Assembly (NCBI GenBank): GCA_003153355.1
Contig: PLYH01000002.1
Coordinates: 173,350 to 237,349 of the forward strand
Length of the DNA: 64,000 bases
Source: Candidatus Peregrinibacteria bacterium
GTDB lineage: Bacteria; Patescibacteriota; Gracilibacteria; UBA1369
Direction: 5' to 3'
The translations under genes were made by a program, and so were the position numbers. The notes under the pieces are model-generated. The model had not been told where the DNA came from. It did not search any database and worked only from the letters and a program-made list of their open reading frames with translations. The first letter of the stretch is position 1, and every line of letters starts with the position of its first letter. Positions 1-64,000 of this stretch are shown here, one piece after another.

Positions 1-384
1 CCTGCTATTGAATCACCTCTTCTTGAGCTCTCTATTGATGGCGCCAAAGGCGTACTCTTCAACGTTACGGGTGGAAATGATCTTTCCATGTTCGAGGTTG
101 ATGAAGCTGCAAGAATTATTACCGAAGCCGCAGATCCCGAAGCAAACATCATCTTCGGTGCTGTTATTAACGATTCATACACCGGTGAAGTAAAAATCAC
201 CGTGGTTGCAACCGGCTTTGACGACAGCCCTCGTGAACGTCCAAGCATCCTGCGCCAGCACGTATCGCTCGGCAGCCAGTCCAACGGCAGCGTCTCCGCA
301 ACCCCAAACAGCAGCGGCCACGCCATCAAATCCACCGACAACGAACTCGACATCCCGGCATTCATCAGAAAGAAGATGAACTAG
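1..384 (+). CDS. ftsZ: Cell division protein FtsZ, C-terminal part (5' end outside window)
   Basis: This is the last 127 codons of FtsZ, the tubulin-like GTPase that forms the division ring. The frame is open from base 1 and ends at TAG 382-384. The translated part holds the end of the C-terminal tubulin-fold domain ([15 protein letters not shown] followed by KITVVATGF matches the usual FtsZ ending). After it come a Ser/Asn-rich disordered linker and the conserved C-terminal peptide [11 protein letters not shown], which in other bacteria docks FtsA, ZipA or SepF. The GTP-binding half lies upstream of the window. A strong terminator follows. Identification rests on the family-specific tail and is nearly certain. 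Confidence 0.95.
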
Positions 385-410
385 GCGAGCACGCAATTAA
401 TATGAATTTT

Positions 411-440
411 AAAAGAGACCCAAGCCGGGTCTCTTTTTTT
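411..440 (+). terminator. Rho-independent terminator after ftsZ
   Basis: A 7-bp perfect stem (415-421 with 427-433), extended by A/T pairs on both sides, closes a 5-base loop and runs into a T7 tract. The outer A run also makes it usable from the other side, for the minus-strand gene ending at 463. Confidence 0.9.
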
Positions 441-462
441 GATTTTATTGAACCGATAGAAG

Positions 463-2952
463 CTAAGCCTTTACTTCAGGCTTTTCTTTTTTAGCCGCTT
501 CAACAGCGAGAGCAAGGCGTTGAGAGGGCTCGACGTTAAATGCATCGTAAATATCACCATCGGTAAATTTCAACTGAGGATTATCTGCTACTAAAACTCT
601 GTAATTGTTGTCGTCCACCCTCCTGAAAATTACTGGAAACCCACCAACATCCACTGTTCCCTTTTGGCCGACGTCAATTTTCAAATCTGTTTTTGCTGCC
701 AAAACATCTTTTTGAGTAACGGGAGCAACAGCAGCCACTTCTTTTTTGGCGGCCGGTTTATTGAGGCCCGCCTGCCAATCCTTGGGTGTTAAAAGTTTGC
801 TGACGACTAAACTGTGGATAGCATCAAGAGTTTCTTGATTTGGATTCTTATTATACATTTCCAGCATTTGAGGCTGCATGTCTCCAAGCGTTTTTGTAAT
901 GTATTTTTTATAATCTTCCTGCTTGTCTCCCAAATCTCCTGCGCTGCCCATTAAATTCATGACATACCCTCGTGTTCGTCCATCCTGGAACCACGTAACT
1001 TTATCATTGGTTGCCAAAGCTTTATCAACCCCGAATTCTTGGGCAATATCATTTACGCTTTGAGCAGAACCTCCAGCATCGATCTTCAGCTTTATTTTGC
1101 TGTAAGCCTCTTGCGCAGCTGTTTCACCCTTGGCGACATAGATTGATTCCAGCATGCCGCGGAGAGCGTTTTCGGCAATATGCGGTGTATCATACTGGTC
1201 TGAAAAAGCATAACGTTCAGATTTTCCGATATCGAGTTTGCTCGCCCATTCCTTTGCTTTTGTACGAGTTTCGACATCATCTGTAATTTTCTTCTCGCCT
1301 TCCTGCTTTATTTCATCTCCACTCTTTGGTGGCCATGGATTGTCTTTATCCGTCATTTTGCCGGCCTTCCCATACCATTTATCCATATATGCGCTGTAAT
1401 CTTTTCTGTAAGCCTGCATCGCTTTTGCATAATCGGCATCCTTACCCTTGAAGCCTTCTTTTTTAGGTTCAGTCGGTCGCACGATATCCTTGTTGCTTCC
1501 ATCATTAACTCCCATTTCTGTACTTGTTTTATCCCAGGCAGCGTAAAGTTTTGTTCTGTCTGTGATGGCACCTGTTTTTGGATCAAACGACCCTTCAGGC
1601 AAACCGGCCGTCGTACCTTTCAAACCATTGAGACTGTTAACGTACGTAGTTTGTTCCTGCCATTTTTTTAAGGCTGCTGTAGCATCATCATAAAGTTTTG
1701 GATTGTTGGCCACCAGCTGGTTCATGGTAAACGTCAGCGCTTTCTGATCGTCGGCGTTTGTCGCAGGTATTCTCAATTCAGGATTGAGTTTGAGCAGTTC
1801 GGCATTCAGTTTGGTCTGCAAATCACCGGATGCTCGCATGGTATCATCAAGGATCTTTTTTTCAGTATCTTTTTTATCCGTCAGATAATCCGCAGAAACC
1901 TTAATGCCGTCTTTATCCATAGTGGCGATCTTGGCATCAACGGCTTTCAGCTGGTCATCAATAAGCTTTTTAGACTTGTCGATTTCGGCCTTCTGTTTGT
2001 TTTTTTGATCTGGAGTTAAGATCGGATCAGCGTCAATTTGTGCGGTTAATTGAGCGTACTCGTCTTTCGCACCGACTAATTCTGTTCTCAAACTGTTTAA
2101 ATCGGAAAAATAACTGTTGGCCAAACGGACTTTTTCATTCTCACCTTTATCTTTATATCCTTCGGCCAATTTAATCTCATCAATGCGGTTAAGTTTAAGC
2201 TGAGGGACCTCCTTTTCAACATTCTTACCGCCCTCTTTTACCATTTGTTTCACTTTGTCCAGTTTTATTCCCACCTTCCCGTCAATGGTGTCGCGTTTAC
2301 CGGCGTAGTAAGGATCAGCCGCAGTCTTAATGGCGTCAATTTTTCTGCCGAGAGCGGCAATTTTTTCAGGAACACCTGTTGCATCCTGATCGGCTTTTTC
2401 CATACCGGCCGGAGCATTTAACCCCTCATACTTTTTTTTCAGAACAGGCATGGCATCGAGATCCTTTTTGAATTCGGCGGATTTTGAAGGATCATAGGTC
2501 ATACCGTCTGCATATTTGTCTTTCATCGTATAATCCTTATCGATGAGTTCCACTTGCGCCTTATAGATCGCAACCTGTTTCATGAGCTCATACTGTTTTT
2601 CCAATGCTTCGATGGCATCGTTGGCTGCTTTTAAGTTTGCTTCAATTTCAGGAGGCAATTTATCTCCCTTTTTAAATTTATTCGCCTCGGCAATGTTGGC
2701 CAGTTTAGCATTTTCACCGGTGCCTTTGGGGTCGAGTTTTGTTAACTTGTCGCGTGAAGCGGAGTCGGTGCCGGCTTTATCGGCCACTTCCTTAATGTCT
2801 TTAAAAACTTCTTCAGGTTTTTTAAAGAGAGGTTCCGTAGGTTTGGTGGCAACCACCTGCTCTTTCGGCGCTCCTTCCGGTGGCTTTTCGAAAATGAACC
2901 TGTTGCCGCAAAAAATATTTTTGAACACCCTGATGCATTGTAAATTTTTCAT
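463..2952 (-). CDS. Large charged helical protein, shared N-terminal peptide (829 aa)
   Basis: I do not recognise this family. The protein is Lys/Asp/Glu/Ala-rich and mostly helical, with coiled-coil-like stretches over roughly residues 60-400. Its first ~22 residues (MKNLQC..FK..FCGNRFIFE) resemble the N-termini of the 515-aa and 1344-aa proteins nearby: Met-Lys-Lys/Asn, a Cys in the first seven residues, then an Arg followed by two or three hydrophobics. A Pro/Glu-rich spacer follows. The last ~70 residues look like a small beta-rich domain (VGGFPVIFRR, then DNPQLKF and DIYDAF). There is no classical signal peptide or membrane segment. It is the last gene of the operon that starts at 5244, 15 nt after the 104-aa gene. 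No Shine-Dalgarno is visible. A structural or scaffold role is only a guess. Confidence 0.75.
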   Translation of the reverse strand: MKNLQCIRVFKNIFCGNRFIFEKPPEGAPKEQVVATKPTEPLFKKPEEVFKDIKEVADKAGTDSASRDKLTKLDPKGTGENAKLANIAEANKFKKGDKLPPEIEANLKAANDAIEALEKQYELMKQVAIYKAQVELIDKDYTMKDKYADGMTYDPSKSAEFKKDLDAMPVLKKKYEGLNAPAGMEKADQDATGVPEKIAALGRKIDAIKTAADPYYAGKRDTIDGKVGIKLDKVKQMVKEGGKNVEKEVPQLKLNRIDEIKLAEGYKDKGENEKVRLANSYFSDLNSLRTELVGAKDEYAQLTAQIDADPILTPDQKNKQKAEIDKSKKLIDDQLKAVDAKIATMDKDGIKVSADYLTDKKDTEKKILDDTMRASGDLQTKLNAELLKLNPELRIPATNADDQKALTFTMNQLVANNPKLYDDATAALKKWQEQTTYVNSLNGLKGTTAGLPEGSFDPKTGAITDRTKLYAAWDKTSTEMGVNDGSNKDIVRPTEPKKEGFKGKDADYAKAMQAYRKDYSAYMDKWYGKAGKMTDKDNPWPPKSGDEIKQEGEKKITDDVETRTKAKEWASKLDIGKSERYAFSDQYDTPHIAENALRGMLESIYVAKGETAAQEAYSKIKLKIDAGGSAQSVNDIAQEFGVDKALATNDKVTWFQDGRTRGYVMNLMGSAGDLGDKQEDYKKYITKTLGDMQPQMLEMYNKNPNQETLDAIHSLVVSKLLTPKDWQAGLNKPAAKKEVAAVAPVTQKDVLAAKTDLKIDVGQKGTVDVGGFPVIFRRVDDNNYRVLVADNPQLKFTDGDIYDAFNVEPSQRLALAVEAAKKEKPEVKA

Positions 2953-2967
2953 AATTTTTTAATAAGA

Positions 2968-3282
2968 TTATAAGTTATTAATTTCTGATAAAAGTTTTTC
3001 GCTCTCATCTTCGGACACCTTTTTTTCCTCTTCCTCTTCTTTCTTTCTTTCAACGGTCACGATGACTTTTGCATCTTTTTCGAACTGATCAATTATCTGG
3101 ACGGTTGTGGTGACAAAATCTTTTTTGGCAGTCAGAATCCTGTTCTGTTCGTTCATAAAAATTTTTGCGTAAGCTTCCATATCCGCGCCTTCCGCAGTGA
3201 GGATTTTATTTTGCGTCTCCTGGTCCATTCTCTTGAACGCTTCGGAGCTCTGAACGAGTTGTATATATTCTTCCTTGGTCAT
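2968..3282 (-). CDS. Small helical partner protein (104 aa)
   Basis: This unrecognised small protein is predicted to be all helical. It has a segment NEQNRILTAKKDF (about residues 44-56) that is echoed in the next gene as NEQHRMTAIKKDL, so the two are probably distant paralogues. The C-terminal third is a highly acidic/basic run (KKEEEEEKK). It lies between the 129-aa and 829-aa genes with gaps of 8 and 15 nt, so it is surely co-transcribed with them. Small helical proteins of this sort sit beside each giant protein in the locus, which suggests a chaperone- or adaptor-like partner. This is inference only. Confidence 0.75.
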   Translation of the reverse strand: MTKEEYIQLVQSSEAFKRMDQETQNKILTAEGADMEAYAKIFMNEQNRILTAKKDFVTTTVQIIDQFEKDAKVIVTVERKKEEEEEKKVSEDESEKLLSEINNL

Positions 3283-3290
3283 TGTGAAAT

Positions 3291-3680
3291 CTAAAAAATT
3301 CCAAATTTTTTCTTTTTTGCCTGCCGTGGTCCTACAACTTCATCAAGTTGCTTCAAAAGATCCGTACTGGTTTGTTGTGATTGGACGGCCTCTTCTTGTT
3401 CAAGCGCCGTTGCATAACTCCTTTTTAATTTCATGGAAGCATCGCGGACATTTACCGTAAGAGCCCGAACATGATCGGCTGCCATATTGAGATCTTTTTT
3501 TATAGCCGTCATGCGGTGCTGCTCATTTTGCAGAATCAAAATAGCCTGTTCCATTTGCAGTTCAGGTAATTCCAAAAGACGTGATTGCAGTTCGGCTCTT
3601 TTTTCAAAGGGCAGCGAAAGAATGCTGTCACAAGTGGTGAAAAGTACGTAGAGCGTTTTTTGAAGTTGTTGTTTATCCAT
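3291..3680 (-). CDS. Small helical partner protein (129 aa)
   Basis: This unrecognised protein is alpha-helical throughout, with a basic C-terminal tail (RQAKKKKFGIF). It shares the NEQ-x-R-x-TA-KKD segment with the 104-aa protein encoded next. It is the second gene of the operon starting at 5244: 16 nt after the 515-aa gene and 8 nt before the 104-aa gene. It has no signal peptide or membrane segment. The residues just before the shared motif (QMEQAILILQ) are strongly amphipathic, which would suit helix packing with a partner. Function is unknown. Confidence 0.75.
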   Translation of the reverse strand: MDKQQLQKTLYVLFTTCDSILSLPFEKRAELQSRLLELPELQMEQAILILQNEQHRMTAIKKDLNMAADHVRALTVNVRDASMKLKRSYATALEQEEAVQSQQTSTDLLKQLDEVVGPRQAKKKKFGIF

Positions 3681-3696
3681 AAATTCTTATTAAAAA

Positions 3697-5244
3697 TTAT
3701 GCAGTAGCTTTATTCTCAACCGTAAATTTATCAAAAGAAGCATACCGCTTATCGGAACCGGCTGTTTGTGGCACTGACCGGTCGGGTTCTACAACAGCAA
3801 CTTCTTTTTTTGAAGGATCGTAACTGACGGTGACATTGAGCTCCTTCCAGGTGTATGACCAAGGGCCAGTCAGCAATTTCTGATTTTTCTGAATGTTAGC
3901 CGTAAGTTGTTCACGATAATTTTTATACAGCGCGCTATCCCTTCCGAAAATGATGCAGCGGGCCAAATTGCCGCCCAACTTATCAAGGCCGGCCTTTACT
4001 TCAGCAAGCTGCATATCTTGGTTTGCTTCAAGCGATACAGGATCTTTTTGGGTGTTCACCAGATCAATGGCTTTATCTGCATCATAAGGCGTAATGTTGC
4101 GCTCTTTCACTTTAGTGCTGTCTGTTTTTCCGTTGATAATTGGAGTTTCAAGGGTAGCCATGTAAAGCTTTCCGTCGCTGGCCTTTTTCACCACCATATT
4201 AACGACAAACTCATCATCTTTATTCGTGTCAAAATTTCTTCTCTTAATTTTTTCACTGCTCAAAAAAACCATTGAACCAATCGGGGTTTTGTCAGATTTG
4301 AGCCAATCAACCTGTTTTCCGAATTCGGTTTTGTTTGCTTCAAGATGGTTTTGATCCTTTTCCATTTCGGATGGCGTCTTGAACTGTTGGGCACCTTTAT
4401 CTGGGCCAAGTGACTGAGTAGTAACAATAGAATACTCTTTCAGACCAGGCCGAATGCCTGGTGTGGCATCTTTTTTTTCTGTTTTTTGGATACGGACGGA
4501 TTTCTTGTCCGTAGCAACATCAATGATAAAAAAAGTACCATCTTTTGCTTGGCCGTCATAACGTCCCTTTGGAATTTGAGTATCCAAAAAATTGAGGAGC
4601 ACTTTAGCCTCTTCTTTGCTGAAATCAGAACCGTTATAGATTTTATCAAACGTACTTGCCGTTAAAGCAAGCTCCTGAGCTTCAGCTTGTCTTTTAATTT
4701 CTGAAGGTAAAATGATAGCAGTACGTTCAGTTCGAAGTGGAATATAGCGGTCTTCACCAATATCCGAACTCATTGGATCGTACAATGGAACCCCCTTAAG
4801 TTCGTTTTTTTCAGGATTTGCAAGAGATATAAAAACAGCATCAATCATTGCAAACGTGAGTTGGACGTAATCTTTTACCGCTTCCTGTTTGCCAGCCGTT
4901 AATTTTAAATAATCTCTTAAATCTTTAGCCGCATCGCGAAGCATCTTGTAGTTGTCTTTGACTTTGTCGAGAACCTTATTGTTTTTTGCTGCGTCATCAA
5001 CTTGTTTGTCGGTGGCATTTTTTGGCAATTTAAATTTCTTTTCAATATTATCCATTTCACTCGTGGCGTCTTTCAATGCGCCTTCAGCCTCAGCCTTAAG
5101 ATCCTCAAGAGTTTTTTCAGGCTGCTCTTTTGATCCTTCGGCTTGTTCCGGTTCACCTTTCGGTTTTTCATCAACAAAAACCATGCGCTTTGCCCTGAAA
5201 GAGTTGGTAAATACTTCAAATTGGAAACAAAGGGTTTTTTTCAT
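3697..5244 (-). CDS. Charged protein with shared N-terminal peptide (515 aa)
   Basis: This is the first gene of the four-gene minus-strand operon and has a near-consensus promoter just upstream. The family is unrecognised. Its N-terminus (MKKTLCFQFEVF, then RAKRMVF) matches the pattern in the 829-aa and 1344-aa proteins and is followed by an acidic Pro/Glu/Lys-rich spacer. Residues ~35-110 look coiled-coil. The central region (~170-420) is mixed alpha/beta, with phrases such as GRYDGQAKDGTFFIIDVATD and SMVFLSSEKIKRRNFDTN suggesting beta-barrel-like folds. The last ~60 residues are again beta-rich. There is no membrane segment. The start was chosen because the shared N-terminal peptide begins exactly there. 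Confidence 0.75.
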   Translation of the reverse strand: MKKTLCFQFEVFTNSFRAKRMVFVDEKPKGEPEQAEGSKEQPEKTLEDLKAEAEGALKDATSEMDNIEKKFKLPKNATDKQVDDAAKNNKVLDKVKDNYKMLRDAAKDLRDYLKLTAGKQEAVKDYVQLTFAMIDAVFISLANPEKNELKGVPLYDPMSSDIGEDRYIPLRTERTAIILPSEIKRQAEAQELALTASTFDKIYNGSDFSKEEAKVLLNFLDTQIPKGRYDGQAKDGTFFIIDVATDKKSVRIQKTEKKDATPGIRPGLKEYSIVTTQSLGPDKGAQQFKTPSEMEKDQNHLEANKTEFGKQVDWLKSDKTPIGSMVFLSSEKIKRRNFDTNKDDEFVVNMVVKKASDGKLYMATLETPIINGKTDSTKVKERNITPYDADKAIDLVNTQKDPVSLEANQDMQLAEVKAGLDKLGGNLARCIIFGRDSALYKNYREQLTANIQKNQKLLTGPWSYTWKELNVTVSYDPSKKEVAVVEPDRSVPQTAGSDKRYASFDKFTVENKATA

Positions 5245-5279
5245 AGAAGTTTTATTTTGAGCGATTATTATTTCATTTA

Positions 5280-5308
5280 ATTATACTACAATTTGCTAAT
5301 TTTGACAA
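5280..5308 (-). promoter_or_regulatory. Promoter of the 5244-463 operon
   Basis: On the minus strand, TTGTCA (5308-5303) and a perfect TATAAT (5285-5280) are separated by 17 bases. The predicted start lies near 5273, giving a leader of about 29 nt before the ATG at 5244. Confidence 0.85.
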
Positions 5309-5345
5309 TGGGCGTCCGGCAATTACAGCTTAAAAGGAAAATGTA

Positions 5346-5354
5346 TGGTAAAGT
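5346..5354 (+). promoter_or_regulatory. Extended -10 promoter of the femAB-like gene
   Basis: TGGTAAAGT is an extended -10 of the form TGnTAnAnT, which recurs before many genes in this window. Transcription would begin near 5361, only a few bases before the ATG at 5367, so the mRNA would be essentially leaderless. No good -35 is paired with it. Confidence 0.5.
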
Positions 5355-5366
5355 AGCTTCTGCTTG

Positions 5367-6404
5367 ATGAAAACCAGCATGAAAATTATCCAATTTACAG
5401 AACAAAGCACACCGAAAGACCTCTCCAAATTTCACGAATTTGTAAAGAAGCAGCCGCTCGGTTCCATCCACCAGACTTTGGAATGGGGAAAATTTCAAAC
5501 GACCCTGGCCGGCCGCGACAAATTCTGGTGTTTTGCCGTGGAGAACGAAGGCGGCCAAATTATGGCTTCTGCGATGGTGATCCGCCAGGCTCTTCCGCTG
5601 AAAAAATGCTGGCTCTATTGTCCGCGCGGGCCGCTCGCGGACTATCAACATCCTCAAGCGCTGCAAAAACTTTTGGAAAAAATCAGTGAACTCGCCAAAG
5701 AACAGAAAGCGGTTTTTTTTCGTTTCGATCCGTCGCTCTTGCATGACGAAAAAATTGAATGGAAAACCCTCAACGCCCGCACGGCCCACGCCCACTACCA
5801 GCCCGAAAATACGCTTATTCTGGACCTTGATCAGCCCGAAGAAGAACTTTTAAAACAGATGAAACCCAAGGGCCGCTACAACATCAAGGTTGCTCAAAAA
5901 CACGGCGTCACCGTCCACGTCAGCGACAACAACCAAAAGGACATCGAAGCGTTTTACCGCCTGCTGCAAGAAACCACCGGCCGCGACGAATTTTCCGGCC
6001 ACAACAAAAAATATTACGAAGACATGCTCAAAATTCTCGGCCAGGACCAGTGCAAACTCTATCTCGCCGAGTATCAGGGAAAAATTGTCGCGGGCATCAT
6101 CGCCACGTTTTTTAACGACACTGCTATCTATTATTTCGGCGCGTCCGGCAACGAGCACCGCAACGTCATGGCTCCATATTTACTGCAATGGCAAGCCATT
6201 ATTGACGCAAAGAATCTTGGCATGAAATATTACGATTTTCTCGGCATCGCTCCGGAAAATTCAAAAAATCATCCGTGGGCCGGTGTGACGGATTTCAAAC
6301 TTAAATTCGGCGGCAGGCGCGTGGATTACCAGCCCGCGCAGGAAATTATTTACCAGCCGTTCTGGTACCGCCAGATCAAACTCGTCAAAAAAATCCGCGG
6401 CTAA
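5367..6404 (+). CDS. FemAB/FemX-family peptidoglycan bridge aminoacyltransferase
   Basis: The product (345 aa) resembles FemAB-type enzymes, which transfer amino acids from aminoacyl-tRNA to the lipid II stem peptide on the cytoplasmic face of the membrane. The two GNAT-like subdomains are visible. The first is about residues 1-160 (HQTLEWGKFQ, YCPRGPLAD). The second is about 160-345 and contains PKGRYNIKVAQKHGV, YFGASGNEHRN, PYLLQWQAI and YYDFLGIAPEN, all typical of the family. Length is slightly below the usual 400 residues. A TTG at 5364 and an ATG at 5379 are alternative starts; 5367 fits the promoter position. It separates the two giant-protein operons and reads the opposite way, so it is probably independent of them. 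Confidence 0.85.
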   Translation: MKTSMKIIQFTEQSTPKDLSKFHEFVKKQPLGSIHQTLEWGKFQTTLAGRDKFWCFAVENEGGQIMASAMVIRQALPLKKCWLYCPRGPLADYQHPQALQKLLEKISELAKEQKAVFFRFDPSLLHDEKIEWKTLNARTAHAHYQPENTLILDLDQPEEELLKQMKPKGRYNIKVAQKHGVTVHVSDNNQKDIEAFYRLLQETTGRDEFSGHNKKYYEDMLKILGQDQCKLYLAEYQGKIVAGIIATFFNDTAIYYFGASGNEHRNVMAPYLLQWQAIIDAKNLGMKYYDFLGIAPENSKNHPWAGVTDFKLKFGGRRVDYQPAQEIIYQPFWYRQIKLVKKIRG

Positions 6405-6450
6405 CTATCCTATGGATAACTGCCCGTGGGTAAATACCGCCGCCGCCGCG

Positions 6451-6594
6451 CTAAATATTTTTCTTCTCCAGTTTTTCCTTCAGAATTTCGGCTTTCTTTT
6501 CGAGTTTTTCATTGTCGAGGGTTTCCTGCTTTTTCTTGAGACTTAATTCGTCCGTCATTTGTAAAGCAAGTTCCAGCAATCGTGTTTGAGCCAT
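6451..6594 (-). CDS. Very small coiled-coil protein (47 aa)
   Basis: This short frame runs from ATG (6594-6592) to TAG (6453-6451), 9 bases after the stop of the 1431-aa gene. The product begins MAQTRLLELALQMTDEL and continues with a Lys/Glu/Leu-rich heptad pattern to the end, so it would be a single amphipathic helix. Placement at the end of the operon and the coiled-coil character match the other small partner genes of this locus. There is no Shine-Dalgarno, which is usual here. It may simply be a chance frame, although the hydrophobic periodicity is regular. Confidence 0.5.
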   Translation of the reverse strand: MAQTRLLELALQMTDELSLKKKQETLDNEKLEKKAEILKEKLEKKNI

Positions 6595-6603
6595 AAGAAA
6601 AAA

Positions 6604-9600
6604 TTAAGAAACGGGAGGAGTGAATGTTGAATCAACCACCACCACATTCATGCCGTAATAAGCCATGGCATGGGAAAGCGGCAAATGATGTTCCACCTTG
6701 GAATTCGGATACGCTTCGTGCAAAGCCCCGATCGTAAGAAATGAAACATCATCGGGAGAAGACTCAACGTAATCGGAAATATTGGAAGCGATAAATGCAT
6801 TATGAGCATGCATCCGGTAAATGAAATCCGCTTTGTTGTCTAAAAGTTTCATTTTCAGTTCGTCAAAATCGTAGCCTTTTAATTGTAAAGCGCTGCCCAA
6901 AATTAATTTTGCCTGCAGTGATCCAGTCTGAAGGGCCTGGGCTAATTCCTCAGGGCCTTCTTTTTGGACTCTTGCGATAATTCCCGGGAGTTCCTCCTCA
7001 GTTATTTGAGGAATTTTCGGAAGTTCAAAACCTTTCGGCAGACCTTCCTCATAAACGCAGTGAATAAGCCCCGCGCGCGTGGCGGCAATGATGGAATCAC
7101 GGATTTGTCCCTGCGAAGACTCCACAGAACGCAATCCCCGGTCCGGATGAAGAACAGCTTCTCCTATTGAATCGTTGCCGGAACTTTGTCCGACTTGAAT
7201 CTTAGATTTATCGATCTTCGGCTCTGGATGAGTCTGCATGAAAAGCACCACGGTTTTTGCGTTTGGATTGGGACTTTCAACGACATAAGAAGGTTTGATG
7301 TTCAATCCCTGTAAACGTTCAACCGTGCGCAGCAGCGGCTGAGAACGGACCTCTCTCAGGTTATCCATGGAAATCTTTCGTACGCCCGCTCTGAGCATCT
7401 CCTGGCGCATCTCTTTGAGGATAGGCTCAAAAGCCTGATCCAGATCAGTTTCGCGGTGCTCAGTAAAATCCTTGCGGAGATCTTCGTACGCTTTTCCTAA
7501 AACGAAAATGTCCGGATCGTAAGGATATTTGGTTTTTAACGTTTCCAGCAAAGCCGCGGACTCGTCCAAAAGCTTTGAAACCGAATAACCCGAGGCTTCA
7601 AGCTTGGCGTCGTCCTCCGTCAACATCAGTAATTTTTTTTTTACATCGTCGGCGAGACGATTTCGATCTTCTTTTTGTTCGGCTGTTTCTTTGGGCCATT
7701 TCCCTCCGGGTTCGGCAAGCGAACTCGTAACGTCAGTCGCTATCACTTTGGTCTCAATAGGCACGGATGCTTTAGCCAAAGCCCCGGCTGGAGCTTCAGC
7801 AATTTTGCCTTTAATCTGTGCAATCACTCCAAGAAGTTCACCGATATTTCCGACATTGCCCTGCTGGGTGAAACCTCTCCCTTTGAAATTTACGATATAA
7901 TTGATGCGTCCGGTTCGAGGATCAGCCCAGAAATTCAGCATCGGATTTTTCATAAAGTCTCTGGAAGCTCCTCCGCCCCAGTCCAGATACATCTGCACGG
8001 TTTCATTGTTGAAAATATCGAAAGAGACCGGTCTGCCAATCACCGCTTCCTGATCGTAAAAAAATCGCGGGTCGCTGATTTGAGAAAAGAAAAATTCACG
8101 GTTCACGGCCTGCTGCGTTAATTTTTTGTCGTCGCGGTTGGCTTCATAATTTTCAGACCAGTTTTTAGTGTGTCCGATCTGCTTCATGAAATCGTCAAAA
8201 TTTGCCGCCATTCCGTCGCGCTGGTTTGATCCGTCGCCCGCTGCGTGATTACGGCGGATGCGGTAAGCGATCTGGCCATGAGGATAAGCCGTTGCCCACA
8301 CCATCGCGTTGCCTTCGCCTTGTCCGGAACCTTTCCAGTTCAGTTCAAAATAAACTTCGCCGGGTTTTTCAGTTGGTTTTAAATCTTCTTTAAAACCATC
8401 AATCAAGTCTTCATAAGGCGCATAATAGTTCTTTGAAAGGAGTGCGCTCATCGTAATACCCTGAAGAACAGAGCCACTGTTGATCGCTTCCATCACTTGT
8501 CTCACATTCGCAAAAGCCGGTGAACCTCCGCCCTCCCACTTAATGACATAGAAATTTTGCGGAGTTTTTTCCAGACGGCACGGCAAGACACGTTTATTGA
8601 AATAAAGATCGAACAAAGCGCCGCCGGGTTTTTCACTGTCGCGCAGAACTCTTTCCAGCGCATCGCGGTATTCGTTGTTCACCTTACCCAGGAACGCAAG
8701 GTCAGGATTTTCCCGCGGACCGTTTTGAACCTCAACTTGAGGAAAAACCTGCGGTTGTTCAGGAACCCGTTTCGAAGCCTCATTTCTTTCCAGAAAATTC
8801 GCGGCTCCGTAATAAGCTCTTCCCTGGTAATTCACTTTCACATATTTATTGCCGTCAACTTCCCAGGCGCCGCCGTTCGGTTCAGCAAGCGTAAGTTCGT
8901 TTGTTTTAGCGCCGGTTCTAGGATCCAGCTGGATCGCTCTCATGTGAGAAACGTCGTCGCGCAGATAAAATCCCTGGACGTTTTTAACTTGCAGCCCACC
9001 TGCAAAACCTCGCAAATCCTCAGGCATCGGTACATTTTTGCCGTTATTCCAGTGGTCCAAAATGGCATCCGCGTTGGTATCGACGTTGTCCGTTGGATTA
9101 TCTTTGCCGATGTTGCCGAGAAAGCCTCCGCCCACAACTCCTGAAGGAGTTTCGCTTGTCGTCTGCCCGCCCAAACCTCCGCTTCCGCCGAAACTGCCGA
9201 CGGTTGCCGCAGGAGCAGTATCAAGATCCTTTGCGGCTTTTTCCCATGCTGGAACGAATTTTTCGGTATAAGCTTTTTGAAGCTCATCAGGCGACGGTAG
9301 GTGGTCAAAACTGAAGGTTGAGTCCTGTTTTGCCTGGGCGATGAGACGTTCAACGACGTCCTTTTTGCCGGGCAGCATTGCCTTCGCCTTGTCTCCGAAA
9401 ATTTTCTGGGCGTCCGAATTTTTAAACTCCAGGCTCACGTTTTTTCCTTCGGTTTTTAATCCGTCTTCATTGAGGGCGAGCACAGCGCCCGCGCCGTCGC
9501 GTTTTTCAGCCAGACATTTCTCATCCAGAAATTTCAGGATAAGCGGCTCTTTTTCCTGAACGTCTTTGATTTTTTTCTCCGTATCTTCAAGTTTTGCTTT

Positions 9601-10899
9601 CATCAGATTATTCGCGTCGCGGGCCTGTTGAAGCCTGGAAGATTTTGCGGTGAGTTCTTCAAAACCAGTATTTGGAGGGATAATCACCGCATCCAGATCT
9701 TTGCCCAGCTGGTCCATGGCGCCGTCGATGGCCTTCCAGTCGTCGTCGCTTATCGGGCCGTATTTCAAAGCCTTGTTTGAATCTTTCAGCGTGGAAACTT
9801 TTTTCTTGTTGTCGTCGATTTCACCACCGATGTCCTGTTTCTTTTTCTGCACATAGCCCCAGAACTCTTTCGCAGCCTGGTCGCGAGCAGCATCCAAAGC
9901 AGCTTTATCCTGAAAACTGAATGTGTCCGGAGTCTTGCTTAAAATTTGCGTGATTGCCGCGTCCTGAAATTTAAAATCAGGATAAGCGTTCACGATACCG
10001 TCGCAGGATTTTTTAAAGGTATCAAAAGAAGCGCGCAATGACGCGAGCTGCTCCTGCCATTCTTTGGCCGTGAGCAAAGCTTCAAAAGCGTTCAATTGAA
10101 GGGTGGCTTTGCTGTCATCAATGTCCAGTTTGTCCTGATCCGGTTTTGGTTGATAAGTGAGAGAGCCGCTGGCGTTGAGTTTCCCGACTTCGCTGACAAG
10201 ATACGTTTTATACGCTTCGCGTTCAGCGGGGTTTTGCAGAGAGGATTCGCTGATTTTCATATAGCCCCCCAAAAGTCCCTTACATTCGTTGGATAAGTCG
10301 AACTGCAAAAACTGATCCAGATAAAACTGACCGATCAGTTCGCGGATTTTTTGATCGCTCAAATATTTATCAACGTTCCAGATTCCTTCATCGGATTTTT
10401 CATAAATTTCCCGGGCTTTGGCAAAAACGCTCGAAGCCATCTTGGGATCATGGAACTGGAGCGCAACCATATAGCCCGCCAGCATAGTGCGGCCTGGGCC
10501 CATTTTGTCATCCTTGCCCGTGCCTTCGTAATCGGGAAGACCGGTGTCATCGGAGCCCGGCGCATCCGGATCGGTTTTTGACCATCCATACGAGCGCGCG
10601 GCTAAATACTTAGTATTGCGTTCCGCGTTTTTGGTCACGTCAATGACCTCGGTTTTCTTTTGTTCCAGTGTCACGCCCAAAGCTGCAACGCGTTCGAGCT
10701 GCTTGTCGCGCAACTGCTTGGCACCGTCAAGAAAATCTTTTTGATCCTGCTCAAACTTTTCGTTCGAACCGCCGCCGGCAATATATTCCTTCAAACGATT
10801 TTCACGCGTCTGCGTATAGGCATCGGAAACTTCAGAAACCGTCACCTTTTCATTTTTCTGAAATCTCTGCTCAAGTTTTTCTTGAAGATTCTCTGCCAT
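6604..10899 (-). CDS. Giant multidomain protein with C-terminal TraB/ChaN-like domain (1431 aa)
   Basis: This is the third gene of the operon starting at 15341. Residues ~1-560 are helical and charged. A Gly-rich linker (~566-592) follows. Residues ~640-1050 hold beta-rich modules, with at least three similar units near 746, 846 and 956 (phrases such as FDLYFNKR, VYFELNWKGSG and VSFDIFNN), each ending in a helix. The last ~220 residues look like an independent enzyme-like domain: a strand ending MQTH (His ~1224), VYEEGL (~1282-1287), an Arg in RMHAHNAF (~1362), then TIGALHEAYP (~1388-1397) and YYGMNVVVVD. That order recalls the TraB/PrgY, ChaN and erythromycin-esterase superfamily. Unlike its neighbours it lacks the shared N-terminal peptide and has no signal sequence. 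The function is unknown and the domain assignment is tentative. Confidence 0.75.
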   Translation of the reverse strand: MAENLQEKLEQRFQKNEKVTVSEVSDAYTQTRENRLKEYIAGGGSNEKFEQDQKDFLDGAKQLRDKQLERVAALGVTLEQKKTEVIDVTKNAERNTKYLAARSYGWSKTDPDAPGSDDTGLPDYEGTGKDDKMGPGRTMLAGYMVALQFHDPKMASSVFAKAREIYEKSDEGIWNVDKYLSDQKIRELIGQFYLDQFLQFDLSNECKGLLGGYMKISESSLQNPAEREAYKTYLVSEVGKLNASGSLTYQPKPDQDKLDIDDSKATLQLNAFEALLTAKEWQEQLASLRASFDTFKKSCDGIVNAYPDFKFQDAAITQILSKTPDTFSFQDKAALDAARDQAAKEFWGYVQKKKQDIGGEIDDNKKKVSTLKDSNKALKYGPISDDDWKAIDGAMDQLGKDLDAVIIPPNTGFEELTAKSSRLQQARDANNLMKAKLEDTEKKIKDVQEKEPLILKFLDEKCLAEKRDGAGAVLALNEDGLKTEGKNVSLEFKNSDAQKIFGDKAKAMLPGKKDVVERLIAQAKQDSTFSFDHLPSPDELQKAYTEKFVPAWEKAAKDLDTAPAATVGSFGGSGGLGGQTTSETPSGVVGGGFLGNIGKDNPTDNVDTNADAILDHWNNGKNVPMPEDLRGFAGGLQVKNVQGFYLRDDVSHMRAIQLDPRTGAKTNELTLAEPNGGAWEVDGNKYVKVNYQGRAYYGAANFLERNEASKRVPEQPQVFPQVEVQNGPRENPDLAFLGKVNNEYRDALERVLRDSEKPGGALFDLYFNKRVLPCRLEKTPQNFYVIKWEGGGSPAFANVRQVMEAINSGSVLQGITMSALLSKNYYAPYEDLIDGFKEDLKPTEKPGEVYFELNWKGSGQGEGNAMVWATAYPHGQIAYRIRRNHAAGDGSNQRDGMAANFDDFMKQIGHTKNWSENYEANRDDKKLTQQAVNREFFFSQISDPRFFYDQEAVIGRPVSFDIFNNETVQMYLDWGGGASRDFMKNPMLNFWADPRTGRINYIVNFKGRGFTQQGNVGNIGELLGVIAQIKGKIAEAPAGALAKASVPIETKVIATDVTSSLAEPGGKWPKETAEQKEDRNRLADDVKKKLLMLTEDDAKLEASGYSVSKLLDESAALLETLKTKYPYDPDIFVLGKAYEDLRKDFTEHRETDLDQAFEPILKEMRQEMLRAGVRKISMDNLREVRSQPLLRTVERLQGLNIKPSYVVESPNPNAKTVVLFMQTHPEPKIDKSKIQVGQSSGNDSIGEAVLHPDRGLRSVESSQGQIRDSIIAATRAGLIHCVYEEGLPKGFELPKIPQITEEELPGIIARVQKEGPEELAQALQTGSLQAKLILGSALQLKGYDFDELKMKLLDNKADFIYRMHAHNAFIASNISDYVESSPDDVSFLTIGALHEAYPNSKVEHHLPLSHAMAYYGMNVVVVDSTFTPPVS

Positions 10900-10919
10900 G
10901 GCAAGCTATAAAATCATTC

Positions 10920-13900
10920 TTATACGGGATATCCCGGCGGCCGGTCATGGATCGCATCCAACTTTAAGGCCGGGAAATCGCCAGCGGCATAGGTAACTTT
11001 TTTATCTTTAATCGTAAGGACGAAATTGTGTCCATTCAATACGACTGTTTGAAAGCCATCGGCAATCTCTTTGCCATTGAGCGCACTCGAAATGAGTTGA
11101 ATCGCGGCATTGTTGAATGTTGCCTGATCCTCACCCGAATGTGCAATAAGCGTTGGATACTGGCTCTTCAAATAAGCGTTGGCGGCAGCAATATTGGTGT
11201 CCGTTTCGGTTTTTTTCTGGGCTCTTTCAATCACGCCCCTGGCCCACATGCTCGCAGGACTCAAAGTCACATTGAAATTCCCTTTTTCATACATGAAGGA
11301 GAATCCTCCGGACAGAGGGTATGTTTTGCTTAAGGTTAAATCTTTCGAAAGCGCCAATCCCATGACGGCTGCCGGAACCTCTTGGCTGATCTTCGCATTA
11401 AGAGCCTCAACGGTTCCCACGCCGTTTTTTTGCAGATTCTCGAAACTCATGGCGTCATATTTTGAGAGAACACCCTTCGCTGCAGCATCTGCTGCCTGAG
11501 CAGCGGCATTTTCATCGGCAATTTCAGCAGGACCTTCTTTGGCCTTCATATTTTTTTCGACCCATGCTTCAACTCCGGAATAAGAACTAAAAGTCGTATA
11601 GGAATCTCCAATACTTTTACTTGGTCCCGAACTTGTCGTGACCCCTTCAACAGTTGCAGTAAAGTTTTTTCCGACAATATTTTTTAAATTAGATCCTCGC
11701 GCAGCACTGTCGATTGCGCTATCAAGTGCTCCTTTAATCTTTGTAGAGGTTGCCGCTGGATTAAATTCAATAGACTGCGTTTTATAAGAAGCCAGAATAT
11801 TCGTCAAACTTTGCGTAAGAATTCCGATATAACCTTTTTCGTCCATCATCGGCTTTTCTTTGGTTTCCGGAGTTGAACCCGGCGTTTCACCGGGACGTCT
11901 GCGTGAGCCGCCACCGCCACCCATGCCGCCTCCTCCGCCGGAAGGAGTTCCACCACCCATTCCACCTCCGCCGCCACTTCCTGCTTTTTTAGCGGGCTTT
12001 TTTGCCTGTGCCTGTTTATTTTTTTCGGCGGCATCTCTGTAATCGTCAAAATCAGTTTTTTCAAAAGCAAGGTCACCCTTTTTATCAGCAGGAGCAACTT
12101 TAAGAATTGCTTCAATCTGCGCGGCGATGATAGCGGCTCTTTCATCAGGGCTTGCAGCTTTAACTTTATCAAGGGCATCTTTCAAAGTGCCGGTTTTTTC
12201 GTCGAGGCCCATCGCCTTTCCCATCTTCGTTACATAATCCACGGATTCCTTTTGATTCCCTGACACTTCAAGGATTCTTGCAGTGGTAATGTACCGGTTG
12301 GATCCATCCAGGTAACGGTGGTCCTTTTCATCCAACGTTCCTGCATAATCTTGAGCTTTCGCCAAAATTTGCAGATACGCATTGCCGAGATCCTTGCCCT
12401 TTTTGGTCTTAAGAGCATCAACCTCCGCAAGAAGAGCGGTTTTCTTTGCAGCAATAGCATCTTTATTTGCATCCGCTTTGTCTTTTGGAATCGCACTCAA
12501 AATAGTATTGATTGCTCCACGCGCGCTGTCATCCGTCAATTTTTCAGGAGCGTAGTCGCTCAAAAATTTCTTATTTTCTTCCAGAAGCTTTTTACGGTCC
12601 TCGACGTCCTTTACATCAAAATCTTTCTTGAAAGTATCCGGCCAGCCCATGGCATTCCAGCTGCCCAAATAAAGAGGTGATTGAAGTTTTGCGATAGTTG
12701 TAAGTATGTTTTTTCTTGTTTCCGAGTCAGTCGTATTTTTAAGCAGAGACTGTTGTCTTTTAAGTTCTGCAACCTTTTCCTGGGTGTCCTCATCTTTGCC
12801 GAGGGTGTCCATCTTGCCTTTAAGATACTCCTTATATGAAGCCAGAATTTTGTCTTTATTCGGATCATCTTTAAATTTTTGTTCGGCTGCATAGATCAAA
12901 CCGACGGCAAGACCTTTGGACATGTCATCCATTTTTTTGCCGTTATCGGTCAAATCTCTGCGTGCATCGACAAACTTTTTGAAATTTTTATCATAGTCTG
13001 CTTCACCCAGCTTCGTTGGATCTACGCCGAGTTCTTTCAGCGCTGCGTTCGCTGCGTCCTTCATTTTTTGAGGATCAGTTTCACGCCCGACCGCTGCGAT
13101 CAAAATGCCCCGCAAATAATCGTGTTCCTTTGTTTTTTCGGCCGGGAGTGAATCCACAAGATAATTGACATATTTTTCTTGTTTTACATATGCTTCCGAA
13201 ACCCCCGTGTATCTCTCTTTTTCTTTAGCCTTGAAATCTTCAAAAAATTGATTGGGAGTTTTGATTCCTGCTTTGGCTTCATTTAAGAAACCATAGAGAG
13301 CATCGCGTTTTACCTGGTTAAACAAATCGGTCTGCTGGAGAACCGGCCCCATTTTCGTTGTGATATCGGCCATCTTGGAATCAGGACCGGTGGAAGAACT
13401 CACACGCTTAATATAGTCGCGGTATTCACTTCGGACTCTGTCGCTGTAATCATAATCTCCGTCTTTAAACTCTTTACCGTCAGATGCAACTTCCAGCCCT
13501 GACAGATAGCCCTGTAATCGGTCTTTCACCATATTAATTGCTTTATTTGCTTCTTTGTCATCGCCTTTGAGGCCGTCCAATTTATCAGGGGCGTCTCCGT
13601 AAACATTTGCGTTCTTCTCTTTCAAAAGTTTTTCAAGTTCTTCAGGTTTAAGTTTCGCCAAAGCATCGGCGTCGGCTATGCCCAGTTTGCCCAAAAAATC
13701 CTGAAACATCAGATTTTGCTTGCCCTGGTCACTCTCGGCATCCTGAATAGCCGTCCAAATGCCATTCAGTTTATTTTTGGATTTTGTATCCCCAATGCTT
13801 AATATAAGCTCACTCACATTTGCAGTAGCATTTTCTTTATAACCTTTTAAGGCCTCTTTATTATTTTTCATAGCCCATTCTGTAGGAGTCATGAGTCCGT

Positions 13901-14954
13901 CCACCGCACTCGCCTGGTCTTTTGTTTTTGATTTATTGACGGCAACCACGGCGTCATGAACATATTGAGTATAATCAGCCAGCCCTTTTTTGCCGGCTTC
14001 ATTATCTCCGAAAGCGGCGTTTGCTGCATAAGCCAGGCCCCAGATGCGTCCGACCTGTTTTTGGTCAAATTCAGCCGCATCGCCGAGCATTTCATTATCA
14101 CCGGCATAGGTTAATGCGTTAACTCCGTTAACATTAAGAATCTGGCCCAGTTCGCTCATGCCGACTCTGTTGCCAAAACCTGTCGAAGCCTTAATCATTT
14201 CATCAACTTTTGCATCAGCAGCATCTTTACCTTGTTCTTTATAAATAACTTTCAATGCTTCAGTAACTGCTTTGTCCAAATTACCGCTCTGCCACCGTTC
14301 AGTTTTATTTTCTCCATTAACCCTGTATGAAATCTTTGGGCCGCTTACGGCAGTGCCTAATGCAAAATCAACCTTGCCGATTTTTTGATGCAGCCAGCCT
14401 TCATCAACTTCCGTTGTGCTGAATTTCGGACCGATGAGAGGAATAATGCCGGTACCATGCCACTTGGTTTTCTCTTCGGCAAAAGCGCCTTTGTCTTCGG
14501 TTTCTTTCGCGCGCGCAGCGATAACCATACTTTTCGTTTGAGCAAAAGCTTTGCTGTTTTCCTCACGCTTGGCATTGGCAGCGGTCCAGGCATCATCAAT
14601 TTTTTTCAGTGCGTTCGCCTTTGCTGTTTCCAGTGCGTTTGAAAATTCTTCATCGGTAGGGAAATTTTTCCTGTCCTTTTCTTCAGTTTTTTCTCTCGTC
14701 TTTTTGAGGAGAGCTTTTTGCCCATCGATATATTTATCAATTTGCCCCGCAACACCGTTATGCACGGCGCTTTGATCGTCCATGTCCTTGCCTTCTCCGT
14801 CGCCCTTTTTTTTCAAAGCATCCATTTTAGATGCAAGATCCACGGTTGTTTCCATGGGTTCCTGCTGTTCGCCGGCTGAGTATTGATAAACCAGACGTTT
14901 TGCCTGTAAAAGTTCCTTTGAACGTAAGAAACTGAAACAAATAAGTTTTTTCAT
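10920..14954 (-). CDS. Giant charged protein with shared N-terminal peptide and Gly-rich linker (1344 aa)
   Basis: This is the second gene of the operon starting at 15341, 33 nt after the 117-aa gene. The N-terminus (MKKLICFSFLRSKELLQAKR, then LVY) carries the peptide seen in the 829-aa and 515-aa proteins. Most of the protein (~60-980) is Lys/Asp/Ala-rich and helical, with a patch around residue 165-300 that looks globular (TGIIPLIGPKFSTTEVDEGW). Residues ~985-1025 form a Gly/Met/Ser/Arg linker. The C-terminal ~300 residues are mixed alpha/beta and end in a small beta module (NGHNFVLTIKDKKVTY, then FPALKLDAIHD) resembling the end of the 829-aa protein. There are no membrane spans. The family is unrecognised; scaffold or surface protein is speculation. 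Confidence 0.75.
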   Translation of the reverse strand: MKKLICFSFLRSKELLQAKRLVYQYSAGEQQEPMETTVDLASKMDALKKKGDGEGKDMDDQSAVHNGVAGQIDKYIDGQKALLKKTREKTEEKDRKNFPTDEEFSNALETAKANALKKIDDAWTAANAKREENSKAFAQTKSMVIAARAKETEDKGAFAEEKTKWHGTGIIPLIGPKFSTTEVDEGWLHQKIGKVDFALGTAVSGPKISYRVNGENKTERWQSGNLDKAVTEALKVIYKEQGKDAADAKVDEMIKASTGFGNRVGMSELGQILNVNGVNALTYAGDNEMLGDAAEFDQKQVGRIWGLAYAANAAFGDNEAGKKGLADYTQYVHDAVVAVNKSKTKDQASAVDGLMTPTEWAMKNNKEALKGYKENATANVSELILSIGDTKSKNKLNGIWTAIQDAESDQGKQNLMFQDFLGKLGIADADALAKLKPEELEKLLKEKNANVYGDAPDKLDGLKGDDKEANKAINMVKDRLQGYLSGLEVASDGKEFKDGDYDYSDRVRSEYRDYIKRVSSSTGPDSKMADITTKMGPVLQQTDLFNQVKRDALYGFLNEAKAGIKTPNQFFEDFKAKEKERYTGVSEAYVKQEKYVNYLVDSLPAEKTKEHDYLRGILIAAVGRETDPQKMKDAANAALKELGVDPTKLGEADYDKNFKKFVDARRDLTDNGKKMDDMSKGLAVGLIYAAEQKFKDDPNKDKILASYKEYLKGKMDTLGKDEDTQEKVAELKRQQSLLKNTTDSETRKNILTTIAKLQSPLYLGSWNAMGWPDTFKKDFDVKDVEDRKKLLEENKKFLSDYAPEKLTDDSARGAINTILSAIPKDKADANKDAIAAKKTALLAEVDALKTKKGKDLGNAYLQILAKAQDYAGTLDEKDHRYLDGSNRYITTARILEVSGNQKESVDYVTKMGKAMGLDEKTGTLKDALDKVKAASPDERAAIIAAQIEAILKVAPADKKGDLAFEKTDFDDYRDAAEKNKQAQAKKPAKKAGSGGGGGMGGGTPSGGGGGMGGGGGSRRRPGETPGSTPETKEKPMMDEKGYIGILTQSLTNILASYKTQSIEFNPAATSTKIKGALDSAIDSAARGSNLKNIVGKNFTATVEGVTTSSGPSKSIGDSYTTFSSYSGVEAWVEKNMKAKEGPAEIADENAAAQAADAAAKGVLSKYDAMSFENLQKNGVGTVEALNAKISQEVPAAVMGLALSKDLTLSKTYPLSGGFSFMYEKGNFNVTLSPASMWARGVIERAQKKTETDTNIAAANAYLKSQYPTLIAHSGEDQATFNNAAIQLISSALNGKEIADGFQTVVLNGHNFVLTIKDKKVTYAAGDFPALKLDAIHDRPPGYPV

Positions 14955-14987
14955 ATTTTTTTTGGTGTTAATTTTTATATATAAAAT

Positions 14988-15341
14988 TTATTTAAGGTTT
15001 TTCAAAAGCGCTTCAGCATGTTTCTGTTCGTTCTTCTCGGTTGTTGCAACTTTCTTCTTCAAAGGCGCCTGGAGCATCTTATTTTCAATACTCTTTGATT
15101 CAGCCATAAAATCATCGAGAATGCGGTTCTTGGTCATCACAAAATCGCGGATAATCTGTTCGTCGTTCGCTTGTTCCTCGAGCAGGATTTCATAAAGTTT
15201 ACCCAGCAGCATTACGTCTTTTTCTTCCATGGCTGCTCGAACCTGTTCAATCTCCATGTCGGACATATACTTGCGTGATTTTGAATTGTTAAACGCCTTT
15301 TTAAAATTTTGGATGGAAAAAGGTTGTATCGAAGTGGCCAT
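14988..15341 (-). CDS. Small helical partner protein (117 aa), first gene of operon
   Basis: This unrecognised helical protein has a segment TKNRILDDFMAESKSIENKM (~residues 69-88) that faintly resembles the NRILTAKKDF motif of the 104-aa protein. The C-terminus is Lys-rich. It has a strong promoter 34 bases upstream and leads the operon that continues with the 1344-aa and 1431-aa genes. The pattern of one small helical protein per giant protein is repeated here. Confidence 0.75.
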   Translation of the reverse strand: MATSIQPFSIQNFKKAFNNSKSRKYMSDMEIEQVRAAMEEKDVMLLGKLYEILLEEQANDEQIIRDFVMTKNRILDDFMAESKSIENKMLQAPLKKKVATTEKNEQKHAEALLKNLK

Positions 15342-15374
15342 AAGTTTTTGTTTTAGTTTTTAAAATATCACATA

Positions 15375-15403
15375 ATAATAGCATAAAAAGACAAATAAGA
15401 CAA
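15375..15403 (-). promoter_or_regulatory. Promoter of the 15341-6451 operon
   Basis: On the minus strand, TTGTCT (15403-15398) is followed after 17 bases by TATTAT (15380-15375), preceded by TGC to make an extended -10. It is the same architecture as the promoter at 5280-5308 of the sister operon. Confidence 0.8.
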
Positions 15404-15471
15404 CGCCGATTGCACAGCTTGAATTCAGCCTAAACCCCGCTCCGGCTTTCTGATCGAAAATTCTGATGAAA

Positions 15472-15978
15472 TTAATCCCTTTCCTTTTGTTGAAGTTTTT
15501 TGAGTCGGAGCGTCGCCTCGTCCATCAAATGATCGATGTAAAGATGACCCTCAATGTGGTCGACTTCATGCTGGACGATTCGTGCATTCAAATTGCGCAA
15601 TTTTAAAATATTTTCGCGTCCTCTTCCGTCCAGATATTTCACGGTAAGTGATGCATGCCGCGCGATGGAATCATATTTTCCGGGCAGGCTTAAACAGCCT
15701 TCCTCAGCCAAAATCATGTCTTCGGATTTTCTCGTGATCACCGGATTGATCATCGGAATAATCATCTCTTGAGGAGTGTCATGGTTGAATTTGCACACGA
15801 CCACGCGGTCGTTCACGCCCACCTGCGGTGCGGCAAGTCCGACGCCTTTTTCATGGTCCATCGTCACCTTCATGTCTTCGATGAATTTGAGAAGTTTTTT
15901 GTTGATTTTTTGAATGGGCTTGGAGATCGCACGCAAAATGGGATTATCTTTGCCGCGTTCCATGGTTAAGAGAGCCAT
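15472..15978 (-). CDS. def: Peptide deformylase
   Basis: The product (168 aa) removes the formyl group from the N-terminal methionine of new proteins. All three family motifs are present: GVGLAAPQVG (residues 45-54), EEGCLSLPG (92-100) with the metal-binding Cys, and QHEVDHIEG (136-144), whose two His residues complete the Fe/Zn site around the catalytic Glu. An ATG 24 bases further upstream is in frame, but the start at MALLTMERG fits the family better. It reads on the same strand as the giant-protein operon but has no obvious link to it. Confidence 0.95.
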   Translation of the reverse strand: MALLTMERGKDNPILRAISKPIQKINKKLLKFIEDMKVTMDHEKGVGLAAPQVGVNDRVVVCKFNHDTPQEMIIPMINPVITRKSEDMILAEEGCLSLPGKYDSIARHASLTVKYLDGRGRENILKLRNLNARIVQHEVDHIEGHLYIDHLMDEATLRLKKLQQKERD

Positions 15979-16102
15979 AAACAAACAAAATGATGATGAC
16001 AACGGGACTATACCACATTTTAAAATTTTTTTAGAAACCCTTCATTTTTCCGTCATCTTGTTTTGATACAGTGGCTGCGTCATGACACATGGGGTGCCGT
16101 GA

Positions 16103-16131
16103 CGTCCCTTCGCGGGACGCGCCGAAAGGCG
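16103..16131 (+). other. Two hairpins in the leader of the high-GC lipoprotein gene
   Basis: Two adjacent stems lie upstream of the gene at 16164: 16103-16108 with 16114-16119 (loop TTCGC), and 16120-16123 with 16128-16131 closed by a GAAA tetraloop. They would form in the 5' untranslated RNA and could protect it or tune its translation. Confidence 0.45.
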
Positions 16132-16163
16132 TTTGAAATAAACACAATGCAATGAGGTGTACG

Positions 16164-16781
16164 ATGAATACTTTTTGCCGCGGCAGGCTGCTGATGCTCT
16201 GCTGCTTCAGTTTGATGTCCGGCTGCGCTCTGCCGGGCGGGGAATCTTCTGAATCCGACGAGTCCGCCGCAGTCGACGGATGGATCGGACAGACCTCGCA
16301 GGCCGTGACGCAGTCCGACATTAGCTGGTGGAAGAACCTTTGGCAGCCGAACCGCAACGCAGCAATCCTGTACCGCGCCGATCAGGACTACGCCAACCCG
16401 CCCAAGTACGTGGGGCTCAACTGCAAAGACTGGGCCCGCAAGGTGGTGAGCGACGCTTCACACGGCGTCGTGAATCTGCCTTCGACGCGTACCGACGGCA
16501 TCGACTGGCAATGGTCCGGTTCGAACTACGTGCAGAACCAAGGGAGCATCTCCGCTGCTGCTCCCGGTGACATCGTCCAGATGCACCGCAACAGCACCGG
16601 GATTCACACCGCGATCGTGATGGGCAACGACGGAACGAACATCATCTGGATCGACAGCAACTGGAGCACTCCCGAAGACGAAAAGGTGCGCGTCCGGACC
16701 GAATCCATCGCGGGCTTCATTGCCGCAGTCACGGCGAAGGGAGTTCAGAAGTACACGGTTTACCGCATCACCGGGGGCTGA
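16164..16781 (+). CDS. Lipoprotein with CHAP/NlpC-like amidase domain, foreign base composition
   Basis: The product (205 aa) starts with a basic/hydrophobic signal ending in the lipobox LMSGC, so it is probably anchored by a lipid on Cys21. After an acidic spacer, the domain carries Cys87 (LNCKDWARK), His148 (GIHTAIVM) and Asp164/Asn166 (IWIDSNW). These are in the order and spacing of the Cys-His-polar triad of CHAP/NlpC-P60 peptidoglycan amidases. Composition is clearly foreign: one 60-base line (16381-16440) counts 36 G+C, and AAG and GAG are preferred over AAA and GAA. Start 16164 was chosen over 16152 because GAGGTG lies 5 bases before it, a real Shine-Dalgarno that native genes here lack. 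Recent acquisition is likely; the exact enzymatic activity is uncertain. Confidence 0.75.
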   Translation: MNTFCRGRLLMLCCFSLMSGCALPGGESSESDESAAVDGWIGQTSQAVTQSDISWWKNLWQPNRNAAILYRADQDYANPPKYVGLNCKDWARKVVSDASHGVVNLPSTRTDGIDWQWSGSNYVQNQGSISAAAPGDIVQMHRNSTGIHTAIVMGNDGTNIIWIDSNWSTPEDEKVRVRTESIAGFIAAVTAKGVQKYTVYRITGG

Positions 16782-16833
16782 TCACCTGCTGGTGAAAGAA
16801 AGAATCACGCAACCCCAAAATAACTTATACTTT

Positions 16834-16858
16834 GGGTGTCAAAAGGCCTTTGACACCC
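16834..16858 (+). terminator. Perfect inverted repeat after the lipoprotein gene
   Basis: A 10-bp perfect stem (16834-16843 with 16849-16858) closes a 5-base loop. It is followed by TCTCTCT rather than a T run, so it is an imperfect terminator, or else a leader hairpin for the gene at 16885. Confidence 0.55.
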
Positions 16859-16884
16859 TCTCTCTAATACATTAATCAACATTC

Positions 16885-17361
16885 ATGCCGCTCTATTATA
16901 TTTTTTACATTCTTTTCAGTCTTCTGGTGACGGGTCCGGCAAGCTCGCCCGCACAAAACACACCTGCACAATTCGCGCCACGAGTCGTATACGATTCCTC
17001 TTATCAACAATACAAAGTGAATATCGAAAAAACGCCGTTCACTTCAGTCGACCAGAATTTAAATTATGATGAGGCAAATATATTCCAGGACACCCAAAAT
17101 TATAAACTGAAAAATCCGCTGCAAATAAAAATATTAAAGCGCGAAGAACAGAATGGCCTCAATTTTGTCATCACGACCTATCCCTTTGAAGTAGGAGACG
17201 ACCACACGGACCTCACTAAAATTATTTATGAACAGCGCCTCGTCACCGAATTTATTGCCGACGGCCAGCTTTATTCAATTTTCGGGCCCGTCCTTAAAAA
17301 CAAAGAACCCATCCAGCAAGATTACCAGAACTTCATCAACAGCTTTCACTTTCTTCAATGA
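16885..17361 (+). CDS. Small secreted protein of unknown function (158 aa)
   Basis: The N-terminal ~22 residues (YYIFYILFSLLVTGPASS) form a hydrophobic signal sequence ending near Ala-Gln. The mature part is a mixed beta/alpha domain with phrases such as YDSSYQQYKVNIEKTPF and FVITTYPFEVGDDHTDL. The overall look is of a small PsbP-like or lipid-binding exported domain, but I cannot assign a family. Its stop is one base from the prfB stop on the opposite strand. Composition is native again, in contrast to the gene just upstream. Confidence 0.7.
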   Translation: MPLYYIFYILFSLLVTGPASSPAQNTPAQFAPRVVYDSSYQQYKVNIEKTPFTSVDQNLNYDEANIFQDTQNYKLKNPLQIKILKREEQNGLNFVITTYPFEVGDDHTDLTKIIYEQRLVTEFIADGQLYSIFGPVLKNKEPIQQDYQNFINSFHFLQ

Positions 17362-17362
17362 A

Positions 17363-18457
17363 TTATTCCTTCACGCCTTTAAGTTCCGCTTCAATAAATC
17401 CGTCGATATCTCCGTCAAGAATCGCCTGAACATTGTGTTCCTCGTGATCGTTGCGGTGATCTTTCACCATCGTGTACGGATGCAGAACATAAGACCGTAT
17501 CTGATTGCCCCACGCGATCTCCACGCGTTCGCCTTTTAATTCGTTCAGTTCCGCGACCTGCTGTTTTTCCATCAGATCCACGAGTTTGGCATACAAAATT
17601 TTCATCGCGCGTTCCTTATTCTGAAGCTGGCTGCGTTCGTCCTGGCACGTCACCACAATCCCAGTCGGCAAATGCGTAATGCGCACGGCCGAAGAAGTTT
17701 TATTCACGTTCTGTCCGCCCGCCCCGCCGCTGCGGTACGTATCGATTCTCAAATCTTCTTTCCTGATTTCCGGCAATTGTTCTTCTGGAATTTCCGGCAA
17801 AATTTCCACGAACGCAAACGAAGTTTCACGGCTGTGCTTCGAATTAAACGGCGACTGCCTTACCAGTCTGTGCACGCCGCGTTCTCCCTTTAAATATCCA
17901 TACGCCAGGTGCCCGTTGATAAAAATCGTCGCGCTTTTAATGCCCACCTCTTCTCCCAAAGATTTTTCATACATCTGGACTTCAAACCCCTGGCGTTCGG
18001 CCCAGCGCACGTACATGCGCAGCAGCATTTCCGCCCAGTCCTGCGCATCCTTCCCGCCCGTGCCCGCATGAATATTCATGATCACATTGCACGCGTCGTA
18101 CTTGCCGTTCAAAAAAGTTTTCACTTCAAGTTTATGCCACTGCGCTTCGAGCGCATCAACCATCTGTACAAATTCATCGGCGCTTTTCTGGTCTTCGTCC
18201 GGTTTGATCGTCGGCAAAAGGCTCAAAAGCTCCTGACAGTCGTTCTGCATTTTTTCCCACGAAGCGATCTCTTTCTGCAGATCGTTCAGTTCTTTGGTCA
18301 CGCGCTGCGCCTCCTCCGGATGCTGCCAGAAATCAGGCTTTTGCGTGGCTTCCGTCAGCTGCGCGACCTTTTCGCGAAGCCCATACAGATTTACTTTTTG
18401 TATAGCGCGGTCAACCTCGTTTTTGATGGTTTCCAGTTTTTGCTTGGATTCGTGCAT
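17363..18457 (-). CDS. prfB: Peptide chain release factor 2
   Basis: The product (364 aa) reads UGA and UAA in the ribosomal A site and triggers peptide release. The codon-recognition tripeptide SPF is present (VRQSPFNSKH), as is the catalytic GGQ loop (SGGAGGQNVNKTSSAVRI). The N-terminal helical domain and C-terminal region are full length. The gene is a single continuous frame, so the programmed +1 frameshift that controls prfB in many bacteria is absent. Start at 18457 (MHESKQKLE) agrees with the family; the in-frame extension upstream is antisense to the flippase gene and is not real. Presence of RF2 implies that UGA is a stop codon in this organism. Confidence 0.95.
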   Translation of the reverse strand: MHESKQKLETIKNEVDRAIQKVNLYGLREKVAQLTEATQKPDFWQHPEEAQRVTKELNDLQKEIASWEKMQNDCQELLSLLPTIKPDEDQKSADEFVQMVDALEAQWHKLEVKTFLNGKYDACNVIMNIHAGTGGKDAQDWAEMLLRMYVRWAERQGFEVQMYEKSLGEEVGIKSATIFINGHLAYGYLKGERGVHRLVRQSPFNSKHSRETSFAFVEILPEIPEEQLPEIRKEDLRIDTYRSGGAGGQNVNKTSSAVRITHLPTGIVVTCQDERSQLQNKERAMKILYAKLVDLMEKQQVAELNELKGERVEIAWGNQIRSYVLHPYTMVKDHRNDHEEHNVQAILDGDIDGFIEAELKGVKE

Positions 18458-18468
18458 ACGGATATTAT
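18440..18468 (+). promoter_or_regulatory. Promoter of the flippase gene
   Basis: TTGCTT (18440-18445), a 17-base spacer and TATTAT (18463-18468) predict transcription from about 18475, 4-5 bases before the ATG at 18480. The promoter sits inside the 5' end of prfB, and the mRNA would be practically leaderless. Confidence 0.6.
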
Positions 18469-18479
18469 AACATGAACTT

Positions 18480-20075
18480 ATGTCACACTCAGCAGAGCAT
18501 TCCGCCAGCGACTCGCATCCGCAGGATGCCGATATGACCACCGCCCGCAAAATTTTGTGGAACACGGTTTCACAGATCATCGGCAAAGGCGTCATCGCGG
18601 TTCTTGGAATCGTCATCATCAAAGTCATCACCAACTATCTGGGCACGTCCGGCTACGGCGAATACGTGGCCTCTTTCGATTACCTCGCACTCTTCACCAT
18701 CATCGCGGACTTGGGTTTGTACACCATCGGCATCCGCGAGATGGCCAAAGACGAAAAAGAGATTCCCAAAATCATGGGAAACATTTTAACGATCCGCACG
18801 GCCTTCGCCATCTTCGTCATCTGCATCGCCGGCTTCGTAGCATTCTTCATCCCGCAATACCGCGGCACGCACATTCCTCTGGCCGTCTGGCTCGCCGGCA
18901 TCGCCGCATTCTTCAACCTTCTCACCAGCATTATTTCCGCAGTGCTCCAGGTGAATTTAAAAATGGAATACAACTCGCTGGCCTCCGTGATCGGCAAGAT
19001 CGTCAACATGTCCTATATCGTTTTCGTCGTCTATATTTTAAAACCCGCGAGCGTCGACACCGGTTTTTATCATCTCGTATTTGCCGGCATCATCGGCAAC
19101 GCCGCTATGTTTTTCGTCACCTGGCTCTACGCAAAAAAATTCAGCCCGATAAAGTTTCGCTTCGATAAAGATTTTGTGAAAGATGTGGTCATCAAGGCAC
19201 TCCCGTACGGAATTGCGCTCGTGCTCAACACCATTTATTTCCGCATCGGATCTTTTTCATTGTCCCTCCTCCGCACGGAAGCCGAGGTCGGCATCTATGG
19301 AGTTCCGCTGAGAATTCTCGAAGCCATCGGCATCATTCCTTTATATTTTATGAACGCGGTCCTACCCGTGCTCACCCGCGCCATCCAGCGCAAAGACGGC
19401 AGCCACCAAAAAATCATCCAGTACTCTTTTGATTTTTTGGTGATGGGCAGCATGCCGATCGTGGCCGGAGCTTGGGCTTTGTCGTACCCGATCATCGGCA
19501 TGGTCAGCAGCCCGGATTTCCTTTCCAACGCCGCCAATAATTTCACCGGCTCGGACACAGTCCTTCCGATTTTGATTTTCGCACTGGCCTTTTCTTTCAT
19601 CAGCAGCCTCTTCGGATTCATCCTCGTGGCCGACAACCACCAGATGAAAATTCTCACGCGCAACGTCATCGGCGCGGGCCTGACGGTCATTCTGGATTTC
19701 ACGCTCGTCCCGCATTTTGGCGTGCGCGCGGCCGCGTTCGACAACGTTCTCACCGAATGTTACGTCGCCGTTTCTTCGTACTTCATCGCCAAACATTACA
19801 TCAAATTCAAACTCAGTTTCAAAAATACGTTCAAGATGGCCCTCTGCGCCGTCGTCATGGCCACGCCCATCTCTTTCCTTGAACCGCTGACCTACAAATA
19901 CCTCCAGGAAAAATGCGTCTTCATCCTCATCCCGATCGGCATCATCATTTACGTCGGGATGCTTTTCATTACCAAAACCATCACTCCGGAAATGCTCGCG
20001 CTCATCAAAAAATCAAAACCGCTGCCTGCAGCGGAACAAAAAGAGATGCCGGATCACGACGGACTGGAAACATAA
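18480..20075 (+). CDS. Polysaccharide/lipid-linked oligosaccharide flippase (MOP superfamily, Wzx-like)
   Basis: This 531-residue integral membrane protein has about 12-14 hydrophobic segments, typical of Wzx/RfbX-type flippases that move lipid-linked glycans across the membrane. The N-terminal signature (ARKILWNTVSQIIGKGVIAV, then YLGTSGYGEYVAS and DLGLYTIGIREMAKD) is characteristic of the family. The start at 18480 suits the promoter just upstream; an ATG at 18534 (MTTARKIL) is the alternative and would remove an 18-residue polar extension. It is convergent with the 181-aa gene (2-base gap) and divergent from prfB. With murD and the other envelope genes nearby, a role in surface glycan or peptidoglycan precursor export is plausible. 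Confidence 0.85.
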   Translation: MSHSAEHSASDSHPQDADMTTARKILWNTVSQIIGKGVIAVLGIVIIKVITNYLGTSGYGEYVASFDYLALFTIIADLGLYTIGIREMAKDEKEIPKIMGNILTIRTAFAIFVICIAGFVAFFIPQYRGTHIPLAVWLAGIAAFFNLLTSIISAVLQVNLKMEYNSLASVIGKIVNMSYIVFVVYILKPASVDTGFYHLVFAGIIGNAAMFFVTWLYAKKFSPIKFRFDKDFVKDVVIKALPYGIALVLNTIYFRIGSFSLSLLRTEAEVGIYGVPLRILEAIGIIPLYFMNAVLPVLTRAIQRKDGSHQKIIQYSFDFLVMGSMPIVAGAWALSYPIIGMVSSPDFLSNAANNFTGSDTVLPILIFALAFSFISSLFGFILVADNHQMKILTRNVIGAGLTVILDFTLVPHFGVRAAAFDNVLTECYVAVSSYFIAKHYIKFKLSFKNTFKMALCAVVMATPISFLEPLTYKYLQEKCVFILIPIGIIIYVGMLFITKTITPEMLALIKKSKPLPAAEQKEMPDHDGLET

Positions 20076-20077
20076 AA

Positions 20078-20623
20078 TTATTCCGCAGGCACCGTCCCTT
20101 GCAGAATATCCGTCAGCGTCCTTGCCAGACGGTCCCGGAGCGTCTGTTGAGTGACGCCCACCGTAATCGCACCCAGCTCTTTCCCCTGAAGCATGACCTG
20201 TTTTGGTCCATCGGGATTTTCCTGTTTTGATTTGAAAAATTTCGTGTGAGCCCATTGCTCGTCAAACACCAAAAGCGGGATGACTCTTTCCTGAAGGCGG
20301 TTGTGGCGATCCATCAGACGCACGCCGTCGCGTAAAGCATGAATGCTCGTATGGGGAACCATCACGGTCGTGGCCTCAATGATTGCGAGAATAATGTCAT
20401 CCGTCCGGTGAGCAAGATCGGCTAAAAATGTCCGGAAAGATTCGCCGTCTTCATAAAGCGGCTTCCGCGCATGAGGAAGCAAATCGCTCACAACTTCGGC
20501 ATATGCTTTATTGTCTGCATATGGACCGCTCCGTAAAAACATCGCCGTATGCTGGATGCTTTTCTGGGGAACTTTTGTGATCACCCTTTGAGGATTCCAT
20601 TTATCTTTAGAAATTTCCGCCAT
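20078..20623 (-). CDS. Conserved hypothetical protein (181 aa)
   Basis: I do not recognise this protein. It is soluble, mixed alpha/beta, and rich in His and Arg (HTAMFLRSGPYADN, PHARKPLYEDGESFRTFLAD). A central hydrophobic stretch (DDIILAIIEATTVMVPHTSI) looks like a buried beta-alpha unit rather than a membrane span. It follows murD on the same strand after a 52-nt gap and may be transcribed with it. Confidence 0.65.
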   Translation of the reverse strand: MAEISKDKWNPQRVITKVPQKSIQHTAMFLRSGPYADNKAYAEVVSDLLPHARKPLYEDGESFRTFLADLAHRTDDIILAIIEATTVMVPHTSIHALRDGVRLMDRHNRLQERVIPLLVFDEQWAHTKFFKSKQENPDGPKQVMLQGKELGAITVGVTQQTLRDRLARTLTDILQGTVPAE

Positions 20624-20675
20624 GCCGTTGAGAAAGAATACCGGCGCGAGAAATTACATCTAAAGCCACATGCCG

Positions 20676-22082
20676 TCAAATAAATGATTGTGCGAGCTGT
20701 TTAAATTTATCTCCCCGCTCCTTATAATTTTTGAACATGTCAAAGCTCGCAGCCGCTGGTGAAAGAATAACAACATCACCCGGCACAGCTTTATCGTGAG
20801 CCGCTTTCACGGCGTCTTCAAACGTTGAGCAATGAACGATTTCCAGCGGAGTATGCCGGCCCTGTCCGCCGATTTTTGCGTCGCCTCCGACTCCCAGCCC
20901 ACGTGAATTCAAAGTTGTCTCCGCGCTCATGAGTGCTTTATGCATTCTTTCTGCCATCGCGCCCGGACCTTTTCCGCACAACACTACGCACTTTAAATTT
21001 TGCGCTTGCTGCAAGGCAATTCCCCAGTCCGTATAGTCGGCGCCCTTTTCGCTTCCGCCGGCAATCAAAATGACGGGTTTTTCAAACGCTCTCACCGCGG
21101 CGATGGAAGTTTCTGGCGTGGTTGAAATTGAATCATCAAAATATCGCACATCATTCACGACCGCAACTTCCTCAAGTCTGTGCGGCAACCCTTTGAACGT
21201 TGTTAAAACTTTCTGAATCTGCGGAATTGCAACTTCAAAATGCCGTGCCACCGCAACAGCCGGTAAAATATTTTCAAAATGATGTTTGCCAATGATCGCA
21301 ACCTTGGAAGAGTTCAGAATAAGTTCGCATTTCACGCCCGCGCAGTTCACGATCATCGGCCCGGACAAATGCACGCCATCCCCTCCGCCTTCAACCGTAC
21401 TTACAAAAATTTTCTTGGCCGGCGTCTGTTTTTCATAATATTCAGAAGACTCATAATCATGATTCAAAATCACCAGGTCTTCCGGTTTCTGATGTTTCAC
21501 GATCGCGGCTTTCGCTTCCCAATACTCATCCATGTCATTGTGATAGTCCAGATGATCCGTCGTTACTCCCAACAAAACCGCGACCTGCGGACTGCGGTCG
21601 CAATCCTGCAATTGGAAACTGGAAAGTTCCAAAACCACCAGAGAATCTTTTTTCAAAACATCCAGAAATTTCACAGCAGGTTCGCCGATGTTCCCGCCCA
21701 GATAAACATCTTTGCCAGCCTCTTTGAGCATCAGATAAATCAAAGTTGAAGTCGTCCCTTTTCCTTTTGTTCCGGTCACGCCGATGACGGGACACGGACA
21801 CATTTCCAAAAAATATCGCGTTGCGCTCGTTAATTTCGATTTCAAAGCGCCAAGTTTTTTCACATCAATGCCCGGACTCCTGAAAATAATTTCGCACTCG
21901 TTCGCGCGCGACAAATAATCCGCTCCAAAAAAGTTTTTCACACCCACGGGCACTTCAATCTTCAATTCAGCATTCTGGTCATAGAGAGTCACGTCGCTGA
22001 ATCCGTGCGCAGCCAAATACTTCACGGTTTCCATTCCTTCAACGCCCGCGCCCAGCACACCGATCTTTGTTGTCTTATCCAT
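20676..22082 (-). CDS. murD: UDP-N-acetylmuramoyl-L-alanine:D-glutamate ligase
   Basis: This Mur ligase (468 aa) adds D-glutamate to UDP-MurNAc-L-Ala in the cytoplasmic stage of peptidoglycan synthesis. An N-terminal Rossmann-like domain (IGVLGAGVEGMETVKYLA) is followed by the ATP-binding P-loop GVTGTKGKGTTST (101-113), the central motif LGVTTDHLDYHNDMDEYWEAK, and the C-terminal HRLEEV and DDSISTTPETSIAA motifs. The last is the signature for MurD rather than MurC/E/F. With murI at 57721 (D-Glu supply) and murB at 32928, it supports a complete muropeptide pathway in the genome. An ATG start is at 22082, with no Shine-Dalgarno. Confidence 0.92.
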   Translation of the reverse strand: MDKTTKIGVLGAGVEGMETVKYLAAHGFSDVTLYDQNAELKIEVPVGVKNFFGADYLSRANECEIIFRSPGIDVKKLGALKSKLTSATRYFLEMCPCPVIGVTGTKGKGTTSTLIYLMLKEAGKDVYLGGNIGEPAVKFLDVLKKDSLVVLELSSFQLQDCDRSPQVAVLLGVTTDHLDYHNDMDEYWEAKAAIVKHQKPEDLVILNHDYESSEYYEKQTPAKKIFVSTVEGGGDGVHLSGPMIVNCAGVKCELILNSSKVAIIGKHHFENILPAVAVARHFEVAIPQIQKVLTTFKGLPHRLEEVAVVNDVRYFDDSISTTPETSIAAVRAFEKPVILIAGGSEKGADYTDWGIALQQAQNLKCVVLCGKGPGAMAERMHKALMSAETTLNSRGLGVGGDAKIGGQGRHTPLEIVHCSTFEDAVKAAHDKAVPGDVVILSPAAASFDMFKNYKERGDKFKQLAQSFI

Positions 22083-22156
22083 ATCTTCTGGCTTATATGC
22101 CTGAAAATGATATACTCAACCTACTGAATTGAAAAGCGCTCATACACGAACCCGGC

Positions 22157-22185
22157 TTCAAAAATGACCCAGAGTGTGTTATACT
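22157..22185 (+). promoter_or_regulatory. Promoter of the RNase J gene
   Basis: TGTTATACT (22177-22185) is an extended -10. TTCAAA (22157-22162) at 17 bases is a weak -35. The expected start is near 22192, giving a leader of about 70 nt. Confidence 0.65.
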
Positions 22186-22204
22186 GATGTGATCATTAAA
22201 TATT

Positions 22205-22223
22205 CGCAAGGTGGCGTCCTGCG
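22205..22223 (+). other. Hairpin in the RNase J leader
   Basis: CGC-A-AGG (22205-22211) can pair with CCTGCG (22218-22223) around a 6-base loop, with one bulged A. It lies in the leader between the promoter and the ATG at 22263. It could serve autoregulation by the nuclease, which is inference. Confidence 0.35.
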
Positions 22224-22262
22224 GATAAATAATAAAACAATATTACTTAAATTTTTCGTTAA

Positions 22263-24620
22263 ATGAACGATGAACAACAAGGGCAAACCCCTGGTGGGGA
22301 TAAGCTGGATCAATGGATCGAGCAGAACCTCCATACGGATGCGAATAAAGCGCAGCCTGCTCCTGCTCAGGAGCAAAAACCAAAAACAGAGCAAACTCAA
22401 AAACCTGCCGGAGCACAACCTGCTTCCGCCGGAACTACTCAAGCCGCAAGCGCACCTGCCACAGGTGCGCAAAGCGCCCACGCGGGCCATACGCCGCCCG
22501 CCGCGAATACACCTCAGGCAGGAGCACCTGTAACCGGCACAGCCGGAGCACAGCAAGCGCCAAAAACCCATAAGCCCGCGCAAGCGAACACGCACACTCC
22601 AGGCTCACGTCCTGCGCACCACCGCCCCGCGTACCGCCCGAACAACACGCGCAGGCCTTTTAACGGTAACCAAAAAATGGCCGCGCCAGGCCAAAAAAAC
22701 GTTGCTCCTAAAAGCCCGCACGCCACTGGGGCAGCAGGTACGCATCCGTCTCATGCTCCGCATGCAGCCAGTGCGCACGCTACAAACACTCACGCCGCAT
22801 CGCAGCCGATCCAACCCAAAAAGAAATTCCTGGGAATTTTCGGAGGGCGCGATAAAAACACCGGCCACAGTTCGCACCCAACCACACAGGTAAAAACTAT
22901 CCCGGCAGTCTCGCCCTTTGCGGCAAGACCTGCTATTAAAGGCAACTACCGCGGCAAACTGCGTCTCATCCCGGTCGGCGGACTCGATGAAGTCGGCAAG
23001 AACTGCATGATTTTGGAATACGACAAAGATATCATCCTCATCGATCTGGGTTTCCAGTTCCCCGAAGAGGATATGCTCGGTGTTGATTATGTGATTCCTG
23101 ATCTCAGCTACCTCGACGACAAAATCGACCGCATTAAAGGTATCGTCATTACGCACGGACATCTGGATCACGTCGGTGGACTTCCTTATGTTCTGCCGAA
23201 ACTCAAATTCCCTCCGATTTTCGCGACCAAACTTACGAATGGTCTCGTGGAAAAACGTCTGGAAGAGTTCGGACAGATGGGCCAGGCCAAGCTCCGCAAC
23301 ATCACCAAAGACGACGTCATTCAGCTCGGACAGTTTAACGTCAGCTTTTTCCACGTGAACCACAGCATCCCTGATGCCGTGGGCATCGTGGTGAAAACTC
23401 CTGCCGGCAACATCGTCCACACCGGTGATTTCAAATTCGATTTCACCCCTTCAGGCGATCAGGCTCCTCCGGATTTCGCGCGCATCGCCACGCTCGCGAA
23501 CCAGGACATCGCCGCGCTCTTCATCGATTCCACCAACGCACTCAAGCCGGGCTACACCATCTCCGAAAAAAAGGTGGGAGCATCGCTTGAGAACGTCATC
23601 AAGAACACCGAAGGAAGAGTCGTGATTGCGTCTTTCTCAAGCCAGATCGGCCGCATCCAGCAAATCGTCAATTACGCCAAAAAATACGGCCGCACTGTTT
23701 TTATCAGCGGACGAAGTTTGGCGGACAATATTTTTATATCTTCCAAACTCGGATACCTCAAAGTCCCTCAGGGACTCGTTCAGGATATCCGTAAAATGGG
23801 AAAAATTCCCGAAAACAAAGTCATCATTCTGACCACCGGAAGCCAGGGCGAACCAACCTCAGCGCTCACGCGCATCGCTTTGGAAGACCATCCGAACGTG
23901 AAGGTGAAAAAAGGCGACACCATCGTGCTTTCATCTTCGCCGATTCCGGGCAACGAACGCGCGGTAACTTCCGTGACGAACAATCTCTGCAAACTCGGCG
24001 CGCACATCATTAACAATCAGATTATGGATGTGCATACTTCAGGTCATGCCCAGCAGGAAGATCTCAAACTCATGATGAACCTGGTAAAAGCCAAAAACGT
24101 CGTGCCGGTGCATGGTGAATATTACATGCGCTACGGGAACAAAGAAGTAGCCATGTCTATCGGATATCCCGAAAAAAACGCCATCATGGTTGAAAACGGC
24201 GGCGTCATCGAAGTCGAAAACGGCGAAGCCAAAGCCACCGGAGAAACCGTTGAAACGAAATACATTTTAATTGACGGTCTCGGCGTCGGCGATATTGGCG
24301 CACAGGTCATTATGGACCGCCAGACTCTGGCCGAAAACGGCGTACTGATCCTGGTCGTGAGCATCGACGAAAAAACCCGCAAAGTCAAAAAGGACGTCGA
24401 CATTATTTCACGCGGCTTTATCTACATGAAAGAGTCGGAAGAGCTCGTGAAATCTATCAGTGATTTGGCCCGCGACTCCTACAACAAAGTGCTCGATAAA
24501 CGCGGTGGCGACACCAAACGCGGCGACATTAAAAAGTACATCAAGGAAACCGTGGACAAGTTCGTTCACCAGAAAATTGAACGCCATCCGCTGGTCCTGC
24601 CGATCATTATTGAGCAGTAA
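22263..24620 (+). CDS. rnj: Ribonuclease J with long low-complexity N-terminal extension
   Basis: The product (785 aa) is an RNase J, a metallo-beta-lactamase/beta-CASP enzyme with 5'-3' exo- and endonuclease activity in RNA decay and maturation. The catalytic domain starts near residue 228 (KLRLIPVGGLDEVGKNCMI). The zinc motif THGHLDHVGG is at 297-306, and later family motifs HTGDFKFD, ASFSSQIGRIQQI, LTTGSQGEP and HTSGHAQQEDL are all present. The first ~220 residues are an Ala/Pro/His/Gln-rich, almost strand-free extension ending in a basic patch (QPKKKFLGIFGGRDKN). It nearly doubles the usual N-terminus and may bind RNA or drive condensate formation; that is inference. Start 22263 agrees with the promoter and is the only good upstream start. 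Confidence 0.93.
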   Translation: MNDEQQGQTPGGDKLDQWIEQNLHTDANKAQPAPAQEQKPKTEQTQKPAGAQPASAGTTQAASAPATGAQSAHAGHTPPAANTPQAGAPVTGTAGAQQAPKTHKPAQANTHTPGSRPAHHRPAYRPNNTRRPFNGNQKMAAPGQKNVAPKSPHATGAAGTHPSHAPHAASAHATNTHAASQPIQPKKKFLGIFGGRDKNTGHSSHPTTQVKTIPAVSPFAARPAIKGNYRGKLRLIPVGGLDEVGKNCMILEYDKDIILIDLGFQFPEEDMLGVDYVIPDLSYLDDKIDRIKGIVITHGHLDHVGGLPYVLPKLKFPPIFATKLTNGLVEKRLEEFGQMGQAKLRNITKDDVIQLGQFNVSFFHVNHSIPDAVGIVVKTPAGNIVHTGDFKFDFTPSGDQAPPDFARIATLANQDIAALFIDSTNALKPGYTISEKKVGASLENVIKNTEGRVVIASFSSQIGRIQQIVNYAKKYGRTVFISGRSLADNIFISSKLGYLKVPQGLVQDIRKMGKIPENKVIILTTGSQGEPTSALTRIALEDHPNVKVKKGDTIVLSSSPIPGNERAVTSVTNNLCKLGAHIINNQIMDVHTSGHAQQEDLKLMMNLVKAKNVVPVHGEYYMRYGNKEVAMSIGYPEKNAIMVENGGVIEVENGEAKATGETVETKYILIDGLGVGDIGAQVIMDRQTLAENGVLILVVSIDEKTRKVKKDVDIISRGFIYMKESEELVKSISDLARDSYNKVLDKRGGDTKRGDIKKYIKETVDKFVHQKIERHPLVLPIIIEQ

Positions 24621-24678
24621 TCCACTGTAATAATTCTTCAAAAACTGCTCAAGGCTAAGGCCGGATGCAGTTTTAAGC

Positions 24679-24714
24679 AAAAACTGCCTTTACCCTAGCG
24701 GAAGGGCAGTTTTT
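24679..24714 (+). terminator. Terminator after RNase J
   Basis: AAAACTGCC (from 24680) pairs with GGCAGTTTT (to 24713) around a GC-containing loop. A T tract follows within the descending arm. Confidence 0.8.
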
Positions 24715-24748
24715 AAAATGCCCCCAAAAGAAAATAGCGATAAGCCTA

Positions 24749-24776
24749 TTGACAAAACATATTTAAGTGTTAAACT
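24749..24776 (+). promoter_or_regulatory. Promoter of the FHA-like giant gene
   Basis: A perfect TTGACA (24749-24754), a 16-base spacer and TAAACT (24771-24776) with an upstream TG make an extended -10. Transcription would start near 24783, about 24 nt before the ATG at 24807. Confidence 0.8.
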
Positions 24777-24806
24777 AACGGACCAACGTTTTAATAAGGG
24801 TACATT

Positions 24807-27800
24807 ATGGTTCCAGAAAACGACGATCAATTAGAGCAAAACAATGGTGGAAGTGTTGAACAAAATATTGCTCAACCAAGCCAAAATCCGGATAAGCCGG
24901 CTTCTTTGTCGTTACATGAAATGAACGCGGAGATGTTTCAGACAGAGTCCGTGAAAAGACTTTTTCTCGTCGCAAAAGCCATCGGCGATTTGGGAGCTGA
25001 TAACTCTATTCCCGATGATGAATTTAGCGCGCGGGAGCTTATGGAAAAAATTAAGCACGATTCAGGCACCCACAGAAAATGCGGAACGATGGTAGAAATG
25101 CTTTTGAACGGAATTCTCAGCGGGAAATTTAAGGAAGAGGAAGTAGAGTACACCGAAAGAAATGCCGATGACTCAATTATATTTTCGCTGAACTTTCATC
25201 TCCAGTTCGGAAAATCCAAAGAGTTGCTGAGAAAAGCCGTTCGGGCAGTCATTGAAAATAAAATTCTTCATAATGATCCGAATAAAACCATCGACCACCT
25301 GACCTGCGCCGCTTATTCGCCTGAAATGAAAAATATCATTGAATTGGAGGGCGAAGATTTCAGGGCATCTCTTAATGAAGAAGCAAAAAAGCAAAGAAAA
25401 GAAGAAGAAGAAAGCGGTAAAGCAAAATTTGCCCAGGAGTTTATTGGAGAAGACTCGGCAGCCGTAACGGCAGCAGCTCAGCAGCCTAGGGCAGCCGATG
25501 CTTCGGAAGCGCCGGAAGCGAAAGAGCAAGAGCATAAAATCATCAGGGCCACATTAAGCGTGCACCGCTGGAACAGCGACGAGGAATTCCAGGACGGGGT
25601 CATGCTCAAGTTCGGAAACGACGATCCGGAAATTTTACCCGGTAAATCTTTTTCGATTCCGGATGAAAATAATTTTGCCAATGTCTGCGCAGAAATTGAA
25701 ATCGTTGAAGATAAAATCGTTCTGGTCACGAATGTTCAAAGTCAGAGCAAGGTGATCGATTTAGAAAATGGCGTTCCTATCCACACTCTTGAAATAAAGG
25801 AAGGAAACAAGACGGAAATTCAGGTTGGGAATCAGAAATACCGTATCAATATCGTGAACGTTGAAAGAACTCACCCAGCTGCTCGGCAGGCCTTTCAGGA
25901 GGAAGCTCAGACCCAGACCATTGAAATCCCTACGCCTCTTGTGCCGATCCCTGAGGTTATGTTGACTCCCGTTGCTCCCGCTCCGCTGGTGACGCCGGTT
26001 GCGCCTCCGAGTGACCGCGACTTGGACGCCGCAAAAGAGCTGAGCCGTCCGAGCATCGAAACCAGAGAAGCTTTTGTTTATAATCTTTCAGCGGTGTTCA
26101 TCATGGACGCCGATGATAATATTATTGCAGTTTATCCGTGTCTTGACCAGAAATTTCCGAACATGGTAACCGTCGGAACCGATCCATCCAACGACATCAT
26201 GCTTCCGGAAGACAAAAATTTTAAACCTTTCAATGCCGAAATAAAATTTCTCGCTGGAGAGAAAATTTTCGTCAACGGAGGAAAAGATGCTTTTGTTCGC
26301 TTCAAAGGCCGTGACGGATTTATTGCCACCCAGCCGGTTCGTTTCACCACAGAAGACACCCTCATGGTCGGCGAGAAGGATAAAGCCCTCTATTTCAAGG
26401 CTGAAGTAAAGCATCCTTTCACCGAACCGGAAATTTTCACCAATTTAAGCGACCGTCTCATCGAACTTGAAAAATGGTTTTCCAAAAATGAAAGTCAGCA
26501 GGACGCCGCTCTGAAAGAAAAAACCATTCATGACATTGAAAAACACCTCAAGAATTTCAATGCCACGCTGGAAATTTATAAAGACAAATTAAATATTATT
26601 TTAATCACCGATGCATTAGCCATACTTGAACAAAGAATCGATGATGCCAAGCAGGATATGCTTGTAAATCACCAGGTTGAGCAGGAAGCAAAAATGTCTA
26701 CCAGACGCCATTTTGACGCTGATGGAGGAGAAACGAGCGAGACGCCTCGCCCGTTCAAATACGCGGTGCTGTTCGACAATAATCAGAAAGACAAAGGAAT
26801 TCTTCACATTATTTTTCCTCCCGCAATCACCGTAGGGTCCGACAAAGTGAATACCTTTGAAGTGCCGAATGAAACCGAACGCGGTTCAAAATACGAGATC
26901 CAGCCATTTGAATGCACCTTCATCGTTGAAGACGAAAAAACCGTCCGTATGGTCATCGATCCGCGGACTTCAAAACAGACCAGGATCTATGTCGACGACC
27001 AGATGCCGGGAACTGTTGACGGAAAAACCCACGAACTTGATATGCTCCGCCCGCCGCTGACCGACGGTAAAAAAATCCAGATTGAAACGCGCCACTACAC
27101 CCTGGAAACAAGCCATGAATTCACAGAAAACGCCATTAAACCTTACGTAGCGGCCTACCTTTCCGAAATCATGGAGGCGCTGATTCTTTATGAAGATCAC
27201 GGCGACAAAGGCGATAAAAGAAACGCCCGTGAAACTCTCGACTATTTTAAAGAAGCCGGTCTGGTGACCGAACAACAGGTCAGTGAGCAGGAAGCAATCT
27301 TTTTAAATGAAAAACTTGCGCGCCAGAATACCGGATCAACCCGTGAATGGTTGAAAAAAATCCGCGGAGAAAATGAAGGGCTTGATCTTTTCCAGCAGCA
27401 AAAAGAAGGAGGAGAAACAGCTCTTCCTTACGATGTAAATATTTTTAATGCCGCGCTGGAAATTATTGAAGAGCCTTCGGTCCGCTGGGAAGAAACCGGC
27501 TGGACCAAAGAAGAGTGCCTGAAAGAACTTTCCAACAGCGCCAAAATCCGTTTGAAAGCTTACGATAAACAGCTGCTTCGCATCCGTTTAAGGATGCAGG
27601 CTGTGAACGTGATGGACAAAGTAAAAGCATTCTTTAGCAAAGAAGCTGAAGAAGATTTAAATCAACAGCAGATCGCGCTCAAGCGCGGTTTCAAGAACAT
27701 TGTTATTGAAATGATTTCATTAGTGAACCTCGATGTTCCGGGACCGGAATACAAAGTAAGCTTCCTGAATAATCGCATGACGGCGGAAGAGTACCAGGAA

Positions 27801-29021
27801 GCGGAAAAGATTTTCTTCGCTCAAAATGTCATCAAGCAGCTCGATAACTGGGTCCGTCCGTCCAAGGAAGATCTTCAGAAATTGATGGACATAGCGCAGG
27901 ACAAAACCTACGGAGACTTTTTTAACGCCGGAGCAGGCCTCACCACAGACACGGAAGCTGACGCATTGGCCAAAGAAAAAATGCAGCAAATTCCGATGCA
28001 GGATTTTGTTCTCGCCAAAATTAAAGCTCTCGGTACCGCATTATTGGAAGACGCGCGCGAAATGAAAAATGTGAGCGAAAATCTTGCCGATATCGAATAT
28101 TTGATTGAAGCCGGATTTTTAAACTATCAAGCCATCAACTCAAGCGAACATCAGTTTAAAGATTTGCGCCACGACGAAGAGTTTTTCAAGAAACAGCAGG
28201 CTGGCGAAAAAGCACTGGCCGAACTCACGGCTCATGCCGAACCTGATCTGGAAGAAATCCTCGATTTTGACAGACGCTTGTCCAATGAAGATTTTTCACT
28301 GAGTGATGAAAAAGAAGAAGAGTACAAACAATATTGCCGCGGAGCTTTGGAAAAAGCCGTGCAGGAAGCACGCGTCGGCAATATGACCTTATATTTCGGC
28401 ATCCTCACCAAGGCTGCGATCCGCAGGGGCATTGTAAAAACCCAGGAAATCGGGACCACCGCGGATGAACTCGAAAATTTACACGAAACAGCCGAAAATA
28501 TGGCGGAAGTTGCAGGCATGATGAGTCTGATCGAAGAAGTTCATGAGGCTGACGTTCACAATCTGCATCCGCTCCTCAAACTCAAAGAATATATTGAAAA
28601 ACACGAAGCGCAATCGCTTATTCACAAAGGCAAAACCGGCGAAGAAATTCTTGAAAAACTGGTAACTCAAAAAATCGAGAATATGTTTGAGAAAGTCTTT
28701 GAAGGGAAAAATCCGGGACTCATTCAGATGATCGTTGACGATATGCGCCAGTTCGGACTTGAACCCATGATGAAAAAATGTGTGGCCGAAAGCGTTTCAG
28801 AAGCCATCAACGCCCTTTGGGACGGTACAAAAACCGTGAACGATGTCCGTCCGTTTTTTGCAACACTGCGCCTTATTAATTTAGGGGAAATTCTGGACGC
28901 TGTCCGCATCGACGTCGTTGACGAATTTCTGACGCAATCGTTTAACGACCTGCCTCCGGATTTTGACGAGCGCAGCAAAAAGTTCACCGAAGAGTTGGAA
29001 ACCCTCGGCCTCTACAATTAA
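24807..29021 (+). CDS. Giant protein with three FHA-like domains and a long helical tail (1404 aa)
   Basis: The first ~240 residues are charged and partly disordered. Three beta-sandwich units follow: ~247-352, ~430-535 and ~650-770. The second contains TVGTDPSNDIMLPED near residue 454, close to the FHA core (G-R-x4-DI-x-L), but with Thr where the phosphothreonine-contacting Arg normally sits. The third has PPAITVGSDKVNTFEVPNE, again without that Arg. These may therefore be structural FHA folds rather than phosphopeptide readers. A Pro/Val linker (PLVPIPEVMLTPVAPAPLV) separates the first two. Residues ~780-1404 are helical and look repeat-like. There is no signal or membrane segment. It has its own promoter and ends 11 bases from the convergent pyruvate oxidase gene. 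Domain naming is inference; the function is unknown. Confidence 0.75.
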   Translation: MVPENDDQLEQNNGGSVEQNIAQPSQNPDKPASLSLHEMNAEMFQTESVKRLFLVAKAIGDLGADNSIPDDEFSARELMEKIKHDSGTHRKCGTMVEMLLNGILSGKFKEEEVEYTERNADDSIIFSLNFHLQFGKSKELLRKAVRAVIENKILHNDPNKTIDHLTCAAYSPEMKNIIELEGEDFRASLNEEAKKQRKEEEESGKAKFAQEFIGEDSAAVTAAAQQPRAADASEAPEAKEQEHKIIRATLSVHRWNSDEEFQDGVMLKFGNDDPEILPGKSFSIPDENNFANVCAEIEIVEDKIVLVTNVQSQSKVIDLENGVPIHTLEIKEGNKTEIQVGNQKYRINIVNVERTHPAARQAFQEEAQTQTIEIPTPLVPIPEVMLTPVAPAPLVTPVAPPSDRDLDAAKELSRPSIETREAFVYNLSAVFIMDADDNIIAVYPCLDQKFPNMVTVGTDPSNDIMLPEDKNFKPFNAEIKFLAGEKIFVNGGKDAFVRFKGRDGFIATQPVRFTTEDTLMVGEKDKALYFKAEVKHPFTEPEIFTNLSDRLIELEKWFSKNESQQDAALKEKTIHDIEKHLKNFNATLEIYKDKLNIILITDALAILEQRIDDAKQDMLVNHQVEQEAKMSTRRHFDADGGETSETPRPFKYAVLFDNNQKDKGILHIIFPPAITVGSDKVNTFEVPNETERGSKYEIQPFECTFIVEDEKTVRMVIDPRTSKQTRIYVDDQMPGTVDGKTHELDMLRPPLTDGKKIQIETRHYTLETSHEFTENAIKPYVAAYLSEIMEALILYEDHGDKGDKRNARETLDYFKEAGLVTEQQVSEQEAIFLNEKLARQNTGSTREWLKKIRGENEGLDLFQQQKEGGETALPYDVNIFNAALEIIEEPSVRWEETGWTKEECLKELSNSAKIRLKAYDKQLLRIRLRMQAVNVMDKVKAFFSKEAEEDLNQQQIALKRGFKNIVIEMISLVNLDVPGPEYKVSFLNNRMTAEEYQEAEKIFFAQNVIKQLDNWVRPSKEDLQKLMDIAQDKTYGDFFNAGAGLTTDTEADALAKEKMQQIPMQDFVLAKIKALGTALLEDAREMKNVSENLADIEYLIEAGFLNYQAINSSEHQFKDLRHDEEFFKKQQAGEKALAELTAHAEPDLEEILDFDRRLSNEDFSLSDEKEEEYKQYCRGALEKAVQEARVGNMTLYFGILTKAAIRRGIVKTQEIGTTADELENLHETAENMAEVAGMMSLIEEVHEADVHNLHPLLKLKEYIEKHEAQSLIHKGKTGEEILEKLVTQKIENMFEKVFEGKNPGLIQMIVDDMRQFGLEPMMKKCVAESVSEAINALWDGTKTVNDVRPFFATLRLINLGEILDAVRIDVVDEFLTQSFNDLPPDFDERSKKFTEELETLGLYN

Positions 29022-29032
29022 ACTAAAACAAT

Positions 29033-30826
29033 CTAAAATCCGCCGAGATCAGTCGATTTATAGACAGGTTTAATTCCCTCAGCTTCGAGGAATTCGCTGA
29101 ATGGCTTCAAGTTTTCCGCTTCATAGCGCAATTTGAAATTTTTGATATCCTCTTGTTTATGAATTGCAGGATCCAGCACAAGCATTTCTACAGGAATAGG
29201 CCTCTCTTTTGATATTTTCGCATCTATCAGCACAGTATAGCCCGCTTTCCGGTCATTTTCTGCACGGTCAAAAATATCCTTTAAATCCTCGATTTTTCTC
29301 GCCGTGTAAGATTTCGCTCCCATTGCCTCAGCGACTTTCGCGTAATCTACGTCCATAAACTCCACTCCCAGGAACCCTGTATTTGTATCTTCCTGCTCAT
29401 CTTTGATGAAACCGAATTGTGCGTTGGCGAAAACAACATTTACAATCGGAAGTTTATATTGAACCTGGGTAGCCAGATCTTGCATGACCATTTGAAAAGC
29501 ACCATCACCTGAAAGTGACCAGACTTGGCGATCAGGAAAATCAAGTTTTGCCGTAATTGCCCCTGGCAGGCCAATCCCCATGGTCGCAAAAAGATTTGAC
29601 GTACGCCACATTTGCTTCGGGTTCAAATGCAGATGACGAATTGATGTCTCAGTGACGTCACCAACATCAATTGAGAAAATCGCGTCCGTTTCAGCACGTT
29701 CATTAATGGCATTATAAATCTGATAGAGCTCTAAATCTCCTGAAGTTTTTGTTTCAAGATTTCTCACATACTCACGCCAATTCTTTATATTGTTAACGTT
29801 TGCTCTCCACCACGCAGTCTCCGCTTTCTCCTCCACCATTTTTGTAAGTTCTCTCACGGCATCACCGGCATCGGCTAAAATGGTCACATCATTCGGATGT
29901 CGCTTCCCCAGGTTCGCTATATTGTTATCAATTTGAATGAAGTTTTTAACATTTTCAAAAATATTCGTCAGTTCAGCGAACGGATAATTATTTCCGACAA
30001 AAACTACGGTATCTGCGTTTGGGAATGCTTCATTCGCCGGTTTTGTCGCGACGCGGTTGGCCGAACCCAGCAACGCTTCATAATCATGCGGAAAACTGTC
30101 AAAATTAATACCAGTCACGGCAATCGGCGCTTTAATTTTTTGTGAAAGTTTTATGACATCCTCGCCTGCTCCCCGTGTGCCAATACCTGCATAGATAATA
30201 GTTTTTTCGGATTGGTTAAGGATTTTCGCCGCCGCTTCAAGATCAGCCGAATTCATTGAAGGATTTGGATATTGTCTATGGGCATTCGCACTGGAGTAAA
30301 ATTTCCTTGCCGGAATATCTTTCCAGCCCAGATCCACCGGCAATTCCACGACCGCGACTCCTTTTTTTGCGTATGCCTGTCGGATCGCTTCATCAATCAC
30401 ATGGGGCAACTGTTCAGCGGTCATGACGGTGCGGTTGTAAACTGAGACGTCGGCATAAATCGGGTTTTCGTTCATTTCCTGAAAAGCATCCATATTCATG
30501 CCTGCCGTTGAGAACTGTCCGATAATAGCCAGTACCGGCATATGATCTTCGCGCGCATCATATAAACCATTCAGCAAATGCGTCCCTCCCGGCCCGGCGC
30601 TCCCAAAACAAACTCCCAGGTGTCCGGTAAATTTTGCATGCATGCTCGCCGCCATCGCCCCGACTTCTTCATGCCGCACCTGTATATAGCTGATTTTGTC
30701 TTTCTCAGCTAAAAGGGCATCCATGAGAGTATTTATTGAGCCGCCTGGAATACCATAAATATGTTTTACTCCCCACTCTTCCAGTACTTTTACTGCTGCA
30801 ATACCAGATTTAATTGTGTCCTCCAT
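29033..30826 (-). CDS. Pyruvate oxidase (ThDP/FAD, acetyl-phosphate-forming)
   Basis: The product (597 aa) closely follows the Lactobacillus plantarum pyruvate oxidase, which converts pyruvate, phosphate and O2 to acetyl phosphate, CO2 and H2O2. Three domains are seen: the PYR domain with catalytic Glu53 (VRHEEVGAMAA), the FAD domain (~180-350, with GSANRVATKPANEA and FVGNNYPFAE), and the PP domain with the ThDP motif SGDGAFQ and the metal-ligand stretch NAQFGFIKDEQED. The segments GQFSTAGMNMDAFQEMNENP and FGSAGPGGTHLLNGLYDARE are shared with the oxidase rather than with acetolactate synthase or the quinone-linked PoxB. Horizontal origin from Firmicutes is likely. The ATG lies 12 bases after the CCA end of tRNA-Tyr, so the gene may rely on tRNA processing for its mRNA 5' end. 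Confidence 0.9.
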   Translation of the reverse strand: MEDTIKSGIAAVKVLEEWGVKHIYGIPGGSINTLMDALLAEKDKISYIQVRHEEVGAMAASMHAKFTGHLGVCFGSAGPGGTHLLNGLYDAREDHMPVLAIIGQFSTAGMNMDAFQEMNENPIYADVSVYNRTVMTAEQLPHVIDEAIRQAYAKKGVAVVELPVDLGWKDIPARKFYSSANAHRQYPNPSMNSADLEAAAKILNQSEKTIIYAGIGTRGAGEDVIKLSQKIKAPIAVTGINFDSFPHDYEALLGSANRVATKPANEAFPNADTVVFVGNNYPFAELTNIFENVKNFIQIDNNIANLGKRHPNDVTILADAGDAVRELTKMVEEKAETAWWRANVNNIKNWREYVRNLETKTSGDLELYQIYNAINERAETDAIFSIDVGDVTETSIRHLHLNPKQMWRTSNLFATMGIGLPGAITAKLDFPDRQVWSLSGDGAFQMVMQDLATQVQYKLPIVNVVFANAQFGFIKDEQEDTNTGFLGVEFMDVDYAKVAEAMGAKSYTARKIEDLKDIFDRAENDRKAGYTVLIDAKISKERPIPVEMLVLDPAIHKQEDIKNFKLRYEAENLKPFSEFLEAEGIKPVYKSTDLGGF

Positions 30827-30838
30827 AAAATAGAAAAA

Positions 30839-30924
30839 TGGTGGGCAGAGAAGGATTCGAACCTTCGTAGGCGTGAGCCAGCAGATTTACAGTCTGCCCT
30901 CGTTGGCCGCTTGAGTATCTGCCC
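30839..30924 (-). tRNA. tRNA-Tyr (GTA)
   Basis: A class II tRNA of 86 nt including an encoded CCA (30841-30839). The acceptor GGGCAGA pairs with TCTGCCC. The anticodon stem GCAGA/TCTGC holds loop CTGTAAA with anticodon GTA. A long variable arm and the T arm GAAGG-TTCGAAT-CCTTC are intact. Confidence 0.97.
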
Positions 30925-30936
30925 AAAAGCTTTGCA

Positions 30937-30942
30937 AGTATA
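30937..30942 (-). promoter_or_regulatory. -10 element for tRNA-Tyr
   Basis: TATACT on the minus strand lies 13 bases before the tRNA 5' end at 30924. No good -35 is visible (TGGATT at about 17 bases is the best). Confidence 0.45.
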
Positions 30943-31001
30943 GAGTATGCTTTTTAAAAAATCCAGAGGTCCGGACCGCTGACAGCCCGCGACTTTTCCA
31001 A

Positions 31002-32120
31002 TTACTTCCCGGCCTTTTTGTCGACGTCTTTTTTTGAATCGATAAGTTTTTCCATATCGCCGATGTGCTGGGAAAGTTTATCAATCCACTGATGAATAAT
31101 CCCGAACGGTGTCGGATCTTTTTCCGGCGCGCGAGTGAATAAGCGTTTTATCACGCTCGTTGAACGTTCTTCATCTGCCGTTTGAGCCTGCCTTTTTGCA
31201 GATTTTTGTCCTTCAAGTTTTTTCCGTTCAAGATGAATTTCGCGGAGCGCCTTGCGGATTTCATCCATGTCCAATTCACCGAGCATCCAGCGGATATTTT
31301 CTCCGTACAGCGCATGGGCTCGCACCACTGCCTCTGCAAAAACAAGTTCAATTTCCGAAAGAAGTCCGTGCCAGGTGCCGGTCGTTTCATCATCATGCGG
31401 CATCTCAAAAACTTCGGCTGCTTCGGCCTGATCGTGCATTGCGTCCGTGGCGCCTTGAAGGTGATGAATCTGCTGCGAAGTGTGATAAACCGTTGAAGCA
31501 AGTCCGATGCCGGTCGTTTGAATAACCGCTTTCAGGTAAGCGTCGACAATCTCAAAAACCTGAATGACGTTTCTCGGCTCTTCCAAAAACCGCGGTTCGT
31601 TACCGATGCGGTCAAACAAGCCCATCATTTCATGATTTGGAGCCAGAACGGCAGGTTGCTTTTCAGCAGAAGATTCGGATTTTGGTAAAAAACGCATTTC
31701 ATCCCTGGCAGCGGAAAGTTTGGTCCTAAGCATTTGAGTATTGGTGGTATTGAGCGCCGGCAGACCCGTGGCATTGTCCATATGCATGGGCACGACAAAC
31801 GAACGGATGATCGATTTAAGTCTGGACAGCAATTCCCTAAAAACGCGATTTAATGCTCCTATATCGTGAAGAATAGCGCGCTGGTGCAAGGCATCGTTCA
31901 CGCCTCGGTGAAGATCGCTCTCGCGGAATACATGAAGAATTTGAGAGATTTGATAATTCGCCCACTGAACATCCTGGGCCATGTCGGCATATTGAGCCCC
32001 GATTTCTGCTTCCGCCCCGCCCCGGACCGCAAGATGATAATCACCTTTATCAACAACCACGGGCTGTTCGCGGACAAGAATACCTTGAGGTTCATCTTTC
32101 GGCTCATTTTCGTTCGGCAT
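31002..32120 (-). CDS. Hypothetical helical protein (372 aa)
   Basis: This unrecognised, soluble protein is probably almost entirely alpha-helical after a polar N-terminal ~35 residues. It is rich in His and Gln (HTSQQIHHLQGATDAMHDQ), with long amphipathic helices (~40-110, ~180-300). The C-terminal ~80 residues are strongly charged (LREIHLERKKLEGQKSAKR) and end Lys-rich. There is no signal or membrane segment. It is divergent from the 157-aa gene at 32244 and lies upstream of tRNA-Tyr on the same strand. Confidence 0.7.
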   Translation of the reverse strand: MPNENEPKDEPQGILVREQPVVVDKGDYHLAVRGGAEAEIGAQYADMAQDVQWANYQISQILHVFRESDLHRGVNDALHQRAILHDIGALNRVFRELLSRLKSIIRSFVVPMHMDNATGLPALNTTNTQMLRTKLSAARDEMRFLPKSESSAEKQPAVLAPNHEMMGLFDRIGNEPRFLEEPRNVIQVFEIVDAYLKAVIQTTGIGLASTVYHTSQQIHHLQGATDAMHDQAEAAEVFEMPHDDETTGTWHGLLSEIELVFAEAVVRAHALYGENIRWMLGELDMDEIRKALREIHLERKKLEGQKSAKRQAQTADEERSTSVIKRLFTRAPEKDPTPFGIIHQWIDKLSQHIGDMEKLIDSKKDVDKKAGK

Positions 32121-32190
32121 GCTTCAAAAATAATAAATACGGCGGCGGTCATTCTACGAATCCTGCATTGGATAATCAAGAGCATTTCTA

Positions 32191-32220
32191 TTGCTTTTTT
32201 AAGCCAAAATGGACTACAAT
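32191..32220 (+). promoter_or_regulatory. Promoter of the 157-aa gene
   Basis: TTGCTT (32191-32196) and TACAAT (32215-32220) are 18 bases apart. The start would be near 32227, 17 bases before the ATG. Confidence 0.6.
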
Positions 32221-32243
32221 AAACTCCAATAACAAGCACGATT

Positions 32244-32717
32244 ATGAACAGACCAAGTGTTCCGCCATTCTATGGAGAAGAATCATCTCCCGGTGTGCCG
32301 GTACGACGCCCGTCAGTTCCTCCGCGAAGTCCCTCAATTCCGCCTGCACCAAGCTCATCAGTACGCGCAGCTCCGATCCGCGGGACAGAAATTGTTGTGC
32401 AAAGAGCCAAGGAAGATCCTGTTCTCGCTCAAAGGGTGAGTGCATTTTTGCACGGATTTGATCAGCTTCCAAAAGAAGAAAAAACCGCGAAAATTCAGGC
32501 CCTCAGACAGACAGACCCTGCTCTTTTTACGGCAGTTCAGGGTTATTTTACGCGCAAAAACACCCAGGAGGCCCGCGACCGCATTGAAGCTTCACAGGCT
32601 TCACGCGACAGCGCGAGAGAGATTGATGCCAAATTAACAGGCACTCAGGGAAAAATTGCCAATGAAGTAAAGACCGCTTTGGATCCTCATGTGAACATTC
32701 CCCGCAAGTCCGCCTAA
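32244..32717 (+). CDS. Hypothetical protein with Pro/Ser-rich N-terminus (157 aa)
   Basis: I do not recognise this family. Residues 1-~45 are Pro/Ser/Arg-rich with near-repeats (PSVPP, RPSVPPRSPSIPPAPSS) and look disordered. Residues ~48-157 are helical and charged (VVQRAKEDPVLAQRVSAFLH, then QARDRIEASQASRDSAREID). No signal or membrane segment. It is convergent with tRNA-Thr and has its own promoter. Confidence 0.7.
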   Translation: MNRPSVPPFYGEESSPGVPVRRPSVPPRSPSIPPAPSSSVRAAPIRGTEIVVQRAKEDPVLAQRVSAFLHGFDQLPKEEKTAKIQALRQTDPALFTAVQGYFTRKNTQEARDRIEASQASRDSAREIDAKLTGTQGKIANEVKTALDPHVNIPRKSA

Positions 32718-32734
32718 ATTTCATTCACGCAAAA

Positions 32735-32810
32735 TGGAGCCGCCTGTCGGATTTGAACCGACGACCCACAGTTTACAAAACTGTTGCTCTACCAGCTGAG
32801 CTAAGGCGGC
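32735..32810 (-). tRNA. tRNA-Thr (TGT)
   Basis: A 76-nt tRNA with encoded CCA. The acceptor GCCGCCT pairs with AGGCGGC. The anticodon stem ACAGT/ACTGT carries loop TTTGTAA with anticodon TGT. D arm (GCTCAGCTGGTAGAGC) and T arm (GTCGG-TTCAAAT-CCGAC) are intact. Confidence 0.97.
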
Positions 32811-32888
32811 TGATTTTTTTTGCTGGAGACTAAAAATGCCCAAATTAAGGCAGGGAGATGATATGGGAAGAAGCTTTCACTGTCAAAT

Positions 32889-32918
32889 TTGGGACTGAAA
32901 AGGCGGTCATGGTATTCT
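32889..32918 (+). promoter_or_regulatory. Promoter of murB
   Basis: TTGGGA (32889-32894), an 18-base spacer and TATTCT (32913-32918) with TGG before it. Predicted start about 32925, only 3 bases before the ATG at 32928. An 8-bp inverted repeat (32839-32846 with 32886-32893) overlaps the -35. Confidence 0.5.
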
Positions 32919-32927
32919 TATGTCATC

Positions 32928-33908
32928 ATGAATTCTGCTTATCAACGGCTCATCGCCGCATTTCCGGAAACTGAACAAGATAAACCGCTCGCGCCGTTTG
33001 TTACTTTTGGCATCGGCGGACCGGCAGATCTGTTTTACAAACTCACGGATACCTCAAAATTTGAACCGCTCATCAAAACCGCAAAAGAACTCGGTATTCC
33101 TTTTTTTGTGCTTGGAGGAGGCAGCAACACGATTTTTGCCGATGAAGGGTTTCGCGGACTGGTCATTCACATGGCCGCAAAAAGTATGGCATTGGAAACT
33201 TCGGACTCCGAAGCCCGCACGATTGTCTCCGATTCCGGCGTCTTGCTTTCGCAGGTCATCCAGTTCTCGCTCAAACATAAACTTTCCGGCATGGAAAAAA
33301 TGATGGGGCTCCCGGGTACTATTGGGGGCGCAGTGAGAGGCAACGCCGGCGCATTTGGCATCGAAATCGCCGATGTTTTCCACAAAGCCCTGATGTATTC
33401 GCCTCAAAAAGGTTTGTACGAAGCCGGTAAAGCCTCGATGGAGTTCGGCTACCGCACCTCAAAAGTCAAAAAAGACCAGGCAGCTGCCGGAATATCAGCC
33501 GAAATCGTTCTAAAAGTCTGGCTCAAGCTCACTCTAGCTGACCCCGCAACCGCCAAAGCCGCGCAAGAAGAAGCCCTGGATATCGTTAAAAACCGCATCA
33601 GCAAGCAACCCAAAGGCAAATGTTCCGGTTCATTTTTCAAAAACCCCGTCACACCCGACTATAATAAGCCTCAGCCGCAGGAGACCAAAGCAGGCTACCT
33701 CCTTGAGCAAATCGACGCCAAAGGACTCAAAGTAGGCGGAGTCCAGGTTTCGGCCCAGCATGCCAACTGGTTGATGAATATAGGAAATGGTACCCAAAAA
33801 GACGTTCTTGAGATCAGTAAGGTCCTTCAAACCAAGGTCAAAGAGCGCTTCGGTGTGCAGCTGGAACGGGAAGTTCAGCTCGTTTCACCTGAGGGCTTCC
33901 TTATTTAA
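32928..33908 (+). CDS. murB: UDP-N-acetylenolpyruvoylglucosamine reductase
   Basis: The product (326 aa) is the FAD/NADPH enzyme that makes UDP-MurNAc. The FAD-binding domain shows TFGIGGPADLF, FFVLGGGSNTIFADEGF and MMGLPGTIGGAVRGNAGAFG. The C-terminal domain carries KCSGSFFKNP, with the catalytic Ser, and YLLEQIDAKGLKVGGVQVS. FGYRTSK supplies the conserved Tyr-Arg. Start 32928 (MNSAYQRL) fits the promoter; an in-frame upstream extension to 32889 overlaps that promoter and is not expected to be translated. Confidence 0.95.
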   Translation: MNSAYQRLIAAFPETEQDKPLAPFVTFGIGGPADLFYKLTDTSKFEPLIKTAKELGIPFFVLGGGSNTIFADEGFRGLVIHMAAKSMALETSDSEARTIVSDSGVLLSQVIQFSLKHKLSGMEKMMGLPGTIGGAVRGNAGAFGIEIADVFHKALMYSPQKGLYEAGKASMEFGYRTSKVKKDQAAAGISAEIVLKVWLKLTLADPATAKAAQEEALDIVKNRISKQPKGKCSGSFFKNPVTPDYNKPQPQETKAGYLLEQIDAKGLKVGGVQVSAQHANWLMNIGNGTQKDVLEISKVLQTKVKERFGVQLEREVQLVSPEGFLI

Positions 33909-33920
33909 GCTCAAGGCCTG

Positions 33921-33949
33921 TTGCTTTTTTTATGAAAATTTGGTAGAAT
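33921..33949 (+). promoter_or_regulatory. Promoter of pilin gene 1
   Basis: TTGCTT (33921-33926), 17-base spacer, TAGAAT (33944-33949) with TGG before it. Start about 33956, giving a ~37-nt leader. Confidence 0.75.
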
Positions 33950-33992
33950 AGAAGGAAGTTTAAACAAAATACAAATTTAACCCCATCAAAAT

Positions 33993-34385
33993 ATGTCAAA
34001 AAAATCCCTCAAACACATTGCCGTTGGCTTTGTGACAAGTATGGCACTCATGATGTCAACCATGATCCCAGCGGTTCATGCTCAAGGCTTCATTAGTCCT
34101 ACGGACAATCCATCAGCTGTATCTACAGCTACACAGGGTCAAGGTAGTTTCCGCCAGTTGGCTCTCACCATTGTGAACTTCTTCCTGACGTTCCTTGGTT
34201 TGATCGCAGTGGTCATGTTGATTTACGGAGGTTTCCTTTACATCAGTGCTGCAGGTAACCAGGAACATATCGAAAAAGCTAAGAAAATCATTTTGTATGC
34301 AGTTGTAGGTATTATCGTGATCTTGCTCTCATTTGCTATCGTCAACACCGTTCTCTCGGCCGGTAGTGGTGCAGCAACGACCTAA
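33993..34385 (+). CDS. Type IV secretion system pilin-like protein 1
   Basis: The product (130 aa) has a signal peptide (MSKKSLKHIAVGF to VHA, cleavage before Gln31), a short polar segment and two membrane helices. The helices are at about 50-75 (VNFFLTFLGLIAVVMLIYGG) and 88-110 (IILYAVVGIIVILLSFAIVN), separated by a polar turn (AAGNQEHIEKAKK). This is the layout of VirB2/TrbC-like T4SS_pilin proteins, which are widespread in CPR genomes. It has its own promoter and terminator. The next gene repeats the signal peptide almost exactly while the mature part has diverged. A role in surface pili, DNA uptake or attachment is inferred from the family. Confidence 0.85.
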   Translation: MSKKSLKHIAVGFVTSMALMMSTMIPAVHAQGFISPTDNPSAVSTATQGQGSFRQLALTIVNFFLTFLGLIAVVMLIYGGFLYISAAGNQEHIEKAKKIILYAVVGIIVILLSFAIVNTVLSAGSGAATT

Positions 34386-34401
34386 TCGAAAAAGACTATC
34401 A

Positions 34402-34430
34402 AAAGCCCCGGCTAAACCCCGGGGCTTTTT
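34402..34430 (+). terminator. Terminator between the pilin genes
   Basis: GCCCCGG (34405-34411) pairs with CCGGGGC (34419-34425), followed by a T6 run. The T run overlaps the -35 of the next promoter. Confidence 0.9.
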
Positions 34431-34458
34431 TGTTCCGCTTCAAGACTCATGCTAAAAT
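34430..34458 (+). promoter_or_regulatory. Promoter of pilin gene 2
   Basis: TTGTTC (34430-34435), 17-base spacer, TAAAAT (34453-34458) with TGC before it. Confidence 0.7.
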
Positions 34459-34501
34459 TCCAAAGAAAGCCGGGCAATGAAAATCTAACCCCTACAAAAT
34501 T

Positions 34502-34864
34502 ATGTCAAAAAAATCCCTCAAACACATTGCCGTCGGTTTTGTAACGAGCATTGCATTGATGATGTCATCAGTGATCCCGGCAGTTCACGCTCAGGCTGTC
34601 AGTACAGCTCCGCTTACCGATGGAAGTTCCCCGCAATTTTATCTGACCTTGATAAATTTTGTCCTCATTTTCCTCGCGGTGATTGCAATGGTTATGATCA
34701 TTTACGGAGGGTTTCTCTATCTTTCGGGCAAAGGAAGCAGGGAAAAGATCGTATCTTCAAAAAAGATCATCTTCTACGCCGTCATCGGCATCATTGTGAT
34801 TCTGCTCATATTCGCGCTCGCCAACACGCTGCTTGCGAATGCATATCATGTGGTCAACTACTAA
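34502..34864 (+). CDS. Type IV secretion system pilin-like protein 2
   Basis: The product (120 aa) is a paralogue of the preceding pilin. Signal peptide residues 1-31 are nearly identical (M17I, T23S and M24V are the differences), and the ~20 bases before the start codon are also almost the same. The two membrane helices (LINFVLIFLAVIAMVMIIYG and IIFYAVIGIIVILLIFALAN) keep the fold but not the sequence. The polar turn reads GKGSREKIVSSKK. It is transcribed separately, with its own promoter and terminator, so the two pilins can be expressed at different levels. Confidence 0.85.
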   Translation: MSKKSLKHIAVGFVTSIALMMSSVIPAVHAQAVSTAPLTDGSSPQFYLTLINFVLIFLAVIAMVMIIYGGFLYLSGKGSREKIVSSKKIIFYAVIGIIVILLIFALANTLLANAYHVVNY

Positions 34865-34892
34865 TAAAATGACGTCCAGCAAAGATTACCCA

Positions 34893-34924
34893 GAGCCCCC
34901 GTCCATTTGAACGGGGCTTTTTTG
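34893..34924 (+). terminator. Terminator after pilin gene 2
   Basis: AGCCCC-C-GT (34894-34902) pairs with ACGGGGCT (34911-34918), with one bulged C, then a T run. Confidence 0.85.
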
Positions 34925-34953
34925 TTGCCCTTTAGAGCAATCAATCCTATGCT
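34925..34953 (+). promoter_or_regulatory. Promoter of the aro operon
   Basis: TTGCCC (34925-34930), 17-base spacer, TATGCT (34948-34953). The start would be about 34960, the A of the aroA ATG, so the operon mRNA may be leaderless. Confidence 0.5.
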
Positions 34954-34959
34954 GAACTC

Positions 34960-36294
34960 ATGAAACTCATTGTCCAGCCAGCAAAAAATTTTGAAGGCGA
35001 AGCTACGCCGCCCAGTTCCAAATCTCATTCTGTGCGCGCGCTCATCCTGGCAACGCTCGCACAAGGAACGTCCTACCTCTACAATCTTCTGGATGCCGAT
35101 GACGGCCACGCCGCCATTGAAGTCTGCAAAGATTTGGGCGCGACAATTACTTTCAAGAAAAACGCCACGGGCGGTCTGGATGTGATCGTCAAAAGTGAAG
35201 GCGTGCCGCTGAACACACTGACGACCGATCTTTTTTCTTCCAATTCCGGCATCACGACCACGTTCGTCATTCCGCTCATCGGTCTGCGCAAAAACACGGA
35301 CATCTCTTTGACGCTTTCCTGCGGCGAACAGATGCAGAAACGTCCGCTCAAAAGCATCATTCAGGCCGTGAAAAATCTTGGTATGGACGTGAAATGTTTT
35401 GATAATAACGACAACTGCCCTCTGGGTTTGAGTGGAAATTTGATCGGCGGTTACTGCGCGGTGGACGGAACAAATTCGCAGTACGTTTCAGCCCTGCTCC
35501 TTAGCCTGCCTGCGGCGCAAAAAAATTCGGTGATTAAGGTGAGAAATTTACAGGAGCGTCCTTACGTGGACATGACTTTAGCATGGCTGGCTGAGCAGAA
35601 TATCCGCATCGGCCATTCTAAAAGAACCGAAGGCGCTGATACCGTGGACACCTTCAAAATTTTTGGAAATCAGGAATACCAGCCGTTCACAAAAACCATG
35701 CCCGGCGATTTTTCTTCGGCTTCGTACCTGATAGCGGCAGCGGTTTTACTGCCGGGAGAAGTCATTTTTCACGGACTCGACATGGAAGATCCGCAAGGTG
35801 ATAAAAGAATTATTTCCATCCTTCAGGAGATGGGCGCGGATATTCAGATTGAAAAAACGGCGCGCGATAATACGATAAAAATTACGGGAGGCAGATCCTT
35901 AAAAGGCATGACCATCGACTGCGGCGACATGCCGGATATGCTGCCGACGCTTGCCGTTATTGGGACTCAGGCGCAGGGAAGCACGACACTGTTGAATGTT
36001 GCCAATGCCCGCATCAAGGAAACCGACCGCATCAAATCCATGGCTGCGGAACTGACAAAAATGGGTGCCCGTGTCGAAGAAAAAAAATCCTCTCTCACGA
36101 TTTTCCAGAGCAAATTGCACCACGCCAAACTCCACGGATATTCCGATCACCGCACCATCATGGCTCTCGCCCTTGCGGGAATGCTTGCAGACGGAACAAC
36201 GACCATCGACACGGCTGAAAACATCAACAAAACATTCCCAAGCTTCGCGGACATGATGAACCGTTTAGGCGCAAATATGGAGCTCGCAACGTAA
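34960..36294 (+). CDS. aroA: 3-phosphoshikimate 1-carboxyvinyltransferase (EPSP synthase)
   Basis: The product (444 aa) joins shikimate-3-phosphate and PEP to give EPSP. Family motifs run in order: PPSSKSHSVRALILATLAQG near the N-terminus, TNSQYVSALLLSLP in the middle, GDFSSASYLIAAA, DMPDMLPTLAVIG, NARIKETDRIKSMAAEL and the C-terminal YSDHRTIMALALAGM. It is full length. It opens a ten-gene aromatic operon in which nearly every junction overlaps or is under 15 bases. Unusually, the operon runs aroA-K-Q-E-F-B-C, starting with the sixth pathway step. Confidence 0.95.
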   Translation: MKLIVQPAKNFEGEATPPSSKSHSVRALILATLAQGTSYLYNLLDADDGHAAIEVCKDLGATITFKKNATGGLDVIVKSEGVPLNTLTTDLFSSNSGITTTFVIPLIGLRKNTDISLTLSCGEQMQKRPLKSIIQAVKNLGMDVKCFDNNDNCPLGLSGNLIGGYCAVDGTNSQYVSALLLSLPAAQKNSVIKVRNLQERPYVDMTLAWLAEQNIRIGHSKRTEGADTVDTFKIFGNQEYQPFTKTMPGDFSSASYLIAAAVLLPGEVIFHGLDMEDPQGDKRIISILQEMGADIQIEKTARDNTIKITGGRSLKGMTIDCGDMPDMLPTLAVIGTQAQGSTTLLNVANARIKETDRIKSMAAELTKMGARVEEKKSSLTIFQSKLHHAKLHGYSDHRTIMALALAGMLADGTTTIDTAENINKTFPSFADMMNRLGANMELAT

Positions 36295-36298
36295 AATT

Positions 36299-36847
36299 AT
36301 GAAACACATCATCCTGATCGGTTTTAAAAACGCCGGAAAGTCGACCATCGGAAAAGAGCTTGCAAAAGAGCTTAAAAGGCCATTTGTTGATTTGGACGAA
36401 AAAATTGAAGAAGCGTACGGACAAAAAGTGCGCATGCAGCCCGGTCGCGGCGGGAAAATTCTCTCATGCCGCGCCATCATGGAACAGCACGGCGAACCAT
36501 ATTTCCGCGAACTGGAACAAAAAGTTTTAAGCGAAGTCCTTCAAAATCCGGAATCCTTGGTGCTTGCCGTTGGCGGTGGAACACCAATGTCGGCGGCGAA
36601 CGGGGGTCTTTTGAGTTTGCATATCATCGTGGAAGTTTCCGCTCCACAAGACGTTGTTTTTAAGCGTATTATGATCAAGGGAAAGCCTGCCTTTTTCCCG
36701 GAAAATGAAGAGCCGGAAGATGGCTTCCAAAAGCTATGGAATGAACGGAATCCGGTGTTTAAAAAACTCGCGAACGTCGCCGTGGAAAATAACGGTTCGG
36801 TTGAATCCGCCGTTTCCGAGCTTATGCAAAAACTCAAAAATTTATAA
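36299..36847 (+). CDS. aroK: Shikimate kinase
   Basis: The product (182 aa) phosphorylates shikimate. The P-loop GFKNAGKST lies at residues 8-16, followed by the substrate-binding DLDEKIEE, GEPYFRELEQKVL and VGGGTPMS. The insert RMQPGRGGKILSCR after the DLD region is longer than usual, and the lid region differs from Escherichia coli AroK (PAFFPENEEPEDGFQKLWNER). Spacing after aroA is 4 bases. Membership of the operon makes the assignment secure. Confidence 0.9.
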   Translation: MKHIILIGFKNAGKSTIGKELAKELKRPFVDLDEKIEEAYGQKVRMQPGRGGKILSCRAIMEQHGEPYFRELEQKVLSEVLQNPESLVLAVGGGTPMSAANGGLLSLHIIVEVSAPQDVVFKRIMIKGKPAFFPENEEPEDGFQKLWNERNPVFKKLANVAVENNGSVESAVSELMQKLKNL

Positions 36848-36857
36848 CCAACTTTTT

Positions 36858-37295
36858 ATGAATATCATTTTGCTGATTCACGGGCCCAACCTCAATTTTC
36901 TGGGACGCCGCGACCCCAAACACTACGGCGATATCACGCTGCCGAAACTTGAAATGCTTGTAAAAAAAGAAGCGAAAAAATACGGATGCGTCGTGAAATG
37001 CTTCCAGTCGAACCATGAAGGCGAACTGATCGATTATATCCAGAAAAATGCTCCGAGCGCCAAAGGAATCATCATCAACCCCGGCGCATTTACGCACTAC
37101 AGTTTTGCCCTTCATGATGCGCTTCTTGACGCCGAAATGGCCGCCGTTGAAGTGCATCTTTCCAGCATCTCCAAACGCGAATCGTGGCGAAAAACTTCCG
37201 TCACTGCGCCAGCCTGCATCGGACAAATCAGCGGGAAAAAGGAAAAAAGTTATCTCGAAGCGCTCGCTCTTCTGGCCAAAAAAATCAAGTTATGA
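36858..37295 (+). CDS. aroQ: 3-dehydroquinate dehydratase, type II
   Basis: The product (145 aa) is the small dodecameric-type dehydroquinase. ILLIHGPNLNFLGRRDPKHYG contains the N-x-LG-x-R signature. The family Tyr is followed by CFQSNHEGELIDYIQ, IIINPGAFTHYSFALHDAL with the catalytic His region, and VEVHLSSISKRESWR. The start at 36858 gives the family's normal N-terminus. Its TGA overlaps the aroE ATG by 4 bases (ATGA). Confidence 0.94.
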   Translation: MNIILLIHGPNLNFLGRRDPKHYGDITLPKLEMLVKKEAKKYGCVVKCFQSNHEGELIDYIQKNAPSAKGIIINPGAFTHYSFALHDALLDAEMAAVEVHLSSISKRESWRKTSVTAPACIGQISGKKEKSYLEALALLAKKIKL

Positions 37296-38101
37296 TCAAC
37301 GCGCAAACAATGCTCAATGCCGTTACGGGGTATCCTCTCGGGCACACCTTGAGTCCGCAGCTTCATCAAATCATTTACCGGAATTTAAAAATCAACGCGG
37401 TCATGCTTGCATTCCCGAATCAGGATATCGGCGAAATGATGACGGTCATGCGCACGCTGCCTGTTCATCTTTTGGCAGTGACGATTCCGCATAAAAAAGC
37501 CGTCATTGGCCATCTCGATTTCGTTGATGAAACCGCTAAAAAAATCGGCGCGGTCAATACGGTCATCAATAAAAATGGAAAACTTCATGGCTATAACACC
37601 GATGTCATCGGCATTCAAAATGCCCTCAAGTCCGTAAATCTCAGCAATAAAAATGTGTTGATCCTTGGAGCAGGAGGAGCGGCAAGACCGTTATGTTTTT
37701 TTCTTCGTCAGGAACGCGCCAATATTTTCTGCCATAACCGCACGATGGAAAAAGCCGAAGAACTCATGAACGAATTCGGAGGGAAACCTATTCAAGAAAA
37801 TGAGCTTGAGAAAGCCAAAATCGACGTCATCATCAACGCAACGCCTGTCGGCATGAAACCTGAGCCCGGTGAATCTCCTTTTCCGAAAAATCTGCTGCAT
37901 GCTGGTCAGACGGTTTTTGATTGTGTGTATAATCCTATCGAAACGCAGCTGTTGAAAGATGCAAAACAGGCCGGAGCCGCAACAATTTCCGGCATCGACA
38001 TGCTGATGGGCCAGGCGATAGCCCAGGTGGAATTATGGCAAGGGAAAGCGCCGAATTACGATGACATCGCTTCACAATTTCTTCAATTGGTAAACGTATG
38101 A
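37292..38101 (+). CDS. aroE: Shikimate dehydrogenase
   Basis: The product (269 aa) reduces 3-dehydroshikimate with NADPH. The substrate-binding domain has GYPLGHTLSPQLHQIIY, AVTIPHKKAVIGHLD with the catalytic Lys, and IGAVNTVINKNGKLHGYNTD with the catalytic Asp. The NADP domain has LILGAGGAARPL and NATPVGM. SGIDMLMGQAIAQVELWQG closes it. It starts at the ATGA overlap with aroQ and overlaps aroF in the same way, so translational coupling is likely. Confidence 0.95.
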   Translation: MINAQTMLNAVTGYPLGHTLSPQLHQIIYRNLKINAVMLAFPNQDIGEMMTVMRTLPVHLLAVTIPHKKAVIGHLDFVDETAKKIGAVNTVINKNGKLHGYNTDVIGIQNALKSVNLSNKNVLILGAGGAARPLCFFLRQERANIFCHNRTMEKAEELMNEFGGKPIQENELEKAKIDVIINATPVGMKPEPGESPFPKNLLHAGQTVFDCVYNPIETQLLKDAKQAGAATISGIDMLMGQAIAQVELWQGKAPNYDDIASQFLQLVNV

Positions 38102-39135
38102 AACTCACGGTCATCAAGCAGCTCCCGAACACGGAAGAAATCATCCAGGCTTTTCCACTTTCGGAAAAAGCGTACGAAAAAATTTCCAGAGACCAGCAGG
38201 AAGTGAAAGATATTCTTTCGGGCAAAGATCAGCGCATGCTGATGATTGTAGGGCCGTGCTCCGCATGGCCGCACCAAGCCACGATTCAGTACGCTGAAAA
38301 ATTGAAAAAACTTGAAGAAAAATTACGCGACAAACTCAAAATCGTGATGCGGGTATATATCCAGAAACCGAGAACAACCAAAGGCTGGACAGGCCCGGTC
38401 AACCAGCCCGACCCTTTTACCGAACCGGATATCGGCGAGGGAATCCGTTACGCGCGCAGCCTGATGGTAAAAATTATTGAAATGGGTTTGCCGATCGCCG
38501 ACGAAGCCGTTTTTACGCATAACGCCAAAGGATTCATCGAACTGCTTTCATGGGTTGCGATCGGCGCGCGCAGCACCGAAGACCAGGAACACCGCATTTT
38601 TGCTTCCGCGATCGAATGTCCCGTGGGCATGAAAAACCCGACGAGCGGTTCTCTGGAGATTGGAGTAAACAGCATCATAGCTGCGCAAAACGGCCACACG
38701 GCGGTCTTTCACGGAGCCCAGGTCGAAACCCACGGCAACCCGTTCGCGCATCTGGTTTTGCGCGGCGGCATGGACCGTCCGAATTATCACCTCGAAGACA
38801 TTTACCAGGCCAGAAAATTTCTGGAAGCGGCGCAGGTCAGTAATCCCGCCATCGTCATCGACACCAGCCACGACAACTGCAAAATCGACGGCATCAAAGA
38901 CCCGACCCAGCAGCTCAATGTAGCCAACGAAGTGCTCGCAGCCCTGAAGCTTTATCCAGATCTCCGAAAAGTTGTGAAAGGGTTTATGTTCGAAAGTTTT
39001 CTCAAAGCAGGAGCGCAAAAAATTGAAAAACTTACGACGGAAACAGTTGATCGTGAAGGTCTTTCCATCACCGATCCTTGTCTAAGCTGGGACCAAACCG
39101 AAGAACTTTTTAACAATATTGCCTCACAATTATGA
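38098..39135 (+). CDS. aroF: 3-deoxy-7-phosphoheptulonate synthase, class I (AroF/G/H type)
   Basis: The product (345 aa) condenses PEP and erythrose-4-phosphate, the first committed step. Motifs include MLMIVGPCSAWPH, MRVYIQKPRTTKGWTG, ADEAVFTH, WVAIGARSTEDQEHR, VGMKNPTSGSLEIG, RGGMDRPNYH and IVIDTSHDNC. These assign it to the AroFGH class rather than class II or the AroA-Q type. Which feedback inhibitor it senses cannot be read from sequence, so the symbol is generic. ATGA overlaps join it to aroE and aroB. Confidence 0.93.
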   Translation: MKLTVIKQLPNTEEIIQAFPLSEKAYEKISRDQQEVKDILSGKDQRMLMIVGPCSAWPHQATIQYAEKLKKLEEKLRDKLKIVMRVYIQKPRTTKGWTGPVNQPDPFTEPDIGEGIRYARSLMVKIIEMGLPIADEAVFTHNAKGFIELLSWVAIGARSTEDQEHRIFASAIECPVGMKNPTSGSLEIGVNSIIAAQNGHTAVFHGAQVETHGNPFAHLVLRGGMDRPNYHLEDIYQARKFLEAAQVSNPAIVIDTSHDNCKIDGIKDPTQQLNVANEVLAALKLYPDLRKVVKGFMFESFLKAGAQKIEKLTTETVDREGLSITDPCLSWDQTEELFNNIASQL

Positions 39136-40244
39136 AAACTCTCGCCATCAAACTGCTACCGCCGCCGCCGAAACAGTATAGTATTTTCATGGCTCAGGGA
39201 CTGCTGAAATCCCTGCCGAAGATTTTAAAGCAACTCAAACCCGCGGCGCGTTACGTAATTATTACCGACAATATCGTCAAAAAAATTCTCGGCGACCCTT
39301 TGGTCAAGTCACTCAAAAAATCAGGACTGACAGTCGACCTCATCAGTTTTCCGGCCGGTGAAAAAAACAAAAATGAAAAAACGCACAGCAAACTTACGCA
39401 GCAGATGCTCGCCAAAAAATGCGGCCGCGACGCCATGATTTTAGCACTTGGCGGAGGTGTTGTCGGCGACACGGCCGGTTACGTGGCGGCTACATACATG
39501 CGAGGGATTCCGTACGTTCAAATCCCCACGTCTTTTTTGGCGATGGTCGACAGTTCCATCGGCGGAAAAGTCGGAGTAGATACGCCGCAGGGAAAAAATC
39601 TCATCGGAGCATTTTGGCATCCGGAAGCTATTATTGTCGACATCGATTGCTTAAAAAATCTTCCGCGTGAGCAGCTTATAAACGGCCTGATGGAATCAGT
39701 AAAAATTTTTCTCACCTATGATAAATCTTTTTTTGAATTCACGAAAAAAAACTGGAAACGCGTCCTTGCCAAAAATCCGCAACTGCTGGGGAAAATCATC
39801 GCGCGCGCCATTGAACTGAAAATCGGCGTAGTCGTTCGGGACGAGCACGATCTCAATGAACGCATGGTCGTAAATTGGGGTCACACTATCGGCCATGCGG
39901 TTGAACATCTGAGTAATTACAAATTATTACACGGGTACAGCGTTGCCCTCGGCATCCTCGTTGAAAGTAAAATCTCGCAGCTGCTCGGTATTCTCAGCGA
40001 GAAAGATTTTCAGATTATCCGCGACACTATGGTCCAATTCGACATCGATGAAAAGGACTTACAAAAGTTTAAGATCAGCGATATCGTGAAGCTGACGCTC
40101 ATGGACAAAAAATCCGGCAACGGAAAAGTGAAATACGTGCTTCTGGAAAAAATCGGCAAAGCCAAAAAAGATGCACGAGGAATGTTCGGCCACGAAGTCG
40201 ATCAAAAAACTGTCATCAGCGCTATCAAATTTTTTATAAAATAG
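39132..40244 (+). CDS. aroB: 3-dehydroquinate synthase
   Basis: The product (370 aa) cyclises DAHP to 3-dehydroquinate using NAD and Zn. Signature segments are [73 protein letters not shown], the zinc/active-site motif NGLMESVK and [12 protein letters not shown]. The C-terminal helical domain is complete. It is coupled to aroF by an ATGA overlap and is one base from aroC. Confidence 0.95.
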
Positions 40245-40245
40245 C

Positions 40246-41313
40246 ATGCCAGGTAACTCATTCGGACATCTTTTCAAAATCACAACCTTCGGCGAATCGC
40301 ACGGCAAAGCCATTGGCGTGGTTATTGATGGCTGCCCCGCGGGCCTTGAAATCACGGAAGAAGAAATTCAGAAGGAACTCGACCGCCGCCGCCCCGGAAC
40401 CAGCCACCTTACCACCACTCGCCAGGAAAAAGATGAAGTGGAAATTTTATCCGGCATGTTTGAAGACAAAACCACGGGCACGCCGATCGCGCTGCTCGTT
40501 CATAATAAAGATCACATTTCCAAACCGTACGAAAAGATCAAAGATCTTTACCGTCCGGGCCACGCAGACTTCACCTATGACGCCAAATACGGCTTCCGCG
40601 ACTGGCGCGGGGGCGGACGTGCATCCGCGCGCGAAACGATCGCACGCGTGGCCGCAGGAGCATTCGCAAAAAAATTATTGAAACACGCGGGCGTGGAAAT
40701 TTTCGGCTACGTCACGCAAATCGGCACCATTAAAATCACAAAAGTAGACACGGCAACCATAGAATCAAATCCTCTGCGCTGCCCGGACTCAAGCGTTTTG
40801 GACGCGATGATTAAAGAAATCGAAACCGCCCGCAAAGATCTTGATTCCATCGGCGGCATCGTAGAAATCATCGCCAAAAACGTTCCGGCAGGCCTTGGTG
40901 AACCAGTCTTCAACAAACTCTCAGCGGATCTTGCCCAAGGCATTATGAGCATCCCTGCTGTGAAGGGATTTGAAATCGGTGGTGGATTCGCGTGCGCGAG
41001 CAAACGCGCTTCCGAAAACAACGACGCCTGGGTCAAAAAAGAAGAACACATCGGAACGCAAACCAACCACGCCGGCGGCATGCTCGGCGGCATCAGCAAC
41101 GGCGAAGACATCGTCCTCAGATTCGCGCTCAAACCCGCCAGCAGCATCGCTCAAAAACAGCAGACAGTCAACAAAAACGGCGATCCAGCCGAAATTGAAG
41201 TCCACGGCCGCCACGATCCATGCGTCGCGCCCCGCGCGGTACCCATCGGCGAAGCGATGGTCGCACTTGTTCTCGCTGATCATTATTTGTTGAATAAAAC
41301 CAGCCGCCTATGA
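40246..41313 (+). CDS. aroC: Chorismate synthase
   Basis: The product (355 aa) makes chorismate from EPSP with reduced FMN. All three family signatures are intact: [18 protein letters not shown] near the start, the [20 protein letters not shown] region in the middle, and the C-terminal segment with [18 protein letters not shown]. Length is normal. It ends TGA in an ATGA overlap with the next gene, which uses chorismate-derived prephenate. Confidence 0.96.
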
Positions 41314-41888
41314 ATCGCAAAAAAATTTCCATCGCGGTCTCCGGCGACGCGGGTTCTTTTTCCGAACAAGCGGGCCTCGATTACGCCAAAGAACAAAATT
41401 TTGAACCTGACATTCAATATGCCATTCACATGGAAGGCGTATTTGAATCTTTCAAAAAAAACGAAGCCGAATTCGGAATTTTACCCATCCACAACTCCAT
41501 CACCGGCCCGGTTAAAGCTTCATTTCAAGCTATGGGAAGGCACAATTTCGCTGTCGTTGATTTTTTCGGCATGCAGATTCAGCAGTGCTTGCTCGCCAAA
41601 TCTTCCGCAACAAAAAAAGACATCAAAAAAATTGTCAGCTATTCCGTAGCCATCAATCAGTGCAAAAAATATCTTCAGAAAAATTTCCCCGATGCACAAA
41701 TAATTGAATACGAAGACACGGCAAAAGCCGCCAAGGATCTCGCGGCAGGCATTCTCGGCGAAGACACCGCAGTCATCGCATCACAACGCTCCGCGGAAAT
41801 TCACGGTCTTGCTATCGTGGCCAAAAACATTCAAGATCAAAAAGAAAATCTTACGACCTTCATCATCATCAAAAATGAAAAAGCCTAA
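41310..41888 (+). CDS. Divergent prephenate dehydratase domain, no ACT domain
   Basis: The product (192 aa) has the two-lobed periplasmic-binding-like fold of prephenate dehydratase, which makes phenylpyruvate. [52 protein letters not shown] and LTTFIIIK align with the family. Two normally conserved positions differ: the usual P-x-E-N-S reads PIHNS (59-63) and the catalytic T-R-F motif reads TTF (182-184). The regulatory ACT domain is missing entirely. It may be a feedback-free dehydratase, have altered specificity, or be weak. Operon position between aroC and chorismate mutase supports the pathway role. Confidence 0.75.
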
Positions 41889-42189
41889 AAAGCAGCTTAC
41901 TGCCACGCAAACTCCCGCCTGGATCGCGCAGGAAAAAATCAAAAATCTGCGCATGATGATCGACCAGCTCGACGACATGATGATCCAGACAGTCGTGCAG
42001 CGCATGACGGTTTCCCGCACCATCGGAAAAATCAAAAAACAGCACGCCATGAAAGTGAAAGACGCCAAACGCGAAAAAGATCTGCAAAAGTTCCACCGCA
42101 ATCTCGCCAAAAAATACGGTATCACGTACCCGACACTGCAGAAAATCTTCGCGCTCGTCATGCAAGAATCCAAGCGCATTCAAAAATAA
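41875..42189 (+). CDS. Chorismate mutase, AroQ class
   Basis: The product (104 aa) is a small all-helical mutase. IKNLRMMIDQLDDMMIQTVVQ, R-x-TVSRTIGKIKKQ, VKDAKREKDLQKF and the C-terminal IFALVMQESKRIQK match the AroQ fold and its active-site Arg/Lys positions. A Lys-rich N-terminal ~20 residues is extra. It overlaps the dehydratase gene by 14 bases. The two activities that form a fused P-protein in many bacteria are separate here but adjacent. Confidence 0.88.
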   Translation: MKKPKKQLTATQTPAWIAQEKIKNLRMMIDQLDDMMIQTVVQRMTVSRTIGKIKKQHAMKVKDAKREKDLQKFHRNLAKKYGITYPTLQKIFALVMQESKRIQK

Positions 42190-42198
42190 TAAATCTCA

Positions 42199-42207
42199 TG
42201 CTAGAGT
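42199..42207 (+). promoter_or_regulatory. Internal extended -10 before the aminotransferase
   Basis: TGCTAGAGT lies in the only sizeable gap of the operon. Start about 42214, 17 bases before the ATG. Confidence 0.45.
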
Positions 42208-42230
42208 TCAATCAACCCGCATGAATTTTT

Positions 42231-43415
42231 ATGAAAGACATCTTCTCCTCCAAAGTCCACATCCCGCCTTCCGCTACGGTTACGATCAATTCGATCGCGC
42301 AGCAGAAGAAAAAAGCGGGCCAGCGCGTGTATAACCTCAGCGCGGGCGAACCGATCATGAACACCGCTCAGTACCTCAAGGAAACCGTGGATTGGGCCAT
42401 GGAGCACGGCGAAACATTGTATCCGCCGGTTGCCGGCATCGATGAACTCCGCAACCGCGCATCCCTGTGGATGAACGACCTCTACCAGACCAATTATCAG
42501 GTCAAAAACACGCTCATCACCTGCGGCGGCAAGTTCGGCATTTATCTGCTTTTGCAATCGCTGCTCAATGACGGCGATGAAGTCATTGTGATAAGCCCTT
42601 ATTGGGTTTCCTATCCGCCGATGGTTTCTCTTTTTGGGGGACGGCCGGTTATCGTGCAGACGGAAGAAAAAGACGGCTGGAAAGTCCGGCCCGAGCAAAT
42701 CGCTGCAGCGTGCAGCGAAAAAACCAAGTTACTTATTTTCAATAATGGTTCCAATCCCACGGGCGTTTTGTACGAAGAGCAGGAGCTGCGGGACATTCTC
42801 AAAGTCTGCAAAGAAAAAAATATTCTCATCATGTCCGACGAAGTTTACAGCGGCCTGACCTACGACAAAAAAGATTATGTTTCCTGCGGAGCTTTTTGGG
42901 ATCACTCCGACTCCGTCGTCGTGATCCAGAGCTGTTCTAAAAACTTCGGCATGACAGGCTGGCGCGTCGGCATCGTGTTTGCGCCTGAAGAAATCACGAA
43001 AAAACTCATCACCGTTCAGGGCCAGAGCATCACGGGAACGAGCATCATCAGCCAGTGGGCCGCAGTCGCAGCCATCGAAAAAGCTCACAAAATTACTCCG
43101 GAAATCAACAAGGAAATGAAACACCGCCGCGACGTTTTCACCGACACTTTCAACGAACTTTTCCCTGGCGCAAATTTACAGGCGCCGCACTCCGCCTTCT
43201 ACAGTTTCATTCCGCTCAAAGCTTTCGGCACCTATCACGACGACGACGTAAAATTCTGCGAACGGGCACTGGAAGATGGCAATGTTGCAATGGTTCCGGG
43301 TTCCGCATTCGGAAAACCCGGCTACGTCCGCACATCATTCGGCGCCAAACCGGAAGAATTGATCGATGCCATAAAAGCGCTTGCAGACTACGCAAACAAG
43401 CACGCAAAGAAATAA
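42231..43415 (+). CDS. Class I PLP aminotransferase (aspartate/aromatic type)
   Basis: The product (394 aa) belongs to the AspC-like fold-type I aminotransferases. It contains NLSAGEPIMNTAQYLKE, YPPVAGIDELRN, NNGSNPTGVLYEE, SDEVYSGLTYD, the PLP-lysine motif SCSKNFGMTGWRVG and the carboxylate-binding Arg in GYVRTSFG. At the end of an aro operon it most likely converts phenylpyruvate to phenylalanine (and hydroxyphenylpyruvate to tyrosine, or prephenate to arogenate). The sequence alone does not separate aspartate from aromatic specificity. Confidence 0.88.
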   Translation: MKDIFSSKVHIPPSATVTINSIAQQKKKAGQRVYNLSAGEPIMNTAQYLKETVDWAMEHGETLYPPVAGIDELRNRASLWMNDLYQTNYQVKNTLITCGGKFGIYLLLQSLLNDGDEVIVISPYWVSYPPMVSLFGGRPVIVQTEEKDGWKVRPEQIAAACSEKTKLLIFNNGSNPTGVLYEEQELRDILKVCKEKNILIMSDEVYSGLTYDKKDYVSCGAFWDHSDSVVVIQSCSKNFGMTGWRVGIVFAPEEITKKLITVQGQSITGTSIISQWAAVAAIEKAHKITPEINKEMKHRRDVFTDTFNELFPGANLQAPHSAFYSFIPLKAFGTYHDDDVKFCERALEDGNVAMVPGSAFGKPGYVRTSFGAKPEELIDAIKALADYANKHAKK

Positions 43416-43454
43416 TTTTACTCCGCTTCCCCGCACCAAGTCATTCAATTTAAG

Positions 43455-43484
43455 TTGACAGGTTTATAAAAATGCCTTGATTAT
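43455..43484 (+). promoter_or_regulatory. Promoter ahead of the high-GC gene leader
   Basis: A perfect TTGACA (43455-43460) and GATTAT (43479-43484) are separated by 18 bases. The resulting RNA would have a leader of about 290 nt before the ATG at 43782. Confidence 0.6.
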
Positions 43485-43781
43485 CCTCCGCGTTTTCGGT
43501 TTAATAGCCGTTGCGTGTTTTTTCACGCATGCTGATCTTTCACAACAATGTAGTTTTTTACTTGAGACATGTCTCCCGCAAGGGACGGCATGAAAATATT
43601 TCCAAATTCCGATGGTGCGAAATTGGAGACAAACCCGGTGCTTTATGCAAAGGGTCTATAGATTTGTCTTCAGTTTCGCACTATCGGATCGATCTGATAG
43701 TGTACGGCATACTAGGAGGGGGGTTCCCGTCCTGTACTCCGTTTCAACGCAAACGCAGTTCTATTGGAATCTGGTGACATC
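43485..43781 (+). other. Long structured leader without a gene
   Basis: No convincing protein is encoded here. Three inverted repeats stand out: TGCGTG/CACGCA at 43512-43529 around a T6 loop, the 12-bp palindrome GAGACATGTCTC at 43564-43575, and a 24-bp palindrome with a single mismatch at 43679-43702. A purine run AGGAGGGGGG at about 43714-43723 is too far from any ATG to be a normal ribosome site. A weak GGTGA sits 4 bases before the start at 43782. The layout suggests a regulated 5' leader or an operator. It matches no riboswitch class I know. Confidence 0.45.
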
Positions 43782-44516
43782 ATGAACCCGAAGAAGAACA
43801 TCATCAAGTCCGACGTCCACAACGTCTGCACGACCGTCTCGCAGGAGGCGGTGTTCAAGGGCACGTTCGACACCATCGAGCGCAACGACCCGAAGACGTT
43901 CCGTCGGTATCTCGGTTTCGTCGCGATGGCGATTGTCGCGGGCTACGATAGCCCCGCAATCAAGGCCGTTCGCAGCGAGATCAAGGGCACGGAAGAAGGC
44001 CACCGCGTTGACGCGGCGGTCGAGTACATCGAGCAGCGCGGCATCGCGCTCTCGCCGGTCGGCAAGGCGTGGGGGATTCTCCACAACTGCCTTTCCGCCG
44101 CCGTCGCTCCGCACCAGCTCGACAACGAGCAGGAGCAGATCTTCGGCAGCAACGCCAGCCAGAAGCACAAGCCGCTCATCGACACGTCGGGCCATCTCGC
44201 ATGGTTCCAGGCGCAGAACCTCGCCGCGTTCGAAGTCAGCGGTTCGGAAGGTCGCACTGCCGCGGAGCTCAATTACGAGCACCTCAGCCAGTACGGCACT
44301 CCGGACAACAACGCGTACGCGACGATGCTGGCGCTCTCCATGAAGGAGGCGCTCGACGTCCGCACGCTCAACGAGACGTTCCCGCGCATTCGCCGCGAGA
44401 ACGCAAACGTTCCGGAGCTTCCGCAGAACGTCGTCCAGACGGCCCGCGACTTCGTCGTCGCTGGCCAGCACCGCAACGGGAACGGCCAGAGCCGCACCCA
44501 CCAGCCCCGCGTCTAG
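43782..44516 (+). CDS. High-GC protein of unknown function (244 aa)
   Basis: I do not recognise this protein. It is soluble and predicted helical, with phrases such as KTFRRYLGFVAMAIVAGYDSP, GKAWGILHNCLSAAVAPHQL and HLSQYGTPDNNAYATMLALS. It ends in a Gly/Asn/Arg-rich tail (GQHRNGNGQSRTHQPRV). Composition differs sharply from the neighbours: the line 43981-44040 counts about 40 G+C of 60, and AAG, GAG and CTC dominate. That gives strong antisense frames, which are artefacts. Together with the gene at 16164 it is one of two isolated high-GC genes in the window. Its own promoter, leader and 3' hairpin mark it as a self-contained acquired unit. Confidence 0.7.
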   Translation: MNPKKNIIKSDVHNVCTTVSQEAVFKGTFDTIERNDPKTFRRYLGFVAMAIVAGYDSPAIKAVRSEIKGTEEGHRVDAAVEYIEQRGIALSPVGKAWGILHNCLSAAVAPHQLDNEQEQIFGSNASQKHKPLIDTSGHLAWFQAQNLAAFEVSGSEGRTAAELNYEHLSQYGTPDNNAYATMLALSMKEALDVRTLNETFPRIRRENANVPELPQNVVQTARDFVVAGQHRNGNGQSRTHQPRV

Positions 44517-44571
44517 TTCGCAAGAACGACGCACAGGGAGGGGATCTCAGAAAAAACCACAGTGAAACAGC

Positions 44572-44609
44572 ATGGTCCCGCGCGTTCAATTCGAACGCGC
44601 CGGGACCAT
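44572..44609 (+). terminator. Long hairpin after the high-GC gene
   Basis: A 16-bp stem with one bulged C (44572-44587 with 44593-44609) closes the 5-base loop AATTC. It has no T run after it, so it may be a processing or stabilising hairpin rather than a classical terminator. Confidence 0.6.
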
Positions 44610-44644
44610 ACTCTATTCCAAATCCATTTCCACATTATTCAAAA

Positions 44645-44671
44645 CCCACCGATAAACTTCGGCGGTTGTTT
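44645..44671. terminator. Bidirectional terminator-like hairpin
   Basis: CCACCGA pairs with TCGGCGG (one G-T type mismatch) around ~44647-44666. T-rich sequence follows on the plus strand and GTTTTG on the minus strand. It could end both the high-GC gene and the flavoprotein gene that stops at 44693. Confidence 0.5.
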
Positions 44672-44692
44672 TTCGTAATATCAGGTTCAATT

Positions 44693-46015
44693 TTATTCGT
44701 TCATCTGTTTTGCCGCGTTCTCTCCCGCAAGCCTTCCCGTGGCCCAGGAAGCCTGTAAATTGAATCCGCCGGTAAATCCGTCGATGTCCAGAATCTCACC
44801 CGCAAAATACAAGCCCGGGCATATTTTTGATTCCATAGTGTTCGTATTTACCTCATCCAGAAGCACTCCGCCGGCTGTCACAAATTCGTCGCCCGCGCCG
44901 CGCCCGACCACTGAAAGCTTAAAATTCTGCATAAGATCCAGTATTTTTTCGCGTATTTCCCGGTCCATTTTTCCCACGGAAAGTTCGGAATCAGCCTTCA
45001 GAATTTCCACGAAAACTCCGCACAGTGATTTCGGCAAAAACATATCCAGAAAATTCACGAGAAATTTTTTCCCATTCTTATCCGCCATATCCATAAAACG
45101 TTTTTTCAAAGTTTCCGCATTTTCATCAGGGAAAAAATTCACACTGAGTTCCATCGGTTTATTGCGGTCGTAAGTTTCAAAGGAAGCCGCTGCGGACATG
45201 GCAAAAACCGCTGGACCGCTCACACCGTGATGCGTAAAAACTCCCGGCCCTGTGCGTTTATATTCGCGCTCGCCGTCAAAACTTTTCAAGCGCAGTTCGG
45301 TTTTTTCAAAAGAAACCCCGGCCAAAGATTTGATCCATTGATCGCTCACCACAAACGAATTCAATGAAGGCGAAAGAGGCGTAACGGTATGTCCGAAATA
45401 TTTGGCGAAAGCATAGCCGTCTCCCGTTGAACCAGTGTGGCGGTACGCATTGCCGCCGGTGGTAATAATCACCGCGTCAGTCTCAAAAGTTCGCTCGTCT
45501 TTTAACTTCAATAAAAATTTTTGAGCGGAAGCGGCTTGCTCTCCACCCGCCGAATCTCCTTTCATGCTGACCAGTTCAATCACATTCGCGTTCGTAAAAA
45601 TTTGCACTCCGAGCCTGCGCAGCTCATTCTCAAGCGCTCCCACAACATCCTTTCCATTGTTAGAAACCGGAAAAATTCTCAAGTCCTCCTCAATTTTAAG
45701 AGGAACTCCGTGCGACTCAAACCACTCCTTCACTTTTTCCGGAGGGAATCTGAACATCGCGGACATCAAAAATTTCGCGCCTCTCGGATAGTTTTCCAGA
45801 AGCTTCCGTACGTCAAAAATCCCGGTGGTCACGTTGCATCGCCCGCCGCCGCTGATCAAAACCTTCGCGCCCAGATAGGTATTTTTCTCAAACAGCAAAA
45901 CATCGGTGCCATTTTCTTCTTCAGCACTTCGCGATTTCGCACCTTCTTCAGCGGCCGCTACGGCAGCCATCATTCCGGCCGCGCCTCCGCCCAAAATAGC
46001 AATCGTACGTTTCAT
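44693..46015 (-). CDS. FAD-dependent oxidoreductase, HI0933/BaiN family
   Basis: The product (440 aa) is a flavoprotein of the HI0933-like family. It has the N-terminal Rossmann motif AILGGGAAGMMAAVAAAEEG, LLFEKNTYLGAKVLISGGGRCNVT, VIITTGGNAYRHTGSTGDG, and the C-terminal GLYFAGEILDIDGFTGGFNL-x-WATGRLAGE stretch. Members are NAD(P)/FAD enzymes of mostly unknown substrate; some reduce bile acid intermediates. Here an insertion (SRSAEEENGTD, ~residues 28-38) splits the second strand of the Rossmann fold. It follows the 515-aa gene by 16 bases on the same strand. Confidence 0.9.
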   Translation of the reverse strand: MKRTIAILGGGAAGMMAAVAAAEEGAKSRSAEEENGTDVLLFEKNTYLGAKVLISGGGRCNVTTGIFDVRKLLENYPRGAKFLMSAMFRFPPEKVKEWFESHGVPLKIEEDLRIFPVSNNGKDVVGALENELRRLGVQIFTNANVIELVSMKGDSAGGEQAASAQKFLLKLKDERTFETDAVIITTGGNAYRHTGSTGDGYAFAKYFGHTVTPLSPSLNSFVVSDQWIKSLAGVSFEKTELRLKSFDGEREYKRTGPGVFTHHGVSGPAVFAMSAAASFETYDRNKPMELSVNFFPDENAETLKKRFMDMADKNGKKFLVNFLDMFLPKSLCGVFVEILKADSELSVGKMDREIREKILDLMQNFKLSVVGRGAGDEFVTAGGVLLDEVNTNTMESKICPGLYFAGEILDIDGFTGGFNLQASWATGRLAGENAAKQMNE

Positions 46016-46031
46016 GCGAACAGCATACCAC

Positions 46032-47579
46032 TTAATCCTTTATCCGATCACCCAGATAGCCTCTCCCGCTGTTTTTAGAATCATACTGCGGATATTTCAT
46101 TTCAACCTCCGGCAGTTTGGTTCCGGAATTATCGACAAATTCTCTCGAAATTTTATGGAGCTCTTCGCGATGCTCATCATAGAGTCTTTTTTCCTGCTCA
46201 AAAATGATGATTGCGCGCTGTGCAACCTGATCGGCAGCCAGGTCTTTCGGAATAGGTTTATGCCCTGTTTTTAGGCCTTCCCTGGGGTTTTTTCTAAGCT
46301 TGGCATCAGGATGATTCGAAAAATTTTCCGTAGCAACTTCGTCCATTACTTTCAAACCGTTTGCGCGCCAGTAAAATCTCAATTTTTGCAGCATCCAGGG
46401 ATGGATTTCCTTCAAATTCAAAAAATGTCCCTGAAGACTCCAGCGCACTTCATCGTCACTGTCGGCCATTTCGCCATCCATAAGTTTTAAGAGTTCCAGC
46501 TGGTTGCGCAAAGCCATATATTTCCCCGGTGAGATTTTTGCGGCGCTGCGTAAAAATTGAAAGATTTTTTGACGGATCTGTTCTTCATCTTTTTCGTTGA
46601 ACTGGGCATCAAAACCTTCTTTCACAAAAAGATCGCGCAGATTTGCCAGCAGCCCGGGATCAAGAATTACGGCATCCTCCAATGCTTTCTTTGCTTCTTC
46701 AACAATTCCGGGATCGCTGTCCGCCTCATCTTTATCCTTAAAAAATCCAAGTTTCAGGAGGTGATTTCTGGCCCTGAAATACATTTCAGGATGTTCACCG
46801 AACAATTTTCTTAAAGGTTCACGGAAAGCATTTTTCACTTCGGGCGCCTGGAAAATTTCTGCTGGAACATCCAGAAGATCCTCAGATTCAAACAATTTGA
46901 TTGCCCCTGCGTATATAAAACATTCCGCGATTTTTTCCGGTTCTTTACTCATGAGAGCATTCTCAAAAGCAAGCTCCGCCTCGGTTTTAATGATGGTAAA
47001 AAAGGCTTCACGGTAAGCGCCCTCGCCGTTGTAGGGTTTATAATGATCACGGAACCCAAGCATGATTTTTCTCCATTTTCGGAACTCGCCTTGTTCCAGC
47101 AAGTGGCGGTATTTGCCGGCAACATATTTTGCGTACTCTTCAACGGCAATCAGACCGTTATTTTCATCAAGTTTCTCAGCGGTCGATTCAGGCTTCTCTA
47201 AAAAGGCACGAAGATCTTCACCTTTCATTGCAGCCTTCTTGGCACCGCGCAGGCGCCGGTCATTTTCTTCTTCTTTGATGTCATGCATCGTTACCGGTGG
47301 AATATGTTCCATACCCAAAAAATCAGAGAGCCACTTATGGCGTTCCGCGAAGTTTCTGAAATCATTGCGCATAATTCTCCGGAGGGCATGAATGTTTTGA
47401 ACGGAAATTCTTTTATCAACAAACTCCGCAAGTTCTTCAGGACTTTTCACCCCGAACGCTCCGGCTTCGTCTTCTTCACGCACACTCGCTAAACGGTGGA
47501 CACCAGAATCCGCTTCATCACCATAGAGTGAATCTTCGTTTAGGACTTTTCCTTTATGTTCATCTTTTTCATCCGACAT
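46032..47579 (-). CDS. Hypothetical helical protein (515 aa)
   Basis: I do not recognise this protein. It is soluble, Glu/Lys/Asp-rich, and almost entirely helical, with many short amphipathic helices that resemble a helical-repeat fold (e.g. KYRHLLEQGEFRKWRKIMLG, ECFIYAGAIKLFESEDLLD). The N-terminal ~45 residues are acidic and disordered. The C-terminus ends in a small Gly/Arg-rich stretch (KNSGRGYLGDRIKD). It heads a two-gene operon with the flavoprotein and has a clear promoter. It has no signal or membrane segment. Confidence 0.7.
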   Translation of the reverse strand: MSDEKDEHKGKVLNEDSLYGDEADSGVHRLASVREEDEAGAFGVKSPEELAEFVDKRISVQNIHALRRIMRNDFRNFAERHKWLSDFLGMEHIPPVTMHDIKEEENDRRLRGAKKAAMKGEDLRAFLEKPESTAEKLDENNGLIAVEEYAKYVAGKYRHLLEQGEFRKWRKIMLGFRDHYKPYNGEGAYREAFFTIIKTEAELAFENALMSKEPEKIAECFIYAGAIKLFESEDLLDVPAEIFQAPEVKNAFREPLRKLFGEHPEMYFRARNHLLKLGFFKDKDEADSDPGIVEEAKKALEDAVILDPGLLANLRDLFVKEGFDAQFNEKDEEQIRQKIFQFLRSAAKISPGKYMALRNQLELLKLMDGEMADSDDEVRWSLQGHFLNLKEIHPWMLQKLRFYWRANGLKVMDEVATENFSNHPDAKLRKNPREGLKTGHKPIPKDLAADQVAQRAIIIFEQEKRLYDEHREELHKISREFVDNSGTKLPEVEMKYPQYDSKNSGRGYLGDRIKD

Positions 47580-47608
47580 ACCGAAAAATAAAAATTGGAA
47601 GGAGCAAT

Positions 47609-47637
47609 ACTATAATATCAAAGTGCAATTTAATCAA
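47609..47637 (-). promoter_or_regulatory. Promoter of the 47579-44693 operon
   Basis: On the minus strand, TTGATT (47637-47632), 17 bases, TATAGT (47614-47609). Start about 47602, leader ~23 nt. Confidence 0.7.
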
Positions 47638-47663
47638 GGGTCTGCCTCGGCCATCAAATGAGG

Positions 47664-48860
47664 TCAATCTTGAGCATCTTGATAAATCGCCCAGTCTCCT
47701 TTCCAGTTTTTGAAGCGGATAACCGGCCAGCCGTTTTGGTCTTGTTCATAAATAAAATCAGGAGTTCCTTCTTCGGATTCAGGCACGGTTTTTTTGCCGC
47801 TGTGAGCTGTAATAATATATTCAGGCATCGCCGTGTTGGATATCCGCCGTTTTAAACTGTTCCAGAGTTTCAGTCCGCGCTTCACGCTCGTCCGCTGATG
47901 TGCTGCGGCAGGAATATTCGGCATGTTGTGACTTAAATAGTAAGGTTTGACGCCACTGGTATAGAGTTCCATGAACAGCTCGCGCAAAACCTCCGCCGAA
48001 TCGTTCACGCCCTTAATGAGCGGCGTATCCGTCAGCAGCAAAGTTTTCGCACCGCCTGCGCGCACGCGCTCCACGGCATCAACAAAATCTTTCGTAATTT
48101 CCTGCGGATGAATCATATGAACCCCCATCTCTGTCACTTCATATTTTTTTAATAATCCGCAAAAATTTTCATCGATGCGGTAAGGATTATGCAGCCACGC
48201 GCGGGTATGAATGCGAATCGCCTTCACATGAGGAATCCCTCGCAAATCTTTCAGCATTTCTTCAACATTCGCGTTATCAAACAGCAATGGATCGCCACCG
48301 CTTAAAATAACTTCTTCAACTGAAGGCCGCTGCCTGATGGCCCCAATCGTTTGCGCCCAGTGCGGTCTTCCGCCGTGCCTTTCTTCCTGGGCATTGGATT
48401 GCAGCGAACGGAAACAGTACGTGCAGTAACCAAGGCACGCGTCGGCCGTCATCACCAAAACTCTATTATCATATTTATGCTGGGCGATGGGCGAAATCAT
48501 CTCTTCATCAATCTCCCAATTTTCATCAGCTTTTGAATATTCATCGGGCCGCGCATTATCGCTAAAATCTTTAAACATCGGGAAAACCTGCCTCCACACC
48601 GGCTCATTTTCCAGGGGATTTTCCTGCTCATCTTTCGTAACCAGCGCCGCAACGTAAGGCGTAATCAAAAAACGGAAGCCTTTTGATTCCCATGCTTCAG
48701 CCATTTTAAGCCATTCATCCGGAAACGACGGAAAAACTTTTTTCAATCCGAAACGGTTCCGCACGGCATTTTGCTGCTGCCAGATCCAGCTGTTCCATTG
48801 CGTTTCCGCAACGTCACGAAAGCATGCCGGCCGGTGTTGATACGCCTGAAAGGTTTTCAT
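47664..48860 (-). CDS. KamA-family radical SAM protein (lysine 2,3-aminomutase-like)
   Basis: The product (398 aa) has the N-terminal WNSWIWQQQNAVRNR typical of the family. The radical SAM cluster CLGYCTYC (142-149, C-x3-C-x2-C) is followed by VEEVILSGGDPLLFDN, IRIHTRAW, HMIHPQEITKDF and TPLIKGVND. The PLP-binding C-terminal region follows. Enzymes of this group move amino groups in lysine, glutamate or arginine; the substrate cannot be told here. The start at 48860 overlaps the upstream zincin-like gene by 47 bases; an earlier in-frame ATG at 48908 is less family-like. The gene pair is transcribed together. Confidence 0.85.
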   Translation of the reverse strand: MKTFQAYQHRPACFRDVAETQWNSWIWQQQNAVRNRFGLKKVFPSFPDEWLKMAEAWESKGFRFLITPYVAALVTKDEQENPLENEPVWRQVFPMFKDFSDNARPDEYSKADENWEIDEEMISPIAQHKYDNRVLVMTADACLGYCTYCFRSLQSNAQEERHGGRPHWAQTIGAIRQRPSVEEVILSGGDPLLFDNANVEEMLKDLRGIPHVKAIRIHTRAWLHNPYRIDENFCGLLKKYEVTEMGVHMIHPQEITKDFVDAVERVRAGGAKTLLLTDTPLIKGVNDSAEVLRELFMELYTSGVKPYYLSHNMPNIPAAAHQRTSVKRGLKLWNSLKRRISNTAMPEYIITAHSGKKTVPESEEGTPDFIYEQDQNGWPVIRFKNWKGDWAIYQDAQD

Positions 48861-49671
48861 CTCGGCCAAAATAACCTTGAACCTGCTCCAGGGCAATGCA
48901 TTCTGCAATGATTTTCCCCACCGCTTTTTCGGCGTCTTCTTTGCTTTCAGCCATCGGTTTCAGAGTTTTGATTTTTTCTTCGACCTCACCGCGCATATCC
49001 GCAATGTCGTCATCTTCCTCAGCCAGATGTTCATAAGTTTTTTGCAGCATCAAGGCTTCGGACAAATGCCGCAGCCTGGAAGTAAACAAAGAAACATTAT
49101 TCATATTGAACGCCTCGGCGAGCGAAGCTCCGGTCATCTTCATGCAAAGTTCATCAAGCTTTTCCGCCGCAGGAATCTCGCGGTCCGCATAGCCGCTTTT
49201 CGTTGAAAAACCATTTTCTTCCACGGTCAGAAGATCGGTAAAGCCTTCCACCCAGTCCACGCCTTCAAGATCAACCTGCATGGTCCGCAGTTCATCTTTC
49301 AGCACATTGAACTGGTCTTCGAATACCGTAATTTTTTTATCGCCAAGCTGCATAAAATTTCTGGTCTGTTTGTGTTTCAGTTCGTGTTTTGCCGCATGCA
49401 TAGCCCAGTCAAGGTGATCCAACGAATGCGCCGCCATAAAAGTTTTCAGCTCTCCGGTGGTGATAAACGCACCAATATGCGGATCGGCTTTTTGGAAAAC
49501 ATCAAACTTCAGTCCGGTCGCTGATTCGACTTTTTTCAGATTTTCAGATCGCAAAACGTCCACCTCCAAAGAACGCTTCTGATTTTGATCCAAAGCTTTC
49601 CCGTGCAGCCGTAAGATGTCTTTCGCCTGCTCCCCCGCTTCCCGGTAATGTTGTGATTCGATCACTTCCAT
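48814..49671 (-). CDS. Putative zinc metallopeptidase-like protein (285 aa)
   Basis: This unrecognised soluble protein contains HELKH at residues 96-100, inside a predicted helix (WAMHAAKHELKHKQ). EGFTD follows at 142-146 (WVEGFTDLLTVEENG). HExxH followed ~45 residues later by EG-x-T-E/D is the gluzincin arrangement, in which that Glu is the third zinc ligand. The C-terminal ~100 residues are helical and acidic. There is no signal peptide, so it would act in the cytoplasm. It is co-transcribed with the KamA-like gene. The enzymatic role is inference from the motif pair. Confidence 0.65.
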   Translation of the reverse strand: MEVIESQHYREAGEQAKDILRLHGKALDQNQKRSLEVDVLRSENLKKVESATGLKFDVFQKADPHIGAFITTGELKTFMAAHSLDHLDWAMHAAKHELKHKQTRNFMQLGDKKITVFEDQFNVLKDELRTMQVDLEGVDWVEGFTDLLTVEENGFSTKSGYADREIPAAEKLDELCMKMTGASLAEAFNMNNVSLFTSRLRHLSEALMLQKTYEHLAEEDDDIADMRGEVEEKIKTLKPMAESKEDAEKAVGKIIAECIALEQVQGYFGRDENLSGVSTPAGMLS

Positions 49672-49707
49672 CGCGGTGAGGATAATGAATTGTCCTTTGT
49701 CACCTTA

Positions 49708-49736
49708 GTTATCCGCCCAAAAATCGTTGAAGTCAA
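49708..49736 (-). promoter_or_regulatory. Promoter of the 49671-47664 operon
   Basis: On the minus strand, TTGACT (49736-49731), 17 bases, GATAAC (49713-49708). Start about 49701, leader ~30 nt. Confidence 0.6.
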
Positions 49737-49740
49737 CGCC

Positions 49741-49775
49741 AAAAAAGCCCCGCAAGCTCACGCAGCAGGGCTTTT
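49741..49775 (-). terminator. Terminator after the DUF1761 gene
   Basis: On the minus strand, AAAAGCCC (49775-49768) pairs with GGGCTTTT (from 49750), with an inner loop of about 17 bases, followed by a T run. Confidence 0.75.
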
Positions 49776-49792
49776 CATCTTCTTTAATTTTA

Positions 49793-50218
49793 TTAAGCAA
49801 CCCAAACGGCCAGAATCGCTCCAAAAATGAGCAGGCTGACCAGGTAGTATCCACAGTCAATCATCCAAAGCTGTAATTTTTTTCCGGTGAACATGGCATT
49901 GCCCAATGTTGCTGGAAGAATAAAACCAAGCCAAGCCCAAAAACCGGTAGCTGCACCGTCAATAGCGGTTTTAGCCATTGCGTAACCAATGAAGTGCGAA
50001 AGAATATACGCCATGACCAGACTGCAGATAAACATCACGATGTAAGCCGGGCCGGCCTTTTTTTGCATCTCTTTCATTTTGTGTTTGTCGCTCATGTCTA
50101 TGCCCATCATCTTGGACCATTGTTTCCCGAAAATTGGGCCATACCAAAGAAAACCCAGGGCCATATTGATGATGCCGCAAACAATAATCGCAGCATAATT
50201 AACGGTTGCTACTGGCAT
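49793..50218 (-). CDS. DUF1761 family membrane protein
   Basis: The product (141 aa) has four membrane helices: ~7-27 (NYAAIIVCGIINMALGFLWY), ~56-78, ~84-107 and ~115-140. The family hallmark GFLWYGPIFGKQWSKMMGID is at the first loop. Members are small integral membrane proteins of unknown function. The gene stands alone with a terminator after it. Identification rests on the characteristic N-terminal half. Confidence 0.85.
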   Translation of the reverse strand: MPVATVNYAAIIVCGIINMALGFLWYGPIFGKQWSKMMGIDMSDKHKMKEMQKKAGPAYIVMFICSLVMAYILSHFIGYAMAKTAIDGAATGFWAWLGFILPATLGNAMFTGKKLQLWMIDCGYYLVSLLIFGAILAVWVA

Positions 50219-50318
50219 AAAAAAATTTTAAGGAGTAAACGAAACAATTATCTCTTAAAAAATCATTCAATGCAAAGCAGTGTTTGTAATACTTTTTTCT
50301 GCTATTTGTTTGGAACAG

Positions 50319-50327
50319 TGTTAGAAT
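50319..50327 (+). promoter_or_regulatory. Extended -10 of the lipoprotein gene
   Basis: TGTTAGAAT, with transcription expected near 50334 and a 23-nt leader to the ATG at 50357. No clear -35. Confidence 0.55.
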
Positions 50328-50356
50328 TTCACTGAACTATTTTTTTTACAAAAACT

Positions 50357-51211
50357 ATGCCTAAACGTTTAGCTCTTTCGGCAGCCATTATATCGCTCGT
50401 ATTCAGCGGTTGTACGCCTGCGGTACAAACTCCAATAGGACAAACGACAACCACAACTTCAATGACCCAGACAACTTCCGTCGGTCTCACGGTGAATCCG
50501 CCTGCCCAGACGCCGGTAACGCAGCAAATAACATCACCTCCTGCCGTAAATCCCCCGGTTACTCAGCAAACGGGATTTAAAACTTATACAAACGCCAATT
50601 ACGGTTTTGAATTTACCTATCCGGAAAATCTTACGCCGCTCAACACATTCAACGCATATAACCATTTAGGTTCCACCTGGAGATTCCAGGCTCCCGACAC
50701 TTCCAAAGGTATTCCGGTGGTCAGCATTCTCGCGTATCGCGTTGAAAATATTCCCAATTATCCGCGATATTTTGATACGGAAATGCGCATCGGCGTAAGC
50801 AAAGATCCTGCGGATGTCAGAGATTGCCTGCTTCCTGATCCGGATAACACCATCACCCCGACGCAGCAGACCATCAACGGCGTGACAGTTTCCGTCATTC
50901 CAATCGAAGATTCGGGCATGATGCAATATCTGGAAGGGACAAGCTACAGAGTCGTCCACAATGGCATGTGTTTCGCGATTGAGCAGCTCAAAAACGGCAG
51001 TGATTACCGTGACACTCCAAGCCCTAAAGACATTTCCGATTCAGTGCTTGACGGCTATACCAACCAGGTCGCCGACATGGTCCAGAGTTTCAAATTTACG
51101 AACAAAAAAAATCCAAACGCCCGCAGACTTTTCTATGATGAAAACCTGCGGGTTTTTGTGATTGCAAAAAACCGGTGTTCAGGCAATAATCGGAACCTTT
51201 ATGCATCATAA
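50357..51211 (+). CDS. Exported lipoprotein, PsbP-like (284 aa)
   Basis: The signal sequence (KRLALSAAIISLVFSGC) ends in lipobox VFSGC with Cys19 as the lipid anchor. A Thr/Pro/Gln-rich spacer (~20-75) leads to a globular domain starting YTNANYGFEFTYPENLT, the pattern of many small PsbP-like exported domains. The domain would naturally end at QSFKFTNKK (~residue 252), but the frame runs on for about 30 residues. That extension passes through a run of eight A (51104-51111) and then a terminator-like hairpin. Its stop (TAA) overlaps the ATG of the next gene (TAATG). A one-base slip in the A run would end the protein earlier. Confidence 0.8.
   Translation: MPKRLALSAAIISLVFSGCTPAVQTPIGQTTTTTSMTQTTSVGLTVNPPAQTPVTQQITSPPAVNPPVTQQTGFKTYTNANYGFEFTYPENLTPLNTFNAYNHLGSTWRFQAPDTSKGIPVVSILAYRVENIPNYPRYFDTEMRIGVSKDPADVRDCLLPDPDNTITPTQQTINGVTVSVIPIEDSGMMQYLEGTSYRVVHNGMCFAIEQLKNGSDYRDTPSPKDISDSVLDGYTNQVADMVQSFKFTNKKNPNARRLFYDENLRVFVIAKNRCSGNNRNLYAS
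51120..51157 (+). terminator. Terminator-like hairpin inside the lipoprotein reading frame
   Basis: CCCGCAG (51120-51126) pairs with CTGCGGG (51146-51152) and is followed by T5. It lies before the annotated stop, so it may attenuate transcription into the zincin-like gene at 51211. Confidence 0.55.
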
Positions 51212-52737
51212 TGAAAAAAATACCAGCGCCTGAGCAACGGGAAATCACAACTGTACAAAGCGCCCGCCCGTTATCGGATTTACGCCCTCAATCTTCAAAC
51301 GCCGCCCGCACAATTACAACACTCACGCGCGCGTCCGCGGTCATCGCGCTTTCGGGCATTATGGGGATCGGCAACAATGGCTGCTCTCGCTTTCCGAATA
51401 ATTTTTACGCCTTTTCTCCGGACGCATTTTCAGATCCTGAACAAGCCGATCTTCCGCCGCCAAGCTTCATGATCCATGAGCTTGAGGAAGCCTTTAACGG
51501 ACATAATGAAAACAACGGTGAAGTCAGGGTCAAACAGTATCTGCAGCGTCAGCGTTTACGTGCAAAGAACGCGGCTCCAAACCTCACTGAAAATCCTCAG
51601 CTCACCACAAAGCTCGAAGGACTTGATGCTTTTAAAATTAAGATTCCTGCGCAGGAACTCCAGCCGGTATTTTCAAAATTTCTCCGTGAAGGATTTCCGC
51701 AAACCTGGTCTTCACGCCAAAATCTCAAAGTCGTTCATTTTGAACCGCATGAAGTGAAATGCCAATATCCCGGTTTGCGCGAAATAACGGTTCCAACTTT
51801 TACTCACATCCCTGAAGACGGAATGGCCGTAAATATTGAAATGGTTTCCAGGGATATTCCAAAAAATCCCGAAATGGAAATGATGCGCACTTTGGAGTAC
51901 ATCGCGCACGAGCTGTCTCACGCCAACGACTGGAGTTCTTCGCCGGATTTATCGCCTCAACATGCGCTGGAGCTCATGTATCGGGCCTACAAGCTTTCTA
52001 CTGCACCGGATCGTCCCAAATTTAATTATCCGGAATCCATCAAAAGCGACGACATCAGTGAACGCGACGAAGTGAACATGTACCGTATGACCGAATATTT
52101 CGCCGATCTCGCCGGAAAAGGATTAAACATTGAGGTGAAAGACGGCGATACGTGGGAAGATTGGGAGAAAAAATTTGCAGAAAAACTGACGGGAGAATTC
52201 AACGCCACCGAAGATGCCGCCAAGAAAAATGTACATTTTGTCCGCAGATTTTTCCATATCACCAATCCGGACTTTAACATCGTTTCGGCCTTCCAAAAGC
52301 GCCAAAAAGCCATCGATGAATTCATGGCCGTAGTCCGCTACTATACCTACAAAAAAAGCGTCGCTGAAATTACGGATGCGCATTTTAAAGAAATTGCAGT
52401 AAAAGCATTGAACCTCCCGCGGGAGGCATTCAATCTCCCCGAAGAAGAAGCCGCCAAACGCCGCGCGGAACTTGAAAAAATCAAACCCGAAATCATTTTG
52501 GCACAGCCCAAAGGCATGACCCCGGAACAACAAAACGTCTTCCATTTGTGGGGCGAATTCTTCGGACAAAACCTGATTGTCCGCCAGGATTATCTGGAAA
52601 AAACCGGCCACGCCCATTACAGCGGCATCCCAAAAGACCAGTTCGACCGCGTCATGGAAGAACTCAAAAAACTCCCCGCAGCCGAGCACCCCAAAATGCG
52701 CACCCTAATGCTTGAATGGGCCCGCAAAGCTTTATGA
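51211..52737 (+). CDS. Putative exported zinc metalloprotease (508 aa)
   Basis: A polar N-terminus (~40 residues) precedes a hydrophobic segment ASAVIALSGIMGIGNNGC, which could be a signal/lipoprotein anchor (Cys58). HELSH (233-237) sits in a helix (LEYIAHELSHANDW). Glu295 in MTEYFADLAG, in the following helix, is placed like a third zinc ligand. The rest is mixed helical, with a Glu/Arg-rich region ~390-440. The gene is translationally coupled to the lipoprotein (TAATG), so the pair may act together at the envelope. I cannot name a family beyond zincin-like, and activity is inference. Confidence 0.7.
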   Translation: MKKIPAPEQREITTVQSARPLSDLRPQSSNAARTITTLTRASAVIALSGIMGIGNNGCSRFPNNFYAFSPDAFSDPEQADLPPPSFMIHELEEAFNGHNENNGEVRVKQYLQRQRLRAKNAAPNLTENPQLTTKLEGLDAFKIKIPAQELQPVFSKFLREGFPQTWSSRQNLKVVHFEPHEVKCQYPGLREITVPTFTHIPEDGMAVNIEMVSRDIPKNPEMEMMRTLEYIAHELSHANDWSSSPDLSPQHALELMYRAYKLSTAPDRPKFNYPESIKSDDISERDEVNMYRMTEYFADLAGKGLNIEVKDGDTWEDWEKKFAEKLTGEFNATEDAAKKNVHFVRRFFHITNPDFNIVSAFQKRQKAIDEFMAVVRYYTYKKSVAEITDAHFKEIAVKALNLPREAFNLPEEEAAKRRAELEKIKPEIILAQPKGMTPEQQNVFHLWGEFFGQNLIVRQDYLEKTGHAHYSGIPKDQFDRVMEELKKLPAAEHPKMRTLMLEWARKAL

Positions 52738-52760
52738 TTCTAAATGGTCGGGCGGTTGCG

Positions 52761-52797
52761 AAGCAATTGCTTACCGGGCACCATGACGAAGTCATGG
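52761..52797. other. Palindromes after tRNA-Pro
   Basis: The perfect 12-bp palindrome AAGCAATTGCTT (52761-52772) and the hairpin CCATGAC-GAA-GTCATGG (52781-52797). The second overlaps the encoded CCA end of tRNA-Pro, so in the precursor it would compete with a free 3' end. It may guide 3' processing or terminate transcription. Confidence 0.5.
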
Positions 52798-52871
52798 TCG
52801 GGGTGATAGGATTCGAACCTACGACCTCCTGGTCCCAAACCAGGCGCGCTAGCCAACTACGCTACACCCCG
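52795..52871 (-). tRNA. tRNA-Pro (TGG)
   Basis: A 77-nt tRNA with encoded CCA. The acceptor CGGGGTG pairs with CACCCCG. The anticodon stem CCTGG/CCAGG has loop TTTGGGA with anticodon TGG. The T arm GTAGG-TTCGAAT-CCTAT holds one G-T pair. Confidence 0.97.
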
Positions 52872-52983
52872 AAGTACTGAGGCGCTGCTTTACCTGAGCG
52901 CCAAACCCGACTGAAAGCGAAAAAACTATAGGTGAAGCGTTCCTGAAAGTCAATAAAAGCATGTTCTAAACATCGGAAGCTTT

Positions 52984-52992
52984 TGGTAAACT
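52984..52992 (+). promoter_or_regulatory. Extended -10 of the PRC-barrel gene
   Basis: TGGTAAACT ends 7 bases before the ATG at 52999, so the transcript would start at or next to the start codon (leaderless). Confidence 0.5.
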
Positions 52993-52998
52993 GAAAAT

Positions 52999-53550
52999 AT
53001 GGACCGCTACTATTCACAAACAATCGGCTCCGCAGTTCTTACGACCACAGGAATCCCTGTAGCCCGGATTGTTGAGATCGTCATTGATACCGATACCGGC
53101 AAAGTGGCGGGATTTTTGCTTTCACCCCGGGGACAATATGTTCTGGCGACAAACGACATTCTTTTTTGGGATCAGCATATTTTTGTTCATGACGAGGAAG
53201 ATATTCTGGAAACAGACGAAATCATCAAAGTCCAGGATATTCTTAAAAAAAACATCTCGATTCTCCGCAAAAAAGTTTTTACCAAAAACGGCAGATATCT
53301 GGGCAAAGTTTATGATATAGGTATCAACCCCAAGCTCTTCGTGCTCACGAAATTGGCCGTTGCCAAAAACGTTTTAGGGCTGTTCCCCTTTGACGAAAAA
53401 ATCATAGCGCACAAAAATATCCTGGAAATCAAAAATGACCGCATCATCGTCAAAGACGTTGACGCGAAAGAACGCGTCCCGGAAAAAGCCCGATCCGCTA
53501 AAGAAAATTTCCAGATCGACATCGCGCCGAGCACTTTCAAAGACCTTTAA
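52999..53550 (+). CDS. PRC-barrel domain protein (183 aa)
   Basis: Two PRC-barrel units are visible. Residues ~5-80 contain IGSAVLTTTGIPVARIVEIV and VAGFLLSPRGQYVLA. Residues ~88-155 contain LRKKVFTKNGRYLGKVYDIG. These small beta-barrels occur in RNA-processing and photosynthetic proteins and in many short bacterial proteins of unknown role. The C-terminal ~25 residues are charged and probably disordered. It overlaps the ybeY stop by 4 bases in convergent orientation. Confidence 0.82.
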   Translation: MDRYYSQTIGSAVLTTTGIPVARIVEIVIDTDTGKVAGFLLSPRGQYVLATNDILFWDQHIFVHDEEDILETDEIIKVQDILKKNISILRKKVFTKNGRYLGKVYDIGINPKLFVLTKLAVAKNVLGLFPFDEKIIAHKNILEIKNDRIIVKDVDAKERVPEKARSAKENFQIDIAPSTFKDL

Positions 53551-54041
53551 TATTCTTCCTCGGCTTCCGCGTCGGCAATCTTCCGCCAGCTTTTATTTCC
53601 GATAATTTTGTCCTGCAGATCGAACATGAGGACGCGTTCGGATTTTTTGATGTGATCAAAGCCGAAGACATGCAATAGACCATGTAAAAATAAAAATTGC
53701 AGCTCCTCATTAAGTGTTTTTCCATGGTCCTTGGCTTGTTTTTTGGCGGTGGGAACCGAAATCAAAATTTCACCGACAACATCTCCTTCCGGGAACTGTT
53801 CGCCGCCAAAATAGCTGAAGGAAAGGACATCAGTAGGTTTATCAACGCCGCGGTATTCTCGATTTAAAGCGTGAATTTCCTTGTCCGTAGTAAGTATGAG
53901 CGCAATGGTTCCGTTCAATCTGTTTTTTTGAAATTTCGGAAATTTGAACAAAACTTTTTGCGTCTTCTCAAGATTCGTCAAAAAAATCTTTTCCGTTCCA
54001 CGGAAATTTTTCAGCCGGTTTTGAAACTCAAGTTTAAGCAT
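53547..54041 (-). CDS. ybeY: Endoribonuclease YbeY
   Basis: The product (164 aa) is the metal-dependent RNase used in 16S rRNA 3' maturation and ribosome quality control. The zinc motif HGLLHVFGFDH gives the three His ligands. KPTDVLSFSYF and GDVVGEILISV are further family motifs. Start at 54041 (MLKLEFQNRL) gives the normal length; an in-frame upstream extension lies inside the methyltransferase gene. It overlaps that gene by 8 bases and is the last of a three-gene operon. Confidence 0.93.
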   Translation of the reverse strand: MLKLEFQNRLKNFRGTEKIFLTNLEKTQKVLFKFPKFQKNRLNGTIALILTTDKEIHALNREYRGVDKPTDVLSFSYFGGEQFPEGDVVGEILISVPTAKKQAKDHGKTLNEELQFLFLHGLLHVFGFDHIKKSERVLMFDLQDKIIGNKSWRKIADAEAEEEY

Positions 54042-54573
54042 GTTTCTGGAATCTATATGAAATTTCATAAGCAGCAATACCAAAAGCCGTGGCAACATTC
54101 AATGAGTTCGCGCGCCCGAGCATGGGAATATCAATCGCAAAATCCACAAACGGCATGGCCTCTTCGTTGATGCCTTCAACCTCATTTCCAACAATCAAAG
54201 CCAAGGGGAACTCATATTTTGCCTCACGATAATGCATACTCTGTTTTGTAAGTTCTAGAGCCCCGATTTTGACCCCGTTTTCTTTGAGTTTTACGAGTGC
54301 TTCAGTCAAAGTTGGACTGTATTCCCATGGAACCGTTTCAGCCGCGCCTAACGCGACCTTATCGATGTCCTTTCTTGGGGGATGTCCGGTGATACCGCAC
54401 AAAATTATTTTTTGCGCCAAAACCGCATCGCAGGTTCTGAACATCGCGCCGACATTATAAATACTCCGGATATTATCCAATACAACATACAACGGCATGC
54501 GCTTCATTCGTTGAACCTCTTCAATTGAGGGTTTGCTGGCTTGAATTTCCTGATGGCTGATCTTGTGGAACAT
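54034..54573 (-). CDS. SpoU/TrmH-family RNA 2'-O-methyltransferase
   Basis: The product (179 aa) has the trefoil-knot SPOUT methyltransferase fold. Motif 1 is YVVLDNIRSIYNVGAMFRTCD, motif 2 is LALIVGNEVEGI and motif 3 is IPMLGRANSLNVATAFGIA. It would methylate a ribose in tRNA or rRNA with S-adenosylmethionine; the target cannot be told. The N-terminal ~30 residues (HKISHQEIQASKPSIEEVQR) match a leader seen in family members, which supports the start even though it overlaps the upstream gene by 53 bases. Confidence 0.9.
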   Translation of the reverse strand: MFHKISHQEIQASKPSIEEVQRMKRMPLYVVLDNIRSIYNVGAMFRTCDAVLAQKIILCGITGHPPRKDIDKVALGAAETVPWEYSPTLTEALVKLKENGVKIGALELTKQSMHYREAKYEFPLALIVGNEVEGINEEAMPFVDFAIDIPMLGRANSLNVATAFGIAAYEISYRFQKHA

Positions 54574-55252
54574 TGGAAGTTTCAGACTTCTTTAAAGCTT
54601 TTTGAAGCATATCATTGTACTCCTGAACCGTAATAGGTTCATCCGGACGGAAGTATTGTCCTGCATCAACGATACCGCTATCAAGAGCAAAATTCACATA
54701 GCGCGGATACCACCAGCTGTCGTCGCGCATGGCTGTCACATCAGAAAAAGGCGATGTCTGGGTGCGCAAAGCATCCTCATTGCCAAGATCGCGCACCAGT
54801 TCAAATTTTTCGCGCCAGTCAATGAGCCCCGCTGCTCCCAAAATGACTTTGAGTGCATGGATCCGGCTCATATAAGCCCTGGGATTAAAGGGGCTTTTTT
54901 TAACCTCAATATTGCCGTGAACCAAACCGAGCATCGTCGCCAGGTTAATGTCATCGGCATACATGTAAGCTTCCGGAACGTCGGGATAAAGCTGCATCGG
55001 TCCGCTCAGGCTTATCTGATCATAGCGGGTCATTGAGGTAAAAACGAAAAAACATTCGTCAAGATGCGTGAGGCATTGGCCTATAAATTTAGCGTTTTTA
55101 TTTTTTAAATCAAATGTTTGAACAACATCATGAATGGCTTCCCCGCGAGTAATAAAAGGTGCATTTTGTTCAACGGAATTATCCGCATGAACAAGGGGAG
55201 TACCACTCAACACCAGCGTTAAAGAAAGCAGAAAAATTTGTATTTTTTTCAT
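54521..55252 (-). CDS. Exported protein with S-layer homology domains (243 aa)
   Basis: A signal peptide (KKIQIFLLSLTLVLSGTPLVHA) is followed by three SLH-like repeats: ~35-70 (ITRGEAIHDVVQTFD), ~85-145 (LYPDVPEAYMYADDINLATM, then YMSRIHALKVILGAAG) and ~165-225 (FSDVTAMRDDSWWYPRYVNF, then RPDEPITVQEYNDMLQ). SLH domains bind secondary cell-wall polymers and fix S-layer or surface proteins. The tail is Ser/Gln-rich. An in-frame ATG at 55261 would add three residues. It leads the operon with the methyltransferase and ybeY. Confidence 0.83.
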   Translation of the reverse strand: MKKIQIFLLSLTLVLSGTPLVHADNSVEQNAPFITRGEAIHDVVQTFDLKNKNAKFIGQCLTHLDECFFVFTSMTRYDQISLSGPMQLYPDVPEAYMYADDINLATMLGLVHGNIEVKKSPFNPRAYMSRIHALKVILGAAGLIDWREKFELVRDLGNEDALRTQTSPFSDVTAMRDDSWWYPRYVNFALDSGIVDAGQYFRPDEPITVQEYNDMLQKALKKSETSNVPQDQPSGNSSQQTLN

Positions 55253-55268
55253 CACGGCCATAATTGAA

Positions 55269-55274
55269 ATTATA
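55269..55274 (-). promoter_or_regulatory. -10 of the SLH operon
   Basis: A perfect TATAAT on the minus strand, with GTTTAC (55297-55292) as a weak -35 at 17 bases. Transcription would start near 55262, right at the start codon region. Confidence 0.55.
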
Positions 55275-55365
55275 ACGAAAATAGAAAAAAAGTAAACTCA
55301 TCCACCGTACGTTTTTTATATTGCTTCCTTATCGGATTTTTTAATTTTTTTTTTGTGTCCAGTTC

Positions 55366-55815
55366 ATGTCTATAGACCCGTCCATAGACAAAATGTAGAC
55401 ACGACGAACTCATGTCTACAATCAAAAATGGCGTGCGGACGCGGATTCGAAATATTTAGACAAGGTAAGTCTGGACTAATGTCTACTTTTGGCTTAAAAT
55501 CCGTGTCGATACTGTCTACCCCATGTCAACAGCATGTCTATGGACAAGCTGCGGACATACCTAAAAATGACGATATGTATGATATAGATAGAAAAACAGC
55601 AAGCAGACTTTTAAAAATATCTGTCCGCACAGTAGACAGATATATCTCCGGTCAAAAACTTTCTCATGAAAGGCGGGATGGAAGGATTTGGCTTGATAAA
55701 AAAGAAGTTATGCAGCTTAAGTCCCAACGCAGAGTGGACATTGCGGTGGACATGTCGACATCTAAAATGTCTATGGACAAGATAGATCTTATCCCCGTAG
55801 ACATGTCGATAGACA
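55366..55815. repeat. Array of TGTCnATnGACA palindromes and half-sites
   Basis: Twelve-base palindromes occur at 55367-55378 (TGTCTATAGACC), 55379-55390 (CGTCCATAGACA), 55535-55546 and 55768-55779 (both TGTCTATGGACA) and 55804-55815 (TGTCGATAGACA). Half-sites TGTCTA or TAGACA also occur at 55396, 55413, 55457, 55480, 55513, 55633 and 55798. Eleven copies of one hexamer (either strand) in ~450 bases is far above chance, about 0.2 expected. The array covers the otherwise empty stretch before the HTH gene and continues inside its coding region, where it imposes the peptide repeats VDMST, MSMDK and VDMSID. It resembles operator clusters, iterons or partition sites; see findings. Confidence 0.85.
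55472..55500 (+). promoter_or_regulatory. Possible promoter of the HTH gene, overlapped by a repeat
   Basis: TGGACT (55472-55477), 17-base spacer, TAAAAT (55495-55500). A TGTCTA half-site (55480-55485) lies inside the spacer, as expected for autorepression. Confidence 0.4.
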
Positions 55816-56249
55816 ATGAGGGGAATACCTTCCATGCGGTTGAAAATGAGGATGGGACGATTGAGGTTAAGGAATACACAAAAAGAGGTTCTCCTCGCCC
55901 GCGGCCCAGGTCAGAAGAAGATGATGTTGAAGTCTACAAAAAGCTCTACGAGCAGCTCCAGCAGGATCTGAAGGAAAAGGAACAGCGCCTGGAAATGGCG
56001 AATTACCGTGTGGGCCAATTAGAGGCCAGTATAAAGGAGACAGTCCCTCTTTTGGACTACAAGCGCGACCTTGCAACCCAGCAGGCTGAAAAAGACCGTT
56101 TACGCAAAGATTTGGATGCCCACATCATGGAGCTCGAGGTCAATATGAACAATTACCGCGAAGAACGTTTTAACAAAAGAATTTATCTCATTCTGTTATT
56201 CATTCTTTTGCTTCTGCAGCCGCTTTGGTTTTTATTCCCTGTGAAATAA
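55575..56249 (+). CDS. Membrane-anchored HTH DNA-binding protein with coiled coil (224 aa)
   Basis: Residues ~5-50 form an excisionase/MerR-like helix-turn-helix (DRKTASRLLKISVRTVDRYI, then the wing DGRIWLDKKEVMQL). Residues ~55-110 are a linker whose first part is encoded by the repeat array. Residues ~115-198 are a strong coiled coil (VEVYKKLYEQLQQDLKEKEQ and onward). Residues 202-221 are one membrane helix, with a five-residue tail. The protein would thus hold DNA at the membrane from the cytoplasmic side. The start at 55575 was chosen because the conserved HTH begins there; the in-frame sequence before it is Cys/His-rich and shaped by the repeats. The most likely ligand is the array itself. 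The layout recalls RacA-like anchors, without sequence evidence for homology. Confidence 0.8.
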   Translation: MYDIDRKTASRLLKISVRTVDRYISGQKLSHERRDGRIWLDKKEVMQLKSQRRVDIAVDMSTSKMSMDKIDLIPVDMSIDNEGNTFHAVENEDGTIEVKEYTKRGSPRPRPRSEEDDVEVYKKLYEQLQQDLKEKEQRLEMANYRVGQLEASIKETVPLLDYKRDLATQQAEKDRLRKDLDAHIMELEVNMNNYREERFNKRIYLILLFILLLLQPLWFLFPVK

Positions 56250-56267
56250 TACCGAAGCATTAAAAAT

Positions 56268-56909
56268 CTATAAAACCTTGTCGATCTGAATAAGGTCTTT
56301 TTGATCAAGAGTTATATCGGCATTTTGAACGCTGTCTTTGATTCTTTGGACAATTCCTCCCGTTTGGGTTAAGGCTTCGCTTAAAGTTTTTTTATCGCCT
56401 ATTGCGTCGAAATGGTAAGGTGCTGTCAAAATCACTCCATTTAAGGAAATTTGGCCGTTGGGCAGGGTGTCAAAACCGACAGTAGCATTAGTAAGACGGA
56501 TATTATTTACGCTCACCGCCTCTGCTCCCGCCGACCACATTTCATTCACGATGTCCGTAAACCAGATTCCCGTAAGGCTGTTTTTCACTGTCAGTTCAAC
56601 ACCCGGACCCTGGACGTCAACCTCGCCCGCAATAATTTTATCGTTTTTGATTTCATCCTGGATCGCGTTTAAAGCCTGTTCCTGATCTGAAGCTTTGGCC
56701 AGCTGACCTTCAAGATCAGTAATCTCATCACCCAGGTTTTCATTGGTGGTTTTCAAAATCTGGATTTCCTGAAAAACGTTGGCCTGGCTGTCGCGGGCAA
56801 TTCTGTCCTGAACGTCGCCGAACGACCGTGCCTGAAGCACGACAAGAAATCCAAGCAGAATGCCGGTGATGATAATCGTAAGGTCGCGATATTTCACCTT
56901 GTACTTCAT
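56268..56909 (-). CDS. DUF881 family protein (213 aa)
   Basis: An N-terminal membrane helix (LTIIITGILLGFLVVLQARS) is followed by a coiled-coil stalk (~35-85). The DUF881 domain has phrases GEVDVQGPGVELTVKNSL, IVNEMWSAGAEAVSVNNIRL and ILTAPYHFDAIGD. The bulk should lie outside the membrane. DUF881 proteins occur in tandem in Gram-positive-type genomes near division and cell-wall genes, and here they are next to murI. It overlaps the upstream paralogue by ATGA. Confidence 0.87.
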   Translation of the reverse strand: MKYKVKYRDLTIIITGILLGFLVVLQARSFGDVQDRIARDSQANVFQEIQILKTTNENLGDEITDLEGQLAKASDQEQALNAIQDEIKNDKIIAGEVDVQGPGVELTVKNSLTGIWFTDIVNEMWSAGAEAVSVNNIRLTNATVGFDTLPNGQISLNGVILTAPYHFDAIGDKKTLSEALTQTGGIVQRIKDSVQNADITLDQKDLIQIDKVL

Positions 56910-57646
56910 GACGGCGTATTGTTAGCGGCTTGGACGTATTTCAAAAGAAAATCTCCGTTAAATACAGGCACGACCAGATTTGCCAGCGGCTGGAAACTGA
57001 ATTCGATCTTTTGGTTTTTGACGCGCTTTTCAAGATCAGGAAGAGAGGTCGGATCATTCAGTCTCTGAAGCAAAAGTCCCTGGTCGCCTATAACGCTGAT
57101 TGTAAATGGCGGAAGCACGTGGGTATTATTGACCAGAATAGTATTTCCTACCGAACTGATCGGCGTGGATGCAATGACCCGCTGGTCATTAATGGCTACG
57201 GCCTGAGCCTGCGCACTGAACATCAAATTCACCACGTCGCGTAAATCAGCTGCCTGAACGAGAAACTGATCATTGCCCAGATTGTCGGCGCGTTGGGCAA
57301 AAGGACTATCATTGAGGGTGATGTTAGCGCCGCTTCCGTTTGTACTGGCAAGCCCTATTTCCTGTTTGAGTTGCTCAAGGGCATCCAGATTATTTTTTTG
57401 GATGGAAGCCCCGGACTGTTTTTGTTTGTCATCGATCTGTTTGCGCAGATTCAAAATTTTATTCTTCAAAACAGCCTGATCATCGGTATAACTTTTAATG
57501 AGATCCTGCTGGATTTTGTATTCGTCGTAAGGATAAGAGCTCGCCGGAATGGCGCTTCTGAACTGCGCTGTTACGAGCAGTCCGACCAGAACGCCGGTGA
57601 CCACGAACGTCAATTGAACTTTCCAGCTGTATCCTTCTTTTTCCAT
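56906..57646 (-). CDS. DUF881 family protein (246 aa)
   Basis: This is the first of the DUF881 pair. It has a membrane helix at ~10-30 (VQLTFVVTGVLVGLLVTAQF), a coiled coil (~45-85) and the domain with SGANITLNDSPFAQ, LRDVVNLMFSAQAQAVAIND and PPFTISVIGDQGLLLQRL. The start at 57646 (MEKEGYSW) is an ATG; a TTG two codons upstream is less likely. It is divergent from murI with 74 bases between them. Confidence 0.87.
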   Translation of the reverse strand: MEKEGYSWKVQLTFVVTGVLVGLLVTAQFRSAIPASSYPYDEYKIQQDLIKSYTDDQAVLKNKILNLRKQIDDKQKQSGASIQKNNLDALEQLKQEIGLASTNGSGANITLNDSPFAQRADNLGNDQFLVQAADLRDVVNLMFSAQAQAVAINDQRVIASTPISSVGNTILVNNTHVLPPFTISVIGDQGLLLQRLNDPTSLPDLEKRVKNQKIEFSFQPLANLVVPVFNGDFLLKYVQAANNTPS

Positions 57647-57720
57647 AAACAAAAAAACACACTGGCACCAGTGTACAAAAATCCGTACAATAAGCCAAGT
57701 AAAACCTTTTATCTTTTCCA

Positions 57721-58551
57721 GTGATCGGCGTTTTTGATTCAGGCTACGGCGGACTCACCATTTTAAAAGATTTTTTGAAGGAGCTCCCGGAATATGACTA
57801 CATGTATCTGGGCGATAATGCGCGGGCGCCTTACGGAAACCGCAGCACGGAAACACTCATCGAATTCGGCGAACAGACCGTTGAGTACCTTTTTGAGCAA
57901 GGCTGCACACTCATTATTATCGCCTGCAACACGGCGTCGTCCAATGTTTTGCGCCATCTCCAGGAAAAATATTTAAGAAAACCGAAAGTAACCAGCCGGA
58001 AAATATTGGGAGTGATTATGCCGCAAGTGGAAGCCGCAATCAAACTTTCCAGAGATGGAAGAATCGGTGTGGTCGGAACGCGCAGCACCATCGAAAGCGG
58101 AAGTTTTGATATTGAATTAAAAAAATTGCGGACCGGTGTAAAAATTGCCAAACAGGCCTGTCCGCTGCTGGTTCCTCTTGTTGAAGAACATTGGCACGAC
58201 AAGCCCGAAGCCAAAATGATTCTCAAAAAATATCTTCACGGACTGAAAACATATAATCTTGATACACTCATTTTAGCCTGCACGCATTACCCTTTTTTGT
58301 ATAATGATTTTTGCCGCATCATGGGCAAAAACGTGGATGTCATTAATCCCGGTCCGGTCGTTGCTGCAAGCCTTAAGGATTATCTGAGCCGCCATCCTGA
58401 AATCAAAAAGGAACTCACCAAAAAGGGCGGGCGCATTTATTTCACCACCGGTGATCCGGAAAAATTTCAAGCTATGGGCAGCGAATTTTTGGGCTATCAA
58501 TTAAAAGATGTCCGCCCCGTTGATTTGAACAAAGTAAAAATTTCTTCTTAG
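57721..58551 (+). CDS. murI: Glutamate racemase
   Basis: The product (276 aa) interconverts L- and D-glutamate, supplying D-Glu to MurD. Motifs: IGVFDSGYGGLTIL with the catalytic-site Asp-Ser, YLGDNARAPYGNRS, IIIACNTASSNVL with the first catalytic Cys, and LILACTHYPFLYND with the second Cys and His. The start codon is GTG (57721), exactly where the family begins. It is separated by 5 bases from the PAP2/kinase fusion gene. Confidence 0.95.
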   Translation: MIGVFDSGYGGLTILKDFLKELPEYDYMYLGDNARAPYGNRSTETLIEFGEQTVEYLFEQGCTLIIIACNTASSNVLRHLQEKYLRKPKVTSRKILGVIMPQVEAAIKLSRDGRIGVVGTRSTIESGSFDIELKKLRTGVKIAKQACPLLVPLVEEHWHDKPEAKMILKKYLHGLKTYNLDTLILACTHYPFLYNDFCRIMGKNVDVINPGPVVAASLKDYLSRHPEIKKELTKKGGRIYFTTGDPEKFQAMGSEFLGYQLKDVRPVDLNKVKISS

Positions 58552-58556
58552 CCACA

Positions 58557-59762
58557 ATGATCGCCTTTATCCGCCGATATTTTGTAAAACCGATCTTTAC
58601 CGCCAAAGAAAAATGGTATTTCGCGGCAGCTATCCTTGCCTTGTTCGGAGCGTTTTTTGTTGACGATGCGGTGCTCAAAGCGGTCGGAAGTTTACGCGTG
58701 TACCCCCTGGATTCTTTCATGCTTTTCATGACGGATTTCGGGATGCTTTACTGCGTTCTTATACTGCTTTTGTATCTTATTACTCATAAAAAATTCCAGG
58801 ATTTTTTACTGGTGGCCTTAACGGGAGGATCGGCTTTGGAAATAAGTTATCTGGCAAAAGTCATTTTCCAGACGCCGCGTCCTTACGCCGCAGCAGTGGT
58901 TGCAACCATCCCTTTGACCCAGGCGTCCGGCTATTCCATGCCGAGTCTCCACACGGCTTTTTGTTTCTCGCTTTGGCCGTTTTTACCGCGTATTTTTCCG
59001 ACCAAAAATCTCCAGATCCTGGGGAAAATTATTATTATTACGATTGCTTTAAGCAGGTTGTATCTGGGAGTTCATTATTTAAGCGACCTTATTCTTGGCG
59101 GACTTATCGGTTACGCGGTCGCCAGATTTTGGATTTATCTGGAAGAGGAACATAAAATTTTGGAGTGGTTTATTTTTCACGTGAAAGACAAACTCGAACT
59201 CCGCCGTCAGGTTGCCCATTTGCTCACAGGAGTGACCATCGTACTTTTGCTTAAACTTCAGCTTCTGAACGAACAGCTGCTTTTTGGCATTTTGATGATA
59301 GGCGGAATGCTTTCCATTCTGGTCCGTTTCTACCGCATTCCGGTCATCGATAAAGTTTTGCTTTTCTTTGAACGCCCGGAAGATCTTAAAAAATTCCCCG
59401 GTAAAGGATCGTTTTTCTTTGTACTGGGATCCTTACTCGCGCTTCAGTTTTTTCAGCACGACATCGCGCTTGCGGCAATATCCATCATGGCCGTGGGCGA
59501 CGCTATCACGACGGTGGTCGGAACGTATTTCGGGAAAATCAAAAATCCGCTCAATCCCAATAAACACCTTGAGGGAACTTTGATCGCCATTATCGTTTCA
59601 ACCTTTGCCGCCTTCTTTTTCGTGAGTTTCCCGGTGGCTTTTTTCGGGAGCGTCGCGGGCATGATTTTTGAATCGATCACCGTCCGGTACATCAGTCAAA
59701 TCATTGATGATAACGTGATTATTCCGCTTGTAGCAGGCTTAGTCATGACTTTGCTTACCTGA
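58557..59762 (+). CDS. Fusion of PAP2 phosphatase and dolichol/phytol-kinase-like domain (401 aa)
   Basis: The first half is an integral membrane PAP2 phosphatase with its three motifs: KVIFQTPRP (101-109), SMPSLHT (127-133, with Leu replacing the usual Gly of PSGH) and SRLYLGVHYLSD (166-177). The second half, after ~200, matches CTP-dependent polyprenol/dolichol/phytol kinases: RRQVAHLLTG (216-225), PGKG (281-284), GDAITTVVGTYFGK with KHLEGT (314-341) and DDNVIIPLVAG (384-394). About a dozen membrane helices are spread over both. PAP2 enzymes can dephosphorylate undecaprenyl pyrophosphate, and the kinase family phosphorylates polyprenols. One protein could therefore recycle the peptidoglycan carrier lipid. 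Cotranscription with murI supports this; substrates remain inference. Confidence 0.85.
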   Translation: MIAFIRRYFVKPIFTAKEKWYFAAAILALFGAFFVDDAVLKAVGSLRVYPLDSFMLFMTDFGMLYCVLILLLYLITHKKFQDFLLVALTGGSALEISYLAKVIFQTPRPYAAAVVATIPLTQASGYSMPSLHTAFCFSLWPFLPRIFPTKNLQILGKIIIITIALSRLYLGVHYLSDLILGGLIGYAVARFWIYLEEEHKILEWFIFHVKDKLELRRQVAHLLTGVTIVLLLKLQLLNEQLLFGILMIGGMLSILVRFYRIPVIDKVLLFFERPEDLKKFPGKGSFFFVLGSLLALQFFQHDIALAAISIMAVGDAITTVVGTYFGKIKNPLNPNKHLEGTLIAIIVSTFAAFFFVSFPVAFFGSVAGMIFESITVRYISQIIDDNVIIPLVAGLVMTLLT

Positions 59763-59779
59763 AATTTCATTCCAGCGCA

Positions 59780-59808
59780 TTGACAGTCAAAAAAAGCCAT
59801 GATTTACT
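59780..59808 (+). promoter_or_regulatory. Promoter of the 79-aa gene
   Basis: A perfect TTGACA (59780-59785), 17-base spacer, TTTACT (59803-59808). The start would be about 59815. Confidence 0.75.
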
Positions 59809-59835
59809 GTGCGCCGAGAAATTTTCTTTTTCATT

Positions 59836-60075
59836 ATGACTTCAATGGCCCTCGATCACGGAACTATGGATGAACCGCAAAGCGGAGAGTATATCAAACT
59901 CGAAGAACACCGGGCACCCCTGCAGGAAGTTTCTGAAGTTGAAATGGAATTGGATGAAAGCCGTGAGCTTTGGAAAAATAAAATTGAAGCCGCATTACAA
60001 AGCCTCAGGGCTGATGAACAGCGTGCACGCGAAAATATTGATCGGCATTGGAAACCGAATAGATTGTCGAACTGA
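59836..60075 (+). CDS. Small acidic helical protein (79 aa)
   Basis: I do not recognise this protein. It is short and acidic, with a predicted coiled-coil helix (VEMELDESRELWKNKIEAAL, then LRADEQRARENIDRH). The start at 59836 was chosen because the promoter predicts transcription from ~59815, which rules out the GTG at 59809. It ends flush against the guaA stop on the opposite strand. Confidence 0.6.
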   Translation: MTSMALDHGTMDEPQSGEYIKLEEHRAPLQEVSEVEMELDESRELWKNKIEAALQSLRADEQRARENIDRHWKPNRLSN

Positions 60076-61881
60076 TTATTCCCACTCAATCGTCCCGGGA
60101 GGTTTATTCGTCACGTCATAGAATACGGCGGTAATGCCGGGAATTTCGAAAATCTGTTTGCACAAATCCTGAAGAAGTTTCTGGTCCATGCGGTAAAAGC
60201 TTGCGGTCATGGCCTCTTCCGAACTCACTGGCCGCAACACCACGCACTCGCCGCTTTCCCTGTTCACGCTGAGCGGTAAAAGCACTGTAGGAAACTGCCA
60301 GATCTCCCGCTGCAGATGATGTTTCACCAGAAATTCCGAAACCTTGGCATCCGCTTTCTGCAAAAGCTGAATTCTGTCCGGCGTTAAGTATTTCGTCTGC
60401 ACTTTGAGGGTGTCTATTTTATTCGGAGCGATAGTCAAAATAACGCGGTTAATCTCCTTAAATTGATTCACCAGACGCGTGGCGATTTTATCAAGCGTAT
60501 CAAAGTCACAGGTTTCCACAGCACCCATCAGCGCCAAAGGATGGCGGTATGTACGGTAGTCGCCCTGTACGCCAACGCTTTGAATCGGCAGGATCTTACC
60601 GGTGAGTTTATAAGGTTTTAAAAACGCATCAATCTTTTTTTCAACGAGCGTATGATGTTCGGGATATTTTTCTTCGTGTGCGCACAAACAACGGACCGCC
60701 AGTCCCGGACCCGGGAAAGGGTGGCGCCAGACCATGGCTTGAGGTAAGCCCAGTTTTTCGCCGACTTCGCGCACTTCATCTTTATATAATTGGGCGAGCG
60801 GTTCAATTATTCTGCCTTTTTTCATGAGCTCTTCAATCTGCGGGACGCGGTTATGATGGGTCTTAATTTTGGCAGCATGGCGGGTTCCGCCGGTTTCAAT
60901 CGTGTCAGGATAAATCGTGCCCTGGCCGAGTAACCACTCATCGGGATTCAGTTTCAAATCATCTGCAACGTCCTGCTGCACCTCCAGAAACAGATCTCCG
61001 ATGATCTTTCTTTTGGCTTCGGGATCATATTTCCCCTGAAGAGAATCGAAGTAGCGCTTGCTCTCGTCGCGGATATGCAGATTGGCGAATCCCAGATCTT
61101 TCAGCGCAGTTTTTACCTGCTCACGTTCGTTCAGGCGCAAAAATCCCGTATCAACAAACAGCCCGTACACCCGGTCCGGTCCAAGGGCTTTTTCCAGAAG
61201 AGCAAAAGCAACGGTCGAATCAACGCCGCCGCTCACCATCATGAAAACTTTTTTGTCGCCGACGGTTTTTTGGATAGCCGCAATTTCCTGGGCGATGTAA
61301 TCATCAATCTTCCAGCTGAAATCGGCTCCGCAAAGATCCAGAAAGTTCTTCAGAATTTTCTGGCCGTGGACCGTATGAACAACCTCCACATGGAACTGGA
61401 AACCGTAAAAATTTTTGGAAAAATTAGCGATCGCCGCATGTTCGCCGGGAGTTTCACCGATGACCTCATAACCCGGAGGAAGTTGTTTCACCGAGTCTCC
61501 GTGGCTCATCCATACGGTCTCATTGGGGCCAAGCCCTTTAAAGACCCCTTCCGCTTTGAGCACCTTCATTTCGGTTAATCCGAATTCTCGCATGTGAGCA
61601 GGTTCCACTTTCGCGCCCTGCATGAAAGCCAAAAGCTGATGTCCGTAACAAATGCCCAGAATCGGTACGCCTAACTCTAAAATCTTGGGATCGCATTTGA
61701 CCGAATCGTGCTCATAAACGCTTTGGGGACCTCCCGAAAAAATAATGCCTTTGTAGCCGTGCAGTTTTTCCGCCGGCGTTTCCCCGTCAAAAATTTCACT
61801 GTAAGCTCCAAGCCTGCGCACGCGGTTGGCAATAAGGTGCGCATACTGTCCTCCAAAATCTAAAACCGCTATTTTGTCCAT
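60076..61881 (-). CDS. guaA: GMP synthase (glutamine-hydrolysing)
   Basis: The product (601 aa) converts XMP to GMP. The class I glutamine amidotransferase domain (1-~195) has the nucleophile motif GICYGHQL and the FQFHVEVVHT region. The ATP-pyrophosphatase domain has the P-loop VSGGVDSTVA and GLFVDTGFLR. The C-terminal dimerisation domain ends in the universal KPPGTIEWE. It is ~75 residues longer than the usual ~525, with the extra length in the C-terminal domain (around DFDTLDKIATRLVNQFKEIN and KYLTPDRIQLLQKADAKVSE). Start 61881 (MDKIAVLDFGGQ) is the family start; an upstream ATG would add 13 residues. Confidence 0.95.
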   Translation of the reverse strand: MDKIAVLDFGGQYAHLIANRVRRLGAYSEIFDGETPAEKLHGYKGIIFSGGPQSVYEHDSVKCDPKILELGVPILGICYGHQLLAFMQGAKVEPAHMREFGLTEMKVLKAEGVFKGLGPNETVWMSHGDSVKQLPPGYEVIGETPGEHAAIANFSKNFYGFQFHVEVVHTVHGQKILKNFLDLCGADFSWKIDDYIAQEIAAIQKTVGDKKVFMMVSGGVDSTVAFALLEKALGPDRVYGLFVDTGFLRLNEREQVKTALKDLGFANLHIRDESKRYFDSLQGKYDPEAKRKIIGDLFLEVQQDVADDLKLNPDEWLLGQGTIYPDTIETGGTRHAAKIKTHHNRVPQIEELMKKGRIIEPLAQLYKDEVREVGEKLGLPQAMVWRHPFPGPGLAVRCLCAHEEKYPEHHTLVEKKIDAFLKPYKLTGKILPIQSVGVQGDYRTYRHPLALMGAVETCDFDTLDKIATRLVNQFKEINRVILTIAPNKIDTLKVQTKYLTPDRIQLLQKADAKVSEFLVKHHLQREIWQFPTVLLPLSVNRESGECVVLRPVSSEEAMTASFYRMDQKLLQDLCKQIFEIPGITAVFYDVTNKPPGTIEWE

Positions 61882-61969
61882 CTGGGCTTGGGAAAGGGGA
61901 AAAGAGCAAGAAGATGGCACTATTGTAGTGGAACATGCATGAACTCACAAGCGGCAATGGATACGGTTC

Positions 61970-62812
61970 TCAGTCGTTTTCCGAATGATCTTCAGCTTTT
62001 TCTTTTTCGATAAAGTAATCAACCATTTCCAAGGCACTTTTGAGAGTAAAAGTAATATCCTGGAGTCTTCGCTGAAACTCTTCATACGAAATCGTCACGG
62101 GCACGCTTAATTCGTTAGGAACCTGGTCTCTCTTGTTCCAGTGCAGGATATCCAAAACAGTGGCCCGGAAACCTTTTCGGATAAATTGGGGGTATGGCTG
62201 GGCCTCAGGAAGAACCGCAAAAGGATCAAGGTCCCATCGCACCACGTGCTCTTCCCAAAGAGCTTTTTCATCGCGGTCGCCCCAGGTGTTCGGATAACGG
62301 CGGGTTTCATAAACCTGATCTTCGTCAAAACGGACAGGGCCGAAATTTGAAGTAAAAACATTCCCCCGCGGATTGATGAACAGCCCGTCATCAGGATGAA
62401 TCAGTTTTGCCGACGAATACTGCGGAGCCGGATGTTTTTTCGTAAACTTCTGAGGTTCACAGTCAAAAAGAACCAGCGAACGGGGCGTACTCAGAATAAG
62501 CTGATCGTTGATGTCATCACAACGGTCGTTGCGGTGGCCTACAAAACATTCTTCATCGGAAATTTGACCGTTGAAAAGCAGATGCTGCATCTTGTCAAAA
62601 ATTTTTCTTTCCCGCGGACTTTGATCCAGCTGATAATAAAAAACGTTCGTAAAAAAGTCTTTCATTTCCTCCATTTTTCTTTCAAGCCTTGAGAAAGCTG
62701 CGCGCGTTATTTCCGGAAGATACGGCGAAGTCATGGCGTTGGTGCGCGGCTTTTCTTCAAAGACGCAGAATATTCCGCTGTCGTCCGCATTGTCCGCAGA
62801 ATTATTACTCAT
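61970..62812 (-). CDS. Hypothetical protein (280 aa)
   Basis: I do not recognise this protein. It is soluble and mixed alpha/beta. The N-terminal ~25 residues are polar (SNNSADNADDSG). Residues ~30-80 are helical (RAAFSRLERKMEEMKDFFTN). The middle is beta-rich and Pro/Arg/Trp-rich (SLVLFDCEPQKFTKKHPAPQ, RRYPNTWGDRDEKALWEEHV). The C-terminus is a helix with an acidic tail. It lies between guaA and the DUF4012 gene on the same strand. Confidence 0.7.
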   Translation of the reverse strand: MSNNSADNADDSGIFCVFEEKPRTNAMTSPYLPEITRAAFSRLERKMEEMKDFFTNVFYYQLDQSPRERKIFDKMQHLLFNGQISDEECFVGHRNDRCDDINDQLILSTPRSLVLFDCEPQKFTKKHPAPQYSSAKLIHPDDGLFINPRGNVFTSNFGPVRFDEDQVYETRRYPNTWGDRDEKALWEEHVVRWDLDPFAVLPEAQPYPQFIRKGFRATVLDILHWNKRDQVPNELSVPVTISYEEFQRRLQDITFTLKSALEMVDYFIEKEKAEDHSEND

Positions 62813-62873
62813 GGATATCCATTAAGACAAAATCAGGCGGCCATACTACATGCCAAAAAAACCTTTGACAATC

Positions 62874-64000
62874 CTAATTGCCCAGGCGCTGGATAACCGT
62901 AATGGTTTTAGGATTCGGATCAATAATGTTTCCGTGTTCATCGCTGAGGTTTTTCATGGTCACCTGATAGTGTTCTTCAGGCTGACTGGTCATATTTTTA
63001 GTGTAGAGAATGACCGTTTTTCCCTGGTGTTCAATGTGATCAAGCTGCAGGTAGTCAGTGGCTTCCGGGTGGCTTACATTCAAATCTTTAAGGTCATAAT
63101 TCAAAGGATCCTCAGCCGATGAGTTGCTGACGTTTTCATTGAAGACGATCGTAATTTTATTCATAGCCTCGATCGCCTGGTAAATAACGTTCGGAGGAAG
63201 CTTATCCGGAAGAACATTCAAAGAAAGCCACGTGTCTCCAAGCAGCTCCTGCTGGTAAATGCCGGTATTTTCTTTTGGAGTAAAATTCGGACTGCTGATA
63301 TTCAGACCTTCAGGAGCCTCAAAAATCACGGTGTAGTAATCCTGGTCTGTGCCAGACTGTTTTGGAATGAAAAGATTATACTGGTCGTTTTGCATCACGG
63401 TTGAGGGCAGCTGATACTTATAATAAAGCTCGGTGTGCTTGCCCGGACTCAGGCGGACGACATTGCCGAACACCGTATAAAGCCCGTCATCCTGAGTCCA
63501 CAAACTCTTGGGATCATCACTTTGTGAGTCCAGCAATTTTGCGCCGCGCGGAACGTATGTTCTGAAAAATCCGGTATATTCGCCGTTCAAAGGAACGTCC
63601 TCCACGCCGTAGTGGTCAATATCAATAGTCACTTCGGCAATCAGATCTTTGCCGCCGGTTTCTGGATTATCCTGCTCGGTCACGTGATATTTGACCAGGC
63701 GCTGAATATAACGGTCCGATTTCATGCCGCCAAGATTTGCCTCCACGACAGCCAAAAAATCGCCGTTAAGAGTTTGAGGCCACTGGCCTGACCAGCCGTT
63801 ATCCTGGGCCATTTTTTGAAGAGAACTGTTACCGAAATAGAGCTGAATCTCCTTGGTGGCCAGACTGTGCACGATCGTATCGCTGACTTTGCGGAGTTTC
63901 AAAGGACTCAGCACAATTTTTTTCAAAAGGCGCTCGGCAAAATCTTTTAAAATGCTCTTACGGTTTTGAAGATCCGCGACATTATGGCGGTCAATGTCGT
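62874..64000 (-). CDS. DUF4012 family protein, C-terminal part (5' end outside window)
   Basis: The frame is open through base 64000, so at least 374 residues are visible and the start lies outside. The core DUF4012 pattern is seen: LQNRKSILKDFAERLLKK, then KEIQLYFGNSSLQKMAQDNG, GDFLAVVEANLGGMKSDRYI, a Tyr-rich beta region (EYTGFFRTYVPRGAKLLDSQ) and Pro/Thr-rich sheets. DUF4012 proteins are large, probably exported beta-rich proteins common in CPR and Actinobacteria genomes, often near polysaccharide genes. The C-terminal ~100 residues look like an added Ig-like domain (NKITIVFNENVSN, then VTMKNLSDEHGNII). Confidence 0.85.
   Translation of the reverse strand, partial: DIDRHNVADLQNRKSILKDFAERLLKKIVLSPLKLRKVSDTIVHSLATKEIQLYFGNSSLQKMAQDNGWSGQWPQTLNGDFLAVVEANLGGMKSDRYIQRLVKYHVTEQDNPETGGKDLIAEVTIDIDHYGVEDVPLNGEYTGFFRTYVPRGAKLLDSQSDDPKSLWTQDDGLYTVFGNVVRLSPGKHTELYYKYQLPSTVMQNDQYNLFIPKQSGTDQDYYTVIFEAPEGLNISSPNFTPKENTGIYQQELLGDTWLSLNVLPDKLPPNVIYQAIEAMNKITIVFNENVSNSSAEDPLNYDLKDLNVSHPEATDYLQLDHIEHQGKTVILYTKNMTSQPEEHYQVTMKNLSDEHGNIIDPNPKTITVIQRLGN

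Follow-up and report, generated by a model that had tools for sequence, protein, structure and literature searches.

A Putative Self-Targeting, Membrane-Anchored Winged-Helix Protein with a Conserved Cis Array in Peregrinibacteria

In this study, a stretch of 64,000 nt (the window) from a 1.46-Mb genome of Candidatus Peregrinibacteria, a small group of bacteria that are uncultured, was analyzed. The window carried a dense array of TGTCTA half-sites at the gene of a protein with an N-terminal winged helix-turn-helix (wHTH), a long coiled coil, and a C-terminal transmembrane (TM) helix. Conservation of the array and the predicted fold argue strongly for a membrane-anchored wHTH protein that targets its own gene, with a cis array maintained by selection. 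A self-encoded, centromere-like DNA–membrane anchor that also autoregulates its gene is the leading reading of the role of the array, with its chance put near even on grounds of sequence and analogy.

The Array and Its Gene in the Window

Exact TGTCTA/TAGACA hexamers numbered 12 within 55367–55815 (449 bp) and nine across the remaining ~63.5 kb; the window total of 21 compared with 11.5 expected. The cluster noted in the preliminary description was thus real, and its count of 11 in about 450 bases was corrected to 12. When half-sites were counted as TGTCNA/TNGACA, 22 were present within 55340–55830. Within the array, five palindromes differed from TGTCNATNGACA by no more than one mismatch (55367, 55379, 55535, 55768, and 55804), and three of them were exact, in agreement with the at least five near-copies described before. 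The only further one in the window was at 30273, and dinucleotide shuffles gave a mean of 1.8 per whole window. The site positions (55356–55815) and the gene (55575–56249) showed that the array extends from the region upstream of the gene through the first third of its coding sequence, as had been described. An AT-rich flank (55262–55350) was present beside the array. The in-gene sites of the window gene encode the peptides VDMS, MSMD, VDMSID, and RTVDR. The features are as follows.

55575–56249, + strand: gene of the membrane-anchored HTH protein, 224 aa; homology of 54 relatives starts at the ATG at 55575 or a few codons later
55575–55748, + strand: winged HTH, MerR/HTH_17-like, residues 1–58; AF2 pLDDT about 97, HTH_17 match in 61 of 61 members, Foldseek matches to RacA, Xis, BldC, and Par
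55749–55913, + strand: disordered linker, residues 59–113, holding most in-gene sites; AF2 pLDDT mostly below 60
55914–56180, + strand: long helices/coiled coil, residues 114–156 and 159–202, with the conserved ANYRVGQLE...VPLL stretch
56181–56237, + strand: C-terminal transmembrane helix by hydropathy, residues about 203–221, with the LQPLW motif
55356–55546: upstream part of the array (TGTCNA/TNGACA), sites at 55356, 55367, 55385, 55396, 55413, 55457, 55480, 55504, 55513, 55524, 55535, and 55541; kept in orthologs and helically phased family-wide
55633–55815: in-gene part of the array, sites at 55633, 55735, 55747, 55753, 55755, 55768, 55774, 55798, 55804, and 55810; family-wide excess over synonymous recoding
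55535–55546: exact palindrome TGTCTATGGACA, upstream of the gene
55768–55779: exact palindrome TGTCTATGGACA, in the gene
55804–55815: exact palindrome TGTCGATAGACA, in the gene
55367–55390: adjacent pair of one-mismatch palindromes, TGTCTATAGACC / CGTCCATAGACA
55472–55500, + strand: predicted promoter-like hexamers within the array, TGGACT-17-TAAAAT; weak consensus match

The ATG at 55575 is the probable start codon, and the open frame runs on further upstream. A divergent S-layer-homology gene lies on one side of the gene, and two convergent DUF881 genes lie on the other.

The three-dimensional structure was modeled by AF2 with 61 family members. The model showed a kink at P158 between the two long helices, followed by a hydrophobic C-terminal helix. 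A C-terminal hydrophobic segment (hydropathy ≥1.8) was found in all 76 non-redundant orthologs and ended at most 6 aa from the C-terminus. The model and the hydropathy bore out the proposed architecture of HTH, long coiled coil, and C-terminal membrane helix. The protein was most strongly conserved at RT.DRY in the HTH, ANYRVGQLE in the coiled coil, and LQPLW in the TM helix. Among the 61 members scanned, no library model covered the protein beyond HTH_17, and no known family label spans its full length.

Uniqueness of the Array in the Genomes

A genome-wide map of the motif had been set beforehand as a refuting test, and the motif was not spread over the genome. Four copies of the exact palindrome were found in the whole genome, three of them at the array. 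The remaining copy, in the VAYIRFASVYRHF-coding stretch of an nrdR-like gene, is probably a coincidence. TGTCTA-to-TAGACA pairs at most 30 bp apart occurred outside the array only at this nrdR-like gene. In 29 genomes, 91 direct repeats with 9–12 bp spacing were located within 800 bp of the gene. The 42 matches away from the gene were scattered and about as frequent as in the backward-pattern control; therefore, array-rich lineages as a rule have a single array per genome, located at the gene. The array clusters are essentially unique to the HTH-gene locus in each genome.

Two other repeats were observed. In one genus (L086/L087 region; G035:C13:28074, G042:C9:26209), a second conserved TGTCTATGTTGTCTA pair was located ~730 bp upstream of the gene. 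Dispersed TGTCTAGACATTGTCTA-like repeats were present far from the gene in G027, G038, and G042 (e.g., G027:C11:37813, G042:C19:716) and are possibly another repeat element.

Conservation and Selection on the Array

The conservation of the array was investigated from −300 to +330 of the HTH start in 76 ortholog loci. A total of 989 TGTCNA sites was observed vs. 87 expected from the flanks, and 58 of the 76 loci were individually enriched at p < 1e-3. In the control window on the neighboring gene of the same loci, 63 sites were found vs. 70 expected. Orthologs therefore keep the array, a point on which the preliminary description could have failed, and it was kept between proteins with only about 26–48% identity. 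When loci with at least 6 exact sites were defined as array-rich (48 loci), this status required 9 changes on the protein tree, compared with 22 for shuffled labels.

Selection within the coding sequence was investigated by synonymous recoding of the first 330 nt of the genes with local codon usage. Family-wide, 269 exact in-gene hexamers were seen vs. 41 expected, and the rest of the genes beyond 330 nt contained 2. The window gene alone had 4 in-gene hexamers vs. 1.65 under recoding (p 0.05), which was marginal. The in-gene sites were mostly in the disordered linker and yielded VD, MS, MSID, and VDNVD peptides; peptides of the VD/MS type were missing from the linkers of array-less families. 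The earlier idea that selection acts on the DNA inside the coding sequence and forces the peptides was thus upheld at the family level and marginally so for the window gene itself.

The spacing of half-sites was analyzed in 54 representatives at <60% identity with 500 randomizations. Upstream of the gene, same-orientation spacings peaked at 11, 22, 33–34, and 44; TGTCTA-to-TAGACA spacings at 6, 17, 28, and 39; and TAGACA-to-TGTCTA spacings at about 9, 18, 30–31, and 41. This helical phasing of ~11 bp was matched by none of the 500 randomizations. No helical phasing of the in-gene sites was seen in the same representatives, because these sites are bound by the reading frame.

Array-Poor Lineages and a Second HTH Family

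In the array-poor lineages f3, f7, and f15, the protein and its TM tail were retained, but no more than a few sites were present, all near the promoter. The operator of these families was TAGTCA..TAGACA..(−10-like TGTTAAGAT)..TAGACA around the promoter. An anchoring function of the array is therefore not universal unless the sites have moved.

A second HTH family was reached by a composite operator pattern search in five f3 genomes. The matches were mainly own promoters and scattered coding sites, and a regulon of the composite operator was rejected. The second family, HTH_17 with a coiled coil, was order-wide (52 of 59 relatives); its member in the genome of the window encodes 145 aa (G000:C3:204546-204980, L252). 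Outside f3, members had a basic/aromatic C-terminal tail (e.g., PKKKSWYKFWK, PKKKWYQFWK) and no TM helix. From its sequence, this tail looks like a membrane-binding amphipathic end.

Most second-family members had a single promoter-near TTGACTAGTCAA-like palindrome, with no more than two mismatches, at −15 to −90. In f3, the first gene had a promoter-proximal operator only, whereas 3 of 5 second HTH genes (L222, L224, and L225) had several TTGACTAGTCAA palindromes both upstream and in-gene, in the linker. The in-gene copies in f3 were exact at +258 and +294 and encoded LTSQ. Since this array stands at the second gene and has a different palindrome, the layout can arise at another HTH gene. Shifted motifs at the second gene, TTGATTAATCAA and TGTATA, were observed in L223 and L226 of f3. 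No clear array was found at the first or second HTH gene in f7 and f15.

Phylogenetic Range and Genomic Context

The gene was present in 54 of 59 relatives from the same order; each of them had 1 to 3 matched stretches and, in most cases, a single gene. Within the phylum, full-length matches ended at the class boundary, and the remaining matches were to the HTH alone; family f18 of the same class did not have the gene. The named loci were mostly Candidatus Peregrinibacteria/Gracilibacteria MAGs. Two contigs labeled Nitrospirae/Nitrospirota (L043, JAACEU010000088.1; L060, JAUVQE010000016.1) also carried the gene, branching inside Peregrinibacteria, and their labels are probably bin contamination. 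Several draft assemblies ended a few hundred bases or less from the gene (G043:C27, G035:C13, G002:C21, G010:C57, G004:C47, and G001:C5), some at most 35 bp from its 3′ end.

YbeY, SpoU methylase, the DUF881 pair, MurI, and GuaA recurred in about half of the loci. With such widespread neighbors, the gene is a chromosomal core gene, and the plasmid partition site suggested before was not borne out for this syntenic, chromosomal locus. No protein relatives were found in viral contigs and plasmids. One viral-contig match to an 18-bp piece of the array was an unrelated phage that did not encode the protein. A mobile-element origin was ruled out by the widespread synteny and the lack of relatives among viral contigs or plasmids.

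ParB and the Replication Origin

ParB_N was found neither in the window protein nor in its genome, and it was absent from 47 of 59 relatives; the existing matches were in open frames of 155–635 aa. Canonical ParB (TIGR00180) was above the cut-off in 2 of 145 genomes of the class. Complementarity with ParB was rejected, as ParB is rare class-wide, also in f18, which does not have the window protein.

The position of the array relative to the origin was investigated by GC skew in G362 (whole circle), G000 (C5 and part of C2), G025 (C4/C6), and G050 (C1, too coarse to judge). No skew switch at the gene was found in G362, G000, and G025. In G362, the only single-contig relative, dnaA was 420 kb from the gene. 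No DnaA-box cluster was found beside dnaA in G362; dnaA is therefore not a good origin marker here. The 64-kb window had no DnaA-box cluster either. The origin link raised by the preliminary description was not supported by the skew or by dnaA, though the latter is a poor marker.

The skew of G362 (PGYE01000001.1, a 998,424-bp contig; samples L137–L156 and L208–L213) was negative everywhere (−0.11 to −0.47), as if replication ran in one direction. Typical skew has been reported for Peregrinibacteria, with a uniform pattern only in some Microgenomates (PMC7143001).

Proposed Role and Rival Explanations

In the proposed anchor, the tail-anchored protein would bind the TGTCTA half-site cluster through its N-terminal MerR-like wHTH. 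This cluster covers both the promoter of the gene and the initial third of its coding sequence. The protein would bind cooperatively along one helix face and oligomerize through its coiled coil, giving a nucleoprotein complex. Through the TM helix at the C-terminus, this complex, and with it one locus of the chromosome, would be held at the cytoplasmic membrane, and autoregulation would be a built-in by-product. Three elements of this model are inferred: binding of the array by the HTH protein, binding in the membrane-embedded state, and a purpose of anchoring or segregation that goes beyond expression control. The DNA–membrane tether proposed before fits the architecture, the structural neighbors (RacA and pSK1 Par), and the scarcity of ParB in the class; a link to the origin was not supported.

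Dense autoregulation alone, also proposed before, would make the protein a membrane-tethered self-repressor, with many sites for steep cooperative homeostasis, in-gene sites as a roadblock, and no positioning of the chromosome. It is a serious rival, almost equally likely, or it coexists with the anchor, which is ranked slightly ahead. The sites straddle the promoter, the array-poor families retain only an operator around it, most members of the second HTH family have one palindrome near the promoter, and the genome has no other clusters. However, 10–18 sites, up to 250 bp into the coding region and constraining the protein, seem excessive for expression control, and the membrane tail kept by all members would be left unexplained. 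Sites deep in the coding region and the universal tail favor the anchor, whereas the array-poor lineages with a simple operator favor regulation. The recurrence of the layout at the second gene of f3 speaks for the anchor, and the failure to find an array in f7 and f15 speaks against a universal anchor array. Further points against the anchor are the missing association with an origin or skew switch, the rarity of ParB also where the window protein is absent, the single cluster in place of dispersed sites such as ram, and the lack of phasing among the in-gene sites. The two roles may both hold, as in single-protein plasmid partition.

The remaining explanations are much less probable. That another DNA-binding protein targets the sites, with the HTH gene as a mere host of the array, is improbable. 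Binding by the HTH protein is itself deduced, which leaves some room for this explanation, but the array always lies at the gene of a wHTH protein whose fold binds such sites, and in f3 a different wHTH gene hosts the array, which has a palindrome of its own. A replication-control or iteron-like element bound by the HTH protein (origin, fork barrier, or copy-number control) is very improbable. Helically phased repeats beside the AT-rich flank would suit it, and the uniform skew in one relative means that an origin need not show a switch; against it are the three genomes with no skew switch at the locus, the window with no DnaA-box cluster, and the existence of array-poor lineages. For chance, a compositional artifact, or a functionless repeat, the short motif length is the sole point in favor. 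Conservation across many genera, controls at background level, and the recoding and ortholog-locus counts (269 vs. 41 and 989 vs. 87) refuted this explanation, and its probability is negligible.

The anchor reading, extended to the group, leads to a more speculative suggestion. ParB-less Peregrinibacteria might use a chromosomal one-protein centromere system, in which an array in the promoter and coding sequence dictates the linker peptide. The layout might have evolved independently, around a different palindrome, at another HTH–coiled-coil protein in at least one family. For chromosome positioning and segregation in minimal-genome bacteria that do not have ParB, one protein and one 450-bp cis element would be a concrete candidate. 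The coding sequence is also held hostage by candidate DNA-binding sites, as a disordered linker is shaped, across large evolutionary distances, by selection on the nucleotide sequence.

Comparison with Known Systems

The best PDB matches of the model in Foldseek were the RacA–DNA complex, followed by Pukovnik Xis, BldC–DNA complexes, and the pSK1 Par–centromere complex. The first match (5i44) had a probability of 1.00 and an E of 0.016, in a fold common to many MerR-like proteins and not specific to RacA. VIA over the wHTH only gave Z of 8.4 (Xis), 8.1 (BldC), and 6.4 (RacA and Par), which may reflect the mere common wHTH arrangement. In the sequence profile comparison with the PDB, RacA was third with a non-significant E of 0.44. 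No description of a self-targeting HTH and array system was found in the literature.

ParB/parS resembles the window system in its cluster of palindromic sites. One parS site of B. subtilis lies inside the parB gene spo0J. ParB belongs to another protein family and has no membrane tail, and the window protein has no ParB domain. pSK1 Par is a single protein with a wHTH of the same fold (8csh among the Foldseek matches) and a coiled coil. Its repeats are located just upstream of its own gene. The pSK1 system is plasmid-borne, whereas the window system is chromosomal, has a TM tail, and has sites that run into the gene. The centromere-like repeats in cis adjoin the gene, as in single-protein partition systems.

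BldC and Xis have the same wHTH fold (VIA Z about 8). The BldC wHTH lines up head-to-tail on direct repeats, and proteins of this type bind direct repeats cooperatively with periodic contacts on one face (PMC5859096). In the window system, the predicted fold and the helically phased repeats would be compatible with such a mode. BldC and Xis differ in having no membrane tail, AT-rich direct repeats, and roles in transcription or recombination.

RacA/ram, which anchors the chromosome of Bacillus subtilis, is similar in its MerR-like wHTH, coiled coil, DNA-to-membrane tether logic, and repeated centromere-like sites (PMC6593407), with the tether role of the window protein being proposed. RacA meets the membrane via DivIVA and has no TM helix, whereas the window protein has its own TM tail. 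The ram sites are dispersed and densest near the origin, and the window system is a single self-encoded cluster with no skew switch.

RocS of Streptococcus, which acts in chromosome segregation beyond ParABS, has an N-terminal MerR-type wHTH, a coiled coil, DUF536, and a C-terminal membrane element, namely an amphipathic helix (PMC11500499). The same account gives pSK1 Par a disordered C-terminal domain, DUF536, and a RocS-like amphipathic end, and its passages on RocS mention no site array. The window protein shares the wHTH, coiled coil, and membrane-active C-terminal end with pSK1 Par and RocS, with a TM rather than an amphipathic helix, and DUF536 was not found in it by Pfam scan. The RocS tail is nearer in type to the basic/aromatic tail of the second HTH family than to that of the window protein. 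The plan of HTH, coiled coil, and membrane element serves DNA positioning in RacA, Par, and RocS (PMC11500499, PMC6593407), and the logic of the proposed anchor resembles that of RacA/ram, pSK1 Par, and RocS.
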